Assembly (NCBI GenBank): GCA_025356475.1
Contig: JANXSX010000043.1
Location: 62,001 to 126,000, forward strand
Direction of reading: 5' to 3'
DNA from: Isosphaeraceae bacterium
Lineage (GTDB): Bacteria > Planctomycetota > Planctomycetia > Isosphaerales > Isosphaeraceae
Length of the DNA stretch: 64,000 nucleotides
The position numbers and the translations under genes were made by a program. A model generated the notes under the pieces. That model was not told the DNA's origin and searched no databases. It saw nothing but the letters and a program-made list of their open reading frames with translations. Positions within the stretch are counted from its first letter, which is position 1. The number at the start of each line of letters is the position of its first letter. Positions 1 through 64,000 of this stretch are shown here, piece by piece.

Positions 1-1002
1 TCCATGCGTGGTGTCACGTGGAGCTGGCACCGGTGGACGACTGAGCACAACAATGGTGTGATCAGTAACGCCGCCCCAACGCCTGCACCCGCACCAGCCG
101 CACTGCCAGTCGCTGCGGCTCCTTCAACGGAGCTTCTCTTGACTGTTGCGGCCCCGTCTTACGCCGCACCGGCACCGGCCCCAACGTTTACGGCTCAGAC
201 ATACCATTATGTTCCCCCAGCCCCAACTCAGGCACCCGTTCCGGTCGGTTCCGCCGATGCCTTGGTGAACTTGAGCGACGGTGGCTTCGCCAGCAGTGAT
301 ATCCTCAGTGGAGCCCAGCCCAAGGCATGGTATCTCAGCCCGGTCGTCTCGAATCTTTACGGCGGGGTGCCTAACGATCAGCAGAAGGCGGACTTCTCGA
401 ACGCAGTCCTCCAACGTGTGAACGACACGTTCCACGCCAGTGGACTCAACCCGATCATCACGAACGACCCAACAGTCTCTGCCAGTCATACCCTCAGCGT
501 TGCCTCGAACGTCTCGCTTTCAGATAGTCCTGGAACAATCGGCTTAACTGACGTCGGCCACAGTGGGTTCACTTTCATCGATCAGCTTGGCTCGGCAAAG
601 TCCCTCGATCAGCTTCAGACCGTGATCGCCAAGAACGTCTCCCACGAACTCATGCATGCGTTCGGGATTGGGATTCACCCCGACCAGACCGGCCAATTCA
701 TCGACTCGGGAACCGTTTCCTTTGACGTCCTCTCGCAGCAGGCTGCAAAGTTTAGCGACCAGGCCGCTGCGGACATCCTCGCCACCCAGTACGGTTCGAT
801 CCCGTTCGGTAGTACTTCCCTCGGTTCTCAGGTCATGACCCCCGGCCACGGCTCACCCTGCACCTGTGCAAGTTGCTCAGGTGCCCGTCAGATGCTTGCA
901 GCCCAGACGGTCCCTGAGCCCGCCACGATCCTGGTCTGGTCGATTGCCGCGATGGGAGGGCTGGTTTTAAGCCGGACACGAGGTACCATGAAAGTCGCCT
1001 AA
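1..1002 (+). CDS. PEP-CTERM protein with zincin-like HExxH motif (5' partial)
   Basis: Reading frame is open to the left edge, and the first ATG (base 4) is followed by no signal peptide, so the true start is probably outside the window. A Pro/Ala-rich stretch (about residues 25-75 from that ATG) leads to a domain with HELMHAFGIGIH at about residues 214-225, an HExxH zinc signature followed by Gly and a third His. The end carries VPEPATI, a hydrophobic segment and an SRTR tail, the PEP-CTERM sorting signal recognised by exosortase. Inference: a secreted, surface-sorted metallopeptidase-like protein. The third His is one residue further than in the classical metzincin HExxHxxGxxH, so activity is uncertain. 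Confidence 0.75.
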   Translation, partial: SMRGVTWSWHRWTTEHNNGVISNAAPTPAPAPAALPVAAAPSTELLLTVAAPSYAAPAPAPTFTAQTYHYVPPAPTQAPVPVGSADALVNLSDGGFASSDILSGAQPKAWYLSPVVSNLYGGVPNDQQKADFSNAVLQRVNDTFHASGLNPIITNDPTVSASHTLSVASNVSLSDSPGTIGLTDVGHSGFTFIDQLGSAKSLDQLQTVIAKNVSHELMHAFGIGIHPDQTGQFIDSGTVSFDVLSQQAAKFSDQAAADILATQYGSIPFGSTSLGSQVMTPGHGSPCTCASCSGARQMLAAQTVPEPATILVWSIAAMGGLVLSRTRGTMKVA

Positions 1003-1039
1003 GTTCAGATCAAGTCCTGACTGTCGCGGATTGAACTCG

Positions 1040-1816
1040 ATGTCACCTATAGCACTAATCGCCCTGGCCGCTTTCTTCTTGTATTACCCACGACTTTTGC
1101 TGCCGAAGCAGCCTCAACATGAACTTCATGGACGCTTATTTCTGGCAAATTGGTTGAATACGGGATATTGCTTCTTCTGGCACGGGCTTGATGCAGAGCC
1201 CTCCACTGTACCCGATATCGGGCCGGTCCTCCTGATCGCGAACCATACCTGTGCGATCGACCATACTTTGATCCTGGCAACCTCGAACCGTGCTCTCGGT
1301 TTCCTGATCGCCAAGCAGTATTACGATCATTGGTTCTTCGGGACGCTCTCAAGGATACTGAGGTGCATCCCTGTCAAGCGGGACGGACACGATCTCGGGG
1401 CGACTCGCGATGCCCTCCGCGCGCTCGGGGCGGGCCGAGCGGTGGCAATCTTCCCAGAAGGACGGATCGCTCCCTACTCAGGCCGTGTGATCCAACCCGT
1501 GAAGGCAGGGGCTGGATTCATCGCACTGAAGAGCAAAGCACCGGTCATTCCGGCCTTTATTTATGGATCACCCTGTAGCAACGGGTTCTGGGAGTGTATC
1601 GCGACACCTTCGAAGGTTCGGATCCTGTTTGGACCTCCGATCGACCTCAGTGACCTCATCAAACATGATGGCGGGAGAGACGATGTTGAGGTCGCTGCCC
1701 AGAGGATGATGGATGCCTTGGTTGCCCTTCAGGACCGAGCCCGAGCTAACGACCCAGCGTGGTGGAATGCCCAATCTCAACCCGGCTCAAGTCCTGAGCC
1801 AATATCAACCGCCTGA
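1040..1816 (+). CDS. lysophospholipid acyltransferase family (PlsC-like)
   Basis: The HX4D acyltransferase motif is present in NHTCAIDH (His about residue 69, Asp about 74) and the substrate-binding motif FPEGRI follows at about 138-143, with the usual spacing for the PlsC/LPLAT family. An N-terminal hydrophobic segment suggests membrane association. By family the enzyme moves an acyl chain from acyl-ACP or acyl-CoA to a lysophospholipid or similar acceptor. A TTG at 1031 is an alternative start in the same frame; neither start has a clear ribosome-binding site. Its 3' end overlaps the next gene by about 50 bases, so the two are co-transcribed. Exact acceptor is unknown. Confidence 0.85.
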   Translation: MSPIALIALAAFFLYYPRLLLPKQPQHELHGRLFLANWLNTGYCFFWHGLDAEPSTVPDIGPVLLIANHTCAIDHTLILATSNRALGFLIAKQYYDHWFFGTLSRILRCIPVKRDGHDLGATRDALRALGAGRAVAIFPEGRIAPYSGRVIQPVKAGAGFIALKSKAPVIPAFIYGSPCSNGFWECIATPSKVRILFGPPIDLSDLIKHDGGRDDVEVAAQRMMDALVALQDRARANDPAWWNAQSQPGSSPEPISTA

Positions 1817-2744
1817 TCAACCGAACTCGGCGGTCGTCCCGCTCGGTAACGCAGGTGGAGCAAGTGGCTCGGACCTGTTCCGCTACACTGCCAGAGATGG
1901 TAGCGACCTGGTCCTAAAGGCCTGGCCGATTGAACAATCGACGCTTCGTCGCGTGAAGCAAGTTCATACGTGGATCGACCACGTTTCCGATCTCGAATTT
2001 ATTCCCAGGCTTCGGCGGTCCAAAGAGGGTTCGACCGTCGCGCTAACTCAGGGACGATGCTGGGAAGTGGCGACCTGGATGCCAGGCTCACCTGCGACAA
2101 CCGGCTCCCCAACACCCGAGCATGTCGAGACCGTCCTGATCAATCTCGCGAAGCTACACCTCAGGTGGGCTTCGCTAGGTGTTAGGTTGGAAAAGAGTCC
2201 CGGATTGAAGGCAAGAGTTGAGGAGATCCGCCAGCTTGGGTCTGGTGAGCTCGCTCAGCTTCAGAAGATTGTCACATCTCAGAAAGATTCAGTCGTTCGC
2301 ACAACCGCCCAATCCTGGTTAGAGGCGGCGGGTCGGCTCGACTTTCGGAAGTACGCTTCCACAGAACTCGATGAACTTTACATCCAACCCTGTTTACGCG
2401 ATGCGCGACCGGAGCACTTCCTGTTCCGTGATGACCGGATCACCGGGCTGATCGATTTCGGAGCCATGGATGTCGACAGCGTCGTCGCGGACTTGAGCCG
2501 ATTGATCCTCGAATGGTTCGAAAATGATCGAACCTTATATGATTTTGCGTTAAAAGCTTATGAACGAGTTCGGCTCCTTAGCGAGCGAGAGAGCCACGCT
2601 CTTCGATCGTTCGAGGTCACCTCGCGAATTCTGAGCGGTGCAAGGTGGATCCGCTGGGCATTCGTGGATGGCCGGGTTTTCGACGATCCGCTCGCTCTGG
2701 AACGTGGATTGAAGACTGCCCTGGGCCGGCTGCGATCGCTCTGA
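1767..2744 (+). CDS. APH-family phosphotransferase (small-molecule kinase)
   Basis: A 325-residue protein of the aminoglycoside phosphotransferase/choline kinase fold. The catalytic and metal-binding stretch is visible near residues 210-240: an HRD-loop-like LRDARPEHFLF followed by GLIDFGAMDVD, where LIDFG is the DFG-equivalent. The ATG at 1767 is preferred over an upstream in-frame start at 1713 because the extra 18 residues lie wholly inside the acyltransferase gene and look uncoded. Translational overlap with the acyltransferase points to shared function. Family members phosphorylate alcohols such as choline, homoserine, sugars or antibiotics; nothing here picks a substrate, and resistance is not implied. 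Confidence 0.75.
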   Translation: MPNLNPAQVLSQYQPPDQPNSAVVPLGNAGGASGSDLFRYTARDGSDLVLKAWPIEQSTLRRVKQVHTWIDHVSDLEFIPRLRRSKEGSTVALTQGRCWEVATWMPGSPATTGSPTPEHVETVLINLAKLHLRWASLGVRLEKSPGLKARVEEIRQLGSGELAQLQKIVTSQKDSVVRTTAQSWLEAAGRLDFRKYASTELDELYIQPCLRDARPEHFLFRDDRITGLIDFGAMDVDSVVADLSRLILEWFENDRTLYDFALKAYERVRLLSERESHALRSFEVTSRILSGARWIRWAFVDGRVFDDPLALERGLKTALGRLRSL

Positions 2745-2802
2745 TTCTACCTGACTCGCCTGAACGGCTGGAGAGCAGCGTGAGAGAGATTTCATCCCGC
2801 CG

Positions 2803-2941
2803 AGATGCCAGCCATTCGACATAATGGTTGGACCAGCCACTCACGCCAACGTGGGTTACTCTGAACACTTGTCGCGTTCAAGGCAGAGCCATAACCGGGA
2901 GGACTGGTCCAACCATTATGTCGAATTGCTAAGATGCCAGC
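2803..2941. repeat. palindromic MITE-like element with flanking direct repeats
   Basis: A perfect 23-bp inverted repeat (arms 2814-2836 and 2904-2926, core ATAATGGTTGGACCAG and its complement) extends by three more pairs after one mismatch. It encloses 67 bases holding a smaller hairpin near 2840-2858. A 10-bp direct repeat AGATGCCAGC sits at 2803-2812 and 2932-2941, immediately outside. This layout resembles a miniature inverted-repeat transposable element with target duplication. It lies between convergent genes, so a cruciform-type bidirectional terminator is the alternative. I saw no second copy in the window. Confidence 0.5.
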
Positions 2942-2990
2942 GGCATCATGACGGGGTTCTTTACTCAACCCTGCTTTTATGTTAATGACC

Positions 2991-4271
2991 CTAGCAACGT
3001 GCCATCACCAGTGTCGCATTCTGGCCACCGAATCCGAAGCTGTTCGAGATCGCCCGACGCATTGGCTTCTCTCGGGCCTGGTTGGGGACGTAATCAAGGT
3101 CGCACGCGGGGTCGGGCGTGACGTGATTAATCGTCGGAGGGATGACACCTCGCTCCAGACTGAGTGCGGTCGCAGCGGCTTCGAGGGCTCCCGACGCGCC
3201 AATCAAGTGTCCGACCATCGACTTCTGGGACGACATCGGAATCTTGGCTGCGCGGTGTCCAAAGACTCGCTTGACAGCCGCAGTTTCCATCAAGTCATTG
3301 AGACGTGTGCTTGTTCCATGAGCATTGATGTAGTCGATATCGGCGGCATCGATTCGAGCTTCTCGCATTGCGTTGGTCATCGACAGCGCAGCCCCCTTGC
3401 CCGTTGGCTCGGGGCGGGTGATCCCATACGCGTCGAATGAAGAGCCGTAGCCGGTCACCTCGGCGTAGATTTTGGCCCGACGACGCTTTGCGTGCTGGAG
3501 ACTCTCCAGTACGAGCACGGCCGCCCCCTCGCCGATCACGAACCCGTCACGTTCTCCGTCGAATGGTCGCGAGACCTCGGCGGGTGGGCGTGTCGAGCTA
3601 CTGCATGCTTTCATCGCGTCGTAAGCGACGAGCATGAGCGGGTCGATCCGGCTATCGCAGCCCCCTGCGAGCATGATGTCAGAATCTCCGCGGCGGATCA
3701 ATCGGAAGGCTTCGCCCACCGCTTGCGTACCCGCTGCGCAGGCAGTGACCACCGTGTTATTCGGACCCATTGCCTGGTGAATAATCGACAGGTGCGACGC
3801 CGCCATATTCGGCAGGAGCCTGAGCAGCCAGAGGGGAAAGATCGAGGAGGCTTGGTCCCGAGTGAACCGAGCCACATCAAAATCGCCGTCGGCATTCGTG
3901 GCGTTGGCGATCGGTTTCGCGAGTTCTGCCAGGTCGATCGGGGTGATCCCCGTCCCCATACAGACTCCGAACCTTGTCGGGTCGAGCTTGTTCTTGTCGA
4001 TCCCTGAGTCGTTTACCGCGAGACCGGCCGCTCCCACGGCAAAGCCTACGGCTCTGCTCATGAGCTTGGCGCTCTTACGATGTTCGCCCAAGTAGGGAAG
4101 CGGGTCGAAGCCTTTCACCTGTCCGGCGATCTTTATCGAGAGGCCAGAGGTGTCGAAGCCCTCGATCGGGCTGACACCGGAGCGTCCCTCAACGATCGCT
4201 TCGCTGAAAGCTTCGCGGCCAATCCCGTTGGGCGCGACAATTCCTATTCCGGTGACCACCACGCGCCGCAT
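2991..4271 (-). CDS. beta-ketoacyl-ACP synthase II-like (FabF family)
   Basis: Condensing enzyme of fatty acid or polyketide-type chain elongation. With the ATG at 4271 the protein begins MRRVVVTGIG as FabF proteins do, and a GGGGGAT ribosome-binding site lies just upstream; a GTG at 4283 would add four residues. The catalytic triad is complete: Cys about 178 in VVTACAAGTQ, His about 318 in NAHGTST and His about 355 in MVGHLIGASG. Length (426) is normal for a stand-alone KAS. The isolated position away from fabD/fabG/acpP suggests a specialised ketosynthase rather than the housekeeping one. A related gene enters at the right end of the window. Confidence 0.9.
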   Translation of the reverse strand: MRRVVVTGIGIVAPNGIGREAFSEAIVEGRSGVSPIEGFDTSGLSIKIAGQVKGFDPLPYLGEHRKSAKLMSRAVGFAVGAAGLAVNDSGIDKNKLDPTRFGVCMGTGITPIDLAELAKPIANATNADGDFDVARFTRDQASSIFPLWLLRLLPNMAASHLSIIHQAMGPNNTVVTACAAGTQAVGEAFRLIRRGDSDIMLAGGCDSRIDPLMLVAYDAMKACSSSTRPPAEVSRPFDGERDGFVIGEGAAVLVLESLQHAKRRRAKIYAEVTGYGSSFDAYGITRPEPTGKGAALSMTNAMREARIDAADIDYINAHGTSTRLNDLMETAAVKRVFGHRAAKIPMSSQKSMVGHLIGASGALEAAATALSLERGVIPPTINHVTPDPACDLDYVPNQAREKPMRRAISNSFGFGGQNATLVMARC

Positions 4272-4749
4272 GAGATCCCCCACATCGAGTTGTGTTCTCT
4301 AAAGCTGCAAATCCATCGATCCCAACCCAAGACAGCACCACCTGCCATCGGGTGAATCGCGACACTCTCAATATCTACCATCAGGATACACGAACTTTGG
4401 AGAAATGCAGGAGGTTTGGGAAGTTTATGTCGCAAAACAACTGGATTGCCGGTTGCGCCGACTAGGCGGGCGCGAACATCGGAGTCGAGAGGACCGTCCT
4501 AATCGTCAGAGCCTCCTCAGGTGGGCATGGTTCCCCGGAGGATGCACCTCACCGTCGGGAGGGAGATAAAACGAGGCTAATCAGCAAATTCAACGCCAAC
4601 ACGACCGGCCTGCTTCTCTTCTCCAATCCCGGAGGAGACCGATATCGGGAACCTTGAGGGGATCGTGACGACCTGGCGTGGAGTTGATACAGTCAGGGAC
4701 CACCGCCAAACGAGGCTTGGTGTATCTGAACGTTGCAAAGGAACCTAAG
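4272..4749. other. divergent intergenic region
   Basis: Space between the start of the minus-strand ketosynthase and the plus-strand aminotransferase. It must hold both promoters, but I see no convincing -35/-10 pair. A small dyad (AGGTG...CACCT around 4520-4552) is the only structure noted. No gene or RNA recognised. Confidence 0.4.
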
Positions 4750-5943
4750 ATGGCCCTGACACTGGCGGCACGCTCGACCCTGATTGCCCCATCCGCAACC
4801 CTAGCGATGGCAGCCGAAGCGAAGCGACTCAAGGGCCAAGGTATCGATGTTCTCGACTTCGCTCTCGGCGAACCTGACTTCAATACACCCGACAACATCC
4901 AAGAGGCCGCGATCCGCGCCATGCGGGCGGGCCACACCCACTATACGCCGCCTGCGGGGATTGCCGAACTCCGCGAAGCCATTGCCGCCCACTATACCAA
5001 CCACCATAAACTCCCCACGACCTGGCAGCAGGTCATCGTCTCGAACGGTTGCAAGCAGTCGATTCACAACGCCTTGATGGCCCTGTCCGGCCCTGGCGAT
5101 GAAGTCATTATTCCTACCCCGTATTGGGTGAGCTACGCCGATCTCGTCAAGCTCACGGGCGCAACTCCTGTTCTGGTCGAGACAAGCGAAGCGTCTCACT
5201 TCAAGATGACCCCAGCTCAATTCCTAGCGGCGGTTACCCCCAAAACCAAACTCCTGATGATCAACAGTCCTTCAAACCCAACGGGGGTTGTCTACAGCCA
5301 CGCGGAGCTCGAGGCGATCGCTGACGCGGTGCTGACAACCTCGGTCGGTGTCTTGTCCGATGAAATTTACGAACAACTCGTCTATGGAAACGCCACTCCG
5401 ACTTGCTTTGCGACCCTGAGGCCAGGTTTGGCCGATCGGACAGTGACCCTCTCGGGTGTGAGTAAGACCTACGCAATGACGGGCTGGCGGATCGGTTGGG
5501 CAGTTGGTCCGGTGGCAGTCGCCAAGTTTATGGGTGACGTCCAGAGCCAGGAGACGAGTAACCCATGCTCGGTCAGTCAGTGGGCGGCCCTCGAAGCCAT
5601 TGTAGGGCCGCAAGACTCAGTCAAGCACATGCTTTCGGAGTTCACCAAACGACGGGCCTATGTCATCGAACGCGTGGCGCAACTTCCTGACGTCACGTGT
5701 GTTCCGGCCGACGGGGCCTTCTACGCCTTTATGAATGTCTCGAAGCATTTCGGTAGGACCTTGGGGGGCAAGAAGATCGAGAACTCGACCGATTTCTGCC
5801 TGACCGCTCTGGCAGCTTCCCATGTTGCACTTGTGATGGGTTCGGCATTCGGAGCCGAAGGGTACGCCCGGCTCTCGTTCGCCACCTCAATGAGTATCCT
5901 TGAACGCGGCTTTGATACGCTGGGCAAGTTTCTTGAAGGTTGA
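4750..5943 (+). CDS. pyridoxal-phosphate aminotransferase (aspartate aminotransferase class I)
   Basis: Fold-type I aminotransferase, 397 residues. Visible motifs: FALGEPDF near the N-terminus, the substrate/PLP segment NSPSNPTG, and SKTYAMTGWRIGW containing the Schiff-base Lys at about 239 and the phosphate-binding Arg region. These match subgroup I-gamma enzymes such as the aspartate/prephenate aminotransferases of thermophiles and cyanobacteria. Role by family: reversible amino transfer between aspartate (or an aromatic precursor) and 2-oxoglutarate. The ATG at 4750 has AAGGA about eight bases upstream; an upstream in-frame start at 4678 lacks support. It appears to stand alone. Confidence 0.9.
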   Translation: MALTLAARSTLIAPSATLAMAAEAKRLKGQGIDVLDFALGEPDFNTPDNIQEAAIRAMRAGHTHYTPPAGIAELREAIAAHYTNHHKLPTTWQQVIVSNGCKQSIHNALMALSGPGDEVIIPTPYWVSYADLVKLTGATPVLVETSEASHFKMTPAQFLAAVTPKTKLLMINSPSNPTGVVYSHAELEAIADAVLTTSVGVLSDEIYEQLVYGNATPTCFATLRPGLADRTVTLSGVSKTYAMTGWRIGWAVGPVAVAKFMGDVQSQETSNPCSVSQWAALEAIVGPQDSVKHMLSEFTKRRAYVIERVAQLPDVTCVPADGAFYAFMNVSKHFGRTLGGKKIENSTDFCLTALAASHVALVMGSAFGAEGYARLSFATSMSILERGFDTLGKFLEG

Positions 5944-6253
5944 TGCGGTGCCTCGCCGATGATGAGAGGTGGACAATCGTCGGTGCGGGATTCGCTTCCA
6001 AGGGCTAGGGCAACCTCATCAAGTCAGTTGGTGAGTCTCCGGTTGTATCGATCCGGAGGCCGATCTCGTCGACTTGGATTTGGTGAGGATACCCCGGGCT
6101 GGCGTTTCGGCCTTGTGCCAAATGCCTCCTGCGGTTACACCAAACCCGCTCAGCGGACTGACGACACTCCTCGCCCGACTCCACCGCGCACGTGGTGGCC
6201 CTTTTGCCAGTCCTTACGATCACTCCGGTGATCGTCGGGGAGGAAGTCGTCTC
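5944..6253. other. intergenic region
   Basis: About 310 bases between the aminotransferase and the next lipoprotein. An open frame here extends the lipoprotein N-terminus upstream, but it lacks family-like or signal sequence and I treat it as non-coding. No hairpin terminator or promoter that I would defend. Confidence 0.35.
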
Positions 6254-7429
6254 ATGGCTTGTCGTCGGCACTTTCTCGGGATCGCTTTGACCGTGCTCGT
6301 CGGGGCCAGTGGGTGCGCAACGCGTGGACGGTCAAGTCTGGCCTCGCGACCTGACACCGGTTTGCCGCCACTCCCCCTCAAGACCGCTGCCGACGTCGTT
6401 GATGAGATCAACCGAAACGCGATGCCAGTTGAGAGCCTTGAGGCCAAGGCCAATATTCTGGCTTCGGCTCCAAACGGCAAGAAATACAACGTCGATGGTC
6501 AATTCGCGCTCCAGAGGCCGCGCGACTTCACGCTCCAAGTGCGCAGCACGGCGAGAGGTCAAGAAGCCAACATCGGCTCCAACGATCAGCGGTTCTGGCT
6601 CTGGACTCGTGAATCTCCCAAGAAGGAAATCCTGATCTGCGACTACGATGCCGAAGGCAAGGCACCACTCGCACTCGGCATGCAGCCAGACTGGATCGTA
6701 GAGGCGATGGGGCTCCGCGTGATTCCCGAGAGCGAGATCGCCAACCTCAAGCTCACTCGGGGAACTGGTGAACACGAGGGGACTTATGTACTTACGCACC
6801 GTATGCGTGGTTCCGACGGTTTCGATTATGTGAGGTCCACGTACCTCAGCCAGGTGTCGAATTCGGTCGTTGAGCACCGGATGGATGTCATCAAGAATGG
6901 TCAGGTGAGCCCGATCTCGCAGGCCACGATTTCGGAGTACAAGACTTACGACCTGCCCGAGGGCTCGGGTGCCGAGCGCGTAAAGCTACCCAGCAAGTTC
7001 AAGCTCTCCTGGTTCCTTCCCGAACGGATGGATATGGAGATCACTGTTCTCTCGGCATCGCCCAACAAAGCGATTGACTCCGCACGTTTCGAAGAACCTC
7101 GCTATAATGGGTATACCCGAGTTCAACTCAACGACCGAGTTGGGATGGCGTCAGAATCCACAGTTCGCGAGACACGCCCTGCACCTCCGTCCTCGTCTGG
7201 AATGAGGCTCGGTGCTCCCCAACCTTTGACTCCGACACCGACGTCGCCGCGTGTATCTGCCTCACTTCGTGGTCAGGGTCCATTGCCGATGGCACCTGAC
7301 CTGGGCGGCAGTATCGCGCCTCCCGGAGACGTGATCGGCCCCAGAGTTCCCAAGCCGCCAGGCTCCGAGACCGTCGGAGTTCCCGTCGGAAACTTGGGGA
7401 GACGACCAGCTCTTTATGTCGATCAATAA
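6254..7429 (+). CDS. secreted lipoprotein, LolA-like fold suspected
   Basis: The ATG at 6254 opens a signal peptide ending in the lipobox ASGC (Cys 21), so the 391-residue product is predicted to be lipid-anchored. The middle (about 45-280) alternates strands in the manner of LolA/LolB-type lipoprotein-binding half-barrels (for example SLEAKANILA, DFTLQVRST and QRFWLWTRES). The last ~90 residues are Pro-rich and probably disordered. Two other window proteins, at 35.9 and 57.0 kb, have a similar build. Inference only: envelope lipid or lipoprotein handling. No enzymatic motif seen. Confidence 0.7.
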   Translation: MACRRHFLGIALTVLVGASGCATRGRSSLASRPDTGLPPLPLKTAADVVDEINRNAMPVESLEAKANILASAPNGKKYNVDGQFALQRPRDFTLQVRSTARGQEANIGSNDQRFWLWTRESPKKEILICDYDAEGKAPLALGMQPDWIVEAMGLRVIPESEIANLKLTRGTGEHEGTYVLTHRMRGSDGFDYVRSTYLSQVSNSVVEHRMDVIKNGQVSPISQATISEYKTYDLPEGSGAERVKLPSKFKLSWFLPERMDMEITVLSASPNKAIDSARFEEPRYNGYTRVQLNDRVGMASESTVRETRPAPPSSSGMRLGAPQPLTPTPTSPRVSASLRGQGPLPMAPDLGGSIAPPGDVIGPRVPKPPGSETVGVPVGNLGRRPALYVDQ

Positions 7430-7619
7430 TCACATCGTCCTCGCGAATCACTGCGGAAGGCCACGCTCGGGGGATTCCCGTCACTGCCCTCTCGTGATGA
7501 CACCGGTATCTGCGGATTATCCCCTGGCTTCCGAGATCGGACTCGATATGATCGGGCTAGGGACCATGGGTTAGGCACCCGTTCCACCTTCCGACAACCT
7601 AGAGACCGAGAGGATTCTG

Positions 7620-8120
7620 ATGGCAGTCCTTCCACGGCCACGCCCAGCGGTGATCAACTGGCGATTGACGTCCGTTTTCCTTCTAAGCACTGGGATCAGT
7701 GCGACGTGGGGTTGTGGCGAGTATGCCGATCCGCCGCAACCTCCGATATCCAACGTGGGTGAAGGCTCGGGGTTAATGCTCCCTCCTGGTTTCAAACCGG
7801 TCGATCTCCCACTGGAGAATCGGAAGCTGATCTTTCAGGAAGCGCACCGGATTCGAGCCCTGGCGGTTCTCGAAGCAAATGAGAAGTTGCCGATGGATGA
7901 GGCAAGCCTGCCGAAGGGAGATACTCCCGCCTTCGACAAGCGAGTCGCCGACCACAAGGCGATCATCGACGGAATTCTCGAGAAGAACCTGGCAAACTTG
8001 GCAGAGCAGAAAAGCCTAACTCTTGAAGATCTCAGCAAGATTGAGGAGGAGGCGAGACGTCTCCGTTGGGTACCGCCCCAAGAGCCGCGTTGGGAGAGGG
8101 AAAAGGCTGCGGGCAAATAG
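7620..8120 (+). CDS. hypothetical secreted protein with helical C-terminus
   Basis: 166 residues. An N-terminal hydrophobic segment (about 14-30) is followed by a Cys in TWGCGEY, which is not a canonical lipobox, so either signal peptidase could act. The mature part has a short Pro-rich linker and then a charged, probably helical region (about 65-160) rich in Glu, Lys and Leu. I recognise no family. ATG start, no strong ribosome-binding site. It follows the lipoprotein after 190 bases on the same strand and may be co-expressed with it. Confidence 0.6.
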   Translation: MAVLPRPRPAVINWRLTSVFLLSTGISATWGCGEYADPPQPPISNVGEGSGLMLPPGFKPVDLPLENRKLIFQEAHRIRALAVLEANEKLPMDEASLPKGDTPAFDKRVADHKAIIDGILEKNLANLAEQKSLTLEDLSKIEEEARRLRWVPPQEPRWEREKAAGK

Positions 8121-8584
8121 AACGCCGCACCAAATCACTACGAGGCCGATCCCCAGTCTGGGTAGGTTTTCCATGCCATCGAAAAGGCCTCAATCGTTTG
8201 AAGCCTTCCTCACCAGAAGATGTGCAACCGCGACGACCTCGCTTGGCGGGCTTGCCGGTATGGTTCTCCGGACGGGACCCGTCCCCGAGAAGAATTCGAT
8301 ATTTCTGAAAATCTTATTGACAACTCGATGGGGGTGTTTCACTATGGCGTTGTGCGAGTTTAACTGAGCAAAATCATGAGATATTGACACTCCAGGTGCA
8401 AGGGCACTACTGGTCGTCAGCATGCAATGCATCGTGCTGAGTCGCTATCGGCTTGGCATCAATATGCAGCGATTCTCGTGATGGCAAAGTAACGCTCATA
8501 CGTCTTCATTGCCCATACTTACTTCGTCCAGGCCGATGGTGATGCTGTCGTCATTCTACTGCACTATTTAGGAGGTTTGCGCCC
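8121..8584. other. long leader/intergenic region before DUF1559 gene
   Basis: About 460 bases with no believable gene. It becomes more AT-rich toward the DUF1559 gene and contains two TTGACA hexamers (8317-8322 and 8384-8389). The first has a plausible partner -10; the second does not. Confidence 0.4.
8317..8345 (+). promoter_or_regulatory. candidate sigma-70 promoter for DUF1559 gene
   Basis: TTGACA (8317-8322), 17-base spacer, CACTAT (8340-8345). The -35 is perfect, the -10 weak. It would give a leader of roughly 235 bases before the ATG at 8585. Confidence 0.35.
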
Positions 8585-9610
8585 ATGTCGAGCACCAAGT
8601 CGCGGGGATTCACGCTCATTGAGTTGCTGGTCGTCATCGCGATCATCGCGGTACTGATCGCCCTGTTGTTGCCCGCAGTCCAGGCGGCTCGCGAGGCTGC
8701 CCGCCGCGCCCAGTGTGTGAACAATCTCAAGCAAATCGGGCTGGCAGCGCATAACTATCACGATGTTGTGGGCAAGTTCCCCACGGGGATGTACCTGCAC
8801 CCCGTGTTTGGACCTACGACCGGGACCGCCTGGAACAACGCGAGTTGGCTCGTGTTGTTGCTCCCTCAACTTGAGCAACAGCCTTTATTCAACGCGGTCA
8901 ACTTCAGCAAGATGATGGGGACGCAGATCGGCGGCGGCTGGCGCTGGAACCCGATCTATGCGGCTGGGGACGATAACAAGACGATTCGCCTTACGGTTAT
9001 GAATGCATTCATTTGTCCTTCGGACGATAGCCCGAATATCGACAACACGAATGCAGACGACCTGATCGGTCTTGACGCCGCCGGAACGTCTTACGTCGGA
9101 AACATGGGTGACAACTGTCTCGCATGTTCGGGAGGTCTGAACGACCGGCTTGGTCAGGTGGTGCTTTGCGCCGACCTGAACCTTCCTTGCCGGCTTCCTC
9201 AGCTCGGCCACGCTCGTGTCACCGACCCGCAGACCGATAATGGATCACCAGCGGGAAGCGGGATCTTCTGGGCGTGGGGGTCGAATGTTGGCATCAATAT
9301 GATCTTGGATGGAACGTCTAACACGTTCATGTCGGGTGAACAGATCCGCAAAATCACCCGTTGGAATGCATGGGTCGAGGCCAACCAGACCATCGGTTCC
9401 ACCGCTGTACCCCTGAATTATAAGGTGCGTCCGGCAAATGTCGAGAATTGGACTCGCCAGTATACGTTCCGAAGTAATCACCCGGGGGGTTCTAACTTCG
9501 GTATGGCTGACGGCTCTGTGAAATTCGTTAAGAACACGATCAACTTCAACATCTACCAGGCACTCAGCACGCGGGCGAACGGCGAAATTATCTCCTCAGA
9601 CAGCTACTGA
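8585..9610 (+). CDS. DUF1559 protein with type IV pilin-like N-terminus
   Basis: Type IV prepilin/pseudopilin N-terminus: cleavage expected after Gly 8 in [12 protein letters not shown], followed by the long hydrophobic helix. The DUF1559 body (about 35-335) contains the family landmarks NNLKQIGLA and, near the end, H-X9-DG (HPGG...ADG). These proteins are massively expanded in planctomycetes; their role is not established, although pseudopilin-like assembly or secretion is the usual guess. A strong AGGAGGT (8570-8576) sits eight bases before the ATG. The small lipoprotein gene about 95 bases downstream is a common companion. Confidence 0.93.
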   Translation: MSSTKSRGFTLIELLVVIAIIAVLIALLLPAVQAAREAARRAQCVNNLKQIGLAAHNYHDVVGKFPTGMYLHPVFGPTTGTAWNNASWLVLLLPQLEQQPLFNAVNFSKMMGTQIGGGWRWNPIYAAGDDNKTIRLTVMNAFICPSDDSPNIDNTNADDLIGLDAAGTSYVGNMGDNCLACSGGLNDRLGQVVLCADLNLPCRLPQLGHARVTDPQTDNGSPAGSGIFWAWGSNVGINMILDGTSNTFMSGEQIRKITRWNAWVEANQTIGSTAVPLNYKVRPANVENWTRQYTFRSNHPGGSNFGMADGSVKFVKNTINFNIYQALSTRANGEIISSDSY

Positions 9611-9706
9611 GGGCCCGGGCCGAGGCTACACAGATGCTGAGCCGCCCTGGACTCATGCCGGGGCGTGACTCTCTAGACCGCAACAACCAGCCTGGAGAAT
9701 CGGATT

Positions 9707-10144
9707 GTGAGTAGATTCCATATTGCGCCCCGGATTTGGCTTGGGCTGGTCCCTGTTCTGGCTCTTGGTTTCGCGTCCACTGGTTGTGGGTCGGGAGGTC
9801 CCACGATGGGGAGAGTGTCGGGGACGGTGACTCTTGATGGCAAGCCGATCCCCAAAGGGACAGTGACCTTCATCTCAACCGATGGTCAACGCCCGAACGC
9901 AACAGGGAGTATTTCAGCGGGCGCTTACACACTCCAAACCGTCGAACCTGGCGATGGAGCGGTTGTGGGTGAGTACAATGTTGCAATCAGCGATATTGAT
10001 CCCAACGCCTTCAACACAGCCCTGCCGGGCGCAGCCCCGTCGACGCCAAAATCTGCCATCCCCAAGTACCTCGACGCAAGCGCGTCGGGCTTGACCGCCA
10101 AGGTCGAGAGCGGCAGCAACACTAAGGACTTTGCACTCAAGTGA
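9707..10144 (+). CDS. small lipoprotein, carboxypeptidase-regulatory-like domain
   Basis: 145 residues with a signal peptide and lipobox-like ASTGCGSG (Cys about 27). The remainder reads GRVSGTVTLDGKPIPKGTV and has the beta-sandwich pattern of the carboxypeptidase regulatory/transthyretin-like domain that planctomycetes often place after a DUF1559 gene. The start is GTG at 9707 with GGAGA about ten bases upstream. Inferred role: lipid-anchored periplasmic or surface partner of the upstream pseudopilin-like protein. A strong hairpin just past the stop closes the unit. Confidence 0.8.
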   Translation: MSRFHIAPRIWLGLVPVLALGFASTGCGSGGPTMGRVSGTVTLDGKPIPKGTVTFISTDGQRPNATGSISAGAYTLQTVEPGDGAVVGEYNVAISDIDPNAFNTALPGAAPSTPKSAIPKYLDASASGLTAKVESGSNTKDFALK

Positions 10145-10179
10145 TCAACTGAGTGAGCGGTCGATCCATGACAAGCGAA

Positions 10180-10209
10180 GATGTGAGTGTGGAGAAACAC
10201 ACTCACATC
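10180..10209. terminator. 12-bp perfect hairpin between convergent genes
   Basis: GATGTGAGTGTG (10180-10191), loop GAGAAA, exact complement at 10198-10209. It lies between the stop codons of two convergent genes (10144 and 10220) and could end transcription from both sides. No U-tract follows on either strand, so it is not a classical intrinsic terminator. Confidence 0.6.
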
Positions 10210-10219
10210 CATCTACTAC

Positions 10220-10816
10220 TTACTTTGAAGCCCGGTGTTCAGCCTGGCGACGGAGCCTCTGGCGAGCACGAGCGAGGATCGGGCCCACACTGTTCTCGGC
10301 GATTCCGAGTTCCTTACCGATCTGGCGATAATTCAGATACTTGAGGTGGTAGAGGCGAATCACCTGAGCCTCACGCTCGGTGAGCCCTTCGAGCATCCGA
10401 TCGACCTCCTCGGCCGCCGCGATCGGCTCGGATTCAATGTCGTCTTCCTCTTCGACACTCGCCCGGTGCGCGCTCGTGTGGCCGAGCTGTTCGTCCCGGT
10501 ACCGCTTCACTACTTCCTTCACACAGATCCGCCGAGCGACGACCGTCAAATACGTAGGGAGGGAACTCCCCCCCTTGAAACGGCGAAGCACCCCGTACTC
10601 GTCCTCAACAATCGCGAGGAAAACCTCCGACGCGATATCCTCAATGTCCGCCTCTGAGAGTTGAAGAGTCCGCGCGTGGCTGACGTGATGGATCACGTGG
10701 TAAATTAGTCCCATGTATCGATCAACGAAGTCGTTCCAAGCGCCGGGTTCCTTCCGCAGGCAACGCTCGATCAATTGTCGGTCGATGTCGCGTAGGGGCA
10801 CAGCGCATCTCCTCAA
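10220..10816 (-). CDS. sigma-70 family (ECF-type) RNA polymerase sigma factor
   Basis: 198 residues. Region 2 spans about 28-110, including a -10 recognition segment around DIEDIASEVFLAIVE. Region 4 spans about 138-190, with TEREAQVIRLYHLKYLNYRQ leading into the GIAENSVGPILARAR helix-turn-helix. The linker is acidic. No region 1 or 3, as in ECF or ECF-like sigma factors. No anti-sigma gene is adjacent; control may be exerted elsewhere or by a kinase. It is divergent from the response-regulator gene at 11129. Confidence 0.9.
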   Translation of the reverse strand: MRRCAVPLRDIDRQLIERCLRKEPGAWNDFVDRYMGLIYHVIHHVSHARTLQLSEADIEDIASEVFLAIVEDEYGVLRRFKGGSSLPTYLTVVARRICVKEVVKRYRDEQLGHTSAHRASVEEEDDIESEPIAAAEEVDRMLEGLTEREAQVIRLYHLKYLNYRQIGKELGIAENSVGPILARARQRLRRQAEHRASK

Positions 10817-11128
10817 AGAGGTGGGACATCCGTGCGAGACAAACCATGGCGACCACCTGGCCGCGAAAATCCCAGTTCATGTCATTCTACCCCACGGGCG
10901 CAAACGGGCAAGGACTTCGAGTTGTTTCAAGAGTGATACGATGCGTGGAGTATCTATGGGTGCCTTTCTCTTTGGCGTTTCGGTCGAGCACTAGCCGAGT
11001 TAAGATAAAATCGGGGGACGGAGTTTCCTGTGCCACAGACTGTACTCATGGCAAACTTTGACTCGCCGAAACTCAGTCGTGCAGGCCTTCCGCCCATCTA
11101 GGTCGATCGTTCCGAACTCTGCCGGAGA
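10817..11128. other. divergent intergenic region
   Basis: Separates the sigma-factor start from the response-regulator start. It must contain both promoters, but no consensus pair stands out. No coding potential I would support. Confidence 0.35.
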
Positions 11129-11596
11129 ATGGCCTTGGCTCTTCCGACCCCGCCACCCAAGATCCTGATCGCTGATGATAACCTTCAAAACGTCGAGCTT
11201 CTGGAGGCATACCTCGCCGAAGTCGATTGCGAGATCCGAACTGCTCACGATGGCGAGGAGACTCTCAAAGTCGTTGCCGAGTTCGCGCCGGATCTGTTGC
11301 TGCTGGACGTCATGATGCCTAGGCTCTCCGGGTTCGAGGTCTGCAAGAAGCTGAGGTCGAATCCGGCGACTAAGGATCTCCTGATCCTGATGGTCACAGC
11401 GCTGAATGAGGCGGCTGATTTCGAGCGAGGTGTCCAGGCGGGGACCGACGATTTTTTGACCAAACCCGTGAACAAAGTGGAACTCCTCTGTCGGATCCGA
11501 AGTTTGCTTCGGGTTCGACATCTTAAGAGTCAACTGGATCGTACACTCGCCTATCTCGCAGAATTCGAGTCAGAGAGCCGCGATGAAGGCAATTGA
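11129..11596 (+). CDS. response regulator receiver protein
   Basis: A CheY/PleD-like receiver domain (about 11-130). Acidic pair Asp 16/17 in LIADDN, phospho-acceptor Asp 60 in LLLLDVMMP, and conserved Lys 112 in TKPVN are all present. The C-terminal 25 residues form a short amphipathic helix, with no DNA-binding or enzymatic output domain. Role: stand-alone phosphotransfer or protein-interaction regulator. Its last 14 bases overlap the methyltransferase gene, so the two are translationally linked. No histidine kinase lies nearby. Confidence 0.9.
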   Translation: MALALPTPPPKILIADDNLQNVELLEAYLAEVDCEIRTAHDGEETLKVVAEFAPDLLLLDVMMPRLSGFEVCKKLRSNPATKDLLILMVTALNEAADFERGVQAGTDDFLTKPVNKVELLCRIRSLLRVRHLKSQLDRTLAYLAEFESESRDEGN

Positions 11597-12797
11597 CCCC
11601 AGCCCTCTGCCGCGAGTCATCATTGCGAAGCGGATGGCCCGGCCCTTCTTTGCTCATCATCCGTGGGTCTTCGCCGGTTCAATCGCCAAAGTTGAAGGCC
11701 AGCCCATCGCAGGCGGAGAGGTCCGGGTCGAGAGCTCGGAAGGTCAATTCATCGGTCGAGGGGTCTTCAACCCAACGAGTGCCATCCGAGTCCGACTCTA
11801 CCGCTGGGACGACGTATCGATCGATACCGAATTCTGGCGCGGTCAAATCCAACAGGCAGTCTCCCTCCGTACCCAGGTCCTGAACCTTCCCACAGACCGC
11901 CCTGCCTACCGGCTGATTTACTCCGAGTCGGATGGGCTTTCCGGACTTACTGTCGATCGCTACGACCGATGGCTTGTGGCCCAGGTCACCAGCCTGGCGG
12001 TCCATGACCGACTCAGCCTGATCGTGCCAATCCTTCGCGAACTCGAAGGGATTGAGGGTATCGTTGTCAGGACGGAACGGTCCATCGCAGCCAAGGAGGG
12101 GCTCACACCCCTGGATGAAGTCGCTTGGGGGACTGTTCCTACGAACCCGGTCGTTGTTGTCGAAAACGAGATTGAATACGAAGTCTCACTCAGTGCGGGG
12201 CAGAAAACGGGATTCTATTGTGATCAGCGCGATAATCGCCGGGCCGCCGCCATCTACTCGCCGGAAGCAAGTGTACTTGACCTCTTCTGCTTCACCGGCT
12301 CGTTTGGTTTGAATGCCTTGAAGCACGGAAGGTCGAACTCGGTCTATGGAATCGATTCGTCGGCGTCAGCAATCAATGCCGCAAGAAGAAACGCAGAGCG
12401 GAACGGCTTCAATGTCTCACAGGTTGAGTACGAGGTGGCCGATGTCTTCCAGGCTCTTGAGCGGCTTCGATCCGACAATCGCCGCTTTGGTAAGGTCATC
12501 TGTGACCCACCCAAGTTCGCCCAACGCTCTGCGGCGATTCCTGAGGCCCTCAAAGGGTATCTTCGATTGAACCGGGCCGCAGTCGAAGTCCTGGAGCCAG
12601 GCGGAGTTCTCCTCACCTGTTCATGCTCGGGCCTGATCGACCGCCCCATGATGGCCGAGATGTTGAGCCAGGTTGCCGAACTCTCGGGCCGCTCGATTCA
12701 GATCCTTGAGATTCGCAGCCAGGCCGCAGATCACCCGATCTCGGTCTCGTGCCCAGAGACCGGGTATCTGAAATGCTTTATCTGCCGCGTGGGTTAG
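11583..12797 (+). CDS. class I rRNA large-subunit methyltransferase, RlmI family
   Basis: 404 residues. The N-terminal PUA-type RNA-binding domain (about 10-90, with HPWVFAGSI) precedes a linker domain and a Rossmann methyltransferase domain. The SAM motif VLDLFCFTGSFGLNAL is near residue 230 and the catalytic-side motif ICDPPKFAQ near 305. RlmI-type enzymes make 5-methylcytosine in 23S rRNA, although motif and family alone do not fix the base. The start overlaps the response regulator by 14 bases; the stop overlaps the convergent gene by four. Confidence 0.88.
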   Translation: MKAIDPSPLPRVIIAKRMARPFFAHHPWVFAGSIAKVEGQPIAGGEVRVESSEGQFIGRGVFNPTSAIRVRLYRWDDVSIDTEFWRGQIQQAVSLRTQVLNLPTDRPAYRLIYSESDGLSGLTVDRYDRWLVAQVTSLAVHDRLSLIVPILRELEGIEGIVVRTERSIAAKEGLTPLDEVAWGTVPTNPVVVVENEIEYEVSLSAGQKTGFYCDQRDNRRAAAIYSPEASVLDLFCFTGSFGLNALKHGRSNSVYGIDSSASAINAARRNAERNGFNVSQVEYEVADVFQALERLRSDNRRFGKVICDPPKFAQRSAAIPEALKGYLRLNRAAVEVLEPGGVLLTCSCSGLIDRPMMAEMLSQVAELSGRSIQILEIRSQAADHPISVSCPETGYLKCFICRVG

Positions 12798-13591
12798 TTG
12801 TTCATCCCACGCGAGGACCGCTCACCTTGAGAACGTTCAGATTCACGAGCTTTAGGTTGGGGAGGAGCATCCGAAGAGACACAGACCTCAGCGGGGGTTA
12901 CCGGATCTGAACTTCCCACCCGACGTCGAGGGGGACGTTGTTCCTCAGGCTGGACGATCCGGAAGGGTGGTCTGCCGTTGGGATGCGTCAGCCCAGCCGC
13001 CGAGACGTCTTCCGGGATATTTCCCAACCGACCACGTTCCCTCCCATCAGCATCCGTGACCGCAATCCCTGAGATCCCCTCAGGCTGGACGCCAACCTGC
13101 ACCCCCATGACCTCGTGCGAGAGGACCATGCCGGATGTGCCGTCGCCGTTTAGATAGATTGCCGCGTGACTGTTGTGAACTCGGTCGCTGAACCGAAGGC
13201 CCGACGAACGGTCCTGACCGCTCGTCAGGTGGACGAGTTCATCACCATTGCCCGAAAGGGTCAGGGCCGCAGCATTTCCGTTGACCCCTTCCAGCCTGGC
13301 AAGAGGTACGCCCTCCATATCGAGGAGGGCAAGTTCAGGGGCACCCGAGCGATTCAGGCCCAATGTCGCCCTGATATTGCCCGCCTTGTCCCGAATCGCA
13401 AGCTCTTCCACAACCAAACGCTGTGTCTTCTTGACCCAGGTTGATCCCTCAGCGACAGCGACCATCGCCAGCACGAACAACGACGCGGATACCCACTTCA
13501 GCCGTCGATTTTCGCGTTCCAAGGTATCGAGGCGATCCGTCACCTTCGATAACAAAGCAAACACACCTGTCAGATCACTTACATTCATCAC
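12794..13591 (-). CDS. membrane-anchored coiled-coil protein with beta-rich ectodomain
   Basis: 265 residues. Residues 1-32 form a short coiled coil (LSKVTDRLDTLERENRRLK), 33-50 a single transmembrane helix, then a beta-rich region with repeating phrases such as ELAIRDKAGNIRATLGL and LALLDMEGVPLARLEG. The last ~50 residues are Pro/Arg/Glu-rich and disordered. Similar proteins of unknown function are widespread; I do not assign a role. The stop codon overlaps the stop of the convergent methyltransferase by four bases, leaving no room for a separate terminator. Confidence 0.75.
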   Translation of the reverse strand: MMNVSDLTGVFALLSKVTDRLDTLERENRRLKWVSASLFVLAMVAVAEGSTWVKKTQRLVVEELAIRDKAGNIRATLGLNRSGAPELALLDMEGVPLARLEGVNGNAAALTLSGNGDELVHLTSGQDRSSGLRFSDRVHNSHAAIYLNGDGTSGMVLSHEVMGVQVGVQPEGISGIAVTDADGRERGRLGNIPEDVSAAGLTHPNGRPPFRIVQPEEQRPPRRRVGSSDPVTPAEVCVSSDAPPQPKARESERSQGERSSRGMNN

Positions 13592-13752
13592 CAGCTCGCT
13601 TCCAGGAGAGTTGGAGTGCGATCCGCCACCAGTTCTGACGCACTACGAATCAATTCGTTAGTCTCCGTACAATATTGGAACCACACTCAAACGACAAGTG
13701 TAAAATACCAAATTTCATCTCGCAAACCTAATTCCTTCATGGTTCCAACTTA

Positions 13753-14466
13753 ATGGAGCAATTTGGACTGGTCTGCGGTGGGGATACGGGATACTTTGGC
13801 CTCCAAGAGCTAGCGATCGGCAAAAAGCTTATCATCTTCTCAGTCTGGAACTCCGAACAAAACGATTCTAAGGCTGTCACAAGCAAGCATCGCACGAAGG
13901 TCGTGTTCAAAGATGCCTCCGTTCGGATCGGTCGGTTCGGAGGAGAAGGGACTGGCGGCCAGTCATTCCCTGACTATGAGTGGAAGCTCAACCAGCCCTA
14001 CCGACTCAAAGTGTCATCCAAAGTTGTTGAGAATCGCACCGAATATTCCGGTTTTCTCTTCGTCCTTGAATCAAAACAGTGGAGACATCTGATCACGTTT
14101 TCAAGGATAACAAACGGCAAGAATCTGAAAGAATATCACTCGTTTATTGAAGACTTCAAACGAAATCGCACATCGACCTAACTGGCTCGCAGAGCAAAAT
14201 TTGGTGATGGATCGGTGACAAACCTCTTGGCAGTGATGGTCGCGATCACAAGGGCGAGGTTCACTGGAGATTCCAACCCAGCCACCAATATTGACGCCGG
14301 CCTGGCCGGTGACCAGTTCTACCTGGCCACCGGCGGGGATACCAAGAATGAACGGACGAGGCTGAGGGGGACGATCGTTCTTCCCGCCAAGGTAGCGATA
14401 AAGGAGGAGCGGGAGCCGACTCCCCCGCTCAAGAGTCTGGATCAGGACAGTTCAACCGACCAGTAA
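13753..14466 (+). pseudogene. DUF3472 protein gene split by an in-frame TAA
   Basis: Two open stretches in one frame (13753-14178 and 14182-14463) are separated only by TAA at 14179-14181. Read through, they form one continuous DUF3472 domain: GYFGLQELAIGKK and IIFSVWNSEQN early, RIGRFGGEGTGGQSFPDYEW in the middle, YHSFIEDFKRN just before the stop, then LARRAKFGDGS, TRARFTGDSNP and DQFYLATGGDT after it. The N-terminus has no signal peptide and starts within the domain, so the 5' part is lost too. The region also looks less GC-rich than its neighbours. The 3' end overlaps the convergent HNH gene by 25 bases. Either a decaying gene or, less likely, a readthrough product. Confidence 0.75.
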
Positions 14467-15074
14467 GCGTTATCGAGAAATGCCTTCCAGCTTGTGTACT
14501 TTCGGTTGGTAAGCTTGAGGCCCAAAGTTGGGCTCGTCTTAGGCTGGACGGGTTCCTTGAAGAGTGCCATCCGGGCCTCAGTTGGCGTTCGCCCCCCTTT
14601 GCGGACGTTACACTTGAGGCAGGCGCAGACGATATTTTCCCAGGTTGCTCGACCGCCTCGACTGCGAGGCATGACGTGGTCGAGCGATAGCTCGCTCGTC
14701 GGAAACCGCTTGCCGCAATATTGGCAACGATTGCCGTCACGGGCGAAGATGTTACGCCGGTTGAACTTGACCTTCTGCTTAGGATAACGGTCGTAAGTCA
14801 GGAGACGAATCACCCGAGGCACCTGGATCTCGAACTGGACGGTGCGGATGTAATCGTCGTCAGGGCCCCGAAAATCGGCTCGTGCTTCTGAGACCTCACG
14901 CCAGCTCTCGAAATCGTAGGACAGATACCGTCCTTCGTCGAGTGTGACGACCTCGGCGAGGTCTTTGAAGAGGAGGCAGAATGCGCGGCGGACGGAGATG
15001 ACATGGAGCGCCATGTAGAGCTTGTTGAGAACGAGCACGCTGGCGTCGAGATGCGTTGTGGCACCGAGGCTCAT
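14442..15074 (-). CDS. HNH endonuclease family protein
   Basis: 210 residues. The C-terminal half (about 108-165) is a zinc-binding HNH module: CQYCGKRF, then LSLDHVMPRSRGG with the catalytic His, then an Asn-containing turn (WENIVCACLKCNVRKGG). The N-terminal ~100 residues (starting after LVLNKLYMALHVISVRRAF) are typical of a widespread chromosomal HNH subfamily that is not attached to restriction systems. Function in vivo unknown; probably DNA nicking or cleavage. No methyltransferase or mobile element lies adjacent. Confidence 0.88.
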   Translation of the reverse strand: MSLGATTHLDASVLVLNKLYMALHVISVRRAFCLLFKDLAEVVTLDEGRYLSYDFESWREVSEARADFRGPDDDYIRTVQFEIQVPRVIRLLTYDRYPKQKVKFNRRNIFARDGNRCQYCGKRFPTSELSLDHVMPRSRGGRATWENIVCACLKCNVRKGGRTPTEARMALFKEPVQPKTSPTLGLKLTNRKYTSWKAFLDNAYWSVELS

Positions 15075-15274
15075 AGGTGAGACTCTCCGGTTGAATGCGT
15101 GGCGGAAAGGTCGCGGAGGGCGGAACGGACCGAAACATCTTGGTCAAGGCTGGACAATAGCCATTACCGATCGGTTCGGAGGGCAAATTCGCCGGGCGTC
15201 ACGTTCGGGGCCAGAGAGTCGGGAGTCGTGTTTGGCGCACAAGGCGACAACCCTCCCCAGCCCACTCGGCCACA

Positions 15275-16402
15275 TCAGCGGGTTCGTGCGTCGTTTGCCT
15301 CCAGTGCCTGTCGAACAGCATTTCCAACCTCGGTCGTACTGGACTTACCGCCGAGGTCGGGGGTCCGGGGCCCCGGCGTCGCCAGAACTTTGGCGACCGC
15401 AGCGCGGATCTTATCGCCACCAGCTCCGAAATTGAGATGATCCAGCAGCATGGCGATCGAGAAGATGGCCGCGATCGGATTGGCGATCCCCTGACCCGCT
15501 ATGTCGGGCGCAGAGCCGTGAACAGGTTCGAACATACTAGGGAAAACATGCTCGGGATTGAGATTTCCCGAGGAGGCCAGGCCCATGCCCCCCTGGAGGA
15601 CGGCTCCCAAGTCGGTGATGATGTCGCCGAACATGTTGGTCGTCACGATCACGTCGTACCGCTCGGGAGCGACGACCATACGCATGCAACACGCATCGAC
15701 GTGATTGTAGTCCGTCTTGATCTCCGGGTAGTCGACAGCAACCTCGGTGAACGTCCTCATCCACAAGTCATGCGCAAATGTCAATACGTTTGTCTTGGCG
15801 ACCAATGTCACCTGTCCAGTGAAACCCTGGCCGCGATCAGCCTCAGAGAGTCCTCGGAAAGGGCGTGCCTCGCCGCGCGTCCTTGCCAAGTTGAAGGCGT
15901 ACCGAATACAGCGTTCAACCCCGACACGCGTATTGATTGACGTCTGGATTGCGACCTCTTCGGACGTCCCCTTGCGAGTGAAGCCCCCTGCCCCCACGTA
16001 CAAGTCTTCGTTATTCTCGCGAACGACGACCATATCGATCTGTTCAGGGCCTTTGTTCTTAATCGGTGTCTCAACACCCGGATAGAGACGGACCGGGCGG
16101 AGATTCACATATTGATGAAAGGCGAAGCGGAGCCTCAGCAAAATCCCTTTTTCGAGCACACCAGGCGCAACTGCCGGGTGCCCTACTGCCCCGAGGAAAA
16201 TTGCGTCGCACTTCTGAAGTTCATCTTGAACGCGGTCGGGCAGAACCTCACCCGTTCGGAGGAATCGTTCGCCACCAAGGTCAAAATGGACCAACTCGTG
16301 CCGGAATCCAATCGAAGGAGCGACATCATCAAGAACCGCCAGGGCCACTCGGGCGACTTCGGGTCCAACGCCATCACCTGCAATCACGCCAATCGTCGCC
16401 AA
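15275..16402 (-). CDS. isocitrate/isopropylmalate dehydrogenase family (LeuB-like)
   Basis: 375 residues of the NAD(P)-dependent beta-decarboxylating dehydrogenase family. GDGVGPEV begins the fold, RENNEDLYVGAGG and KTNVL hold catalytic Tyr/Lys, and TTNMFGDIITDLGA contributes metal-binding Asp residues. EPVHGSAPDIAG near the C-terminus is the NAD-binding signature. Best match is 3-isopropylmalate dehydrogenase (leucine synthesis), but tartrate/isocitrate-type members share these motifs and no leuC/leuD is nearby. It is divergent from the kinase at 16774. Confidence 0.85.
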   Translation of the reverse strand: MATIGVIAGDGVGPEVARVALAVLDDVAPSIGFRHELVHFDLGGERFLRTGEVLPDRVQDELQKCDAIFLGAVGHPAVAPGVLEKGILLRLRFAFHQYVNLRPVRLYPGVETPIKNKGPEQIDMVVVRENNEDLYVGAGGFTRKGTSEEVAIQTSINTRVGVERCIRYAFNLARTRGEARPFRGLSEADRGQGFTGQVTLVAKTNVLTFAHDLWMRTFTEVAVDYPEIKTDYNHVDACCMRMVVAPERYDVIVTTNMFGDIITDLGAVLQGGMGLASSGNLNPEHVFPSMFEPVHGSAPDIAGQGIANPIAAIFSIAMLLDHLNFGAGGDKIRAAVAKVLATPGPRTPDLGGKSSTTEVGNAVRQALEANDARTR

Positions 16403-16773
16403 CTCAGCCTCCCGCCTGTCACCATCTCAAGAAAACCACGTACTCTTAAAGTCAAATTAACTGTAATCGGTCAGTCGAGCCGCAACAAGAGGAGGCGGAG
16501 TTCTGCACCTATGCTCGGCCTAACGCTGAGGCCAGGTAAGGTACTTCACATTTCCAGCGACTCGCTGAATAGAGGACAGGTGCTGATTGCTCGGTGGTCG
16601 AGTACGATGGAAAGTGTGCTGGATTGACAAACCCATCGTGGGATTCATAATTCCCAGAGTTGGTCTCACGCACGTGTCCCATTGCACGACTTCTTCTCGT
16701 CGTCGTCGTCCCCAGCCTCTCATCGGTTTGTCTCTTCCGGGAACGACCTCAGATCCTGCAACGGGAGTAAGCC
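16403..16773. other. divergent intergenic region
   Basis: About 370 bases between leuB-like and kinase starts. A short AT-rich patch (about 16440-16470) lies close upstream of the leuB-like gene and may hold its promoter, but hexamers are poor. For the kinase only GGGAGTAAG immediately before the ATG is clear. Nothing else seen. Confidence 0.35.
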
Positions 16774-18090
16774 ATGGCCACCTCGACCGAAAGCAATCCT
16801 CCCGCCCCAGCGAGAAGCTCGGCAGGCCTGTCGGCACTGAATGAGTCGCATATTGAGCACGTCGTCGTGCGCCGAGGACTCGCAACACCACGTGAGATTG
16901 ATGCTTGTAAGGCCCATCTCGCTAAGCTGGTTCCCAAAGAAGGGGAGCCGACCAAGAACTTATTAGAGATCATGGTCGAGGCGAAAGTCCTCACCCGAAG
17001 CCAATCCCAGCGCCTGCTGAAAGACCTGAGCGTTAACGAGTCCTCAAAGAAGTTTGAGATCCCTGGGTATCAGATCCTCGATCGGCTGGGTAAAGGCTCG
17101 ATGGGGATCGTTTACAAAGCGCGCCAGACCAGCGTCGACCGCGTGGTCGCGGTAAAAGTCCTGCTCGACGCACTCGCACAAAATCGCGAGTTCATCAAGC
17201 GGTTCGACCGGGAAGCCAAGATCGCGGCTAAGCTCTCGCACAACAATATCGTGAACGCGATCGATGCGGGCCAGGTCGATGGTCATCACTACTTCGTCAT
17301 GGAATATGTTGAAGGGGGAACCATCAAGGATGAACTTGAGAAAGGGAAAGTTTTCGACGAAAAGGTGGCCTTGAAGGTCATCTTGGCTGTTGCCGAAGCC
17401 TTGAAGCATGCCCATCAGCGCGGCCTGATCCACCGTGATATCAAACCCGAAAATATTATCCTGACCAAAGACGGCGGCGTGAAACTCGCCGACTTGGGGC
17501 TCGCTCGCCTGACCGCCGACGAGAAGTGGGCCATGGCCGAAGCGGGGATGGCCATCGGCACTCCCTACTACATTAGCCCTGAACAGGTCCGTGGCCAGGT
17601 CGATGTTGACATTAGGAGCGACATTTACAGTATGGGGGCAACTCTTTACCACATGGTCACTGGTAAAGTCCCCTACAGTGGAGACACACCCACGGAAGTC
17701 ATGAGGAAGCATGTCGACAAGAATGTCGTGCTCGTTCCACCGGACCACCTCAATACGAGACTATCGAGTGGGCTAGGAATGGTCGTCGAGACCATGATGG
17801 CCAAGAATCGCGACAACCGTTATCGAACTCCGGATGACTTGATCCTCGACCTGAAATGCCTGGCACAAGGCGAGCCGCCGATGCTGGCTGGCCAGAAACT
17901 CGACAGTTTGGCAACCCTCTCCGAAGGGGAATCGACCGAAGACGATCATCGTCAAGGCTCAGCGACGAGCGAAGCAGAGATGATCGAAATGGCAGGTTAC
18001 GTCAACAGCCGCAATACGATGATTGCGGCTTTGGGGCTGTTGCTTCTGGTTTCAGTGGCAACCAATTTGGTCTTCTTGACGGCCAAGTGA
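16774..18090 (+). CDS. membrane-anchored serine/threonine protein kinase
   Basis: 438 residues. An N-terminal helical module (about 20-90: RRGLATPREIDACKAHL ... VLTRSQSQRLLKDL) precedes a Hanks-type kinase domain (about 94-365). ATP loop GKGSMGIVYKA, Lys 128, catalytic HRDIKPEN (His 220, Asp 222), DLG in place of DFG, and an SPEQ activation-segment end are visible, so it should be active. A single C-terminal transmembrane helix (about 415-435) would leave the kinase in the cytoplasm with almost nothing outside. No PASTA or other sensor domain. Ribosome-binding site GGGAGTAAG. Confidence 0.93.
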   Translation: MATSTESNPPAPARSSAGLSALNESHIEHVVVRRGLATPREIDACKAHLAKLVPKEGEPTKNLLEIMVEAKVLTRSQSQRLLKDLSVNESSKKFEIPGYQILDRLGKGSMGIVYKARQTSVDRVVAVKVLLDALAQNREFIKRFDREAKIAAKLSHNNIVNAIDAGQVDGHHYFVMEYVEGGTIKDELEKGKVFDEKVALKVILAVAEALKHAHQRGLIHRDIKPENIILTKDGGVKLADLGLARLTADEKWAMAEAGMAIGTPYYISPEQVRGQVDVDIRSDIYSMGATLYHMVTGKVPYSGDTPTEVMRKHVDKNVVLVPPDHLNTRLSSGLGMVVETMMAKNRDNRYRTPDDLILDLKCLAQGEPPMLAGQKLDSLATLSEGESTEDDHRQGSATSEAEMIEMAGYVNSRNTMIAALGLLLLVSVATNLVFLTAK

Positions 18091-18123
18091 TCGCAGTCGC
18101 TCTGGAACCGTTCTGCAGACCTG

Positions 18124-18432
18124 TCAGTTGTTGCTGAAATCAAAGAGCTTGATTCCTTCGCGTGCGAGCGGATCTTTCACAAACTTAGCGCGACAACACA
18201 GGCAGAGATCAAAGCGAAAGCCCTGCCGAGCAGGCTCAATCGTCTCGTCACGACCACATGACTCGTCGTGCTGAAGTATTTCCGAAATTTGTTCCATGTG
18301 ATCGTCGTCCAGATCATCTTCCGTGATCTGGTTAGGATCAAAATCGGCGAAGACGTCGATTTTGACCACATACCGTGAATCGCCTGAGGCGTTCAGATCC
18401 TTTCCGCACAGATCACACGTGAAGTGGACCAT
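18124..18432 (-). CDS. small zinc-ribbon-like protein
   Basis: 102 residues with two Cys pairs, CDLCGK at the start and CLCC near residue 80, spaced as a zinc-binding ribbon. Between them is an acidic stretch (ITEDDLDDDHMEQ) and an isolated Cys in HDESCGRDE. No further domain. It resembles small conserved planctomycete proteins of unknown role; a protein- or nucleic-acid-binding function is guesswork. It is convergent with the kinase gene (34 bases between stops). Confidence 0.75.
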   Translation of the reverse strand: MVHFTCDLCGKDLNASGDSRYVVKIDVFADFDPNQITEDDLDDDHMEQISEILQHDESCGRDETIEPARQGFRFDLCLCCRAKFVKDPLAREGIKLFDFSNN

Positions 18433-18492
18433 CGTGGGAGCGTCCCTCAGTTGTCAACGTCTTGAATGCCGGAGGTGTTCTCGACATCGATT

Positions 18493-20814
18493 CTATCTCA
18501 GGAGCAAGGTTCCGTCCAAGCCCCTGGTCTTCTTTCGAATAGACTCGAAAATGCCAAGGCTCGTCAAGCCGAATCCGAGCCCTAACCAAGCACCAATCGA
18601 CAGAAATAATCCGATCCGGACCTCACCGGGGTTGTATCGTAAACTCAGGGCTTGCACATTGTTGGGAACCTTGATCTCCATAAACGCGTCGTCGAGTTTC
18701 TGGATCGCAACATCGACATCTCCTGATCGTGCCTGCCAGCCGACGTCAAACATCTCTCTGACAAGCACCGTGTCACCTGTAATATGTGAAAGTTCGATCA
18801 ATCCATGCTCCATACGATCGATCAATGCGCCCTCGACCAGTGGTTTCCCAAGGAGACGAGCAACCCAAACCTCGCCAACGCGATCGACGCGGTCAAACAT
18901 TCCAGCCGGTGGTGGGGTGGCACTCACAATGGCTTGAACAGATGAGTTGATTAAACGATCGTACGCTCGTTCGACCCCTTTCCAATTGATGTCACGCCGA
19001 CTGGTTCGCTCTCGACCTCCTGGTACATAGAGCGGCTCGAACCATTCCCAGGCTCGCTGCAACTCGATCGAGTCATAGTCGCGAATATCTGCGAGATCGT
19101 AGCGCATGAGCGTGTTGGGAGGGAGCTCTTCACCGAGACCCAAGATGCGACCATGCCGACCCACTTCACGCTGAAGATAAGCGATCACGGGAGGCACCGG
19201 ACGGTCGTCAACGCGTGGGATCGCAGGATTTAACTGGTATCCAAAAACGATCAAATCTCCAAGCCCCAACATGAACACCGCCGGTTGGATCCAGCGGACG
19301 AGATGTTGGCTCCGCGACCAGCGCCAGGCGAGCCCTGCGATCGTCAGACAATGGATCGAACTCGCCATCAGGTAGAAAGGCATGAATGAGATCGTCTGTC
19401 GAACTTGCCGTTCTGCGCGTTGACGATAAACCTCGGGATCGGCTCCTTCGGTTGCTTTTGACATCTTGTTATAGTGAATCAAAGAGCGGGTTCGGAGCTG
19501 TTCCTTGAGTCCAAAAAGACCGAGTGTTGCGAGAATCAAGAGGACCGCAGCAACAATTCCAAGCCGAACGACCCAAGAAGAGAGTTGAGGTCTGGCTCTT
19601 GCCGTAAGTCGATCGAGACCGATTCCTCCCAGCATCACCAAGCCGAAAGCTACCCAGAGAGTGAGCCTTCGGTTGTCGGTAACATTCAGGACGGGAAGAA
19701 GCCGAATCAAATTAGGGATTGGTGGAACCTCGAAGGCCCCCATCGCCCCGATCACCGTCAGCAATGCCAAGAACTGGACGCGTCGTGACCTTTTTCGAGT
19801 CCAGACTGCCAGAGGTGCGAGCCAGACTAGAGTGATAAGGCCAGCGAACCCACCCGCCGATTCGTTAAGATTGTGGACCCCTAAAGCCCGCGCCAAGTTG
19901 GGTTGTCCGCGTCTCTGACTTCCGAATACGTAGGGAAACGCTGTACAGACGGAATCCAGAATCCTTGGGGCCTTTAAGGTCAAGGGAGAGGCCCGCTCCC
20001 CTGCCCGATCGGCCCAGACTGGGCTCTTGCCGAGGTAGACCCAAAGCGGGACCACCTCAATGGCGGCTAGCAGGATTCCGATGAGGACAGCAGACCCCCA
20101 AGCGAATCTGGTCCCCCAACCTCGACCTCTCCACAACGCGTAAAGACCTGACGCTAGCAGACAATGAGCACTCGTCTGAACGTGTCCTGCTAGCAGCGAG
20201 AAGCCAACGACCACCGCAACGCCCGCCATCGACTTCGCGGACGGGCATCGTAGACATCGCTCCGTCATGTACATGAGCCAAGGTAACCAGATCGCGACGG
20301 CAGTGACGGAAAAGAGAAGCCAGACCGTCACAAATCCGCAAAACGGGTAAGCCAGACCAGCGAACCAACGACCTGCCCTCCCTAACCGCCAGCTTCTGGC
20401 GAGGAGAAACATCCCGAATCCAGCCACCCAGAGCCGAGTTGCAGCCATCCAGGCCAAAGCGTCCGGCATCGACCCGACATAGGCAATCAGGTTTACAGGG
20501 TCAAAGACAGCGCTCTGGCCATTGGCCAGGTGAGGAACGCCGCAGCCAGCGAAATCATTCCACAGGGGCAGTCGCCCCTGTCTCAGAAGCTTCCGGTTGT
20601 GTTCGAGCCAAGGTTCCACTTGAAGGACGGGATCAGTCAACAGGCGGTTGGCAGGTTCATAGAGTGGCCCCCGTTCGTCGCGAAAGCTCGCAGATACAAA
20701 AAGCACGTCTGCGGGACTGAGAATCCGGCCTTGGAACAGCGTCTTATGATGAAGGACCGCGATCATGCTCGCAAGAACCAGGCTGAAAGCGAGAAGCTCG
20801 TGTCGGTGACGCAT
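18493..20814 (-). CDS. polytopic membrane protein, YfhO/glycosyltransferase-like
   Basis: 773 residues. Roughly a dozen hydrophobic segments occupy residues 8-500 with short loops, and a last one near 735-755. The large extracytoplasmic region (about 535-730) lies between them. N-terminal phrases such as QGRILSPADVLF, LPLWNDFAGCGVPHLANGQ and FDPVNL are typical of YfhO-like proteins, which have the GT-C fold architecture of lipid-linked sugar transferases. Inferred role: transfer of a sugar to a cell-envelope glycopolymer. Starts next to, and divergent from, the BlaI-type gene. Confidence 0.8.
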   Translation of the reverse strand: MRHRHELLAFSLVLASMIAVLHHKTLFQGRILSPADVLFVSASFRDERGPLYEPANRLLTDPVLQVEPWLEHNRKLLRQGRLPLWNDFAGCGVPHLANGQSAVFDPVNLIAYVGSMPDALAWMAATRLWVAGFGMFLLARSWRLGRAGRWFAGLAYPFCGFVTVWLLFSVTAVAIWLPWLMYMTERCLRCPSAKSMAGVAVVVGFSLLAGHVQTSAHCLLASGLYALWRGRGWGTRFAWGSAVLIGILLAAIEVVPLWVYLGKSPVWADRAGERASPLTLKAPRILDSVCTAFPYVFGSQRRGQPNLARALGVHNLNESAGGFAGLITLVWLAPLAVWTRKRSRRVQFLALLTVIGAMGAFEVPPIPNLIRLLPVLNVTDNRRLTLWVAFGLVMLGGIGLDRLTARARPQLSSWVVRLGIVAAVLLILATLGLFGLKEQLRTRSLIHYNKMSKATEGADPEVYRQRAERQVRQTISFMPFYLMASSIHCLTIAGLAWRWSRSQHLVRWIQPAVFMLGLGDLIVFGYQLNPAIPRVDDRPVPPVIAYLQREVGRHGRILGLGEELPPNTLMRYDLADIRDYDSIELQRAWEWFEPLYVPGGRERTSRRDINWKGVERAYDRLINSSVQAIVSATPPPAGMFDRVDRVGEVWVARLLGKPLVEGALIDRMEHGLIELSHITGDTVLVREMFDVGWQARSGDVDVAIQKLDDAFMEIKVPNNVQALSLRYNPGEVRIGLFLSIGAWLGLGFGLTSLGIFESIRKKTRGLDGTLLLR

Positions 20815-20942
20815 GGCTAGGGAACTCTCATCGCGGTTGCCAGATGCACGAGTCGATAGCCGATCTAGCGGGGAACAGCAAGGGCAAACAGCGCCCAGGC
20901 ACCCGGGTTGCGACCATACTGTGTTGTCTCATCTGGATCCTC

Positions 20943-20971
20943 TTGACGTACAAGACTCAATGTCTTACCCT
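20943..20971 (+). promoter_or_regulatory. candidate promoter of the blaI-like gene
   Basis: TTGACG (20943-20948), 17-base spacer, TACCCT (20966-20971), 39 bases before the ATG at 21010. The -35 is good, the -10 only fair. The spacer contains one of the two AGAC-N5-GTCT dyads, so a bound repressor would block polymerase. Confidence 0.45.
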
Positions 20972-20992
20972 TTGCTTTCAGACATTCTGTCT
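20953..20992. promoter_or_regulatory. pair of AGAC-N5-GTCT dyads, candidate BlaI operators
   Basis: AGACTCAATGTCT (20953-20965) and AGACATTCTGTCT (20980-20992) are two 13-bp dyads with identical half-sites, centres 27 bases apart, just upstream of a winged-helix repressor gene. The arrangement is that of autoregulatory operators. The half-site differs from the TACA/TGTA of studied BlaI, MecI and CopY. Confidence 0.55.
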
Positions 20993-21009
20993 CTCCGTCG
21001 AAGGGAATT

Positions 21010-21387
21010 ATGGCGCGGACTGCTCAAGACGTGACTGAAGCGGAACTGGCGATTTTGCGGACCCTGTGGGATCGCGGGTCGTTGACCATACGTGTCCTTA
21101 CCGAAGCGGTCTACGCGGAGGACGGCGCGTCAGCCTATGCGACGGTGCAGAAGCTGCTCGATCGACTCGAAGCTAAGGGATTTGTCCGTCGGGACCGGAC
21201 TGCCGGAGTCCACTACTTCGTAGCTACGATCGACCGGGACGCCCTGATCGGTCGGCGGTTGAAGGCGGTTGCCGACACCCTTTGTGATGGCTCGCTGACC
21301 CCGCTCCTGAGCCATTTAGCCCGGGCGGATGGTTTGAGCGATGCCGACCGCAAGATGCTCCGCGACTTGATCGATCGGATGCCCTGA
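21010..21387 (+). CDS. BlaI/MecI/CopY-family transcriptional repressor
   Basis: 125 residues. The winged helix (about 8-80) shows TEAELAILRTLWDRGSLTI, ATVQKLLDRLEAKGFV and the wing RRDRTAGVHYF, all typical of the family; the C-terminal ~45 residues form the dimerisation helices. Relatives repress beta-lactamase, copper or stress genes and are inactivated by cleavage by a partner M56 peptidase (BlaR1/MecR1). Here no M56 gene follows; the downstream gene is a DUF1559 protein about 180 bases away. The upstream dyads suggest self-repression. Target and signal unknown. Confidence 0.88.
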   Translation: MARTAQDVTEAELAILRTLWDRGSLTIRVLTEAVYAEDGASAYATVQKLLDRLEAKGFVRRDRTAGVHYFVATIDRDALIGRRLKAVADTLCDGSLTPLLSHLARADGLSDADRKMLRDLIDRMP

Positions 21388-21564
21388 GTCTTTTCAAGCG
21401 CTCGAGGGGTATTTGTCAAGTTTCGGGCTGGCCCGCGCTCAGATTTTGTAAATATTCGACGAGTCGGTGCGAATTCACTCTGTCCGTGCTGGCAATGATT
21501 GCTAGGATTGATTAGGGTATGACTAATGTCGTCTGCCCAACTGCTACTTGGGAAGGAAGCGAAT

Positions 21565-22494
21565 ATGCGCGGTCAATCGATGCGAGATGGTCGGTCTCGC
21601 GCTGGGTTTACTCTGATTGAGCTTCTCGTTGTCATCGCCATTATTGGTGTGCTCGTTGCGTTGATCTTGCCGGCAGTCAATCAGGCTCGTGAGGCGGCCA
21701 ACCGGGCAAAGTGCATCAACAACATGAAGCAACTGGGCCTGGCAGCAATGCAGTACCACGATGCCTACGGAAACTTTCCCGCAGGCTGGTACTGCAACGA
21801 CTATGACCTGAACTGCACGGCATGCGTGGCCAGCGGTAGTGTGTCGTGTATGTGGAATGGAATGACGGGCCTATTCCTCAAGATGGAACAGGACAATCTT
21901 TATAATGCCCTGAACTTCGAGTGCCATTCCAACGATCCCCAGAACGTGACCTTCGTGCGGTTCACGGTCGACGTCCTGATCTGCCCCTCGAACAAGCGTC
22001 AGGCCCCGACTGCGGGAGCGACTGGAAAGGCTCCAGTCTCCAGATTCGGGTTCTCCGATTATCGCGGCAATATGGCCGCCGGCATTATGTCGAACTGCCC
22101 GAACGACACGATCAAGAATGCAGCCGATTGCGTGATCTTTGATAACGGCATGACGTTCATGAATTCGCAAATCTCTCTCGCCGACGTGACCGACGGGACC
22201 TCGAACACAATGCTCCTCGGTGAAGCGATTCAGGGTACTTGGGCTGAGGCGACCAGTTGTTGCGTCCGGACCGCGATGGATCGTTACATCAATAAGCCCT
22301 TCCGGTCCATCGACGGCAATGGCAATGCCTTCAACAACTACAACTACTGGATGAGCAAGCATCCGGGCATGGTGAACTTTTTGCGTTGCGACGGTAGCGT
22401 GGGCCAGGTGACCAACACGATCAAGCGTGATGTCCTGATCAAGATGATGACTAGGGCAGGCGGCGAGGCCATCTCCTCAGACCAGATGAAATGA
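21565..22494 (+). CDS. DUF1559 protein with type IV pilin-like N-terminus
   Basis: 309 residues from the ATG at 21565, which has GGAAGGAAG about five bases upstream; an earlier ATG at 21526 would add 13 unsupported residues. Prepilin-type cleavage is expected in [23 protein letters not shown] and the terminal H-X9-DG (HPGMV...CDG) define DUF1559. A Cys-rich loop ([19 protein letters not shown], about 78-96) is unlike the other copy and may form disulfides. No small lipoprotein follows; instead a strong terminator closes the unit. Confidence 0.92.
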
Positions 22495-22537
22495 CGCGTC
22501 TTGCAGGTCGATTTGAACATTGAACATCGAGATTACG

Positions 22538-22571
22538 AAAAAACCCCGACCAGGATTGGTCGGGGTTTTTT
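22538..22571. terminator. bidirectional rho-independent terminator
   Basis: Perfect 15-bp stem: AAAAAACCCCGACCA (22538-22552), loop GGAT, complement to 22571 ending in six T. The A-tract on one side and T-tract on the other let it work for both the DUF1559 gene (plus) and the ferredoxin gene (minus). Confidence 0.93.
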
Positions 22572-22600
22572 ATTGGTCAGGCGGATCCATTCACTTCCAA

Positions 22601-22903
22601 TCAATGCGTCTCGGCCTTGGTGCAGGACTCGCCTTCGAGGGCATCCTTCTTCTCAGTGATCACAGGGCACTTGCCACACTCTTCTGCATTGAGTTCGGTG
22701 AATTCCTTCCACTCATCCGGCAGGTTATCTTCATGGAAGATCGCCTCGACTGGGCACTCAGGCACGCAGGCCTCGCAGTCGATGCAGTCACCAGGGTGGA
22801 TGTAAAGGATCTGCGCACCTTCATAGAAGCAATCCACCGGGCAGACGACCACGCAGTCGGTGTATTTGCAATCGAAACAGGGCTCGGCGACCACGTGAGC
22901 CAT
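22601..22903 (-). CDS. fdxA: 7Fe ferredoxin ([3Fe-4S][4Fe-4S], FdxA-like)
   Basis: 100 residues. The N-terminal cluster region reads [19 protein letters not shown] and the second [17 protein letters not shown], the standard pattern of bacterial seven-iron ferredoxins. The C-terminal tail includes EFTELNAEE and ITEKKDAL, also conserved in FdxA. Role: soluble low-potential electron carrier. It is monocistronic, with its own upstream region and a shared terminator downstream. Confidence 0.93.
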
Positions 22904-22993
22904 TCGGGCTCTCCTTTCGAGGACCGGCTTGGTCTAACTGGAAATATCCGTAGAAAGTACGGACGAAACCAAAAATCAGCAAGGAGAGGAATC

Positions 22994-23030
22994 GAAACGG
23001 GCATTCTCGCCCTTGCGAGAACGCCCTTTC
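22994..23030 (-). terminator. hairpin upstream of ferredoxin gene
   Basis: GGGC-A-TTCTCGC, loop CCTT, GCGAGAA-C-GCCC (22999-23026), extended by GAAA/TTTC. On the minus strand it lies about 90 bases before the ferredoxin start, so it may end cyclophilin transcription or sit in the ferredoxin leader. Confidence 0.4.
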
Positions 23031-23077
23031 ACTTACTTTAGACGGGGGATTCCAAGCGGTCAAGCGAGGACGGGCGC

Positions 23078-23180
23078 GGCGGTTTCATTTTCAGCTTGGC
23101 ACGGACTCGGAAACCGGCTCGGTTGGATATTCCGCCATGCCGGTCCTCGTCGCTTGGCCTCAAGCGAAATTGAAACCGCC
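23078..23180. repeat. 103-base imperfect palindrome
   Basis: GGCGGTTTCA (23078-23087) pairs with TGAAACCGCC (23171-23180); after one mismatch TTTC/GAAA pairs, then, past a bulge, GCTTG/CAAGC. An inner hairpin AACCG-GCT-CGGTT is at 23112-23124. It begins 39 bases after the cyclophilin stop on the minus strand. Terminator, mobile remnant or small structured RNA are all possible. Confidence 0.45.
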
Positions 23181-23218
23181 TTGAGATTATGAGGAACTCC
23201 GGGTCGAGTCGATCAAAA

Positions 23219-23800
23219 TCAGACTTTTTTCCGCTTGATGCTCTTCATGTAGATCAGCTTGACCGGGACATCACCATGGGGGCCCTTGGTTGTCCGAGGT
23301 GCCTTGGCGATCGTATCCATGGCGTCCATCCCGTCAGTCACCTTGGCGAAGACCGCATAACCCGGACGTCCCGGCTTACCGTCAAGGAAGTCGTTGTCGA
23401 TCAGGTTGATGAAGAACTGGCAGGTCGCCGAATCGGGACTGTTGGTCCGAGCCATGGCCAGTGTCCCGCGCTTGTTCAAGAGCCCGTTCAGGCTCTCGTT
23501 ACGGATCGCGGGGTGCTTGGCCCCCTTTTCGCTCATCTTGTCGTCAAAACCGCCCCCTTGAACCATGAACTGGGGGATCACTCGGTGGAAGATCAAGTTG
23601 TCGTAAAAACCGGCATCCACGTACTTGAGGAAGTTTTCGACCGTGACGGGGGCAGCTTTGGGGTCGAGTTCGATGGTGACGTTGCCTTCGCTGGTTTCCA
23701 TGATCACGACGACCGGTTCATCAGCGGCCTCGCCAGTCGAGGACATCGTGAGCATGCAGAGCGATACCAGAGCGAGTGTGCCCAGAAACGTGGTGAACAT
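23219..23800 (-). CDS. secreted peptidyl-prolyl cis-trans isomerase, cyclophilin type
   Basis: 193 residues. Start chosen at the ATG at 23800 because AAGGA lies seven bases upstream; an ATG at 23818 has no such site. Signal peptide of about 25 residues (MFTTFLGTLALVSLCMLTM...). The cyclophilin domain has NFLKYVDAGFYDNLIFHRVI with the catalytic Arg, FMVQGGGF, LAMARTNSPDSATCQFFINL and YAVFAKVTDGMD. Role: proline isomerisation during folding of exported proteins. Basic tail KRKKV. Monocistronic. Confidence 0.95.
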   Translation of the reverse strand: MFTTFLGTLALVSLCMLTMSSTGEAADEPVVVIMETSEGNVTIELDPKAAPVTVENFLKYVDAGFYDNLIFHRVIPQFMVQGGGFDDKMSEKGAKHPAIRNESLNGLLNKRGTLAMARTNSPDSATCQFFINLIDNDFLDGKPGRPGYAVFAKVTDGMDAMDTIAKAPRTTKGPHGDVPVKLIYMKSIKRKKV

Positions 23801-23902
23801 ACGAGGTCCTTGAGTCATGGCGGTTGTTGAACTCCACGGAGATGGTCATTTGACCGCGACCACGCGGTCGTTTGTCCGATCAAGCGAATGTAGCAAAGCA
23901 AG

Positions 23903-23954
23903 GGGAGGAATGTCGAGCGGAGCACGCTGGATGCTCCCCCTCGACAATCCTCCC
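23903..23954 (-). terminator. long interrupted hairpin after the TPR gene
   Basis: GGGAGGA, A, TGTCGAG, C, GGAGCA, loop CGCTGGA, TGCTCC, CC, CTCGACA, A, TCCTCCC: three stacked helices of 7, 7 and 6 bp. It starts 45 bases after the TPR stop on the minus strand. No U-tract follows. Confidence 0.6.
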
Positions 23955-23998
23955 TAACAAGCTTGTCGGACGATTTGACTCAGCGACTCAGCAGCCGA

Positions 23999-26900
23999 TC
24001 AATGTCCCACTTTGCGGAGCAAGGCATCAATATCGGCAACCATGTCGGGGGTGAGCCGATTGCCTGCGGACTGGGCCTTCGCGAGGTACGACCCGGCCTT
24101 CCCGGCCTTGTTCTTGTCCTGAGCAAGCATCCGACCCAGATGATAGTTCAACATCGGATGGTCGGGAGCCTTTCGAAGCCCGTTCTGGTAGGACTCTTCT
24201 GCCTGCCGGACCTGGCCGATCGACTCCTGAATCGAGCCGAGCGTGTCAAAGAACTCGGGGGGAAGTGAAGCGGGGTTGGCCCGCTTGACGAGTCCCATCG
24301 CGACTTCGAGGGCAGCTTGGCTCTGATTCAGGTATGTGTGCAGGATCCAGGCTTTGTTGTTGATCGCTTCGATTGAGTTGGCGTTGATCTTGAGAACGGC
24401 GTCGTACTGCTCGACCGCACGCCGGAGATACTCACGCTGGGCACTCGAGTCCTTTGAGGTCTCTGCGAGTGAGAGCAGCAGGTCGCCATGGTTCAGGTGA
24501 ACGACCGGCTTATCGAGCTTGGCGGTCGACTTTTCTGCCCAAGGCAAAGCCAGCTCGAAAAGGCCTGCCTTGTGATAACCGACCGCAACGGCCAGGTCGA
24601 GGAATCCCTTTTTGTCGTTGCCCGAGAACGCCTGAGCCGAGGCCGAGGCTTTCGCGAGGTCGGAAGGTGTTCCCCCTTTACAGAGGTTCTCGATCAGAAT
24701 CGATAGTGCGGTCCCATCTTCGGGAAGTTCCTTGAGCGCTGCTGCCAGCGTCCGATAAGCCTCTTCATTCCGCTTCTGTGCGAGCAGGATCTCGGCGAGT
24801 AGGTGATAGTAATCGGCCACCTTGGGCTGGCGACGAACCGCGTCGGAGAGGAGTTGGATCGCCTGGTTCCGACTCGTGGTGTTGGTTGCCGGATTCTGCG
24901 AGAGGACCCTGGCCATCAGGAGCGTTGCATCCGGCCGGTTGCGTTCGATATCCAGGGCCTGCTGAGCCTCGCGGCCAGCCGCTTCAAAGTCGCCGGTTCG
25001 CAGCAGCGCCTGCCCGAGCAGGACGCGGACCTCGGGGACTCTTGGAGTCCGGGCCAGAGCGTCACGATAGCACTCGATCGTCTCGCGGGTCCGCCCTTGT
25101 TGACTGTAGATCTTGGCACGGATCAGCGGACCGATGGGTGAGAGCTTATTGATCACATCCATCTGCTGACTGATCGTCACCGCTCGGGCTGAATCACCAA
25201 CTCGGATGGCAAGCTCACATTCCGCCTGGGGGAACGAGAGATCCTGAGTGAACTTGGCGCGGAACTCTCGGATCAGAAGGGCACAGCGGTCGTTCTGTGC
25301 CTTTTCGGTCTCGCGGTCGTTGCGTTCCGAAGCAGCCACAGCCTGGGCAGCCACCAGCCGAACGAGCATTTCGGCAACCCGAGCATCCTTTGGCTCGGTC
25401 GTACGGATCTGTTCTACGAGTTTCTCAGCACCTGCGAAATCACCACTCTCTCGCTTGAGTTCGACGAGAAGCCTCTTGAAGGGGCCGTTCGGGAATTCTT
25501 TGCTCTTGGCCTCCACGAACTCCACTCCAGCAGCCCGATCGCCCCCGAGTTCCAAGACGCGATACTTGGCCTGGACGAGTTCGAGTGCGGCTGGAACCAC
25601 CTTCAAACCGGCGTCGAGCGACGCATTCGCCTTCGCCAGGCCATTGGGCGGCGTCTCGTTCTCGATGGCGGCTAGGGTCAGATAGAAGACAGCGAGTGGC
25701 GGCTTTGCCAACTCAATTCCCTTGCGGAGCACCGCGATCGCGCCCGCAGCGTCCTTCTTCCGAGTCAGGACTGTGGCCTTGCCGATCACTGCCGCAGGGT
25801 GGGCTGGCTTCTCCTTCAAGACGACGTCCAGTTCGGCAATCGCCGCGTCGGCTTCGTCGTGGATCCTGTAGTAGTCGGCAGCTCGAACATGGTCTTCGGC
25901 TGAGGCGGGGGTCTTCTTATCCGCGAGGAGCTTAGTCATCTCGACCTTAGCCTGATCCCACTGCCCCTTACCGGACATGGCTGCAATCAGTTGCCACCTG
26001 ATATCGTGGGCGGCTTCACGCGTGTCTGTACTGCGAAGGATCGCCGAGTAACGCGTGATCGCGGCGTCGAAATCTCCACCAGCCATATCGAGCCGGGCAA
26101 GAGCGGCTTCAGCGGCAGTCCAGAGCGGAAGCCCGTCGTCGATCTCCTTCATCGGTCGGTCTTTCGAGAGCGACTGAAAGAGCTTCGAAGCTTCACCCGT
26201 AGCGCCCATGCGTCCATCGAGCTCAGCCTTCCAGAACTGAACAACTTTGTTGGTCGGGTCCTTCTTGAGGGCTGCATCGAAGAAGGCAGCGGCGGCGGTT
26301 GCGTTTCCGTTGGCGAGCGAAAGCTGGGCATCGAGCTGGTCGCCAGCGGCTGCTTCGGGCCAGCGTTTGCGAATCTTACCAATCGTCTCCGAGACCGCCT
26401 CAAGGTTGCGCTTCTCAAGGTCGATCAAGGCAAGCTGAACGAGCGGGGCCGAGGTCACACTCCTGTCACCAATCTCCGAGAGAATCGTCCGAGCTTCGGC
26501 AACACGATCGAGCTTTTGGGAGAGGATCGTCGCACGGAGCTGGGCGATCGAGCTGTTTTCGGGGACACGAACCATGAACTCGGCGAGTTGCTTCTCAGCC
26601 TCTTCCGCCTTGTCCTCGGAAACGAGGACTGCCGCATGCAGGCCAGCAAGGGCGTCGCTTTCCGGATATTTGGTACGAGCCGCGTTCAGACGAACGCGGG
26701 CCTCTTCCGTCTTGCCCTGTTGCTGCAACGTCAGGACGGCAAGATGCTCGGTCATCGGCGAATCCTGGCCCGACTTGACGATCTCAGTCAACCTGGCCAG
26801 CGCCTCATCGGACTTGCCGAGCATCACTTCGATCTGTGCCATGCGGCGGATCACACTTGGCGTGCGCTCTTGGCCGACTTTGAAGGCCAACTCGTATTCG

Positions 26901-28564
26901 TTGAGGGCTTTCTTGAAGTCCACCTCGGTCCGGTGACTCTGGTAAATCTCAGCACTAATGAGGTGCAAGGTACCGACGAGTTCTCGGGAGTACTTCCCAG
27001 TCTCGATCTCGGCTGCGAGCTTGGCCACGATCGGCTCGGCCTCCTCGGGATACCCAGCCTGGACCAGTGACCAAGCCGCCCAGATCTGATATTGCGGCTC
27101 TAAGGTGCCGAGTCCCTGGGCCTTACGAAGGTATTGACGACCGAGGGCGGTCTCCTGGGAGAGGATTAACGCAACTCCGTAACGGGCCTGGGCTTCGGCC
27201 AGGTTGGGGAGTAGATCCGTCGCCTTCTTGAGATGCCCGAGAGCACTTCGCTGCAGCTTGATCGTGGGTACAACCTGCTTGCCCTCCACGGTCGGCTTGG
27301 CGTCATCCCCACCGGTCTTGCCGATCTGTTCGAGCTCGATCGAGCCCTGGAAGAGATGCCCGATCCCCTGATAGTTGGCGACCTTACAGTTCATCAGGTC
27401 GTTGATGTAACCCGACGCTCGATCGATTCGCCTTGGGTCGCTGTTATCGCCAAGAGCCGCCTGGACGCCGATCGTCCGGAGTCGTAGTGCCTCTGGCTGA
27501 TTGGCGACCATCGTGGCGACCGGAAGCTTCAAGGCTTGGTCGACGATCTTGAGGCATTCCTCGCGCTTCTGGCTCACTCGAAGGTGCTCGGCATACGTGC
27601 CGTAGAGCGAGAGGCTCGCTTTGCCAGACTCGATCGACCGCGTGTAAATCGACTCGGAGATCTTGCCGACAGCATTGGCGGCTGCAGTGGCACTTGGAGC
27701 GACCGTGACAAGGCTTTTAAGTGTCCCCTCAGCGGTCTGCAACATATCCGCGAGCCGGTTGAGCCTACCTGCGGGCAAGTCGTCCGCCTTCGCCAACTCC
27801 TCAGCCTCGCCTCGAAAAGCTGTGACTCGCGACGCGAGTTCCTCAGCCGTCTTTGACCGACCCATGTCGAGTGCTCGGAGCTTCAGCGAGTAGATTCGAT
27901 CGATCTGACTGGCCGATTCCGGAAGCTTCGTGGTCCGGTAAGAGGCCAGGATCGTTTCGGTACCTGTTGGATCAAGCTCGGCAGCCGCGAGGGAAGCTTT
28001 CAGCCAAGTGAGGCGAATGGGCGAAAGCTTGGCCCCGTCGAGTGCTTTGACATGGGCACGGATTTCGGGGAGCGCCGGATTGGTTTCTTCGAGCGCCTCG
28101 GAAGCTAACACAAGGTGGGCATCCACATTCCCAGCCTCAAGCGGAAGAATCTCGCGGGCGAACCGCAATGAGTCTCCGGTGTCGTCTCGATCGAGGGCCG
28201 CAGCCAAGAGGAGTCGGCGGGGGGACAACGCCTTGGGGTCGAACTTGACTGACTCCTCAAGTTCGGTGATCGCCTGGCTCTTAAGTTCTTCGGCTTTGGA
28301 GCCGGTGAGCGTGGCCGCCCACTCGGTGTACATCGCTGCGAGTTCTTCGTGAGTCGTCGGGTTACGGGGTTCGGCCTGGAGTGCGCCCTGGTAGTGGATC
28401 TTCGCCTTGTCGAATTTCTTGTTGAGCCGCTCGGCTCGGGCAAGTTTGACGTGGTCTGCGCTACTCTGGGGGGCCAAGGCATAAGCCATGGTCAAGAGCC
28501 CGACCAGACCAAATAATGCAAAGACCCCGGACAGGATCAGCAGAGGTTTCCAACGAACGGTCAT
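23999..28564 (-). CDS. very large tetratricopeptide-repeat protein
   Basis: 1521 residues. A single N-terminal transmembrane or signal helix (about 9-30, LLILSGVFALFGLVGLLTMAYAL) is followed almost wholly by helical hairpins of TPR type, for example AKIHYQGALQAEPRNPTTHEELA, AFKVGQERTPSVIRRMAQIE and TILEPQYQ-like units, interspersed with Ala-rich spacers. About 30 or more repeats would fit. Role: large protein-binding scaffold on the outer face of the cytoplasmic membrane; it recalls the TPR proteins near exosortase loci, but no exosortase is seen here. Ribosome-binding site AAGGAG. The gene stands alone between two hairpins. Confidence 0.85.
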   Translation of the reverse strand: MTVRWKPLLILSGVFALFGLVGLLTMAYALAPQSSADHVKLARAERLNKKFDKAKIHYQGALQAEPRNPTTHEELAAMYTEWAATLTGSKAEELKSQAITELEESVKFDPKALSPRRLLLAAALDRDDTGDSLRFAREILPLEAGNVDAHLVLASEALEETNPALPEIRAHVKALDGAKLSPIRLTWLKASLAAAELDPTGTETILASYRTTKLPESASQIDRIYSLKLRALDMGRSKTAEELASRVTAFRGEAEELAKADDLPAGRLNRLADMLQTAEGTLKSLVTVAPSATAAANAVGKISESIYTRSIESGKASLSLYGTYAEHLRVSQKREECLKIVDQALKLPVATMVANQPEALRLRTIGVQAALGDNSDPRRIDRASGYINDLMNCKVANYQGIGHLFQGSIELEQIGKTGGDDAKPTVEGKQVVPTIKLQRSALGHLKKATDLLPNLAEAQARYGVALILSQETALGRQYLRKAQGLGTLEPQYQIWAAWSLVQAGYPEEAEPIVAKLAAEIETGKYSRELVGTLHLISAEIYQSHRTEVDFKKALNEYELAFKVGQERTPSVIRRMAQIEVMLGKSDEALARLTEIVKSGQDSPMTEHLAVLTLQQQGKTEEARVRLNAARTKYPESDALAGLHAAVLVSEDKAEEAEKQLAEFMVRVPENSSIAQLRATILSQKLDRVAEARTILSEIGDRSVTSAPLVQLALIDLEKRNLEAVSETIGKIRKRWPEAAAGDQLDAQLSLANGNATAAAAFFDAALKKDPTNKVVQFWKAELDGRMGATGEASKLFQSLSKDRPMKEIDDGLPLWTAAEAALARLDMAGGDFDAAITRYSAILRSTDTREAAHDIRWQLIAAMSGKGQWDQAKVEMTKLLADKKTPASAEDHVRAADYYRIHDEADAAIAELDVVLKEKPAHPAAVIGKATVLTRKKDAAGAIAVLRKGIELAKPPLAVFYLTLAAIENETPPNGLAKANASLDAGLKVVPAALELVQAKYRVLELGGDRAAGVEFVEAKSKEFPNGPFKRLLVELKRESGDFAGAEKLVEQIRTTEPKDARVAEMLVRLVAAQAVAASERNDRETEKAQNDRCALLIREFRAKFTQDLSFPQAECELAIRVGDSARAVTISQQMDVINKLSPIGPLIRAKIYSQQGRTRETIECYRDALARTPRVPEVRVLLGQALLRTGDFEAAGREAQQALDIERNRPDATLLMARVLSQNPATNTTSRNQAIQLLSDAVRRQPKVADYYHLLAEILLAQKRNEEAYRTLAAALKELPEDGTALSILIENLCKGGTPSDLAKASASAQAFSGNDKKGFLDLAVAVGYHKAGLFELALPWAEKSTAKLDKPVVHLNHGDLLLSLAETSKDSSAQREYLRRAVEQYDAVLKINANSIEAINNKAWILHTYLNQSQAALEVAMGLVKRANPASLPPEFFDTLGSIQESIGQVRQAEESYQNGLRKAPDHPMLNYHLGRMLAQDKNKAGKAGSYLAKAQSAGNRLTPDMVADIDALLRKVGH

Positions 28565-29042
28565 CGGGCTCGACTCCTTGGGCTCGTGAATCCGTGTCGA
28601 ACCGGGCGGCTGTTTGATTCCCAGTCCGTGACCTTCCAGGTCAAAGTGGGAACCGCCAGGTCGACGATGTTTGGCCGACTACGTTGCGTGGCCAATCGGT
28701 CAAACGAGCAAGGAATGCCCTGCGTCGGGCAAGATGGGCGCGTTGGGTCGGCTAGAGATGAAGCCGATGGTGAGGGGCGGGCAAAGCCATTCGCCCTCGC
28801 GCCCGATCATTGAGGCAATCCTTTGCTGTCGATCCGGTTGGACGCTGTCGAGAAGATAAAGATCAGCCGCCATGCTTGGCAAGACCCATTTTTCAAGTCT
28901 ACCTAACCGACGCGACCGGCCTCCTCGTCAAACTCGTCGAAAATCGACAGTTGGCTCCGACAAACCACCTCAAATCACAGAGAGATTGACAAAAGAACCC
29001 CCACAGCTCGGCGTGGGGGTCATCGTCGCCGAGAGCACGACT
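28565..29042. other. intergenic region between TPR and thioredoxin-like genes
   Basis: About 480 bases, both neighbours on the minus strand. The terminator of the thioredoxin-like gene lies at the right (28990-29020). The rest should contain the TPR promoter, but I find no strong hexamers. Short open frames here have no protein-like features. Confidence 0.4.
28990..29020 (-). terminator. rho-independent terminator of the thioredoxin-like gene
   Basis: ACCCCCAC (28997-29004), 8-base loop, GTGGGGGT (29013-29020). On the minus strand the stem is followed by TTCTTTTG, a U-rich tail, about 23 bases after the stop of the thioredoxin-like gene. Confidence 0.85.
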
Positions 29043-30014
29043 TCACCTGATTTTCGTTTCGCCACTCGTGCGAAGTGCCTGCATGACCCCGACCTGAATC
29101 ATGAGATCTCGGGTCGAACGCCGAATCCCCGCGACGGTCATATCGCTTCGTTCCACGACGTGGCCAATCGGCGGAGCCGAGAATTGCATCCGCGAATATC
29201 GACCCGGGTTGCCCGTGAACGCCTTGCGACTCGCTTCGTCGGCGAACAGGAACAGTTGCCCGCGATAGATCATGCCGAAGCGCGGATCACCAGCTTTGAA
29301 CTTGGCCTGATCGACCTGGCTCACCACGTCGAGACCAGCGTGGCGTGGAACAAATCGCTCGGGCGTCCTAATGAACTCAGCTCGCTTCTCTTCATCAGCG
29401 AAGCGATAGGTCCGCCCACCGTGGCTAAGCGAGACTGGCTCCTTCCCGGTTTCTAGCTTCTTCTCAGCCACAAGCGAGACCGGGCAATAACCTGCCAAGG
29501 CGATCGGTTCGACGATCTTGCTCGCCTGAGCGAGCCGATCCGCCCTGGTAATACGTCCGTCGCGAGTCAGGCTCTGACGAAGAAACCCGTCGAGTTCGTC
29601 GGGATCTGCGTAGCCTTCCATGCTGAGAATCACGTCCCCCGAAGGCCGGACGATGACCGTCGCAGGGAGCGCCGCTAGGCCCAGATTGAGGGCGAGTTGC
29701 TCGTGGACATCGGATCGAAGCTTGATCGGGATAAAGTTGTCACGACTCTGTTCGATGATCTTGGTGTTATGGAACGTGTCCCGGTCCATTCGTCGACAGT
29801 TGATGCACCAAGGACCGGTGAATTGGATCCAGAGGGGGAGATCGCGTTCGCGAGCTTCCAACTGAGCGGCGGCTAGGTCTTCTCGCCAACCGATAGTCGG
29901 CGAGGCCGGAGCAGGATCTCCTGCGAACGCAGGCCTAAAAGTCAAAACAACGAGTCCAAGGGCGAGGCAATATCGACCAAACGCACGATCCAACGGCGTG
30001 GGTGGTGCAATCAT
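29043..30014 (-). CDS. thioredoxin-fold protein with two YHS-like domains
   Basis: 323 residues from the ATG at 30014, which has GGAGA eight bases upstream and opens a clear signal peptide (to about residue 31, RPAFA|GDP). The thioredoxin domain (about 42-155) has WCINC (Cys 70 and 73), a redox-active CxxC as in thioredoxin_7/DsbD-C-like proteins, and cis-Pro in ALPATVIV. The C-terminal half holds two YHS-like units: GYCPVSL...GRTYRFADEEKRAEF and GMIYRGQLFLFADEASRKAF. YHS domains are linked to metal-binding or transport proteins. Inference: exported thiol oxidoreductase that may handle metals. Monocistronic. Confidence 0.85.
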   Translation of the reverse strand: MIAPPTPLDRAFGRYCLALGLVVLTFRPAFAGDPAPASPTIGWREDLAAAQLEARERDLPLWIQFTGPWCINCRRMDRDTFHNTKIIEQSRDNFIPIKLRSDVHEQLALNLGLAALPATVIVRPSGDVILSMEGYADPDELDGFLRQSLTRDGRITRADRLAQASKIVEPIALAGYCPVSLVAEKKLETGKEPVSLSHGGRTYRFADEEKRAEFIRTPERFVPRHAGLDVVSQVDQAKFKAGDPRFGMIYRGQLFLFADEASRKAFTGNPGRYSRMQFSAPPIGHVVERSDMTVAGIRRSTRDLMIQVGVMQALRTSGETKIR

Positions 30015-30812
30015 TGGAGGTTCTCCGGCAAGCGGCGACGGGGATGAAGTCGAGGAGCGATTCGCGCCAGTCTGAAAGTCCGACGCGCTCCATCCCTGGA
30101 GAGCCGACCCAATCGTTGGGTGGGCCATGCCGTTGGCAGAAGATCCGAGTCGTCTCGTATCCCATGTCCTTTTCGGTCAACATCCCACCCGACATTACAA
30201 GAAATTTTAGGAAGATCCTGAAGTTTTAGCGGAACCTCGCCGATTGGTGCGGTCGGATCAAATGTGAGGGACAAAACCGACAACGGTGTACCGCAAACCC
30301 CCTCGTTCTCCTCTCAAAAATGGCTAGCGCTTGGCAGTTGGTGCGCCCATTTGGGGAGGAACTGCGTCTTTTCAGGATTCAACCGCTCGCGGTTTTTGTT
30401 TTGGAAGACATTGCGTTTCTTGCCCTAATGGGGCACGACAGATCAGCCTATCGCATCGCCCTAGGAAGGCGACCGTGCGTTAGGGAAACCTCGAAGACCG
30501 CTGCGATACCCCTCCCCTGGGCGATGCCTAGGGCTGACTTGTGGCCGCCCGTTTCAGGGCGACAAAACCCATAAGGACAAGACGTTACGTCGAATTTCTC
30601 CTCCTCGGCCACCAGATAGCAACACACAGGGGAGCTAAGTTCATTGTTCATTGCTCTGGGAACGGGCTTACTCAGAACTTGCCATCTACCCAGACCTGCG
30701 CACCATCTGTCGAGCGATTACAAAAGGTTTTGACCAACGAAACATGCGTGGGAGGACGGGTTGTCCTCCCACGAATGTTTCTGTGATTGGTTCGATTCGG
30801 TTCGCATTCCGA
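30015..30812. other. 800-base non-coding stretch
   Basis: No believable gene in either strand. Noted structures: a possible -10 (TGTAAT, minus strand, 30194-30199) for the thioredoxin-like gene; a small hairpin AACCG-CTCG-CGGTT followed by T-rich sequence (30381-30402, plus); an imperfect inverted repeat with arms GCATCGCCC (30453-30461) and GGGCGATGC (30519-30527) plus outer TCAGCC/GGCTGA; and the terminator at 30741-30780. It may be a decayed gene or hold an unrecognised RNA. Confidence 0.4.
30741..30780 (-). terminator. terminator hairpin at the end of the nfeD-floA operon
   Basis: Perfect 11-bp stem CGTGGGAGGAC (30747-30757), loop GGGTT, GTCCTCCCACG (30763-30773); after one mismatch AACAT/ATGTT extends it. 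It is 33 bases downstream of the last gene of the minus-strand operon, with a short T-containing tail (TTTCGTT). Confidence 0.7.
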
Positions 30813-31454
30813 TCAACGCGGGAGGCGTCCGAACCGACGCGAGACGGGTGGCTGCAAGATCTCGTTTAGGATGAACGCTTCGCGAATTCGGGCCGGGTCC
30901 ATCAAGGTGATGCGAACGTCGGTGAGCCCCTGAGACCTCGGCCCGTAGGCAACTTCAGCGGCATGGCTTTTGTTGCTAAGGTCACCAACTGCGGTGAACG
31001 GCGTGTTAGTGCGGGTAAGGTCGATCGGCTTCATCTGCTGGCTGACGTTCGATCCGAGCGCTCCGCCGAGTAGCTCGGCTTCGATAGAAGCAGCTTTTTT
31101 GGCGGGTGCCGGTTTCGATCGGGTCCGACGCTGGGCTGGATTGACCTTCATGAGGGGCCGAGGTTGTTCAGCTCGGATCACCAAGATGTCTTCTTCTCGA
31201 ATCTCCGCAGGCGATCGCCTAACGGGAGTCTCGAAACCCGATTCCTGCGACTGGGAGCCCGGCCCCCACCGCATCGAAACATCTCGACCGACAACGGGTT
31301 CTTGTAGCGGGCGCGGGGGAGCGGCACCGATCGGCCCTCCAAAGCCCTGCCGGGGAGGCAAGGGCTTGGCGTCCCGGTTGAAAATTGAGGTCAGCAACCA
31401 GATCGCCAGGAAGCTCAGCGGGACGATCGCGCGAATCACGTCTTCGAGGCCCAT
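30813..31454 (-). CDS. small membrane-anchored protein of unknown function
   Basis: 213 residues. One N-terminal transmembrane helix (about 8-25, IVPLSFLAIWLLTSIF), a Pro/Arg-rich disordered middle (about 30-150) and a conserved-looking C-terminal segment LMDPARIREAFILNEILQPP. The last part suggests a docking helix. No known domain. It is the last gene of the nfeD/floA operon (57 bases after floA), so it may be an accessory to the flotillin membrane domain; that is inference from position only. Confidence 0.7.
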   Translation of the reverse strand: MGLEDVIRAIVPLSFLAIWLLTSIFNRDAKPLPPRQGFGGPIGAAPPRPLQEPVVGRDVSMRWGPGSQSQESGFETPVRRSPAEIREEDILVIRAEQPRPLMKVNPAQRRTRSKPAPAKKAASIEAELLGGALGSNVSQQMKPIDLTRTNTPFTAVGDLSNKSHAAEVAYGPRSQGLTDVRITLMDPARIREAFILNEILQPPVSRRFGRLPR

Positions 31455-31511
31455 CTGATGAACTCCATGCGGTGGGAGCTAAACCCAGTCAAAGTGTAGC
31501 CTGAGTGCCGG

Positions 31512-32561
31512 TCAATTCGTAGTCTGGGGCTGTCGTGTGTTGTTATTGATACCGGTACCAGCGATCGCCGCCCGCATCTCGGTATCAGCCTGGAGGTTAC
31601 GCAAGTTGTAGTAATCGCTGATGCCGAGATTACCTTTACGGAACGCTTCCGCGATCGCCATGGGGACCTCGGCTTCGGCCAAGATGACTTTGGCCCGATT
31701 CTCTTGAACAGCGGCGACCATCTCCTGCTCCTTGGCCACCGCGAATGCCCGACGCTCCTCCGCTTTAGCACGGGCCACGCGCGTATCGGCCTCGGCCTGG
31801 GCCGCCTGGAGGTTGGCCCCGATGTTATCGCCCACATCAATGTCGGCGATGTCGATCGAGAGGATCTCGAAGGCCGTACCGGCGTCGAGACCTTTCTCCA
31901 GCACTCGTTTCGAGATCATGTCCGGGTTTTCGAGCACCAGCTTGTGGCTGGCAGCGGAACCGATGGTCGTAACGATCCCTTCGCCAACACGCGCGATGAT
32001 CGTTTCCTCGGTGGCACCACCGACGAGTCGGTCGATGTTGGTCCGCACGGTCACGCGTGCCTTGGCCTTCAACTGAATCCCGTCCTTGGCGACGGCATCG
32101 ACGGTCTGGCGGCCCTTGGTGGGGTCAGGGCAATCGATCACCTTGGGATTCACACTTGTCTGGACAGCATCGAGTACATTTCGGCCTGCAAGATCGATGG
32201 CGGCGGCCCGTTTGTAGGTCAAAGGGATATCCGCGCGATTGGCGGCGATCAATGCTCGGACCACGTTGGGCACATTCCCTCCGGCGAGGTAATGTGCCTC
32301 AAGGCTCCTCGTGGTGATCCCATCTTTCTCAGTGAGACCGGCCTGGATGGCCATGATCTTCGACCTGACGATGATATTCGGATTAACCTTCCGAAATGAC
32401 ATGCCGATCAACTCAAGAATTCCCACATTCGAGTGAGTCATCTTCGCCTGAATCCAGAGGTTGAAATACTTGGCGAAGAAGATGAATGCGAATAGCGAGA
32501 AGAGAGCTATCGCGACGATGAAGAAAATCAAGTAGATCTGACTAGGGTTTTGACCCATCAT
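31512..32561 (-). CDS. floA: flotillin-like protein FloA
   Basis: 349 residues. An N-terminal hydrophobic hairpin (about 9-35, [20 protein letters not shown]) anchors it in the membrane; then an SPFH-like domain follows ([58 protein letters not shown]). The C-terminal coiled coil (about 235-320) is rich in Ala/Glu/Lys repeats. All match the bacterial FloA/YqfA family, which organises membrane microdomains. Its position directly after a short nfeD gene is the standard arrangement in many phyla and supports the call. Confidence 0.95.
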
Positions 32562-32616
32562 TGAGCCTCATCTGTGAAAATCAAGGGAAGTCTATGACGA
32601 ACGTAACGTGCAATCG

Positions 32617-33129
32617 TCACATATCATCAAAGGTTGGTAACGACTGTTGCGGGGCTGTCCGAACCACGAGCTGACCTGCCTGGACCCGAACGACTTGAAT
32701 GAGAGTCCCTGACTCGATCAAGCCTGACTCTGCCATCGCATCAAGACGTCGCCCTTCGAGATCGACGGATCCTGAAGGACGTAAAGGCGTCAGCGAACGT
32801 CCGATTTGACCGATGAGATGGTCGAGTCGACCACCCCCGTGCGAAACGGTCATTTCCTCAGCTTCGGGAGGAGTCAGGAAAACCTTCTTGGCGAAGGGAG
32901 TCTTGGGCCAGAGGTAGACAGCGTACATCAGTGTGAGCGGCATTAATAAAACGTCGGTCAGCAAGAAGTAAAGGCCATACTCCGTCTGGGTGAAGGCCTG
33001 CCAGAGACTCGCAAGCAGGAGCCCGCCAGCCAGTAAACCGATCATTCCCCCCGAGGGGACGAACACCTCGGCGATGAGCAAGATCAGCCCGAAGACGAGA
33101 AACAAGATCGCCCAAAGAACAGCACTCAT
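32617..33129 (-). CDS. short NfeD-family membrane protein
   Basis: 170 residues from the ATG at 33129 (an upstream in-frame start adds a Gly/Ser-rich stub). Two to three transmembrane helices (about 4-65) are followed by an OB-fold NfeD C-terminal domain (about 105-160: IGQIGRSLTPLRPSGSVDLEGRRLDA, SGTLIQVVRVQAGQLVV). This short type lacks the protease domain and is the usual partner of flotillins, binding through the OB domain. It lies 55 bases upstream of floA. Confidence 0.9.
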   Translation of the reverse strand: MSAVLWAILFLVFGLILLIAEVFVPSGGMIGLLAGGLLLASLWQAFTQTEYGLYFLLTDVLLMPLTLMYAVYLWPKTPFAKKVFLTPPEAEEMTVSHGGGRLDHLIGQIGRSLTPLRPSGSVDLEGRRLDAMAESGLIESGTLIQVVRVQAGQLVVRTAPQQSLPTFDDM

Positions 33130-33355
33130 GGAATCAGAGGATCCAGATCCGGTCACCATTTAGCGACCAACGAGACTCAACCACATCGCTAACCTAGTGT
33201 ATGCCGACAGGGGGTCAACATGCCAACCCTTCCCGCCCGGTTGACCAGGATTGACTGATTGAGAGGGCTGCCGAACCAATTCGATGCCTTCGGAACCCCT
33301 CTCTGGCCGGAGAAGGGACCCAACTCTCACGGTAGGTCAAGCTCCTGAATTAGGT

Positions 33356-35536
33356 TCAGGAATCGACCCGCTTCACGATGACCTTGGAGCCTTGAACGTC
33401 GACAACTTCGATCAGCGTGTCAGGTTCCACAAAAAAACCATCAGCAGAGACGTCGATCAATAAGTCACCGAACCGGGCTTTGCCCGAAGGCCGAAGCGTC
33501 GTCGTCGTCCGGCCAGTCTCACCAATCAAGAAATAGAGCGACTCTAACCCATCAGTGGCAACAGGCTTAACATTCGGGTCAGCGTCGGCATCCCAGGGCT
33601 CAGGCTTGAGGATCAGGCGGTTGAAAAGCGGGATCGACGGGAAGTATCGACCCAGAACCACAGCCCCACCTGCAACAGCAGCCAGCGCCAGAGTGATCTG
33701 GAACAGGGTTTGACCCATCTGGCGGTATTCATACTCTTGAGTTGGCCAGATAAATGTATGACTTGCCATAACCAAACTTACCAGAATGAGCAGAATCCCA
33801 CTCATGCCGAAAACGCCGAAGCCCGGGAACACGAACAACTCAAGTGCCAGGCTGACCATGCCAACAACAAACAGCATGATCTCTAACTGGTCCGCCGTTC
33901 CGCTCAGGTAACGGCTCCAGAAGAAGAGCAAAAAAGCCAGGGCTGAAGTGATCGCCGGCAAGCCAATCCCCGGCAGCTTCAACTCAAGAATCAGCATAAA
34001 CAGACCCACAAACAACAGCACCCAGCTCACAAATGGATCATTCAAGGTCGTCACCAACGCATCGACCCAGGTCGGGCCGTTGACTTTGATGTCCTTACCT
34101 TTTAGCCCGTAGATCGCTTTGAATTCCTCTTCGTTGGGAACCACTTCGCCCAACCCGTAGGCAACCGCATCGTCGGCGGAGAGGGTCAACACTTGGCCGG
34201 GTGCTTTCTTGACGATTCGATCGACGTACCGATCGGGTTCAGCTTCCAACTGGGCCGGCAGGAAGTAGCCAACCGCGCCGGTTTTCGTATCCTTACACTG
34301 AATGATCGTCACTTGTGGATCAACCATCGCACGAGCGACGGCTCCGGAGTGGCCATTCATCTCCGCGAGATTCTCAGCGCGGTCGGCGATCGCCTCGCGT
34401 TGACTCGGACTCAGTTCGACCGCTTGCCCGTTGCGAGCTACGACAATGTGATTCACACCACCGATCTCGCCACCTTTTCGGAACACAATGTCATCGCAGG
34501 CGAGTGCAACAAGCGTAGACACCCCAACCGCCCGATCATCAATATAAGCAACTGTCTTCATGTCTGTAATGCGCGAGATCGTATCTGCAAGGTTGTCGGC
34601 GGCGCGATCGGCACCTCCATCGCTATTGATTTGGAACAGGAGGAGATTCACTTGCTCTTCACGAGCCTGTTCAATCCGGCGGCGAACGTAGGATTCTTTG
34701 ATCCCGTCGATCGGTCCATTGATCGCGATCCAGACAGGCTTAACGACCTGGCCGAGGGTCGGATCATCCGAGGACGACTGACCGGCGAGCCGGTAACGAT
34801 TGGCAACCTCGATTCGCTGGTCAGCCAGGAGTTGGGCGAACCCCTCGGCCCTAGCCCGTTTGGCGGTCAGAACCCCGCGACGCCCTCCCTCCCAGGCCGA
34901 CACATTCTCAATGACCTGGTGCGACTTCTCGAACTCGGGCAGGTTCTCAGCAAGGACGTAATGAAGCTGCTTATCGGCGGTACGAATCGCCCGAAGGTCG
35001 GCGTCTTTATCGAGCATTCCTAGCAATAAATCTGCCTGGCGACCCGTGCGCTGGGCCAACTGTCGGATTGTTTCTCGAAACGACGCCTTCACATCCTGCC
35101 CATCTGGAGTAATCGGCCCTAACGACGCGTCTTGACCCATCACGATCTCGTCGCAGGCGAGCGCGGCCAGGACCGCGTAGCCTGTTAAGGGCTCGGGAAC
35201 GAAGGCCACCGTCTGCTTGGCCCCTTCGAGCTTTGTCGAGAGGAACTCAGCGAGGTCGTACGAGGCACCGATGCGGCTTTGACCAGGAGCCTTCCGCCCG
35301 GGGCGGATCTCGAAAACGAGAATTGCCTCGCGTCCCTTGCTACTCGACCTTGCGATGAATTGCTTCGTAGAAGCGCTGATCTGGCCGAGCGTCTCATCGA
35401 CGATCGGCTCATCAATCGAGAAGAATTGACCAGGAATGGTATCGGGGTCCTCAGCGCGGGCAGAGATCGCCATCATCGAGATCAGCGACAGAACACCCAG
35501 GACAAGAAGACGCGCGGCTGGCGAAGGCCTGAACAT
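33356..35536 (-). CDS. long NfeD protein with two ClpP-like domains
   Basis: 726 residues from the ATG at 35536, which opens a signal peptide (MFRPSPAARLLVLGVLSLIS...ARA); an ATG at 35599 is an alternative. Two ClpP/crotonase-fold domains (about 30-215 and 230-410) are followed by four or five transmembrane helices (about 470-580) and a C-terminal OB-fold (about 655-720). In NfeD1b/SppA relatives the nucleophile Ser sits in an AASAG motif; here the matching segments are LTGYAVLAALACDEI and AVGVSTLVALACDDI, with Gly at that place in both. Inference: proteolytically inactive scaffold of the flotillin system. First gene of the operon. Confidence 0.88.
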   Translation of the reverse strand: MFRPSPAARLLVLGVLSLISMMAISARAEDPDTIPGQFFSIDEPIVDETLGQISASTKQFIARSSSKGREAILVFEIRPGRKAPGQSRIGASYDLAEFLSTKLEGAKQTVAFVPEPLTGYAVLAALACDEIVMGQDASLGPITPDGQDVKASFRETIRQLAQRTGRQADLLLGMLDKDADLRAIRTADKQLHYVLAENLPEFEKSHQVIENVSAWEGGRRGVLTAKRARAEGFAQLLADQRIEVANRYRLAGQSSSDDPTLGQVVKPVWIAINGPIDGIKESYVRRRIEQAREEQVNLLLFQINSDGGADRAADNLADTISRITDMKTVAYIDDRAVGVSTLVALACDDIVFRKGGEIGGVNHIVVARNGQAVELSPSQREAIADRAENLAEMNGHSGAVARAMVDPQVTIIQCKDTKTGAVGYFLPAQLEAEPDRYVDRIVKKAPGQVLTLSADDAVAYGLGEVVPNEEEFKAIYGLKGKDIKVNGPTWVDALVTTLNDPFVSWVLLFVGLFMLILELKLPGIGLPAITSALAFLLFFWSRYLSGTADQLEIMLFVVGMVSLALELFVFPGFGVFGMSGILLILVSLVMASHTFIWPTQEYEYRQMGQTLFQITLALAAVAGGAVVLGRYFPSIPLFNRLILKPEPWDADADPNVKPVATDGLESLYFLIGETGRTTTTLRPSGKARFGDLLIDVSADGFFVEPDTLIEVVDVQGSKVIVKRVDS

Positions 35537-35715
35537 AAGTCGACGGACTCCCACCAGAGTACATCCCAGAAGCCCTTGCCCCGCGTCCGAGTAGGCCATC
35601 GACGAGCCTAGCCAGACACGTCAGACTTCCGAGCCATCCTAATCAGAAAGGAACGGCTCGAATCGTCCGCTCAAAGGGTCGAGTGGTCGGCCTGAGCCTA
35701 CTTCACTCATACCTT

Positions 35716-35744
35716 AGTATAGAGACCCCGAAAATCATCGTCAA
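35716..35744 (-). promoter_or_regulatory. sigma-70 promoter of the nfeD-floA operon
   Basis: On the minus strand: TTGACG (35744-35739), 17-base spacer, TATACT (35721-35716). Both hexamers match in five of six positions. It would start transcription about 170 bases before the ATG at 35536. Confidence 0.7.
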
Positions 35745-35855
35745 ACAGACTCCGGTCGGCGAGTCCGCTTAAGTCGTGTTTGGGGTCCCTGGTGGTGCGG
35801 CGCAGTCATGGTGCTCGTCAAGCGACAATGATAGGTACTTCCGCTGTTCAGCGAA

Positions 35856-36773
35856 TCACTTGCGTGCTTTAGGAGCACCGATCGGCTGCCGGGCTCCAGC
35901 GGTGGGGGGCCGCTGGCCGACTGCGGTTCCTTGGGCTTTATTGGCTTCGTTTCGCTCGACGGTCCAGCCCGTATACTTCTCTCCCACGAAGAACTTGCTG
36001 AAGTCCGTGGTCGGATTCGACTCCATTTTGGTGAACCAGTAATCCTTGGTGTCGCGAGTTTTGTCCACGAGCCGGAGTTGCCGAGGCTGGAGGGTAACCT
36101 TGTCGAGCTGCGCAAATGCTTCTTCGAAGGCTTCGAGGTCGATGGCCATCAGTGGAATGATCTTGATCACGTAGACTTCGGGCGTCTCCGAGGTCAGGGT
36201 CATTTTGTAACGCTTCTTGGCCTGCTCGGCTTTCATATTGAAGAGGAACGGCAACGGCCCTTCATCCATAGCGCGTTGGCGCTCCTCGGCGGCAAGTGCG
36301 TGGATGATGATCTGCTTGACGGGCGGGAAGTACTGCCAGACTTCCTTACCGGTGGAGATGATCCGTTCGTGTGGCTTTAACTCTTTCTTGGTCGTCTTCG
36401 GATCGACGTCCGACTTCTGGAGATCCACCCAAGCGAGGTTGGGACTTTGAAGAACGGCCCGTCCTTCATACGTGGTCTTGCCCCAGCCACGCTCCGTGTC
36501 GATGCGCGTAAAGAGGACATCGAGCTTGGTGACGGTCGCGCTGTTAGCCTCCCACTTCTTGAGGAGAGCCTCCATCTTCGCGGCCGCCTCGGGGTCGACG
36601 GGTTTTGGGGCGACGGCGGCTGCCTGGGTTGGCGCGGCCTTGGATTGAGCGGGTCGTGCGGCTCCGCCCGAAGATGGGGCTGTCGCCGGGCGAGGGGTCT
36701 GAGCCCAGCTCGGGGTCGCGCCGATCACAAATGCGGCCAAACTGCCCCAAAATACTGTCTGAGTCCATCGCAT
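35856..36773 (-). CDS. secreted TIGR03009-like protein
   Basis: 305 residues. Start at the ATG at 36773, with AGGAGGAG about nine bases upstream and a signal peptide (MRWTQTVFWGSLAAFVIG...SWAQ). A Pro/Ala-rich linker (about 26-60) leads to a beta-rich domain beginning MEALLKKWEANSATVTKLDV and including GWGKTTYEGRAVLQSPNLAW, HERIISTGKEVWQYFP and LPFLFNMKAEQAKKRY. This resembles the planctomycete TIGR03009 domain, itself reminiscent of LolA-type lipoprotein carriers. Function unproven; I would guess periplasmic lipid or lipoprotein binding. Downstream it ends 256 bases before the nfeD start, same strand. Confidence 0.8.
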   Translation of the reverse strand: MRWTQTVFWGSLAAFVIGATPSWAQTPRPATAPSSGGAARPAQSKAAPTQAAAVAPKPVDPEAAAKMEALLKKWEANSATVTKLDVLFTRIDTERGWGKTTYEGRAVLQSPNLAWVDLQKSDVDPKTTKKELKPHERIISTGKEVWQYFPPVKQIIIHALAAEERQRAMDEGPLPFLFNMKAEQAKKRYKMTLTSETPEVYVIKIIPLMAIDLEAFEEAFAQLDKVTLQPRQLRLVDKTRDTKDYWFTKMESNPTTDFSKFFVGEKYTGWTVERNEANKAQGTAVGQRPPTAGARQPIGAPKARK

Positions 36774-37254
36774 CGCGGCAGTCTCCTCCTGAGTCCAGCG
36801 CAAGCTGGGAAGCCGATTCCGGCGGTGGTGATACCCGATCAGGCCAATTTCCACTAGGCCAGCCGGAATCTTTATCCCAGCGATCACAGCAAGAATGTCG
36901 TGGTTTGGGCACGATCGTCGGATTACCCCCCCAAACAACCGATCTGCGCGAATTGAATGCACCTCCTGCGTCCTCTATCAGCAGTGAATGACTTCGGGTG
37001 GGAGTCGGGACCAAGAATCCCTGGGCACTTCCACGCACAAATCGGTTGGCATAAGATTCGCCATTCTTCCCTCTCGTCAAAAAACCGCTCAGGAGGACTC
37101 CGATGCGACCGAGTTTACCGCGCGATGCTGCTCCTCCTTCGTGGGACCTTCCACTTATCTCTCTCTCGGATCGAGGGCCGAGGTAATTGCTTGACGAGTT
37201 GAGTCTGTTCCCTGAGAATACTCGCATTCGCTTGCATCTCTAGTGGGACATGGC
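36774..37254. other. divergent intergenic region
   Basis: About 480 bases between the TIGR03009-like start and the MEMO gene. The frame of the left gene stays open for 63 codons upstream but has no signal or domain features. No promoter pair or hairpin that I trust. Confidence 0.35.
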
Positions 37255-38514
37255 ATGGCGACGCTGGAACATCCCCGGCTCCGACCCCTCTCGGGCCGCC
37301 GTGTCGAGCATGAAGGCAGCCATTTCGTGGCTCTCATGGACCCGGCTGGAGTTTTGACGAACCCCGTTCTGATCCCGTTAGAAGCCTATGAAACCGTAGT
37401 CCGTCACTTTGACGGCGCAAATTCTTGGCCGATGATCCAGGCAAACGCCCTACGCGATACCGGCCAGTTCGTGAGCCTGAGCCAAATTCAGCAACTTGTC
37501 GAGCAACTCGACCACTCCATGGTTCTGGATGGACCGACATTCGCAGAGTTCACGACCGCCTATCTCGAACAAACGTCCAGACCTGCTGCGATGGCCGGTC
37601 GGTCGTACTCGGCGACGGGACGAGCCTTGGAAGCGGAACTTCTCCGCTACTTCACAGGAGCGGGGGGTGCTGGTGAGCCGGGGCTGAACAGTGGCTCCGC
37701 CTTACGTGGGATCATCTGCCCCCATATCGACTTCGGGCGTGGTGGTCCTGTCTACACGTGGGCGTACAAGGAGCTGATCGAACAGTCTGATGCTGAGGTC
37801 TTTGTCATCTTGGGGGTTGCTCACCAGACGTGCCGAAGGCGGTTTGCGCTGACTCGTAAGGACTTCGAAACCCCGCTGGGGATCGCGGCAACGGATCGCT
37901 CTTATGTCGATCGGATCGCCGAGGTGGCTGGCTCGCAGTACTTCGACGACGAACTTGCCCATCGAACCGAGCACTCGATCGAGTTCCAGGCCGTCTTCCT
38001 CCGGTATCTCCTGGGCGGGAAGCGACCGTTCTCGATCGTACCGATTCTGGTCGGATCGTTCGATGACCTCATGGAGCGGGGGATCGACCCGATCAGCGAT
38101 CCTGAAGTCTCCTCGTTTATCCATGCACTCAAGTTAGCAGAGGCTGGATGCGAGCGCCGAGTTGCCTATATCGGTGGCATCGACCTCTGCCACGTCGGCC
38201 CCGAGTTTGGCGACGCACGTCCGGTCGACGACTTCATGAAGAAGAATATTCGGGAGTTCGATGAGGCGATCCTCGCGAGAGCTGTGGCGGTCGATCCGCA
38301 GGGATGGTTTGCGACGGCTGCCAAGATCCACAATGCCAGTCGAGTTTGTGGGCTTGCCGCAACCTATACAATGCTGTATGCCATGGGTGAAGCTCGTGGA
38401 CGTCTGCTACGTTACGATCAGGCGGTGAATCCTTCGGCGACGTGTTGTGTGACGTTCGCCAGTGTGGCCTATGACGAGATTCCCGCAGGACAGCTCAAGG
38501 TGTCCACACCGTGA
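37255..38514 (+). CDS. MEMO1 family protein (AmmeMemoRadiSam system protein B)
   Basis: 419 residues. The C-terminal ~280 residues are the MEMO fold: GIICPHIDFGRGGPVYTWAY and VAHQTCRRRF near the start, HRTEHSIEFQAVFLRYL in the middle, and YIGGIDLCHVGPEFGD with further His/Asp near the end. These residues line the site used by the dioxygenase-fold relatives. The N-terminal ~120 residues are an extra helical domain. ATG at 37255 preferred; a GTG at 37243 is possible. Its usual partners, the AmmeMemoRadiSam A protein and radical SAM protein, are absent here. The stop overlaps the next start as GTGA. Confidence 0.88.
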   Translation: MATLEHPRLRPLSGRRVEHEGSHFVALMDPAGVLTNPVLIPLEAYETVVRHFDGANSWPMIQANALRDTGQFVSLSQIQQLVEQLDHSMVLDGPTFAEFTTAYLEQTSRPAAMAGRSYSATGRALEAELLRYFTGAGGAGEPGLNSGSALRGIICPHIDFGRGGPVYTWAYKELIEQSDAEVFVILGVAHQTCRRRFALTRKDFETPLGIAATDRSYVDRIAEVAGSQYFDDELAHRTEHSIEFQAVFLRYLLGGKRPFSIVPILVGSFDDLMERGIDPISDPEVSSFIHALKLAEAGCERRVAYIGGIDLCHVGPEFGDARPVDDFMKKNIREFDEAILARAVAVDPQGWFATAAKIHNASRVCGLAATYTMLYAMGEARGRLLRYDQAVNPSATCCVTFASVAYDEIPAGQLKVSTP

Positions 38515-39440
38515 ACGAAACCGAACAGGCCCTTCCTACCGAGACACGCCAGCCCTGTCCTGCACCGGCGGACTTCGCGCATGAGGTCGCGGAATACGAT
38601 CGCTTGGCCACCCAAGACGTGTTTCAGGGGCCAAGGCACCGGATGCACTACCGAATGCTCGGTCAAGGGCCTCCGCTCATCTTAAGCCCTGGTATTGCAT
38701 CGACTTATCGCGGATACGCCCTACTCCTGAACAAGCTCTCAGAACGATTCCAGACGATCGTTTATGAATACCCTGGTGATCAACCCGACGATGCAGCAAA
38801 GCTCCGACAAATCTCGCATGAACACATGGTGGATGATGTCTTCGGCTTGATCGATCATCTCAACCTGGGACGTGTTTTTCTCGTGGGGATTTCCTTTGGG
38901 TCGACGATCACCTTGGCAGCTCTCCACCGAGAGCCTCGCCGATTCCCGAAGGCGGCGGTCCAGGGGGGATTTGCGTTCCGCTCGTTCTCCAGGGCCGAAC
39001 GCTTAGCCCTCCGATTTGGGCGATTGATGCCGGGAACGCTCGCGAACCTGCCAATGCGGGAGCCTGTGTTGACCTACAACGGCAAGAGTGAATTCCCGAA
39101 GGTCATCCTCGATCGCTGGCCGCTTTACGTCGAAGAGAACGCTCTGACCCCGATTGCCCCAATGGCGCATCGGCTCGACTTACTCACGCACCTTGACCTG
39201 CGACCGTTACTCGAGCATGTTCCGAATGAGGTCCTAATTCTCCAGGGTGCTGAAGACAGGATCGTATCTCGGTCGCTTCACGATGAGTTGTGTGCGGGGC
39301 TTCCCAGCGCACGCAGCGTAATCATGCCTTTACTCGGTCATCAGATTCATTACACAGCCCCCGAAGCGATGGCTCACACCATCTCTGAGTTTTTCCTGCC
39401 ATGTGCGCCGGGCGGATGCCCGAACGAGCCCAAGGACTGA
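38511..39440 (+). CDS. alpha/beta hydrolase
   Basis: 309 residues. After a 35-residue leader, the fold starts at HYRMLGQGPPLILSPGIAS. Nucleophile elbow GISFGS (GxSxG, about residue 128), acid in GAEDRIV, and His in LLGHQIHY complete a triad. The substrate is not evident; the family covers esterases, lipases and C-C hydrolases. Start GTG overlaps the MEMO stop by four bases (GTGA), so translation is coupled, and the cobL-like gene starts five bases past its stop. Confidence 0.88.
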   Translation: MNETEQALPTETRQPCPAPADFAHEVAEYDRLATQDVFQGPRHRMHYRMLGQGPPLILSPGIASTYRGYALLLNKLSERFQTIVYEYPGDQPDDAAKLRQISHEHMVDDVFGLIDHLNLGRVFLVGISFGSTITLAALHREPRRFPKAAVQGGFAFRSFSRAERLALRFGRLMPGTLANLPMREPVLTYNGKSEFPKVILDRWPLYVEENALTPIAPMAHRLDLLTHLDLRPLLEHVPNEVLILQGAEDRIVSRSLHDELCAGLPSARSVIMPLLGHQIHYTAPEAMAHTISEFFLPCAPGGCPNEPKD

Positions 39441-39444
39441 TCCC

Positions 39445-40710
39445 GTGCCGGAACAGCATGCGAAGCTGGTGATTGTAGGGATCGGTGACGACGGTCTCTC
39501 GGGACTCACCGAGTCGGCCCGGAAGATCTTGCAAGAGGCGGACGTCCTCCTTGGGGCGAGCACTACGCTCAGACTCTTGGCAGGTCTCCCAGGGCGGCAG
39601 GTCATTCTTGACCCCGACATGCCATCGGCGCTCCGGCAGGTCCGTGAGGCAACCAAAGGTCAACGACCCGTCCTCGTAAGCGGCGGCGATCCTCTGTTTT
39701 ACGGGGTCGCACGCTACCTCTGCGATCGGCTCGGCAAAGAGCATTTTGACGTGATCCCCCACGTTAGCAGTATGCAGCTTGCCTTTGCACGAGTGAAAGA
39801 GTCTTGGGAAGACGCCTACCTCGCAAGCTTAGGCGGTCGACCGATCGAGACTCTGATTGACCGGATCCGGATCGCCGAGAAGGTTGGGCTGTTCTCCAGT
39901 GATGACGTACCACCTTCCCGGCTGGCAAAGGCCCTGCTCGATCGGGGCATCGACTATTTCCGAGCCTATGTCTGCGAGAATCTAGGTTCTCCCGATGAGC
40001 GTGTGACACAGTGCGACCTGGCCGATCTGGTCGACCAAGAATTTGACCCGCTGAATGTCCTTATTCTCATTCGCAAACCGAACCGGCCCGATCAGGCGAA
40101 CCGGGCAGGCCGCTACCGACTGTTCGGCAATCCGGATGAAGCGTTTGCGCAGAGTCAGCCCAAGCGTGGGCTGATTACCCAGGCTGAGGTCCGATCGATC
40201 GCACTCGCCCAACTCGATATCCGACCGACGAGCGTCGTCTGGGATATCGGCGCTGGTTCAGGAAGCGTCGCCATTGAGGCCGCTCAACTCGCCCCTCATG
40301 GTCTCGTCTACGCAATTGAGCCGGAACTCGGTGATATCGCCTTAATTCAAGCGAATGCCGAGATGTTCGGCGTCCCGAACGTCAGACCGATCGCAGGTCG
40401 TGCCCCCGAGATACTGTCGGCACTTCCGGAACCTGACGCAATCTTCATCGGAGGAACGGGCCGCCAGGTCGATCCTGTGCTGACCTCCGCCTACGCACGA
40501 CTCGCCCCCGGAGGCCGGATGGCCGTCAACGTTGCAACGATCGACGGCTTGGCGACCGCGTATCAGACCCTCAAGAGTCTTGCCGGTGAGGTTCGACTTT
40601 GGAACGTCGCAATCGCCCGTGGCATCGAACAGATGGAACGGGTCCGATTTGATGCTGTAAACCCGACGTTCTTACTTGCTGTGGTCAAGACAGTGACCCC
40701 CGGGGATTGA
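39445..40710 (+). CDS. cobL: precorrin-6Y C5,15-methyltransferase (CbiE-CbiT fusion, CobL)
   Basis: 421 residues from the GTG at 39445 (AAGGA at 39431-39435). The N-terminal half (about 1-205) is a CbiE-type tetrapyrrole methylase: LVIVGIGDDGLSGLT, PVLVSGGDPLFYG and VIPHVSSMQLAFARV. The C-terminal half (about 225-421) is CbiT: LITQAEVRSIALAQL, VWDIGAGSGSVAIEA and DAIFIGGTG. The fused protein methylates C5 and C15 and decarboxylates precorrin-6Y/7 in cobalamin synthesis. No other cobalamin gene is within the window, so it is an outlier beside MEMO and a hydrolase. Confidence 0.92.
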   Translation: MPEQHAKLVIVGIGDDGLSGLTESARKILQEADVLLGASTTLRLLAGLPGRQVILDPDMPSALRQVREATKGQRPVLVSGGDPLFYGVARYLCDRLGKEHFDVIPHVSSMQLAFARVKESWEDAYLASLGGRPIETLIDRIRIAEKVGLFSSDDVPPSRLAKALLDRGIDYFRAYVCENLGSPDERVTQCDLADLVDQEFDPLNVLILIRKPNRPDQANRAGRYRLFGNPDEAFAQSQPKRGLITQAEVRSIALAQLDIRPTSVVWDIGAGSGSVAIEAAQLAPHGLVYAIEPELGDIALIQANAEMFGVPNVRPIAGRAPEILSALPEPDAIFIGGTGRQVDPVLTSAYARLAPGGRMAVNVATIDGLATAYQTLKSLAGEVRLWNVAIARGIEQMERVRFDAVNPTFLLAVVKTVTPGD

Positions 40711-40730
40711 GTCGAACGTCAAAAATTCAC

Positions 40731-40755
40731 ACCGCACTCGAGATTCAGGTGCGGT
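40731..40755 (+). terminator. weak hairpin after cobL
   Basis: ACCGCAC (40731-40737), 11-base loop, GTGCGGT (40749-40755), 20 bases past the cobL stop, no T-tract. May end the MEMO/hydrolase/cobL run. Confidence 0.35.
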
Positions 40756-40850
40756 TGGCCACATACGATTGTGGACGCCGACTTGTTCGGATAAAGTATT
40801 AAGTTGGGTTCTTTCGTTAGACGAATCGTTGAGATCAGGATACTCACTTC

Positions 40851-41633
40851 ATGCCGTCAGGTGGAGATTTCCCAAAACTCGACTTTATCGCCGTTGGGGC
40901 TCACCCCGATGATGTCGAAATCGCTTGCGGAGGGACTCTCGCGCGTCTTAGCCGACTCGGATATAAGGTTGGGATCGTTGATTTGACCGATGGCGAGCCA
41001 ACTCCGCTTTCGCCGGGTCCCGATATTCGCGCTGCGGAAGCAACCCTTGCAGGGGAGATCCTCGGTGTTGCGTTACGTATCAACCTGAATTTGCCCAATC
41101 GTCGCTTGTTCGACAACTTCGAGTCCCGCGTTGCCCTTGCTAAAGTGTTTCGCCAGTATCGACCTCGGGTCGTGGTCGGCTTCGCAGGCAAGACGGTGAT
41201 GGCGTCTCCTGACCATTTCCAGGCGATGTTAATCACCGACGCCGCTGTTTTTTATAGCAGGCTCACTAAATGGGACGAATACTTCGACGGGTTGCCTGTA
41301 CATACAATCTCGTCACAATTCGGGTTTGCGATCCCGCTCCACAGTATCGAATCTCCCTCCGACACCTCCGGGACAATCATCGCAGATATTTCGGGCTGTC
41401 TGGAACAGAAAATCGAAGCGATCCGGGCCTATAAGACACAATTCCCCTCCTCCAAATCCAAGATCTTCGGAGCTGTGGAATCGATGAATCGATACCACGG
41501 ACTGACGGCTGGATTCGAGGCAGGTGAGATCTTTTTGACGTACCGATCGATTGGCGTCAATGACCTGGTGAGTTGGAGTTGCCCGCCGGATGGGGCAGTG
41601 ACAAGCCGTCCCACTTCCAATAGTCTCTCCTGA
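40851..41633 (+). CDS. PIG-L family deacetylase
   Basis: 260 residues of the LmbE/PIG-L zinc deacetylase fold. The metal motif AHPDDVE (His 18, Asp 20/21) is at the N-terminus, followed by [20 protein letters not shown]; a further ligand region is SPDHFQA near 122. The C-terminal segment [17 protein letters not shown] resembles the BshB1-type enzymes of bacillithiol synthesis. Role by family: removal of acetyl from GlcNAc-linked substrates. With no bshA or bshC nearby, a bacillithiol role is only a possibility. It stands alone before the PP2C gene. Confidence 0.88.
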
Positions 41634-41649
41634 ACCAAAGGCGGATGAT

Positions 41650-42606
41650 GTGTCCTTGAAATCTCTTTGGAATCGACTTGTGGGGGGCTTCACGAGTAAA
41701 CCAGCTCGTCGCCGAAAGAGTGGGGCTCCTGATCCTACGGGCGAGTTCTTAGCCCCGGACCCGAAAACCCCGCAATCCACGAGTGGTCACGTCAGTCGGC
41801 TCAAGGTTGGGGTCGTCTCAACGGTGGGACTTTATCGTGAGCACAACGAAGATAATTTCTCAGTTCCGGGCACCCCTCACGTCAAGCATGACGGTATCAT
41901 AGATACAGAATTAACCACTTTCACAACTCTTGACGTTGTTGATCAGTGGGTTCCTCTTGTCGTTGCCGACGGAATGGGGGGACAGCTCGCTGGCGAGAAG
42001 GCGAGCTTGATGGCTGTCGAGATGATCCCCCGCGAATTGATTCGCCGGCTGGCGACGATTGAGTTGGATGAAAAGGTCGCTCAACGCACCGTTCGCGACG
42101 CTGTCGCAGAGGTGAATAAAGAAATTTTAGCCATTTCGCACATTGGGGCTGAATTTTCGAACATGGGAACAACCGTCGTTCTGACGGTCTTTCGGAAAAA
42201 TCGAGTCTATGTGGCCGGGATTGGCGACTCAAGAGCGTATCGACTACGCAACGAAAAAATCGAGCGGCTCACCAAGGATCACTCGCTGGCTGACGCACTA
42301 AGCGAGGCAGGCACAATCACCGCCGCCGAAGTGAAGAACCATAAGTTCAAGAATGTCCTGTACTTGTATCTTGGGAGCAAAGAAGCGCGTGGGGGCCCCG
42401 AACAAGTCGCAGTTCTCGACGTTCTGCCTGGCGATCGCTTTTTACTCGCGACCGATGGACTGACTGGGGTAGTCGAAGACGACCAACTCTCCGGGATCTT
42501 GAGCTCGACTGCCGACCCTCAGAGGGCCGCGAAAGTGCTCGTCGATCTGGCCCTCGACAATTTATCGCGTGATAATGTGACTGTCATGGTGATCCACGTC
42601 GAATAA
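41650..42606 (+). CDS. PP2C-family serine/threonine phosphatase
   Basis: 318 residues. After a basic, low-complexity leader (about 1-50), the PP2C domain has REHNEDNF, VVADGMGGQLAGEKAS, GIGDSRAYRLRNEKI, LLATDGLTGVVEDDQL and DNVTVMVI. These contain the metal-binding Asp residues. No transmembrane helix. Starts with GTG at 41650, 16 bases after the PIG-L stop. A Ser/Thr kinase gene follows after 41 bases; such phosphatase-kinase pairs act on the same phosphoproteins. The kinase is thus the natural partner. Confidence 0.93.
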   Translation: MSLKSLWNRLVGGFTSKPARRRKSGAPDPTGEFLAPDPKTPQSTSGHVSRLKVGVVSTVGLYREHNEDNFSVPGTPHVKHDGIIDTELTTFTTLDVVDQWVPLVVADGMGGQLAGEKASLMAVEMIPRELIRRLATIELDEKVAQRTVRDAVAEVNKEILAISHIGAEFSNMGTTVVLTVFRKNRVYVAGIGDSRAYRLRNEKIERLTKDHSLADALSEAGTITAAEVKNHKFKNVLYLYLGSKEARGGPEQVAVLDVLPGDRFLLATDGLTGVVEDDQLSGILSSTADPQRAAKVLVDLALDNLSRDNVTVMVIHVE

Positions 42607-42647
42607 GCTCTCCTCCCATCGCTGCCGCGTCCAAGGACTAACGAACC

Positions 42648-44018
42648 ATGCCGACGCTCGACGAGTTCGTCGCGAACGTCGCGAAGAGCGGCTTGGTGAC
42701 CCGTGACGACCTGGAACGGGGCCGGGAGCGTCTGGGATCGACCTCTCCCGAAGGAGCTCCGCTCCAACTGGCGAAACTGCTCATCGGTCAGAATTCGCTC
42801 ACCACCTACCAGGCGAGAAAACTCCTCTCCGGGGCCACCAAGGGTTTCTTCCTGGGAGGGTTCAAGATCCTCCGCCCGCTCGGTGAAGGGGGAATGGGTA
42901 AGGTCTATCTCGCCGAGGCTGAGGGAGACAAACGACGCGTCGCAATCAAAGTCCTCCCACCTAAAAAAGCAGCGGAGGAAGATCGGGCCGTCCAGCGCTT
43001 CCGTCGCGAAATGGACCTCTCCCGACGGGTCAACCATCCGAACATTGCTCGCACGCTCGACGTGGGTGAAGCGGGAGGTGTCTACTTCATGATCATGGAG
43101 TACATCCCCGGTCAAAGCCTCTACGAACTCGTGAAACGCGAGGGAGGTGGCCCCCTGCGTGTGCCCGACACGGCCAAATTCTTCCTCAAGGTCCTTGATG
43201 GACTCGAAGCTGCCCATAGCATCGGCCTGATCCACCGTGACATCAAACCATCAAATATTATGGTGACCCCTGAGGGGGATGCGCGCATCCTCGACATGGG
43301 CCTCGCCAAGGCGATGAACGAGGCGAGCATCCTGACACGTCCCAACGTTGTGGTCGGAACGCTGGATTATGCCAGCCCTGAACAGCTTGGCGATGCTGCG
43401 CGGGCCAATGAACGGAGTGATCTCTACAGCGTCGGTTGTACGCTTTACTTCACACTCGCAGGCCGACCCCCCTTCGAGGGTGGCGATATCGTCAATAAGA
43501 TTTATAAGCAAAGGATGGAAGATCCCGAACCCCTGGAAAGCGTGGCCAAAGGGGTCCCTTCCTCATTTGCAGCGATCGTCCGTAAGTTGATGGCGAAGAA
43601 CCCCAACGATCGGTATCAGAGTGTGGCCGAACTCCGCATCGACATCGCGCGCTGGACTGATCCTGCGACAGTTCGAGCAATCCTGGGCGCACAGGCCGAC
43701 GCCGCCCGCGCCTTTCGCCCCCCTCCCCCCTCGCTCGACGACGAAGACCTCCGCTTTTTAGCCGACGACGATCTTTCCCCATCTCTCCCCTCCCTTCGCG
43801 ACCTTGGCGACCCTACCCCAGAAGCCCCCCCGGTCCATAAGCTCCCAACCGTTCCACGACCTGTTCTGGTAGTCGAGCCATCCTCACGAGGTGTTCACCC
43901 TCCAGCTCAAGTCGGCGGGCCAGACGAAGATAACCGCTGGCTAATCCAGTTCAGCATCATCGCTGTCGTGCTGGGGGTTGTCTCGATCCTTATCATTAGT
44001 TTGATTCAAGCGAGCTAA
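42648..44018 (+). CDS. membrane-anchored serine/threonine protein kinase
   Basis: 456 residues. An N-terminal helical module (about 5-65: FVANVAKSGLVTRDDLERG ... NSLTTYQARKLLSG) precedes the kinase domain (about 70-335). GEGGMGKVYLA, Lys 101, HRDIKPSN (His 196, Asp 198), DMG in place of DFG, and SPEQ are present. A Pro/Asp-rich linker (about 345-430) leads to a single C-terminal transmembrane helix (about 433-453). The same N-terminal module occurs in the kinase at 16.8 kb. Paired with the PP2C gene upstream. Confidence 0.93.
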   Translation: MPTLDEFVANVAKSGLVTRDDLERGRERLGSTSPEGAPLQLAKLLIGQNSLTTYQARKLLSGATKGFFLGGFKILRPLGEGGMGKVYLAEAEGDKRRVAIKVLPPKKAAEEDRAVQRFRREMDLSRRVNHPNIARTLDVGEAGGVYFMIMEYIPGQSLYELVKREGGGPLRVPDTAKFFLKVLDGLEAAHSIGLIHRDIKPSNIMVTPEGDARILDMGLAKAMNEASILTRPNVVVGTLDYASPEQLGDAARANERSDLYSVGCTLYFTLAGRPPFEGGDIVNKIYKQRMEDPEPLESVAKGVPSSFAAIVRKLMAKNPNDRYQSVAELRIDIARWTDPATVRAILGAQADAARAFRPPPPSLDDEDLRFLADDDLSPSLPSLRDLGDPTPEAPPVHKLPTVPRPVLVVEPSSRGVHPPAQVGGPDEDNRWLIQFSIIAVVLGVVSILIISLIQAS

Positions 44019-44094
44019 TGAATACCGGCATTGGTTTTGCTGTTCTATAGTACGGTGACCTGCCCTCCCTTAATTGATGGTCTGAGTGCCCCCA

Positions 44095-44304
44095 ATGAAT
44101 CTTTCACTTGCTGCTGAGACTCGAAACACTCGTGCCGAAAAAACAAGCATGCCGGGTTCCGACGATGTCGTCGAGCTTGGCTTGCTGCTTTCGGCAAAGC
44201 GAGCCGAAGAGCTCATTGCCCTCGCACGCCGTCGTGGTTCAAGCGTGGCTCAGCTCCTTCGGGGCTTGATCGACAACGCACTGGCGGCGGAATCCTTCAA
44301 CTGA
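44095..44304 (+). CDS. small ribbon-helix-helix-like protein
   Basis: 69 residues from the ATG at 44095 (GTG at 44086 possible). The second half, VELGLLLSAKRAEELIALARRRGSSVAQLLRGLIDNAL, has the strand-helix-helix pattern of CopG/Arc-type DNA-binding proteins. Its first half is polar and probably disordered. It sits 45 bases before lhr on the same strand. A local repressor or antitoxin-like role is possible, but no toxin candidate is adjacent. Short, so moderately sure only. Confidence 0.6.
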   Translation: MNLSLAAETRNTRAEKTSMPGSDDVVELGLLLSAKRAEELIALARRRGSSVAQLLRGLIDNALAAESFN

Positions 44305-44349
44305 TACACTTGTCCACTTCGTCGTGATGCGAACGAAGTGGAGTTTGCG

Positions 44350-47300
44350 ATGAAACCCCAGTCCAATGGCCTGGAAGTCCTGTTACCTGCAGTCTCCGCC
44401 TGGTTTTGCGAGACGTTTGGAACGCCGACGCCCCCACAAGCCGGGGGCTGGCCGCAAATCGCAGCGGGTCGAAGTACGCTGATCTTCGCCCCGACGGGGT
44501 CGGGCAAGACTTTGGCTGCCTTCCTGGCATGCCTCGACCATCTCTGGCGGAACCCGATCCCGGGCAAGAAACGCCCGACCAGGATCTTGTATCTCTCGCC
44601 TCTGAAAGCGTTGAACGCCGACGTTCACCGCAATCTTCAAGAGCCGCTCGCCGGTATTCTCCATGCTGCCAATGCCCGGGGCGAAGTGCTATCGGAATTG
44701 ACGGTTGGCGTTCGTACCGGCGACACGCCAACCAATGAGCGACAGGCACTCATCCGCAACCCGCCCGATATCCTGATCACGACGCCCGAATCGCTGCACT
44801 TGATGCTCACAAGTAAGGCACGGGAGACCCTTCGCCAGGTCACGCATGTCATCGTGGATGAAATCCATGCTCTGTGCCCCAACAAAAGGGGGGTCTTCCT
44901 TGCGCTCCTTTTGGAACGACTCGAACATCTCAATCCCCAAAGCTTTGTCAGGGTTGGGTTGTCCGCCACCCAGCGACCGCTCGAAGAAGTGGCTCGCTAC
45001 CTTGGTGGCCTCCGCAAAGTAACGCACCCGAACGGCTCGACACGTCTGGAAGCTCGACCGGTCGTAATCGTCGATGCCAAGCAACGAAAAGAGCTCGACC
45101 TCGAAGTTTCGATACCGTTTATCAGTTCCTTCCCGCTCCCCGCCGCGAGTGTCTGGCCGGCGATCGAAGCTCAACTCCGCCCTCTCATTGCGGCCCACAA
45201 ATCAACGATCATCTTTGCGAACAATCGCCGAGTCGTCGAGCGGCTTGTTGCTCATTTGAACATTGACGAGAATGGCGAGGACCGGGTGGTACCGATTGCG
45301 ATGCCCCACCACGGAAGCCTCAACCTCGTTGAACGACAACGGACCGAGGCCAAACTCAAGGCGGGCGAGCTTCCCGCTGTGGTCTCAACCGCGTCGCTCG
45401 AACTTGGCATCGATATGGGAGCTGTCGATCTCGTCGTTCAGGTTGAGTCGCCGGGGAACATCGCGCGCGGGCTCCAACGCGTCGGGCGAGCAGGCCACGT
45501 GGTCGGGGCCGCCAGCAAAGGCCGGTTGATTGCAAAGACGACAGGCGATCTGCTCGAAACCGCAGCGCTCTGCCGGGCCATGCTCCACGGGGAAGTCGAG
45601 CAACTGGTTGTCCCAACGAACTGTCTCGACGTACTTGCCCAACAAGTGGTGGCTTGTGTCGCCACCGAGCCTTGGGAAGTCTCGAAGCTATTCGACTTAG
45701 TGAGGCAAGCCTACCCTTATCGCGACTTACCCGCCGAAGCCTTCGAAAGCGTCCTCAAGATGGTCGCGGGCCGGTTTCCCTCGGTCAGCCTTCGCGACCT
45801 CAAACCCCGGCTGAGTTGGGACCGAGTTCACAACCGTCTCCTGGCACTGCCTGGAACCGCCCATATGGCACTCGTGGGTGGCGGAACGATCCCTGATACC
45901 GGCCAGTTCCCCCTATTCTTGGGCGAAGATGGCCCCAGACTCGGCGAGTTGGATGAGGAATTCGTCTATGAACGACGCGTTGGGGAATCCTTCCGGCTCG
46001 GGGCCGCAACCTGGAAAATTGAGGCGATTGAGGCTCATAAGGTGGTCGTCTCACGCGCTGAGGGGTCCGAGGCAATGGTGCCGTTCTGGCGTGGCGAAGC
46101 CATCGCGCGGACCCAGGAACTTGGTTTGGAGATCGCGACTCTTACTCGAGAGATTTCCACCCGTCTGGACGATGTAACCCTGCCGACCTGGTTAATGACC
46201 GAATGTTGTCTGAACGAACGAGCTGCGCATGTCTTGATCGATTATGTGGCCCGCCAGATCCGAGTTGGAGGGATCGCACCCGATGACCGAACAATCCTCA
46301 TCGAGACGTTTCGCGACCCAGCGGGCGAGTTGAGCTTGGCCATCCTGACGCCGTTCGGATCCAGGCTTCATCTCGGTCTGAAGCTCGTGCTACAAGCCCG
46401 CCTCCAGCAAAGGCTTGGGATCACAACTTCGACCCTACACGGCGACGACGGAGTCTTGATTCGTATTCCCGCCACCGACTCCCCTCCGCTCGACTTATTT
46501 GAGGGAATCACCGGTGCGATCGGGGAGAAACTCTTGAGGCAGGTCTTGAGCGATAGTGCCCTCTTCGGGCTGCGATTCCGCCAGGGTGCCGGTCGAGCGT
46601 TATTGATGCCTCGCCCCGACCCTGCAAAGCGCACTCCGCTCTGGCTCCAACGGCTCCGAGCCAAGGATCTACTCCAGGTCGTGCGGAAGTTCCCCGACTT
46701 TCCGATCGTGGTCGAAACCTACCGCGAATGCCTTACCGACGACCTCAACCTCCCCCGGTTGCGCCAGTTTCTCGACCAGATCAACACGGGCGAGATCAAG
46801 ATCGTCACACGGCAGGCAGAAATTGCTTCCCCATTCACCTCAGAACTCATTTTCAAGTTCACACCTGCCTTTATCTACGAGTGGGACGAGCCCCGACGTG
46901 GTGATTTGGCAACCAGCCCATCGCAGGTCGATGCGGATGTGCTCGACCCCCTGCTCGACCCAGCAATCGCTGCTCGATGGCTAGATCCGAACGCTGTGGG
47001 CAGGGTCGAATCGCGGCTCCGAAGCGTCGGTCAGCCTCCACGAACAGTCGACGAAATGGCAGAGACGCTTCGGCGTCTCGGCGACCTCACCACGACGGAA
47101 CTCGTAGGACCGATGGCTGGCTTTGTGACGATTTTGGAGTCCGAAAATCGCGCGACCGCCATCGAGTTAACGGGAACCAAGCCGTCACTCCGCTGGATCT
47201 TGAGCGAAGAGTCGGACCTATACCAGAGTGCGTTCCGAAAAGCACCCGAGGAAGTCTCACAGAAAACGATCATCGATCGCTTTCTACGCACTCACGCCCT

Positions 47301-48750
47301 GATCGGGCTCAACGAGATCATCGCCCGGTACCCGATCGGACCTGCCAGGGCAACGGAGTTGCTCGAGGCTTCGGTCGAACATGGCGACTTGATCCGGATC
47401 GATGGCGAGGACGGCTCCCGGTGGGGGGACCGGAGGAACCTCGACGAGGTGCGTCGCTTGTCGATTGCGCTAAAACGACAAGAAAGCGTCGCGGTCCCCC
47501 CCGAGATTTTCGCAGCCTCAGTCGCGAATCTCCAACGCGTTTACCCGAGCCAGAAGCGTGAAGGGGCGGCCGCCGTCTCTCTGGTTCTCGAACAGTTGCA
47601 AGGCTTCTCGGCAACGGCGGAAGTTTGGGAAACCGAGATCCTTCCGCGCCGAATTTGCGGCTACCGAACCTCCTGGCTCGACGAAGCCTTTGCAGGCGGA
47701 GCTTGGGTCTGGCGCGGTTCCACTAGCGGTCGAACCGAACTCCGCGTGGCGATCTTGGCCCGTGACTTCAGTGGGACTTGGAATCGTAATCCTGATGAGG
47801 TCGAGCCCTCTGCACTCGCTCAACGCGTATTAGTCTGTCTACGTGAAAAAGGAGCTCAATTCCCTATTGATCTCGCACGAAACTCAGTTCTCGATCCTTC
47901 GTCTGTGCGAGCGGGATTACTCGAGTTGGCTGGGCTTGGCCAGGTGACAAACGACCGATTCGATCCTGTCCGACCAGGGGGAGAGGCGATGTCCCTCGCT
48001 CTCGAGGAGGCGGGACGTAGGCAGTCCCGGAATAGCTTTCGACCTCGCCCAGCCATGCGGCGTGCCGCCTCGACCCGCCCCGAAGGTCGCTGGTCGGTCC
48101 TCGAACTCCAGAGTCAAGTCGATCCGGAATCCTCGGCACTCGTCTGGGCGGGTCTGCTCCTCGAGCGATATGGGGTACTGACTAGGGAAATCGCCGAACT
48201 TGACCCAGGCTGCCCACCCTGGAAGGACCTTGCTCCTTGGCTGGCCCGCGCTGAGCTTCGCGGGGAGTTGAGGCGTGGCTACTTCGTGGAAGGGCTCTCG
48301 GGAGTTCAGTATGCGACCGAAGACTCCGCTGCTGCCTTGGCCAAACTGGCAGGAACCCCCACTCAGAGTTCCGAACCGGTCTTGATCACAAGCCTCGATC
48401 CAGCCAACATTTATGGCTCCGGAGCACCCCTGGATGTTCCCTTACTTGAAGGCGGAACGGCGCGACTCAATCGCGCTGCAGGCCAGTATCTGGTCTTGGT
48501 TGCAGGTCGGCCCATCTTGATCATCGAAGCCCAAGGAAAACGACTCACCGGATTAGGATCTGCTTCAGAAACTGAGTTGCGGGCAGCCGTCGGGCTGCTT
48601 CCGTTGTTGGCGAATCCTGCTCGCAAGGTCATTAAGGTTGATACCTATAATAACTCAGTCGCGAGTGCCAGTGCGGCGACCCTTTGGCTGACGGAGGCGG
48701 GGTTTGTCCGAGACCCACCGGGGATGGCTTTTTACGCAGGTTGGTCATGA
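44350..48750 (+). CDS. lhr: Lhr-type ATP-dependent DNA helicase
   Basis: 1466 residues; full-length Lhr of actinobacterial/proteobacterial type. Walker A APTGSGKT (about 48-55), DEIH box (about 170-173), motif III SATQRP (about 204), and motif VI QRVGRAGH (about 376) define the superfamily 2 helicase core. A winged helix and Lhr-specific domain follow, and the C-terminal ~650 residues form the extended Lhr-CTD. Role: 3'-5' DNA/RNA-DNA unwinding in repair. The ATG at 44350 follows GTGGAG; a GTG at 44338 is a less likely start. No split or frameshift. Confidence 0.95.
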   Translation: MKPQSNGLEVLLPAVSAWFCETFGTPTPPQAGGWPQIAAGRSTLIFAPTGSGKTLAAFLACLDHLWRNPIPGKKRPTRILYLSPLKALNADVHRNLQEPLAGILHAANARGEVLSELTVGVRTGDTPTNERQALIRNPPDILITTPESLHLMLTSKARETLRQVTHVIVDEIHALCPNKRGVFLALLLERLEHLNPQSFVRVGLSATQRPLEEVARYLGGLRKVTHPNGSTRLEARPVVIVDAKQRKELDLEVSIPFISSFPLPAASVWPAIEAQLRPLIAAHKSTIIFANNRRVVERLVAHLNIDENGEDRVVPIAMPHHGSLNLVERQRTEAKLKAGELPAVVSTASLELGIDMGAVDLVVQVESPGNIARGLQRVGRAGHVVGAASKGRLIAKTTGDLLETAALCRAMLHGEVEQLVVPTNCLDVLAQQVVACVATEPWEVSKLFDLVRQAYPYRDLPAEAFESVLKMVAGRFPSVSLRDLKPRLSWDRVHNRLLALPGTAHMALVGGGTIPDTGQFPLFLGEDGPRLGELDEEFVYERRVGESFRLGAATWKIEAIEAHKVVVSRAEGSEAMVPFWRGEAIARTQELGLEIATLTREISTRLDDVTLPTWLMTECCLNERAAHVLIDYVARQIRVGGIAPDDRTILIETFRDPAGELSLAILTPFGSRLHLGLKLVLQARLQQRLGITTSTLHGDDGVLIRIPATDSPPLDLFEGITGAIGEKLLRQVLSDSALFGLRFRQGAGRALLMPRPDPAKRTPLWLQRLRAKDLLQVVRKFPDFPIVVETYRECLTDDLNLPRLRQFLDQINTGEIKIVTRQAEIASPFTSELIFKFTPAFIYEWDEPRRGDLATSPSQVDADVLDPLLDPAIAARWLDPNAVGRVESRLRSVGQPPRTVDEMAETLRRLGDLTTTELVGPMAGFVTILESENRATAIELTGTKPSLRWILSEESDLYQSAFRKAPEEVSQKTIIDRFLRTHALIGLNEIIARYPIGPARATELLEASVEHGDLIRIDGEDGSRWGDRRNLDEVRRLSIALKRQESVAVPPEIFAASVANLQRVYPSQKREGAAAVSLVLEQLQGFSATAEVWETEILPRRICGYRTSWLDEAFAGGAWVWRGSTSGRTELRVAILARDFSGTWNRNPDEVEPSALAQRVLVCLREKGAQFPIDLARNSVLDPSSVRAGLLELAGLGQVTNDRFDPVRPGGEAMSLALEEAGRRQSRNSFRPRPAMRRAASTRPEGRWSVLELQSQVDPESSALVWAGLLLERYGVLTREIAELDPGCPPWKDLAPWLARAELRGELRRGYFVEGLSGVQYATEDSAAALAKLAGTPTQSSEPVLITSLDPANIYGSGAPLDVPLLEGGTARLNRAAGQYLVLVAGRPILIIEAQGKRLTGLGSASETELRAAVGLLPLLANPARKVIKVDTYNNSVASASAATLWLTEAGFVRDPPGMAFYAGWS

Positions 48751-48851
48751 AATTTATGTGTAGCTATTCCCATTTCCCGATTCGCTGGCAAACTATGCAA
48801 ATTGCATTGTCTGCCTGAGCCGTTTGTCAGCGACCGCGTGGAGCCGATCCG

Positions 48852-49631
48852 ATGGCGATGACCATCTCCAACGACCTACGCTACGACTGCCTGGTGATCA
48901 GCGATTTGCACCTCGGGAGCGAGGTCTGCCAAGCTCGTCTGCTCGAGGAGTTCCTCGAATGGTCGGTGACTCAGACTCGTCAGCTCGTCATCAATGGCGA
49001 CATCTTTGACGATCTGAACTTCAAACGACTCAATAGGAGGCACTTCGCCTGCCTGAAGATCATCCGCAGGCACTCGGATCGTGAGGATTTCAAGGTTGTT
49101 TGGTTAAGAGGCAATCATGACGGGGCCGCCGATATCGTAAGTCATATCGTAGGTGTCGAGATCCTCGACGAGTACGTCTATCAGAATGATTCAATCAGCC
49201 TCCTAATCCTTCACGGAGACCAGTTCGACACGATCGTTACAGAACATTTGTTACTGACGGCTGCTGTAGTCTGGTTCTACTCCTGGTTCCAGAAACTGAT
49301 GCCACATCGGGCATCGCGATGGCTGCGTATGGTTACGAAACGCTTCCAGAGGAACAGCCAGCTCGTGATGGAGCGAGCTGTGGACTACGCCCGATCGAAG
49401 GGCTTCCGTTACGTGACCTGTGGACACACCCACTTGGCGCTCGAACAAGTGATTCATGGAATCCAATATGTGAATAGTGGCTCCTGGGTCGATGCCCCGC
49501 CCTGTCCTTTCGTGGCGATCAAGGGGTCTTCTGTCCACCTCGAGTACTGGCCCAAAGTCGTCTCGGCGGATGAATCCGAGCCGGAACCAGCCCCGTTCCC
49601 GGTCATCATGCCCATGCCGTCGTTGGGCTAG
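48852..49631 (+). CDS. LpxH-like metallophosphoesterase
   Basis: 259 residues. The calcineurin-like metal ligands are in order: CLVISDLHLGS (DxH), INGDIFDD (GD), LRGNHDG (GNHD), LHGDQFD (H), CGHTHLA (GHTH). Closest family: UDP-2,3-diacylglucosamine hydrolase LpxH and its relatives, which act in lipid A synthesis; planctomycetes often carry lipid A genes. The mid region around FYSWFQKLMPHRASRWLR may be a membrane-associating helix as in LpxH. Substrate not proven. Confidence 0.85.
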   Translation: MAMTISNDLRYDCLVISDLHLGSEVCQARLLEEFLEWSVTQTRQLVINGDIFDDLNFKRLNRRHFACLKIIRRHSDREDFKVVWLRGNHDGAADIVSHIVGVEILDEYVYQNDSISLLILHGDQFDTIVTEHLLLTAAVVWFYSWFQKLMPHRASRWLRMVTKRFQRNSQLVMERAVDYARSKGFRYVTCGHTHLALEQVIHGIQYVNSGSWVDAPPCPFVAIKGSSVHLEYWPKVVSADESEPEPAPFPVIMPMPSLG

Positions 49632-49817
49632 AACTGAGAATGGGAAGGCCTGCTCCCACCCAAGTTTGAATCGTCTTTCAGAAAGCCCGTTGGCAAAGTC
49701 GATCCGAAATTAGGAGCGGAAACTCTTAAACCTGCTCAGGGAGAACCGAACCGGGTCTCGACTCTGTCGTTTTTATGAGACGTCATTGGTCGAGAGGATG
49801 CGGCCAGTATGGTCTTT

Positions 49818-49826
49818 TGCTAGAAT
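49818..49826 (+). promoter_or_regulatory. candidate extended -10 promoter of fumC
   Basis: TGCTAGAAT: an extended -10 (TGn followed by TAGAAT at 49821-49826), 44 bases before the TTG start. No -35 at the usual distance. Confidence 0.35.
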
Positions 49827-49870
49827 CTAATGATCAATAGGTTGTTGACACTTCCAGGGAGGTTCCTCGG

Positions 49871-51436
49871 TTGGCCACGTTTCGGACCGAAAAAGATTCG
49901 ATGGGTTCGATGCAAGTCCCGGTCGATGCCTATTACGGGGCACAGACTCGGCGGGCTGAGCTGAACTTCCAAGTCAGTCCCCTTAGACTGCCCCGGGCTA
50001 TGATCCGAGCCCTCGGTCTGATCAAGGGTTCTGCGGCGCGTGTCAATCTTGAGCTAGGCTTGTTCAAGGCGAGTAAAGCGAACGAGAAGGTTTTCTCCGC
50101 AGAGACAATCGTAGACGCACTCCAAGCCGCCGCGAACGCGGTTGCCGGCGGTATCTATGACGAGCAGTTCGTGGTCGATATTTTCCAGACCGGCTCGGGC
50201 ACGTCGTCAAATATGAACACAAACGAGACGATCGCCGGCATTGCCAACGAATCGCTCGGATTCGGAAAAGGGGGGAAGTCCCCTGTCCATCCCAACGATC
50301 ATGTCAATATGGGCCAGTCCTCCAACGACGTATTCCCAACCGCGATCCATGTCGCGGCGTTGACCGAACTTCACCAGGCTCTCATCCCCGCACTCAGCCT
50401 GCTGCACACCAAACTTGCCGCTAAGGCGGACGAGTTCGATAAGATCGTCAAGATTGGCCGAACTCACTTGCAAGACGCGGTGCCGATTCGTCTGGGCCAG
50501 GAGTTCTCCGGCTATGCCAGCCAGGTAGAACATGGGATTCAGCGTTTGCGAACCTCGGGAGATGCCCTCTCGGAACTCCCCATCGGCGGGACGGCGCTCG
50601 GCACTGGGATCAACACTCATGCAGAATTCCCCGAGCGAATGTGTGCCAAGCTTTCCAACGCGACTGGTGTTACGTTTCGTCCCGCTTCAAACTGCTTCGA
50701 GGCAATGGCCAACCGTGACGCCGCTGTCGAGGTTTCCGGGGCTCTGAAGACAGTGGCAGTGAGCCTCTCAAACATCGCCAATAACATCCGTTGGCTCGCG
50801 TCTGGCCCCCGCTGCGGGATCGGTGAGATCAAGATCCCCGAACTCCAGCCGGGGAGTTCGATCATGCCAGGCAAAGTCAATCCTGTCATCCCTGAGGCCG
50901 TGATGATGGTCGCGGCTCAAGTCGTGGGCAACGACGCAACCATCGCGTTCGGGAACGCACTTGGATCGAACTTTGACCTGAACGTCTCGATGCCAGTGAT
51001 CGCCTATAATCTGCTCCAGTCAATCGAATTGTTAACGGGCGCAGCGACTCACTTGGTGACCCGATGCCTGGATGCAACTGAGCATCTGGGTGCGGGTTAC
51101 AATGGAATCAAACAAATCGAAGCCGATAAGGACGTCTGTGCGGCGTCGATCGAACGAAGTTTAGCCATGTGTACCGCGCTCGCACCACGACTCGGTTACG
51201 ACAACGCGGCGGCGATCGCCAAGAAGGCCGCCAAGACCAACCGCAACGTTCGCGAGGTTGCCCTCGAGATCGCCGGGAAGAGCGAAGCCGACGCGGCGAG
51301 ATCCTTGAGCGATTTCATTGACGGGGCTGTCGTATTCTCGCAAGGGGTTCCGACTTCGGAAGAGATTGTGGCACTACTCGATCCCTACGCACAGACGATT
51401 CGGGGCACAGGGGCTGGGGGTTCTGCTGGGGGTTGA
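49871..51436 (+). CDS. fumC: class II fumarate hydratase
   Basis: 521 residues, some 50 longer than E. coli FumC. It starts with TTG at 49871, preceded by GGGAGG; translation then gives MATFRTEKDSMG, matching FumC N-termini. Active-site segments: TGSGTSSNMN, HPNDHVNMGQSSNDVFPT, KIGRTHLQDAVP, GGTALGTGIN and the signature GSSIMPGKVNP (about 329-339) with catalytic Ser. Enzyme of the citric acid cycle: fumarate to malate. The C-terminus extends into a Gly-rich tail (TGAGGSAGG). The downstream gene starts 45 bases past the stop. Confidence 0.94.
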   Translation: MATFRTEKDSMGSMQVPVDAYYGAQTRRAELNFQVSPLRLPRAMIRALGLIKGSAARVNLELGLFKASKANEKVFSAETIVDALQAAANAVAGGIYDEQFVVDIFQTGSGTSSNMNTNETIAGIANESLGFGKGGKSPVHPNDHVNMGQSSNDVFPTAIHVAALTELHQALIPALSLLHTKLAAKADEFDKIVKIGRTHLQDAVPIRLGQEFSGYASQVEHGIQRLRTSGDALSELPIGGTALGTGINTHAEFPERMCAKLSNATGVTFRPASNCFEAMANRDAAVEVSGALKTVAVSLSNIANNIRWLASGPRCGIGEIKIPELQPGSSIMPGKVNPVIPEAVMMVAAQVVGNDATIAFGNALGSNFDLNVSMPVIAYNLLQSIELLTGAATHLVTRCLDATEHLGAGYNGIKQIEADKDVCAASIERSLAMCTALAPRLGYDNAAAIAKKAAKTNRNVREVALEIAGKSEADAARSLSDFIDGAVVFSQGVPTSEEIVALLDPYAQTIRGTGAGGSAGG

Positions 51437-51480
51437 GGGTTTCGGAAAACTGGCAGATTTGGCCAACATGGATAACCTTG

Positions 51481-52596
51481 ATGAATATCGAACACGAATT
51501 CGACTGGTCACACGACGCGGCTGACGCCGAGTTTGAAAACTCGTCCCAACCTTCGTCACTCGGCCCGGTCGATCCCGAGCTCGTTATCAGTTATCAAGGC
51601 GTTTCTGCGCCTCTTGTGGTCGTCCACTACCGAACCCGGTGGTCGTCGATTGCGGTCTTATTCACTTCGATGTTAATACTAGCGACCTCGGTGGTGCTCA
51701 CATCGACTCGAGTTGGGCTTTTTAGGGAATCGGGCCGTTCGAGGTTGACTGAGAGCGATCTTCCCAAGGGAACAACACTGGCGATCCAGACCCCTCAGTA
51801 TCTCCGCACGGAGCGGTTTGAGGCGGAGCATGGGGCTCCATCCGAGCCTAACCTTCGGGTTGTCGCCCGCTCTCAAGTTGATGATCGCGTCGGTGTCTCG
51901 CTCAAGTTCAGCCTTCCTGTTGTTGAGCCGATCCCCCACATTGGGGCATTACCCGAAGATCACCCCCGAGTTCCCAAGAGGGCTGGAGCGGGGAATGCCC
52001 GGCTGATCGCCGCCGAATTGCTCGACCCCGCCGATGTCTGGACTGACATTGAGCGCGAGGCGGACGCTCGTCAGCAGGCTCAAGCGGAAAGTCTGAAGCT
52101 CAAAGGCGATCGGCCCGACCAACTTCGCAAGGAAGCTGCCCGGCAATTTGTTGATCTGAAGCGGCAATCCGACGCAACCCGCGTTGCGTTCCGTCAGGCC
52201 CTCCGAGGGGTCATGGATCGCTCGGGTGCGCGTGCTGGCCAAGAGGTTCGTCGGTTAGTCGAGACGATGCATCAAGAAGTTCCTACCGATGTGCTCGCCC
52301 AGGCAAAGTATCTCAAAGAGAACTCCGCCGCTCGGCTCCCCCGAAGTGAACAGCTCGACCTCTTCCGGGCGATCGGACTTCCAGAGACCTCTCTCCTCTA
52401 CCATCTGGTGGAAGTCGAGACCAGCAAGCAACGGCAACGGGGCGGACCTCGAACAATGGATGATGCGTGGGCCCGAGCTGCCAAGGTCTTGGTGGACTCA
52501 CCGCCCGGCCCAAAATCGCAAACCGTGCCCCCACTCGCTAGACTCTACTTCACCCCTAACGGCCCCGGGCGCGACGCGTCTCGGTTGCCGCGATAA
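51481..52596 (+). CDS. membrane-anchored protein of unknown function
   Basis: 371 residues from the ATG at 51481; a longer form starting in the fumC stop (51433) is unlikely. Residues 1-50 are acidic and cytoplasmic; one transmembrane helix is at about 56-78 (SSIAVLFTSMLILATSVVL). The outside part includes an Arg/Glu/Gln-rich, probably helical section (about 185-310) and a Pro-rich end. No known domain. The zinc-peptidase gene follows after 27 bases, so these two may form a unit. Confidence 0.7.
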   Translation: MNIEHEFDWSHDAADAEFENSSQPSSLGPVDPELVISYQGVSAPLVVVHYRTRWSSIAVLFTSMLILATSVVLTSTRVGLFRESGRSRLTESDLPKGTTLAIQTPQYLRTERFEAEHGAPSEPNLRVVARSQVDDRVGVSLKFSLPVVEPIPHIGALPEDHPRVPKRAGAGNARLIAAELLDPADVWTDIEREADARQQAQAESLKLKGDRPDQLRKEAARQFVDLKRQSDATRVAFRQALRGVMDRSGARAGQEVRRLVETMHQEVPTDVLAQAKYLKENSAARLPRSEQLDLFRAIGLPETSLLYHLVEVETSKQRQRGGPRTMDDAWARAAKVLVDSPPGPKSQTVPPLARLYFTPNGPGRDASRLPR

Positions 52597-52623
52597 TCCC
52601 TCCCACCTGCGGAGCCTGCCTCC

Positions 52624-54033
52624 ATGTCGTATCATGCCCTGCTCTTTGCTTTACTCTCCGTATGTTTCGATGCCGGTGAGAATCGGCCGGCGAGCCCCGA
52701 GGCCGGGAAGACGCTCCTCATTGAGGGCGATGCTCTTGCCGACAAGAATGAGCCAACCGAGGCCGTCCTTAAATATAAGCTTGCGTTTGAGCAACTATTG
52801 CCGGGCATGCGTAAGCTCGCCTTCAAGACCGAAGTCAAACGGGATGTGACCGCCCGTGAGGATCTCCGCGCTTTTTTGATTCAAGAGATCGACGAGGACT
52901 CGACGCCTGAAGAGTTCAAGGCCGACGAACTTGGTATGAAGGCCCTGGGCCTCATTCCCCTCGATCTCGACCTCAAAGAAACCCTCGTCAAAGTCTACTC
53001 CGAGGAGATCGCCGCGTTCTACGATCCACGCACGAAAACCATGCATCTCATCAAAGAGACTCCAGTCAAAGATCAGAAGGCTCCCTCATTTCTCGAACGC
53101 TTGATGGGAAAGACCACAGGTTTCAATAAAGACGAGAGTAAGACGGTCATCGCTCACGAACTCACCCACGCGCTTGCTGACCAGAACTACGACTTGCAAG
53201 CCATGCAGAAGAAGATCAAGGACGACGATGATCGATCGATGGCTCTCTCGGCGCTCATTGAAGGTGAGGCCACATTGACCATGATCGCAGCCCAGATGAA
53301 CGACTGGACCGGCGACATGATCAAAGAGCTTCAGGCCGATGACCTTGACCGAGGGCTGAAGTTCATGGGCCCGCTAATCACAATGGGGAGCGGCAAGAGC
53401 CTCAAGAATGCTCCTCCGATTCTTGCGGAGACCATGATCTTTCCCTACATCCGTGGCTTGGTCTTCTGTACCGACTTGATCAACCGCAACAACTGGTCGG
53501 CAATCGACGAAGCGTACAAGAATCCTCCGCTCTCGACCGAGCAGATCCTCCATCCCGAGAAGTATCGGGGGCCCAAACTCGACCTTCCCACAAAGGTGGA
53601 TCTGGGTACTCTCCCCGCCGGAACAGGCTGGACAGAGATCGGCCAAAACGTCGTGGGAGAGATGCAGCTTGGCGTGATGCTCAAACGGATTACCGGGGGA
53701 GCAGCCGCCGCCGCAGGGTGGGATGGCGATCGCTACGCCGTCTTCGAGGGTGCCCAAGGCAAACTCGGTCTGGTCTGGTTCTCAACATGGGACAGTGAGA
53801 AAGATGCGACTGAATACTTGAATGCTTATGTTCGGTTTCAGACGAAGAAGCTCGGTTCGGATGTGTCGTCGCCCGAAGCTGTCCCCGACTCGAACCGTCG
53901 TCCCTCATCAGGAGTCTTCTACGCTCTCGAACGGCGAGGTGCCGATGTTGTGGTTGTCGAAGGGTTCGACTCCGCGACAACCGAGTCCTTGATCGAGGCG
54001 GCATTCAAAGCGAAAAAGACGGAGATGAAGTAA
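52624..54033 (+). CDS. secreted zinc metallopeptidase-like protein
   Basis: 469 residues. Short N-terminal hydrophobic segment (YHALLFALLSVCF) suggests export. The zinc-binding motif HELTHALADQ (His 178, Glu 179, His 182) is followed about 30 residues on by IEGEATL (Glu 213/215), a plausible third ligand as in gluzincins. The helical first part (about 30-140) contains EEIAAFYDPRTKTMHLI just before the active site. Substrate unknown; probably periplasmic. Follows the membrane-anchored gene closely. Confidence 0.82.
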   Translation: MSYHALLFALLSVCFDAGENRPASPEAGKTLLIEGDALADKNEPTEAVLKYKLAFEQLLPGMRKLAFKTEVKRDVTAREDLRAFLIQEIDEDSTPEEFKADELGMKALGLIPLDLDLKETLVKVYSEEIAAFYDPRTKTMHLIKETPVKDQKAPSFLERLMGKTTGFNKDESKTVIAHELTHALADQNYDLQAMQKKIKDDDDRSMALSALIEGEATLTMIAAQMNDWTGDMIKELQADDLDRGLKFMGPLITMGSGKSLKNAPPILAETMIFPYIRGLVFCTDLINRNNWSAIDEAYKNPPLSTEQILHPEKYRGPKLDLPTKVDLGTLPAGTGWTEIGQNVVGEMQLGVMLKRITGGAAAAAGWDGDRYAVFEGAQGKLGLVWFSTWDSEKDATEYLNAYVRFQTKKLGSDVSSPEAVPDSNRRPSSGVFYALERRGADVVVVEGFDSATTESLIEAAFKAKKTEMK

Positions 54034-54056
54034 CCTCGCCTACCCAACACGTTCGT

Positions 54057-54251
54057 TTACGATCTCACGGGCGGTTGATCTAAACCGTTGAGCACCTCCG
54101 ACCGACACCGCCCATAGTCGGGTTCAAGGTCGGAGATGGCTTCCGGATCAGCAGCCAGGGTCTCGCGAACTTGCCTACGGAGCCTCTTGTTCCCTAGCCT
54201 TTTGACGACTCGCTTCTCTTCCCGAAGTTCTTTCTTGAGCTTCTGATCCAT
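54057..54251 (-). CDS. small basic protein
   Basis: 64 residues. The N-terminal half is strongly basic and helical (KKELREEKRVVKRLGNKRLRRQ), the rest is acidic with one Cys (PDYGRCRSEV). It resembles short conserved planctomycete proteins of unknown function, perhaps nucleic-acid-binding. Convergent with the peptidase gene (24 bases). The call rests on composition and compact placement only. Confidence 0.55.
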   Translation of the reverse strand: MDQKLKKELREEKRVVKRLGNKRLRRQVRETLAADPEAISDLEPDYGRCRSEVLNGLDQPPVRS

Positions 54252-54313
54252 GACTCGGCCTCATCGTGAATCGATAGTCTCCGCCAATCTGACACTCAAT
54301 CATTGGGCCAGGT

Positions 54314-55156
54314 TCACTTCAAGATCCGGCCCATCCATTGGATTAGGTCGCGTGCATATTCTCCCGGATCGTCTTCGAACTCAAGGGTATGGTGCCTTTT
54401 GGGATAGTTGATCACTTGTCGATCAGTACCCACAAACGACTCAAAGTAGGCGAGGGTAAGGTCGTTGTCTGCGATCCGATCCTCTCCCGCCAGCATCAGA
54501 AGTGAAGGTTGTTTGAGAAGCGGGGGCATCTTCTTGACGGCGAGGTCGATAAAGGTGCTCGCTGCCAACAGCCCAGCAGTCGCGGCGTGCAGGCCGAGCG
54601 GATCGTTGGCGATAAATGCCTGTCCCACGGGGCTCGCAGTGAAAAGCGCAGGGTCGCTCAAGGGAATGGCGAATGTCTTTCGCTTATTGATAATGAAGGC
54701 CAAAGCAATGCGGAGCCGCTCACCCAGTGACACGCCAACTCGGGGATGAAGTCCTGGGCAAATCAAAGCAAACGCATCCACAAGCTCCGGGCGTTTGCCA
54801 GCGAGTAAAACGACCGGCTTTGCTCCCCAACTGATTCCTGCCAGCACGATCGGAACACTTGGTCGCTTGGCTCGCAGACTCTGAAGTAATTCGGCAAGAT
54901 CGTCGATCAAGCGAGAGGAATGAGGCGTGTGGCCTCGATCGAGCCGGTTCGCTCCCGATCCTCTTCGGTCGGGGAAATACGCTTCGTAGCCTGCCTCTGC
55001 CAAAGTCAGGCCCAGGTTGTGGTACCAACCTCCATGAGATTGGACACCGTGAACCACGACGACCCGAGCTTTGGGAGGTTCGGCGGTCGGCCAAATCGCG
55101 ACATGGATTGGATAGCCGTCCGAGGCAACCTGGCTTTCGATGAGGGGCTTAGTCAT
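54314..55156 (-). CDS. alpha/beta hydrolase (lysophospholipase-like)
   Basis: 280 residues. VVVVHGVQSHGGWYHNLG (oxyanion region), FPDRRGSGANR, nucleophile elbow GISWGA (about residue 106), acid in GEDRIAD and His in KRHHTLEFE form the full set. The pattern HGVQSHGGWY recalls monoacylglycerol lipase/lysophospholipase relatives. Its first eight bases overlap the epimerase gene's end, so it is the third cistron of the operon starting at 56815. Its substrate may therefore be connected with that of the epimerase. Confidence 0.88.
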   Translation of the reverse strand: MTKPLIESQVASDGYPIHVAIWPTAEPPKARVVVVHGVQSHGGWYHNLGLTLAEAGYEAYFPDRRGSGANRLDRGHTPHSSRLIDDLAELLQSLRAKRPSVPIVLAGISWGAKPVVLLAGKRPELVDAFALICPGLHPRVGVSLGERLRIALAFIINKRKTFAIPLSDPALFTASPVGQAFIANDPLGLHAATAGLLAASTFIDLAVKKMPPLLKQPSLLMLAGEDRIADNDLTLAYFESFVGTDRQVINYPKRHHTLEFEDDPGEYARDLIQWMGRILK

Positions 55157-56429
55157 AGGAGATCTCCCGACGTGCTCGGGTCATTCGTCCCAACGCGATT
55201 GGGTCAATTGTGACACCCAGACCCGGCCCCGAGATCGGCTTGGCCCAGCCTCCGTAGCGGAAGGTGGGGTCTTCCTTTGTCACGTTCGAGGCCAAGACAT
55301 GTCGATCATACGAGCCCTCAACATAGCGGAGGCCGGCCACATTCGAAGCTAAGTGCCGACCAGCCGCCGATAGCAGCCCCGTCTCGCCGGGGTGACAACC
55401 CAGTTGAACTCCTAGCCCACTCTGACGCGCCATTGCAATGAGCCGCAAGGTCGGGAAGAAACCGCCGCATTTCGAGAGGCGGACATTGAAGAGATCGGCA
55501 GTACGGTCACGGATCGCCGCCCTGCCGTCCGACTCGGAACAGAGGGACTCGTCGAGCATGATCGGAATTCCGATCTTGGCCTTCAACTCCGTGAGGCAGC
55601 CGAGTTCTTCGTGGGGGACCGGCTGTTCGAGGGCTGTTGGAAAGGCTGATCGTACCGACTGAACCTTCTCAAGCAGTTCGCCCGAATGCCATGCCTCATT
55701 GGCATCGATCCGAATATCGACCCTCCGGCCCAGAATCTTACGCAGCTTCCGAAGCCGAGTCTCATCATCCTGCCCTTCAACCCCAACCTTAATTTTGACC
55801 TGGTGGAATCCGTAGAGCCGCATCTTCCAAGCGGAGATTCGCTCCTTCCTGGGGTCGGACGCGGTAATCACACCGCTGTACCGGACCCAGGTGGGGGTAG
55901 CCGACCAACCTACATCCGGGATCTTGATAAACCGAATCAGGACACCCACCGAGTGCCCAAAGCAGCGACCGTAGGCGTCGAGCAGAGCCATTTCGAGAGC
56001 ACATCGCGCCGCATTCGCACCCATGCCTCGAGGGTCATGTGATGGCGGCTCAACAGTCAGTGCTGCCAGTCGGTCGACCATTTCGATCGGATCTTGCGGC
56101 GAGCCAACTTGTCGGGCAACGTCACAGACGCCCAGCCGATCAAATGTCGAGGCGATGGTCTCGCCTGTGACGTAACTCCGAGGCACGCCTTCGCCGAAGC
56201 CGACGTGGCCGGTGCCGAGTTCCACTTTCACGACCAGGCTCTCGCTTGAACTTCGCTCGTGCGAAGCGTGGCGGATCTTGGTCTTGAGTGGAACATCCAA
56301 ATGCAAAAGCTCAACCGAGCGAACACGTGTGTCCACGCCAGTCCCTCGGGCGTTATTGTTCGATCCGAATGACTCGGTCGAGATTGTGCGCTCTGGACGG
56401 GAGAGGGACAAGCGAGCCGGAACGCTCAA
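55149..56429 (-). CDS. enolase-superfamily epimerase/lactonizing enzyme (MLE-like)
   Basis: 426 residues. The capping domain (about 35-165) is followed by the TIM barrel. KIKV (KxK general base, about 213-216), metal ligands in RIDANEAW, ALEQPV and MLDES, and a final Lys in RLSKCGG match the muconate-lactonizing/dipeptide epimerase subgroup. Substrate can be a dipeptide (L-Ala-D/L-Glu type), an N-acylamino acid or o-succinylbenzoate precursor; the sequence does not decide. The ATG at 56429 overlaps the response-regulator stop by four bases (ATGA). About 30 extra residues at the N-terminus may mean a later start. Confidence 0.85.
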   Translation of the reverse strand: MSVPARLSLSRPERTISTESFGSNNNARGTGVDTRVRSVELLHLDVPLKTKIRHASHERSSSESLVVKVELGTGHVGFGEGVPRSYVTGETIASTFDRLGVCDVARQVGSPQDPIEMVDRLAALTVEPPSHDPRGMGANAARCALEMALLDAYGRCFGHSVGVLIRFIKIPDVGWSATPTWVRYSGVITASDPRKERISAWKMRLYGFHQVKIKVGVEGQDDETRLRKLRKILGRRVDIRIDANEAWHSGELLEKVQSVRSAFPTALEQPVPHEELGCLTELKAKIGIPIMLDESLCSESDGRAAIRDRTADLFNVRLSKCGGFFPTLRLIAMARQSGLGVQLGCHPGETGLLSAAGRHLASNVAGLRYVEGSYDRHVLASNVTKEDPTFRYGGWAKPISGPGLGVTIDPIALGRMTRARREISYD

Positions 56430-56815
56430 TAGAACTTTTCGAGCGCCCTGGTCACATAATAAATGACCGTGTTCCTACTCACGGGCTTGCTCAAAACGCA
56501 AAACGCGTTTGCGGAAAGGGCTTTGCGGAGTAGGTGCTGATCGCGATCCGCAGAGACCAGGATCATCGGCAGGACACCTTTGATCTGGCGAACGATCTCC
56601 ATCGTCTCCAGCCCGCTCAGCTTGGGGAGGTGCATATCAAACAGGGCGAGATGGATTTCTTGACCGCAAACGATCTCGATCGCTTCCTCGCCACTCTGCG
56701 CCAGGTGAGTTCGAAAACCAACCGGCTCGAAGATGTCTCGAAGCGTCTCACGGGCGCTTTGATCATCGTCGGTGATCAGGATCGAATATGGGCGATCGAG
56801 GGTCATCTTGAGCAA
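56426..56815 (-). CDS. response regulator receiver protein
   Basis: 129 residues; one receiver domain only. Acidic pair in LITDDDQS, phospho-acceptor Asp in LALFDMHLPKLSG (about residue 60), Thr/Ser position in LVSADRD, Lys in SKPVS. No output domain. It is the first gene of an operon with a metabolic enzyme and a hydrolase, overlapped ATGA with the next gene. No kinase nearby. Function: phospho-switch acting by protein contact, target unknown. Confidence 0.9.
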   Translation of the reverse strand: MLKMTLDRPYSILITDDDQSARETLRDIFEPVGFRTHLAQSGEEAIEIVCGQEIHLALFDMHLPKLSGLETMEIVRQIKGVLPMILVSADRDQHLLRKALSANAFCVLSKPVSRNTVIYYVTRALEKFY

Positions 56816-57015
56816 ACTTATAGAGGGAGTGACGGTCTCGGTAAGTCCACCTCAGGCCTTGCCATGCAATCCTTGGGCCACTACCAAAAGCAGGATCAGT
56901 CCCCGATCACTTCCTCCACAACCCACTGTTAAAACGGGGGTTGCGATGAGTGATCCCCAGTAAACGATTTCGTCTTCATCTCTTACTCTGCAACACTTCC
57001 AGTCAGAGATGGCAG

Positions 57016-58173
57016 TTAGCGTGTCGTGGTCTCTGCGGAGTTGGCAGGAGTTGACGATGATGCCGGCCTCTGAGCGATTCGTGAGAGGAGGCCCCCGGGG
57101 CGTCGGCCCCAGCGAGAGTCGGGGTCGAACGCGGTGGCAAGTGTCAGCTCGGCCGGGTTCGCCTCAACATTGCGGAAGATGTATCTCTCTAAGAGTTCGC
57201 CGTGAGCGGACTCTTCTTGAACCATGGCGGGGAGTTTAGTCTGGTCATCGAGATACACCAGCCAACGTTCACCTTCAGTCCCGACCCTCGTCAACTTGTG
57301 ACACACTCGACCGATGGCCTCAGGGGTCTCTTTCCCTTCATATTGGGAGCGGTTGGCGGGAGGGCCCGTCAGTGAGGATTCGAGGTTCGCAATAATCGTG
57401 TCGAAACCAGCCTCGGTGATGGGATGCCGGCTATTTCGGGCCACCATGAAATTATCGGGTGCAAGGTCCAGACGGGGCATCATCGAGCCTGGAGTATTGA
57501 TATGCATCAGGCCATCGGCGGATTCAAAGATCACCTCACGGCCCTTGCTGGGACCGCTCGGCCATTCGAAGCGAACTGCTTTCGGGTTACGACGGACGCT
57601 CAGAATCAGATCCTCAGCAGGTTGGAGGTTCTCGCCCACCTTCTCCTGCCGATTCATCGCAACCTTATAGCTGGTCAGACCTTCAACACGATTTCGAGCT
57701 GCCGTGACCAAGCTCTCAGGCGTGATCACTCGGGCATCGACTTTTAACTCGCGAGGCTTGTCGAGCGCGACCTCACTGACGGCGACCATCGAACCGGCTG
57801 CGAGCGGCTCAATGTTGACTTGGGGCAATTGAACCGGCAGAGGTGCGCCGAGGCTGATCCGCGCTGGCGGGGCTGTTGACCTGTTGGCGACAATGGTCGT
57901 CCCCTCGGTCTGGCGATTCTTAGGGTTATCCAGTCGGGTATCTAAGCTAAGTTTGGGGGTTGGGCCAGCATCGGAGGCCGCTCCGACGGGGGCACTTGCC
58001 ATCCCACCGCTTCGCCGGGTCGTTTTCGGAGCTGGCTCCTCGATCTTGCCCAGTAGCAGGCTGTCATCGTTCTGCCGGCTTGACTTCATTTCGGCACAGC
58101 CGCTGAGCCCGCATGCCAATCCGAGGGTCATTGACAGTCCGAATAGCCCGAGCCTACGTTGCGAACGATGCAT
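57016..58173 (-). CDS. DUF1571 lipoprotein
   Basis: 385 residues. The signal peptide ends in lipobox LSGC (Cys about 26). A disordered Pro/Thr/Arg-rich stretch (about 30-130) is followed by the DUF1571 domain (about 150-355), with LVTAARNRVEGLTSYKVAMN, DLILSVRRNPKAVRFEW and RWLVYLDDQTKLPAMVQEE. The fold is expected to be a LolA-type half-barrel. Envelope role inferred; no activity known. Downstream of, and 100 bases from, the GH3 gene on the same strand. Confidence 0.85.
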   Translation of the reverse strand: MHRSQRRLGLFGLSMTLGLACGLSGCAEMKSSRQNDDSLLLGKIEEPAPKTTRRSGGMASAPVGAASDAGPTPKLSLDTRLDNPKNRQTEGTTIVANRSTAPPARISLGAPLPVQLPQVNIEPLAAGSMVAVSEVALDKPRELKVDARVITPESLVTAARNRVEGLTSYKVAMNRQEKVGENLQPAEDLILSVRRNPKAVRFEWPSGPSKGREVIFESADGLMHINTPGSMMPRLDLAPDNFMVARNSRHPITEAGFDTIIANLESSLTGPPANRSQYEGKETPEAIGRVCHKLTRVGTEGERWLVYLDDQTKLPAMVQEESAHGELLERYIFRNVEANPAELTLATAFDPDSRWGRRPGGLLSRIAQRPASSSTPANSAETTTR

Positions 58174-58276
58174 TGAGTCCCCTCCCTGGGGTCGAAATAC
58201 TCACAATCCTTTGATCTAACAGGAAGCCGAGATTGGCACAATCTGAGCTTGGCGAGAGAGGAGTCGCCCAGAATGC

Positions 58277-59968
58277 TCAACCTACCTCATCTGCAAATTG
58301 GAAGGTCTCGATCACCGCAAGATCAGACAGCAAACAGGGCTGTTTGTACTGTTCCACCGTCCCGCCACTCTTCTGGAGTCGGCGACGCTGGAACTCGGCC
58401 CAGGCCCCTTGGAGAAGCCGACGGACCCGAACCGCCTCAAGTCGCTGAGTAGATCGCCGGTTCTCGTACTCGAAATTGATCTTGCTCAACTGAAGATCGA
58501 CTTCATTCGCTAAGAGCTCGGCCAGAGAAGCCGAAGGCACATCGCCTGCCTCGACGAGGAGACTGTAATAGGGTGTATCGGCCCAGGTCGGCAGTAGAAT
58601 ATAGGCATTCAGGCGAAACCCGATCACCCTCTGTGCCTCAGCGACCGCCCCCACAACATGGAACTCCGAGAGCTTCTCCCCAGTCATGCTCGAGAAGTGA
58701 GCCCCTTTGTTGAGGAACTCTAACAGTGGAGTTGTGCCGTAAAAACCGACACAACGCACAAGGTCATGGATCTGATAGCGGTAGAGACCGCCCGCTGTCG
58801 TCGGCAAGATGAAGTACCGCTCCCCTTCGACAAGCTCGTGGGCTTCCAAGGTGTCGGGGAGTTCACGATCGACTTGGTCTTCAGGGATAAACTCAAAGAA
58901 CGAGTGCCGTATATCAAGAATCCCGCCTGGTGTGCCATCCTCCACGGGGATCGTCATCCTCCCTTCGGAGGCGATGAGACCGACGTCCCGGATCGGCGCA
59001 TCGCCAAAGAACTCGGGGTATCCGCGCAGATAGGCCCCCATCGTTCCCCCGGTCCAATTTGCCAAGAACTGGAAGTTTGGCCAGTAATCCTTGGGCAAGA
59101 GCCTCCCTGTCTCGTTCACAATCGCCTCAAGTCGCTTCGCAGTGGCTTTTCTCTTCCACCTGGTCCGAATCTGGATCGCTTTTCGTACATCGTTGGGGAT
59201 CTGCCACTTGGGGTCGATCGTCCCATCGCGGAGATCTCGAATCAGTGTGGCTTTCTCACGATCACCAAGCCGGGCAATCGCCAGGATCGTGCTCGGGTTG
59301 GCGGCGATGGTCGCGCCGACGTCTCGGTAGGTTGAGAGACGCAACGCAACATAATATTTCGACTCGATATCCTTGATCCGCGAGGCCGCCGGGGGCATGC
59401 AGTAGACGAGTCGAACGAACGGATTCTGCATCTGAGCAGTAAGGCCGGTGATCGCCCCACAAGGGATTCCCGAAGGAGTCTCGGTTTCTCGCCAATCGCT
59501 TGCGAGTTGCAAGATCGGTTTGAGACCGTTTTTGATGATCTCCGGGTGTGCATCAAAGGCCATGATTCCCCAGATCAACCACCCTTCGCGGTAGTTGTTC
59601 AGAGCTTCACGAGTGACCGGAATCGTCTTGGGTCGATCCGTTGTTCCAGAGGTCATTGCAAACATCAGGATTTCGGTATCTGGCCCGAAGAGCGCAGACG
59701 TTTCTCCCTGGCGGACTCGTGCAATGTACGGTTCGTGCCCCTCATAACCACGGATAGGAACACGTTTGCGGAAGTCTGCGACGGAGCGGATCTCCTTGAA
59801 GTGGTGATCGCGACCGAATGCACTCTCTGCATTTCGGGCGATCTGGGCTAAGAGCAACTGATGCTGGACCTGAACAGTGTGTTCCGTCTGGGCGAGGAAG
59901 GCACGAGCGTGCGAGCGTGCTCGCTCAGCTTGACGTTGCCCGACAAGCTTCTTGATCAGTTTGAACAT
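58277..59968 (-). CDS. GH3 family adenylating enzyme
   Basis: 563 residues of the GH3 (auxin-responsive promoter) family, part of the ANL adenylate-forming superfamily. MTSGTTDRPKTIPV (about 108-121) is the phosphate-binding loop; EGRMTIPVEDGTPGG, FIPEDQ and the hinge region YRYQIHDLVRCVGFY follow in the usual order. Plant GH3 enzymes join acyl acids such as auxin or jasmonate to amino acids; bacterial members have unknown substrates. Two hydrophobic segments are not present; soluble. The DUF1571 gene follows on the same strand. Confidence 0.92.
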   Translation of the reverse strand: MFKLIKKLVGQRQAERARSHARAFLAQTEHTVQVQHQLLLAQIARNAESAFGRDHHFKEIRSVADFRKRVPIRGYEGHEPYIARVRQGETSALFGPDTEILMFAMTSGTTDRPKTIPVTREALNNYREGWLIWGIMAFDAHPEIIKNGLKPILQLASDWRETETPSGIPCGAITGLTAQMQNPFVRLVYCMPPAASRIKDIESKYYVALRLSTYRDVGATIAANPSTILAIARLGDREKATLIRDLRDGTIDPKWQIPNDVRKAIQIRTRWKRKATAKRLEAIVNETGRLLPKDYWPNFQFLANWTGGTMGAYLRGYPEFFGDAPIRDVGLIASEGRMTIPVEDGTPGGILDIRHSFFEFIPEDQVDRELPDTLEAHELVEGERYFILPTTAGGLYRYQIHDLVRCVGFYGTTPLLEFLNKGAHFSSMTGEKLSEFHVVGAVAEAQRVIGFRLNAYILLPTWADTPYYSLLVEAGDVPSASLAELLANEVDLQLSKINFEYENRRSTQRLEAVRVRRLLQGAWAEFQRRRLQKSGGTVEQYKQPCLLSDLAVIETFQFADEVG

Positions 59969-60117
59969 CGGGCATCCCGGCTGGAGGTGGCCCTAACCTT
60001 CCATTGCCAGGGCAGACCGAGAGTCTAGGTACGAACGGCCAGACTGTCAACTTGGGGTAATCGTTCGAAAATCCGCCAATCCGTCGCGGCGAGCTGTGAT
60101 GGAGAGGACAACCGCGG

Positions 60118-61032
60118 TCAGGCTGCGCTGGGCCGGGATCGGAATTGGGCGGCGAGTCTTCGGGCATCATCGTCATAAGTTGTGAGCCGTGCCGCCTCAA
60201 TGAACTCCGGTGCGGGATTGATCTCGGAGGCCAACTCAACAAAGACCTGACTGGCCTCCGCGTGCCTCCCAAGCCTGAGCAAGACGAGACCGTAATCAAA
60301 CTGGACCATCGCCTTTGAGGGTTTCACGGATTGATCACTCGGAGCGTTCCTGAATCGCTCGACCCAAGCGATGATTCGCAGACTCAGCGGAGTGAACTCA
60401 TGATCAGGCACCGTATCGGCTAAAGTTCCAAGAATGCAGATACAATGCGCGAGGACATTGGCACTTAGATCCGGTTTCGCGGCCAGGACCTCAGCCTCAC
60501 GGACGGCCCGGGGAAGGTCGGTGACCCTCAAAATCCGAAGGAAGAGGCAGTCGCCGATCGCCTGACCCGGATTGATGCGTCGAGCCTCCTCGATTTCGAC
60601 CAGTGCCAACTCTGGCTTACTGAGTGAAAGAAGTGTTGCAGCACGTCGGCATTCGAAGTAGCCAACTCGAAAACTAGGCTCAGCGTCAGAGGGAGCGATG
60701 CTCTCATAGATGGTCAATAACTGAAAGAGCCGCCACTCCTGCTCGGTCGATGGGTGTGGATTCTGAACCAGCCCTCGAACCTCACGTCTAATGGAGGGCA
60801 AATCTTGAGCTTGGTTTCCGTCGAGATGGACAATCGTCTGCCAATCGGGGATGCCAACGACCCCAAATTCGTCGTCGATTGCGATGCGCGCTCCTACGAT
60901 GACCTCGCCATCGCTCAACCAAGCCCAATCCTGAGTCCGAGCAGCAAGCATTTCACGACGAGATGAAGGGAAACTCAGTCGTAGTTGGTCCGATTCCGTG
61001 ATCGCGTTGTAGTCAACCGGGATCGTTTTCAT
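60118..61032 (-). CDS. TPR-like helical protein with short N-terminal beta domain
   Basis: 304 residues from the ATG at 61032, preceded by GAGGGGGG; this start overlaps the stop of the upstream gene as ATGA, which sets the frame. Residues 1-75 contain DWAWLSDGEVIVGARIAID and GVVGIPDWQTIVHLD, a small beta-rich unit. The remainder (about 100-295) is helical with TPR-like hairpins, e.g. CRRAATLLSLSKPELALVE and DYGLVLLRLGRHAEASQVF. No transmembrane helix. Translational coupling suggests it works with the small upstream protein. Confidence 0.78.
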   Translation of the reverse strand: MKTIPVDYNAITESDQLRLSFPSSRREMLAARTQDWAWLSDGEVIVGARIAIDDEFGVVGIPDWQTIVHLDGNQAQDLPSIRREVRGLVQNPHPSTEQEWRLFQLLTIYESIAPSDAEPSFRVGYFECRRAATLLSLSKPELALVEIEEARRINPGQAIGDCLFLRILRVTDLPRAVREAEVLAAKPDLSANVLAHCICILGTLADTVPDHEFTPLSLRIIAWVERFRNAPSDQSVKPSKAMVQFDYGLVLLRLGRHAEASQVFVELASEINPAPEFIEAARLTTYDDDARRLAAQFRSRPSAA

Positions 61033-61343
61033 CGTGCCCCCCTCGGTGACGGGTTGGTTTCCTCTCGGAATAAAGCAATAAGCTTCACGGAGTCGTCCCA
61101 TGTCCAATCCGGGGGGACGGCGACCGTGGCGTGAGCACCCTTGCCAGGCGTGACTACCACATCATACCCCAGATCGCGAATCGCTCCCACCGTCGTGACA
61201 CCGACCTTGTTGTTGGGACAAAAGCTTGCGAGTTCCTCGATCGATCGTCCAACAGCGCATTGGACGGAGAATCCGAAGTATCCCTCGTACAGCACGCAAC
61301 GGTCACGCAGAGGGTTCGGGTCCTTATGGGGTGGGCTTCCCAC
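61029..61343 (-). CDS. small conserved protein, main frame of a frameshifted gene
   Basis: 104 residues when started at the GTG at 61343. Core phrases: LRDRCVLYEGYFGFSVQC, RSIEELASFCPNNKVGVTTV and IRDLGYDVVVTPGKGAHATV. I recall a small-protein family with this plan, whose members start earlier with a VVRCG segment. That segment is present here in another frame (61324-61395), so the gene has probably lost its frame at a CCCC run (61328-61331 on the plus strand GGGG). The stop overlaps the next ATG by four bases. Function unknown; HicA-like RNA binding was considered and not supported. Confidence 0.65.
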   Translation of the reverse strand: MGSPPHKDPNPLRDRCVLYEGYFGFSVQCAVGRSIEELASFCPNNKVGVTTVGAIRDLGYDVVVTPGKGAHATVAVPPDWTWDDSVKLIALFREETNPSPRGAR

Positions 61344-61395
61344 AACGCACGACGATTGCCTCGTCGGAGAGGATTTTCTGGTCCTGAATCGGCAT
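61324..61395 (-). pseudogene. out-of-frame N-terminal segment of the gene at 61029
   Basis: ATG at 61395, preceded by GGGGG six bases upstream, encodes MPIQDQKILSDEAIVVRCG then KPTP and TAA at 61326-61324. Deleting one base of the CCCC run joins it to the downstream frame as VVRCGKPTHKDPNPLRDRC. That gives a product of about 121 residues with a proper start. Confidence 0.6.
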
Positions 61396-61451
61396 GGCTA
61401 CCCCCGGCGGTCTTTCCGATCAAAAGGGGTATTACCAGCGTGCAAGCACAA

Positions 61452-61480
61452 CTCAGGGCGAGCCAATGGCTCGCCCTGAG
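61452..61480 (-). terminator. 13-bp perfect hairpin after the membrane hydrolase gene
   Basis: CTCAGGGCGAGCC (61452-61464), loop AAT, exact complement to 61480. On the minus strand it lies 37 bases after the hydrolase stop and before the frameshifted small gene. No U-tract. Confidence 0.7.
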
Positions 61481-61516
61481 ATGAGGAATACTTCCTGACC
61501 TTACGCCGAGATAACC

Positions 61517-62569
61517 CTAAACCGACGCGACCGGTAGAGCCATGCTCAGCGCGGAGTTGATCGCAGGTTCTTCGGTCGTCGTCGGCGACTCCTCGACGGT
61601 GTTGAGGCGTCTTGGGGCCCACTTCTCGAAGAAGTAAGACAACTTTGAAGCGTACTCAACGGGTTGAAGTTCTCGACAACGGTTATGCTTGGCGTGCGGG
61701 ACGATCCACAATTCCTTGGGATCGCGAGCCTCGTCAAAGAGGGTTTTGGCAATCTCAGGGCTGATGTAATTGTCGCGCTGACCGTGAATCATAAACCAAG
61801 GGCGCGGGGCCAACCGAGCGACGGCTCGCTCAACGTCTGGGAATGTGCAATGGAGTCGGATCTGAGAGCGAACTCGCGAAACCATACCAACCCAGGCAAA
61901 CACCGCGTGGGGAAGACCTTGATAGATCCGACGTCCACCCGTATAGATATCGGCCCATCGTTTCATGTAAGCGAACATCATTCCCTTTGTGGGGAACGCG
62001 CCGTCGGTCACGACCCCCCAGACTCCGGGATCGTCACCAGCAACACAGAGGGCGGCACCACCACCCCGACTGATTCCGAACAGTCCAACCCCCGCCGCAT
62101 CGGTATCAGTCCTTGACCGAACGTAAGCGATTGCGGCGTTGATGTCATGGATTTCGTGATTGGTTACCCATTGGAGCGGCTTATAGCTTTCATCAACTTG
62201 GCTGATGCCATGGTTGCGAAAGTCGAAGGAAAAGAGGTCGAATCCAAGATCGCGAAGCCCGTCAGCGTAGGGGATAACGCTCCAGCGATCGCTCAGATAT
62301 TCATGACAGAAGACGATCACACCTGCTCGACTAGACGTTCGAGCCTTCAAATACGTCCCCTTTAACGCGATCCCGTCCTTGGTGCGGAAGTCCGCATCCT
62401 CCCCTTCGAGCAGTGGCTCTACGCGGAGGGGCTGGAAGAGGGGTTTCTCCTCAAAGATCCTGACGATATGTCGGGTATAACGCGCTGCGACATAGATGAG
62501 GAAGATCGCCATGGTTGCACTGACCGCGAGGATCGGTGCGAGGATGACTTGAATCGCGAGGCTGGGCAC
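61517..62569 (-). CDS. membrane-anchored alpha/beta hydrolase
   Basis: 350 residues. One N-terminal transmembrane helix (about 7-30, IQVILAPILAVSATMAIFLIYVAAR) then an alpha/beta hydrolase domain with VIVFCHEYLSDRW, FDFRNHGISQ, nucleophile GISRGGG (about 165-171), acid GQRDNYI and His PHAKHNR. The build resembles bacterial serine peptidase/esterase proteins of the dienelactone-hydrolase-like group anchored by one helix. Positioned directly after the ketosynthase on the same strand (127 bases), possibly acting on its lipid or polyketide product; this is only suggested by location. Confidence 0.88.
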   Translation of the reverse strand: MPSLAIQVILAPILAVSATMAIFLIYVAARYTRHIVRIFEEKPLFQPLRVEPLLEGEDADFRTKDGIALKGTYLKARTSSRAGVIVFCHEYLSDRWSVIPYADGLRDLGFDLFSFDFRNHGISQVDESYKPLQWVTNHEIHDINAAIAYVRSRTDTDAAGVGLFGISRGGGAALCVAGDDPGVWGVVTDGAFPTKGMMFAYMKRWADIYTGGRRIYQGLPHAVFAWVGMVSRVRSQIRLHCTFPDVERAVARLAPRPWFMIHGQRDNYISPEIAKTLFDEARDPKELWIVPHAKHNRCRELQPVEYASKLSYFFEKWAPRRLNTVEESPTTTEEPAINSALSMALPVASV

Positions 62570-62695
62570 GGGTTGACTCCGGAGACGTCGCCTTGGAGAG
62601 GCTCAAGGGGCGGTCACACGCTGGGACGTTGCGGGGCTAGGTCGAGAGAACGGTGTCGGGGGCAATAATGACACCATTTTTTGAGGGTCCACTAA

Positions 62696-64000
62696 TTATC
62701 CAACGAATCGGCGCAAGATCAAGGCAGTATTCTGTCCACCAAATCCAAAACTATTGGTCATGGCGACATCTACACGCCTCTTCCGAGCAACATGGGGGAT
62801 ATAGTCCAGGTCGCATTCCGGGTCGGGGGTATCGAGATTGATGGTCGGGGGTACAACCCCGTCCCGAATCGCCAGCAAGCAAATGATTGACTCAACCGCC
62901 CCCCCCGCTGCGATAAGGTGTCCCATCATACTCTTGGTGCTGGAAATTGCGACCTTGTAGGCCGCATTGCCAAGGGCATGCTTGATCGCCAGGGTCTCGA
63001 TCGAGTCATTCACCGAGGTACTGGTCCCATGCGCATTGATGTAATCCACTTGATCCGGGGTGATGTTCGCATCGACTAAAGCTTCTTTAATACAAGCGAT
63101 GGCACCCCGCCCTTCATCATGGCTATCGGTGATTCGGAAGGCGTCGGCGGTTGATCCATACCCGGCGAGTTCCCCATAGATCGTCGCGCCTCGAGCTAGG
63201 GCGTGTTCCAGATCCTCGATGACGAGCATCCCAGCCCCTTCTCCAAGGATAAACCCATCCCTGTCCTTGTCAAATGGGCGACTGGCACGCGTCGGCTCAT
63301 CATTGCGGGTTGAGAGGGCTGTGAGGAGATTGAAGCCTGTAACGCCAAAAGGATGGATCATGCTGTGCGTCCCTCCCGAGAGCATAACGTCGGCTTCTCC
63401 ACGCCGAATCAGGTCCGCCGCTTCGCCGAGAGCCTGGGCACTCGCCGCGCAGGCCGTCAGGCAATTGAGGTTGGGACCGTAGGCTTGGAACAGGCTGGCC
63501 AGGTGGCTCGACGGGATCCCCGGCTCTTGTTCGGCTTCATGCACGACGTGCATCATAGTCGCACCCAACCGGGTGTATTCTGCGGTATTGACTTTGTAGT
63601 CGAATCCACCGTTGCGAGGTGTTTTCGTCGAGGTTTTATGGATCAGCGCTGTAAACCGGGGAAAGTCGTGCTGTCCCTCTCCTGCCCCGAGATAGACGCC
63701 GAAGCGTGTTCGGTCGAGCTTCTCGTAGGATTCCAACCCAGACTGGTCCATTGCCATCTTGGCGGCTGCGACCGCGAAGAGGGTGTTCCGGCAGCATTCC
63801 TCCCACCGCTCGACCCGGTCGATGTAGGTCGAGAGGTCGAAGTTTTTCACTTCGGCGGCGATCTTGGTGGGGAAGTTCGCCGCATCAAACAGAGTGATGT
63901 AGCCGACGCCACTTCGGGACTCTTGGAGGGCAGTCCAGGTCGATTCGAGGTCACGCCCCAGCGGCGTCACCATCCCCATACCGGTGACCACGACGCGTCG
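62696..64000 (-). CDS. beta-ketoacyl-ACP synthase II-like (5' partial)
   Basis: Open to the right edge: the codons before the first GTG (63991) still read R-R-V, so with MVTGMGMV this is the RRVVVTGMGMVTPLG start of a FabF-type protein, and the initiator lies outside. Catalytic residues: Cys in LTACAASAQ, His in NAHGTSTS and His in MMGHLIAAGG. Compared with the 3-kb copy it has a longer segment around GEGQHDFPRFTALIHKTSTK and is clearly a different paralog. In planctomycetes such ketosynthases often occur outside the main fatty acid cluster. Followed by the membrane hydrolase gene. Confidence 0.92.
   Translation of the reverse strand, partial: RRVVVTGMGMVTPLGRDLESTWTALQESRSGVGYITLFDAANFPTKIAAEVKNFDLSTYIDRVERWEECCRNTLFAVAAAKMAMDQSGLESYEKLDRTRFGVYLGAGEGQHDFPRFTALIHKTSTKTPRNGGFDYKVNTAEYTRLGATMMHVVHEAEQEPGIPSSHLASLFQAYGPNLNCLTACAASAQALGEAADLIRRGEADVMLSGGTHSMIHPFGVTGFNLLTALSTRNDEPTRASRPFDKDRDGFILGEGAGMLVIEDLEHALARGATIYGELAGYGSTADAFRITDSHDEGRGAIACIKEALVDANITPDQVDYINAHGTSTSVNDSIETLAIKHALGNAAYKVAISSTKSMMGHLIAAGGAVESIICLLAIRDGVVPPTINLDTPDPECDLDYIPHVARKRRVDVAMTNSFGFGGQNTALILRRFVG

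Follow-up and report, generated by a model that had tools for sequence, protein, structure and literature searches.

Genes and domains at the locus

In the window, by which we mean the whole 64,000-nucleotide stretch of Isosphaeraceae DNA that was analysed, the long form of nfeD occupies positions 33356..35599 (747 codons) and encodes an NfeD protein with two ClpP domains; all features given below lie, like this gene, on the reverse strand. Its likely start is Met22, at position 35536, the same start as in the original prediction. A likely signal peptide of 28 residues runs from there to Ala49 and ends in SARA (35453..35536); it was read from the sequence by eye, and the structural model has a helix at residues 27-44. 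Domain 1 (residues 52-280; 34760..35446) has a predicted ClpP fold, lacks a nucleophile and, by its sequence, also lacks the GG motif. Domain 2 (residues 284-455; 34235..34750), assigned by Pfam, profile and structure match as NfeD1b_N, retains the GG motif and has lost the catalytic dyad. The NfeD membrane domain (33635..34036), with five long helices in the model (522-655), and a C-terminal, putatively partner-binding domain of OB type (33365..33532) follow, both recognised by Pfam and by the model; the name “OB” is taken from other NfeD proteins (PMC11222466).

The best stretch for NfeD1b_N is 291-438, with 91.8 bits, and the membrane domain (524-648) and the C-terminal NfeD domain (691-744) also score above their cut-offs. 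Domain 1 by itself matches only SDH_protease (127-232), at 29.7 bits, below the cut-off of 31.3. The protein thus shows the parts of an NfeD1b protein in their order: ClpP-like N-terminal part, NfeD membrane domain and C-terminal NfeD domain (PF25145, PF24961, PF01957).

A gene for a short NfeD of 180 amino acids (32617..33159) lies 196 nucleotides downstream of the long nfeD, and 55 nucleotides further on lies the gene for a FloA flotillin of 349 amino acids (31512..32561; E 2e-153), so that an SPFH gene adjoins, as is typical of NfeD1b. After FloA comes an open reading frame of 213 amino acids (30813-31454) that has no Pfam or NCBIfam match and finds weak similarity, among the fetched loci, only in L014 and L275 (the labels G for genomes, L for loci and f for families are ours).

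Residues at the catalytic positions

The archaeal protease PH1510 works with the dyad Ser97 and Lys138, and its mutants S97A and K138A are reported to be inactive (PMC3795559). A phmmer search against solved structures pairs domain 2 with PH1510-N at E 0.0055, and sets Gly359, in the motif AVGVST, opposite Ser97 and Ser399 opposite Lys138; the two codons are at 34523..34525 and 34403..34405. A MAFFT alignment of 207 sequences, among them PH1510-N and 32 single-domain NfeD1b proteins picked for this alignment, yields identical columns, and in the single-domain proteins these columns hold Ser in 32/32 and Lys in 32/32. Profile-profile comparison by hhalign matches domain 1 to domain 2 at E 6.8e-34, so the two domains are homologous, and aligns Gly140 (35180..35182), the domain 1 position of Ser97, with Gly359. 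The profile of domain 2 also matches PH1510-N (2deo) at E 6.7e-20. Because of the gaps in its loop, the Lys column is less certain than the Ser column; a scan of the sequence finds no Lys in domain 2 between 375 and 436, that is, from 376 to 435.

It had been predicted that Gly replaces the nucleophilic Ser in both domains; phmmer, MAFFT and hhalign agree on this, and the Lys of domain 2 is gone as well. As far as aligned residues can tell, it is confirmed that both ClpP domains are without a catalytic nucleophile, and the observation is real: compared with a PH1510-type Ser-Lys peptidase (STOPP), the protein has Gly140 and Gly359 for the catalytic Ser, and Ser399 for the Lys. The Ser of AVGVST, Ser361, had been named as a possible occupant of the nucleophile site; it lies two residues past it. 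Where domain 2 has Gly (72 homologues), the position of Ser361 holds Ser in just 10 and Ala in 53, which puts it out as a substitute nucleophile.

Homologues in the family, the class and beyond

For the residue counts, 174 distinct long hits were taken, of which the profile of domain 1 (E 1e-5) keeps 172, dropping L135 and L194. These 172 two-domain homologues come from genomes of the class, from those of other classes in the phylum and from named records. The counts leave aside 64 further hits, which are single-domain, truncated or not matched by domain 1. The nucleophile column of domain 1 contains Gly in 163 rows, Arg in 4, Ala in 4, Leu in 1 and Ser in none. That of domain 2 contains Gly in 72, Ser in 61, Asp in 20, Ala in 15, Asn in 3 and Gln in 1. 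Combined with the less certain Lys column, domain 2 has Ser and Lys in 40 of the 172, the Ser without the Lys in 21, the Lys without the Ser in 5, and neither in 106; with the two dropped rows included (n=174), there are 63 with Ser and 42 with an intact dyad.

The family of the window (f1, read as Isosphaeraceae) has Gly in domain 1 in 40/40 rows, and in domain 2 Gly in 39 and Asn in 1, so that chance is not at issue. Whether the Gly is fixed in homologues was the check proposed with the original prediction, and for this family the answer is Gly/Gly in all but one of the 40, which is Gly/Asn: the protein is thus an inherited pseudoprotease and not the oddity of one genome. Family f2, which we read as Planctomycetaceae from its grouping in the tree with a Gimesia record, has Gly in domain 1 in 24/24 and an intact Ser and Lys in domain 2 in 23/24. 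Family f3, read as Gemmataceae, has Ser in domain 2 in 0/22.

A search with the whole protein finds a match in 40/40 genomes, its own included, G021 (68% complete) contributing a short NfeD only. Over the 45 genomes of the family, 42 match over most of the protein; the match is cut by the contig in G015 and G187, and G021 has only the short NfeD and a weak hit. In the class, 108/108 genomes match the alignment at E 1e-40. The match spans both ClpP domains in 105; in G015 a contig end truncates it, and in G261 and G230 it is confined to the membrane and C-terminal parts. The duplication of the protease domain, first described as unusual, is consequently standard in the class.

In five class genomes (G032, G036, G204, G215 and G265), a two-domain copy whose domain 2 is dead coexists with an intact single-domain copy. 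Among the 45 family genomes no second match of NfeD1b length was found at E 0.001, and there is therefore no active copy of such a kind as backup. The other hits in the family at this threshold are short NfeD proteins, fragments, and frames of 290-830 amino acids whose match to domain 2 is limited to about 80 positions; we take these frames for SppA-like proteins.

Most of the dead rows retain the GG motif of domain 2, with G328 in 96/106 and G329 in 89/106. There is also one conserved Cys in each ClpP domain, Cys149 (35153-35155) in 166/174 rows and Cys368 (34496-34498) in 167/174; the equivalent of Cys368 occurs as well in 25/32 of the catalytically intact single-domain proteins. Three records titled Candidatus Kuenenia stuttgartiensis (L075, L076 and L084) contain an NfeD of Isosphaeraceae or Planctomycetaceae type, L084 by its place in the tree, and these titles are probably wrong.

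History of the dyad and selection on the dead domains

The main tree was built on the C-terminal part, with the ClpP domains left out (180 rows), and a second, of 72 rows, on everything from domain 2 onwards except the catalytic columns. In the C-terminal tree the family of the window forms one clade (34 rows), and Gemmataceae group together with f82 in another (25 rows). In a third clade, of 49 rows and mostly linked to floA, the Lys has nearly vanished, and Ser persists in some members. A fourth clade, of 46 rows, is made up of two-domain and single-domain proteins with the dyad intact, except for L246 and L084, in which it is broken. The relationships among these clades are poorly supported, and the order of events is not fixed by the tree.

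The state of the domain 2 dyad changes at least 5 times on the 180-row tree and at least 3 times on the 72-row tree, and the Ser alone at least 15 times on the 180-row tree, in counts that do not separate gain from loss. The changes in the domain 2 dyad are most likely losses, since single-domain copies with an intact dyad occur throughout the phylum (32/32 aligned). Domain 1, judged by its column, is an old pseudoprotease.

Ratios of dN/dS were computed on close pairs by the Nei-Gojobori method with our own script, leaving four Ser-only and two mixed pairs out of the medians. The 22 pairs in which domain 2 is dead on both sides have a median of 0.149 for domain 1 and 0.13 for domain 2; the values of both ClpP domains are below 1 in 22/22, the highest for domain 2 being 0.529. 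The six intact pairs have medians of 0.029 and 0.019. The ratio of domain 2 to domain 1 is 1.10 in dead against 0.56 in intact pairs (Mann-Whitney p 0.045), which gives only a hint of relaxed constraint in dead lineages, as the two sets of pairs differ in divergence and base composition. In most pairs the ClpP domains are less constrained than the membrane domain. These values do show that the dead ClpP domains are under purifying selection and not free to drift.

Two class genomes out of 108 (G261 and G230) lack both ClpP domains but retain the membrane and C-terminal parts; the frames of the fetched stretches contain no ClpP remnant at E 1. In G261, floA lies directly downstream of the ClpP-less NfeD. 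The ClpP half and the membrane and C-terminal half are therefore separable. The ClpP-less loci are L275:2794-3699, with floA directly after, and L276:3480-4949.

Such losses would be expected if the ClpP domains were passive remnants on the way to disappearance, in a protein of which only the membrane and C-terminal domains matter. The higher dN/dS of the ClpP domains in dead lineages (for domain 2, a median of 0.13 in the 22 dead pairs and of 0.019 in the 6 intact ones) and the variety of residues at the Ser position of domain 2, be it Gly, Asp, Ala, Asn or Gln, fit this explanation too. However, both domains are matched in all but three of the class genomes, one of the three being cut by a contig end; every dead pair has dN/dS below 1; the Gly of domain 1 is kept in more of the 172 rows than the Ser or the Lys of domain 2; and both domains model with high confidence. 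We consider it unlikely that the domains are in passive decay.

Predicted structure

The AlphaFold model of the whole protein, computed from 53 aligned sequences, has a mean pLDDT of 86.9 and a pTM of 0.68. In it, an N-terminal helix leads into two alpha/beta domains, which are followed by five long helices and, at the C-terminus, a beta domain. Gly140 is at the start of the helix 140-147 and Gly359 is two residues before the helix 361-366; both helices come after the equivalent strand of their domain. Modelled alone, domain 1 reaches a pLDDT of 94.1, and its best structural match is the PH1510-N mutant 6m4b (Z 17.3, rmsd 2.9, 174 residues aligned). The same structure is the best match of the domain 2 model (283-510), with Z 23.1, rmsd 2.8 and 182 residues aligned. 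The models thus show both ClpP-fold domains to be present and predict that they fold well.

Crotonases share this fold and appear in the structural match list of domain 1. By sequence, the domain 1 profile finds crotonases in the PDB, the best being the enoyl-CoA hydratase 1uiy at a weak E of 0.0067, and PH1510 is absent from its four hits. One may thus imagine a crotonase-like site that binds or handles acyl groups, or else an active hydrolase with another nucleophile, either Ser361, residue 139 or one of the conserved Cys, whose high conservation would suit that part. In the structural list of domain 1, however, PH1510-N outranks the crotonases. The candidate residues fare no better: over the 174 rows, 14 have Ser at position 361, and at position 139 there are 55 with Thr and 32 with Ser; a Ser does occur within three residues of the site in 59/174 rows for domain 1 and in 34/111 non-Ser rows for domain 2, but its place is not fixed. 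The second Cys, nine residues along from the site, is common to the intact single-domain proteins. Residue 139, being variable, and the Cys are consequently rejected as nucleophiles, and an activity of either sort seems very unlikely.

An alignment error, with the true nucleophile elsewhere in each domain, is hardly credible: the loops near the Lys are gapped and make that column less sure, but the Ser column is the same by three methods, the models put both Gly between the equivalent strand and helix, and the same alignment recovers the full dyad in all 32 single-domain relatives.

The link with FloA

A FloA (PF12127) is present in 108/108 class genomes. The class sample includes 28 genomes of the family. 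In 10 of them floA is within 5 kb of the long nfeD, 9 have it on that contig but farther away, and the other 9 have it on a different contig only; the distances were read by hand, with G191 added, and assembly breaks inflate the last count. The complete nfeD/floA operon of the original prediction is thus there in the window, but only these 10 of the 28 family genomes have floA so close. Many class genomes outside the family of the window have, besides the main floA, another FloA-type match that covers about 290 positions.

After setting aside 41 of the 174 rows for too little flank, floA adjoins 1 row with an intact dyad and is absent next to 33, and it adjoins 80 broken or half-broken rows and is absent next to 19. 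A test that takes the tree into account, with 7 independent pairs of rows, gives, as a mean of 200 random pairings, 0.3 with the two traits going the same way and 0.2 the opposite way. The association is gone once kinship is counted, the events being few, and proximity to floA as a driver of domain death is not supported.

SPFH5 genes such as yqfA are described as pairing with ClpP-containing NfeD genes, in a subfamily that occurs in planctomycetes (PMC2636767). The predicted role as flotillin scaffold or trap is plausible.

Comparison with known systems

The tandem arrangement has a counterpart in E. coli SppA (protease IV), which also has two ClpP-fold domains per chain and whose active site takes Lys and Ser from different domains. 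SppA does have an active site, whereas the protein of the window is without Ser at either nucleophile position, so that a dyad across its two domains is rejected too. The modelled tandem superposes poorly on SppA (330 residues aligned, rmsd 20.3), but with a pTM of 0.68 the placing of its domains relative to each other may be wrong.

PH1510 (1510-N), the stomatin-specific NfeD1b protease of Pyrococcus horikoshii, has the same fold in the same N-terminal position next to an SPFH gene, and is the best structural match of both domains. In contrast to its single ClpP domain with Ser97-Lys138 (PMC3795559), the window protein has two domains, and the dyad in neither.

Two kinds of relative have kept the dyad. 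The Planctomycetaceae-type NfeD of f2 (for example L032 and L029) has the same tandem with the same Gly in domain 1, but a domain 2 whose Ser and Lys are kept in 23/24; floA was not found adjoining the f2 loci that have at least 2500 bases downstream. The single-domain NfeD1b proteins of Pirellulaceae and Phycisphaerales (for example L144, L127, L138 and L148) share the ClpP, membrane and C-terminal domains and, at L138 and L148, adjoin a short nfeD and floA like the gene of the window. Unlike the latter, they have one ClpP domain, with Ser and Lys intact.

A possible role for a dead protease

The inference of a doubly dead protease holds up, with the residues lost in both domains and the loss fixed in the family; a planctomycete pseudoprotease NfeD was not found in the openly licensed literature that we searched. 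We think it fairly probable that the protein is a tandem pseudoprotease of NfeD1b type, with ClpP domains that form a non-cutting module for binding or assembly, and a remainder that docks FloA. In the family of the window, it probably holds or organises other molecules instead of cutting them.

Domains 1 and 2 would face the periplasm: a likely signal peptide precedes them, and the membrane helices that separate them from the C-terminal domain, whose counterpart in other NfeD proteins is cytosolic, are odd in number. There, they may bind peptides or clients, or hold an oligomer together, without cutting. The mutant K138A of 1510-N was crystallised with a substrate peptide, one peptide lying in a tunnel between two protomers (PMC3795559), and thus a dead NfeD1b domain can still bind substrate. 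The membrane and OB domains would dock on the flotillin FloA and stabilise it; in Staphylococcus, the OB domain of NfeD is reported to bind FloA and to support oligomers (PMC11222466). Since floA is near in only 10/28 family genomes, the partner could instead be the short NfeD or another SPFH protein.

A more specific history, which we offer tentatively as possible but rather unlikely, would have the Planctomycetia convert a membrane protease linked to flotillin into an extracytoplasmic receptor that no longer cuts. The tandem fusion would have given a permanently dead domain 1, which may replace the second protomer of the PH1510 dimer and line the peptide-binding tunnel. Domain 2 would then have lost its dyad in several lineages, some losing the Lys with the Ser lingering, and a related copy away from floA would have kept the proteolytic role. 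If this is true, the protein would act as a sensor in the envelope or as a holder of clients, and be coupled across the membrane to flotillin.

The residue counts bear on annotation as well: calling the two-domain forms serine proteases by family alone would be wrong for most of those sampled, the dyad being intact in 40/172. Intact, half-broken, dead and deleted versions stand side by side in one class, a natural experiment on the role of the NfeD1b protease domain in flotillin and stomatin assemblies that separates catalysis from binding, and both from the functions of the membrane and C-terminal domains.
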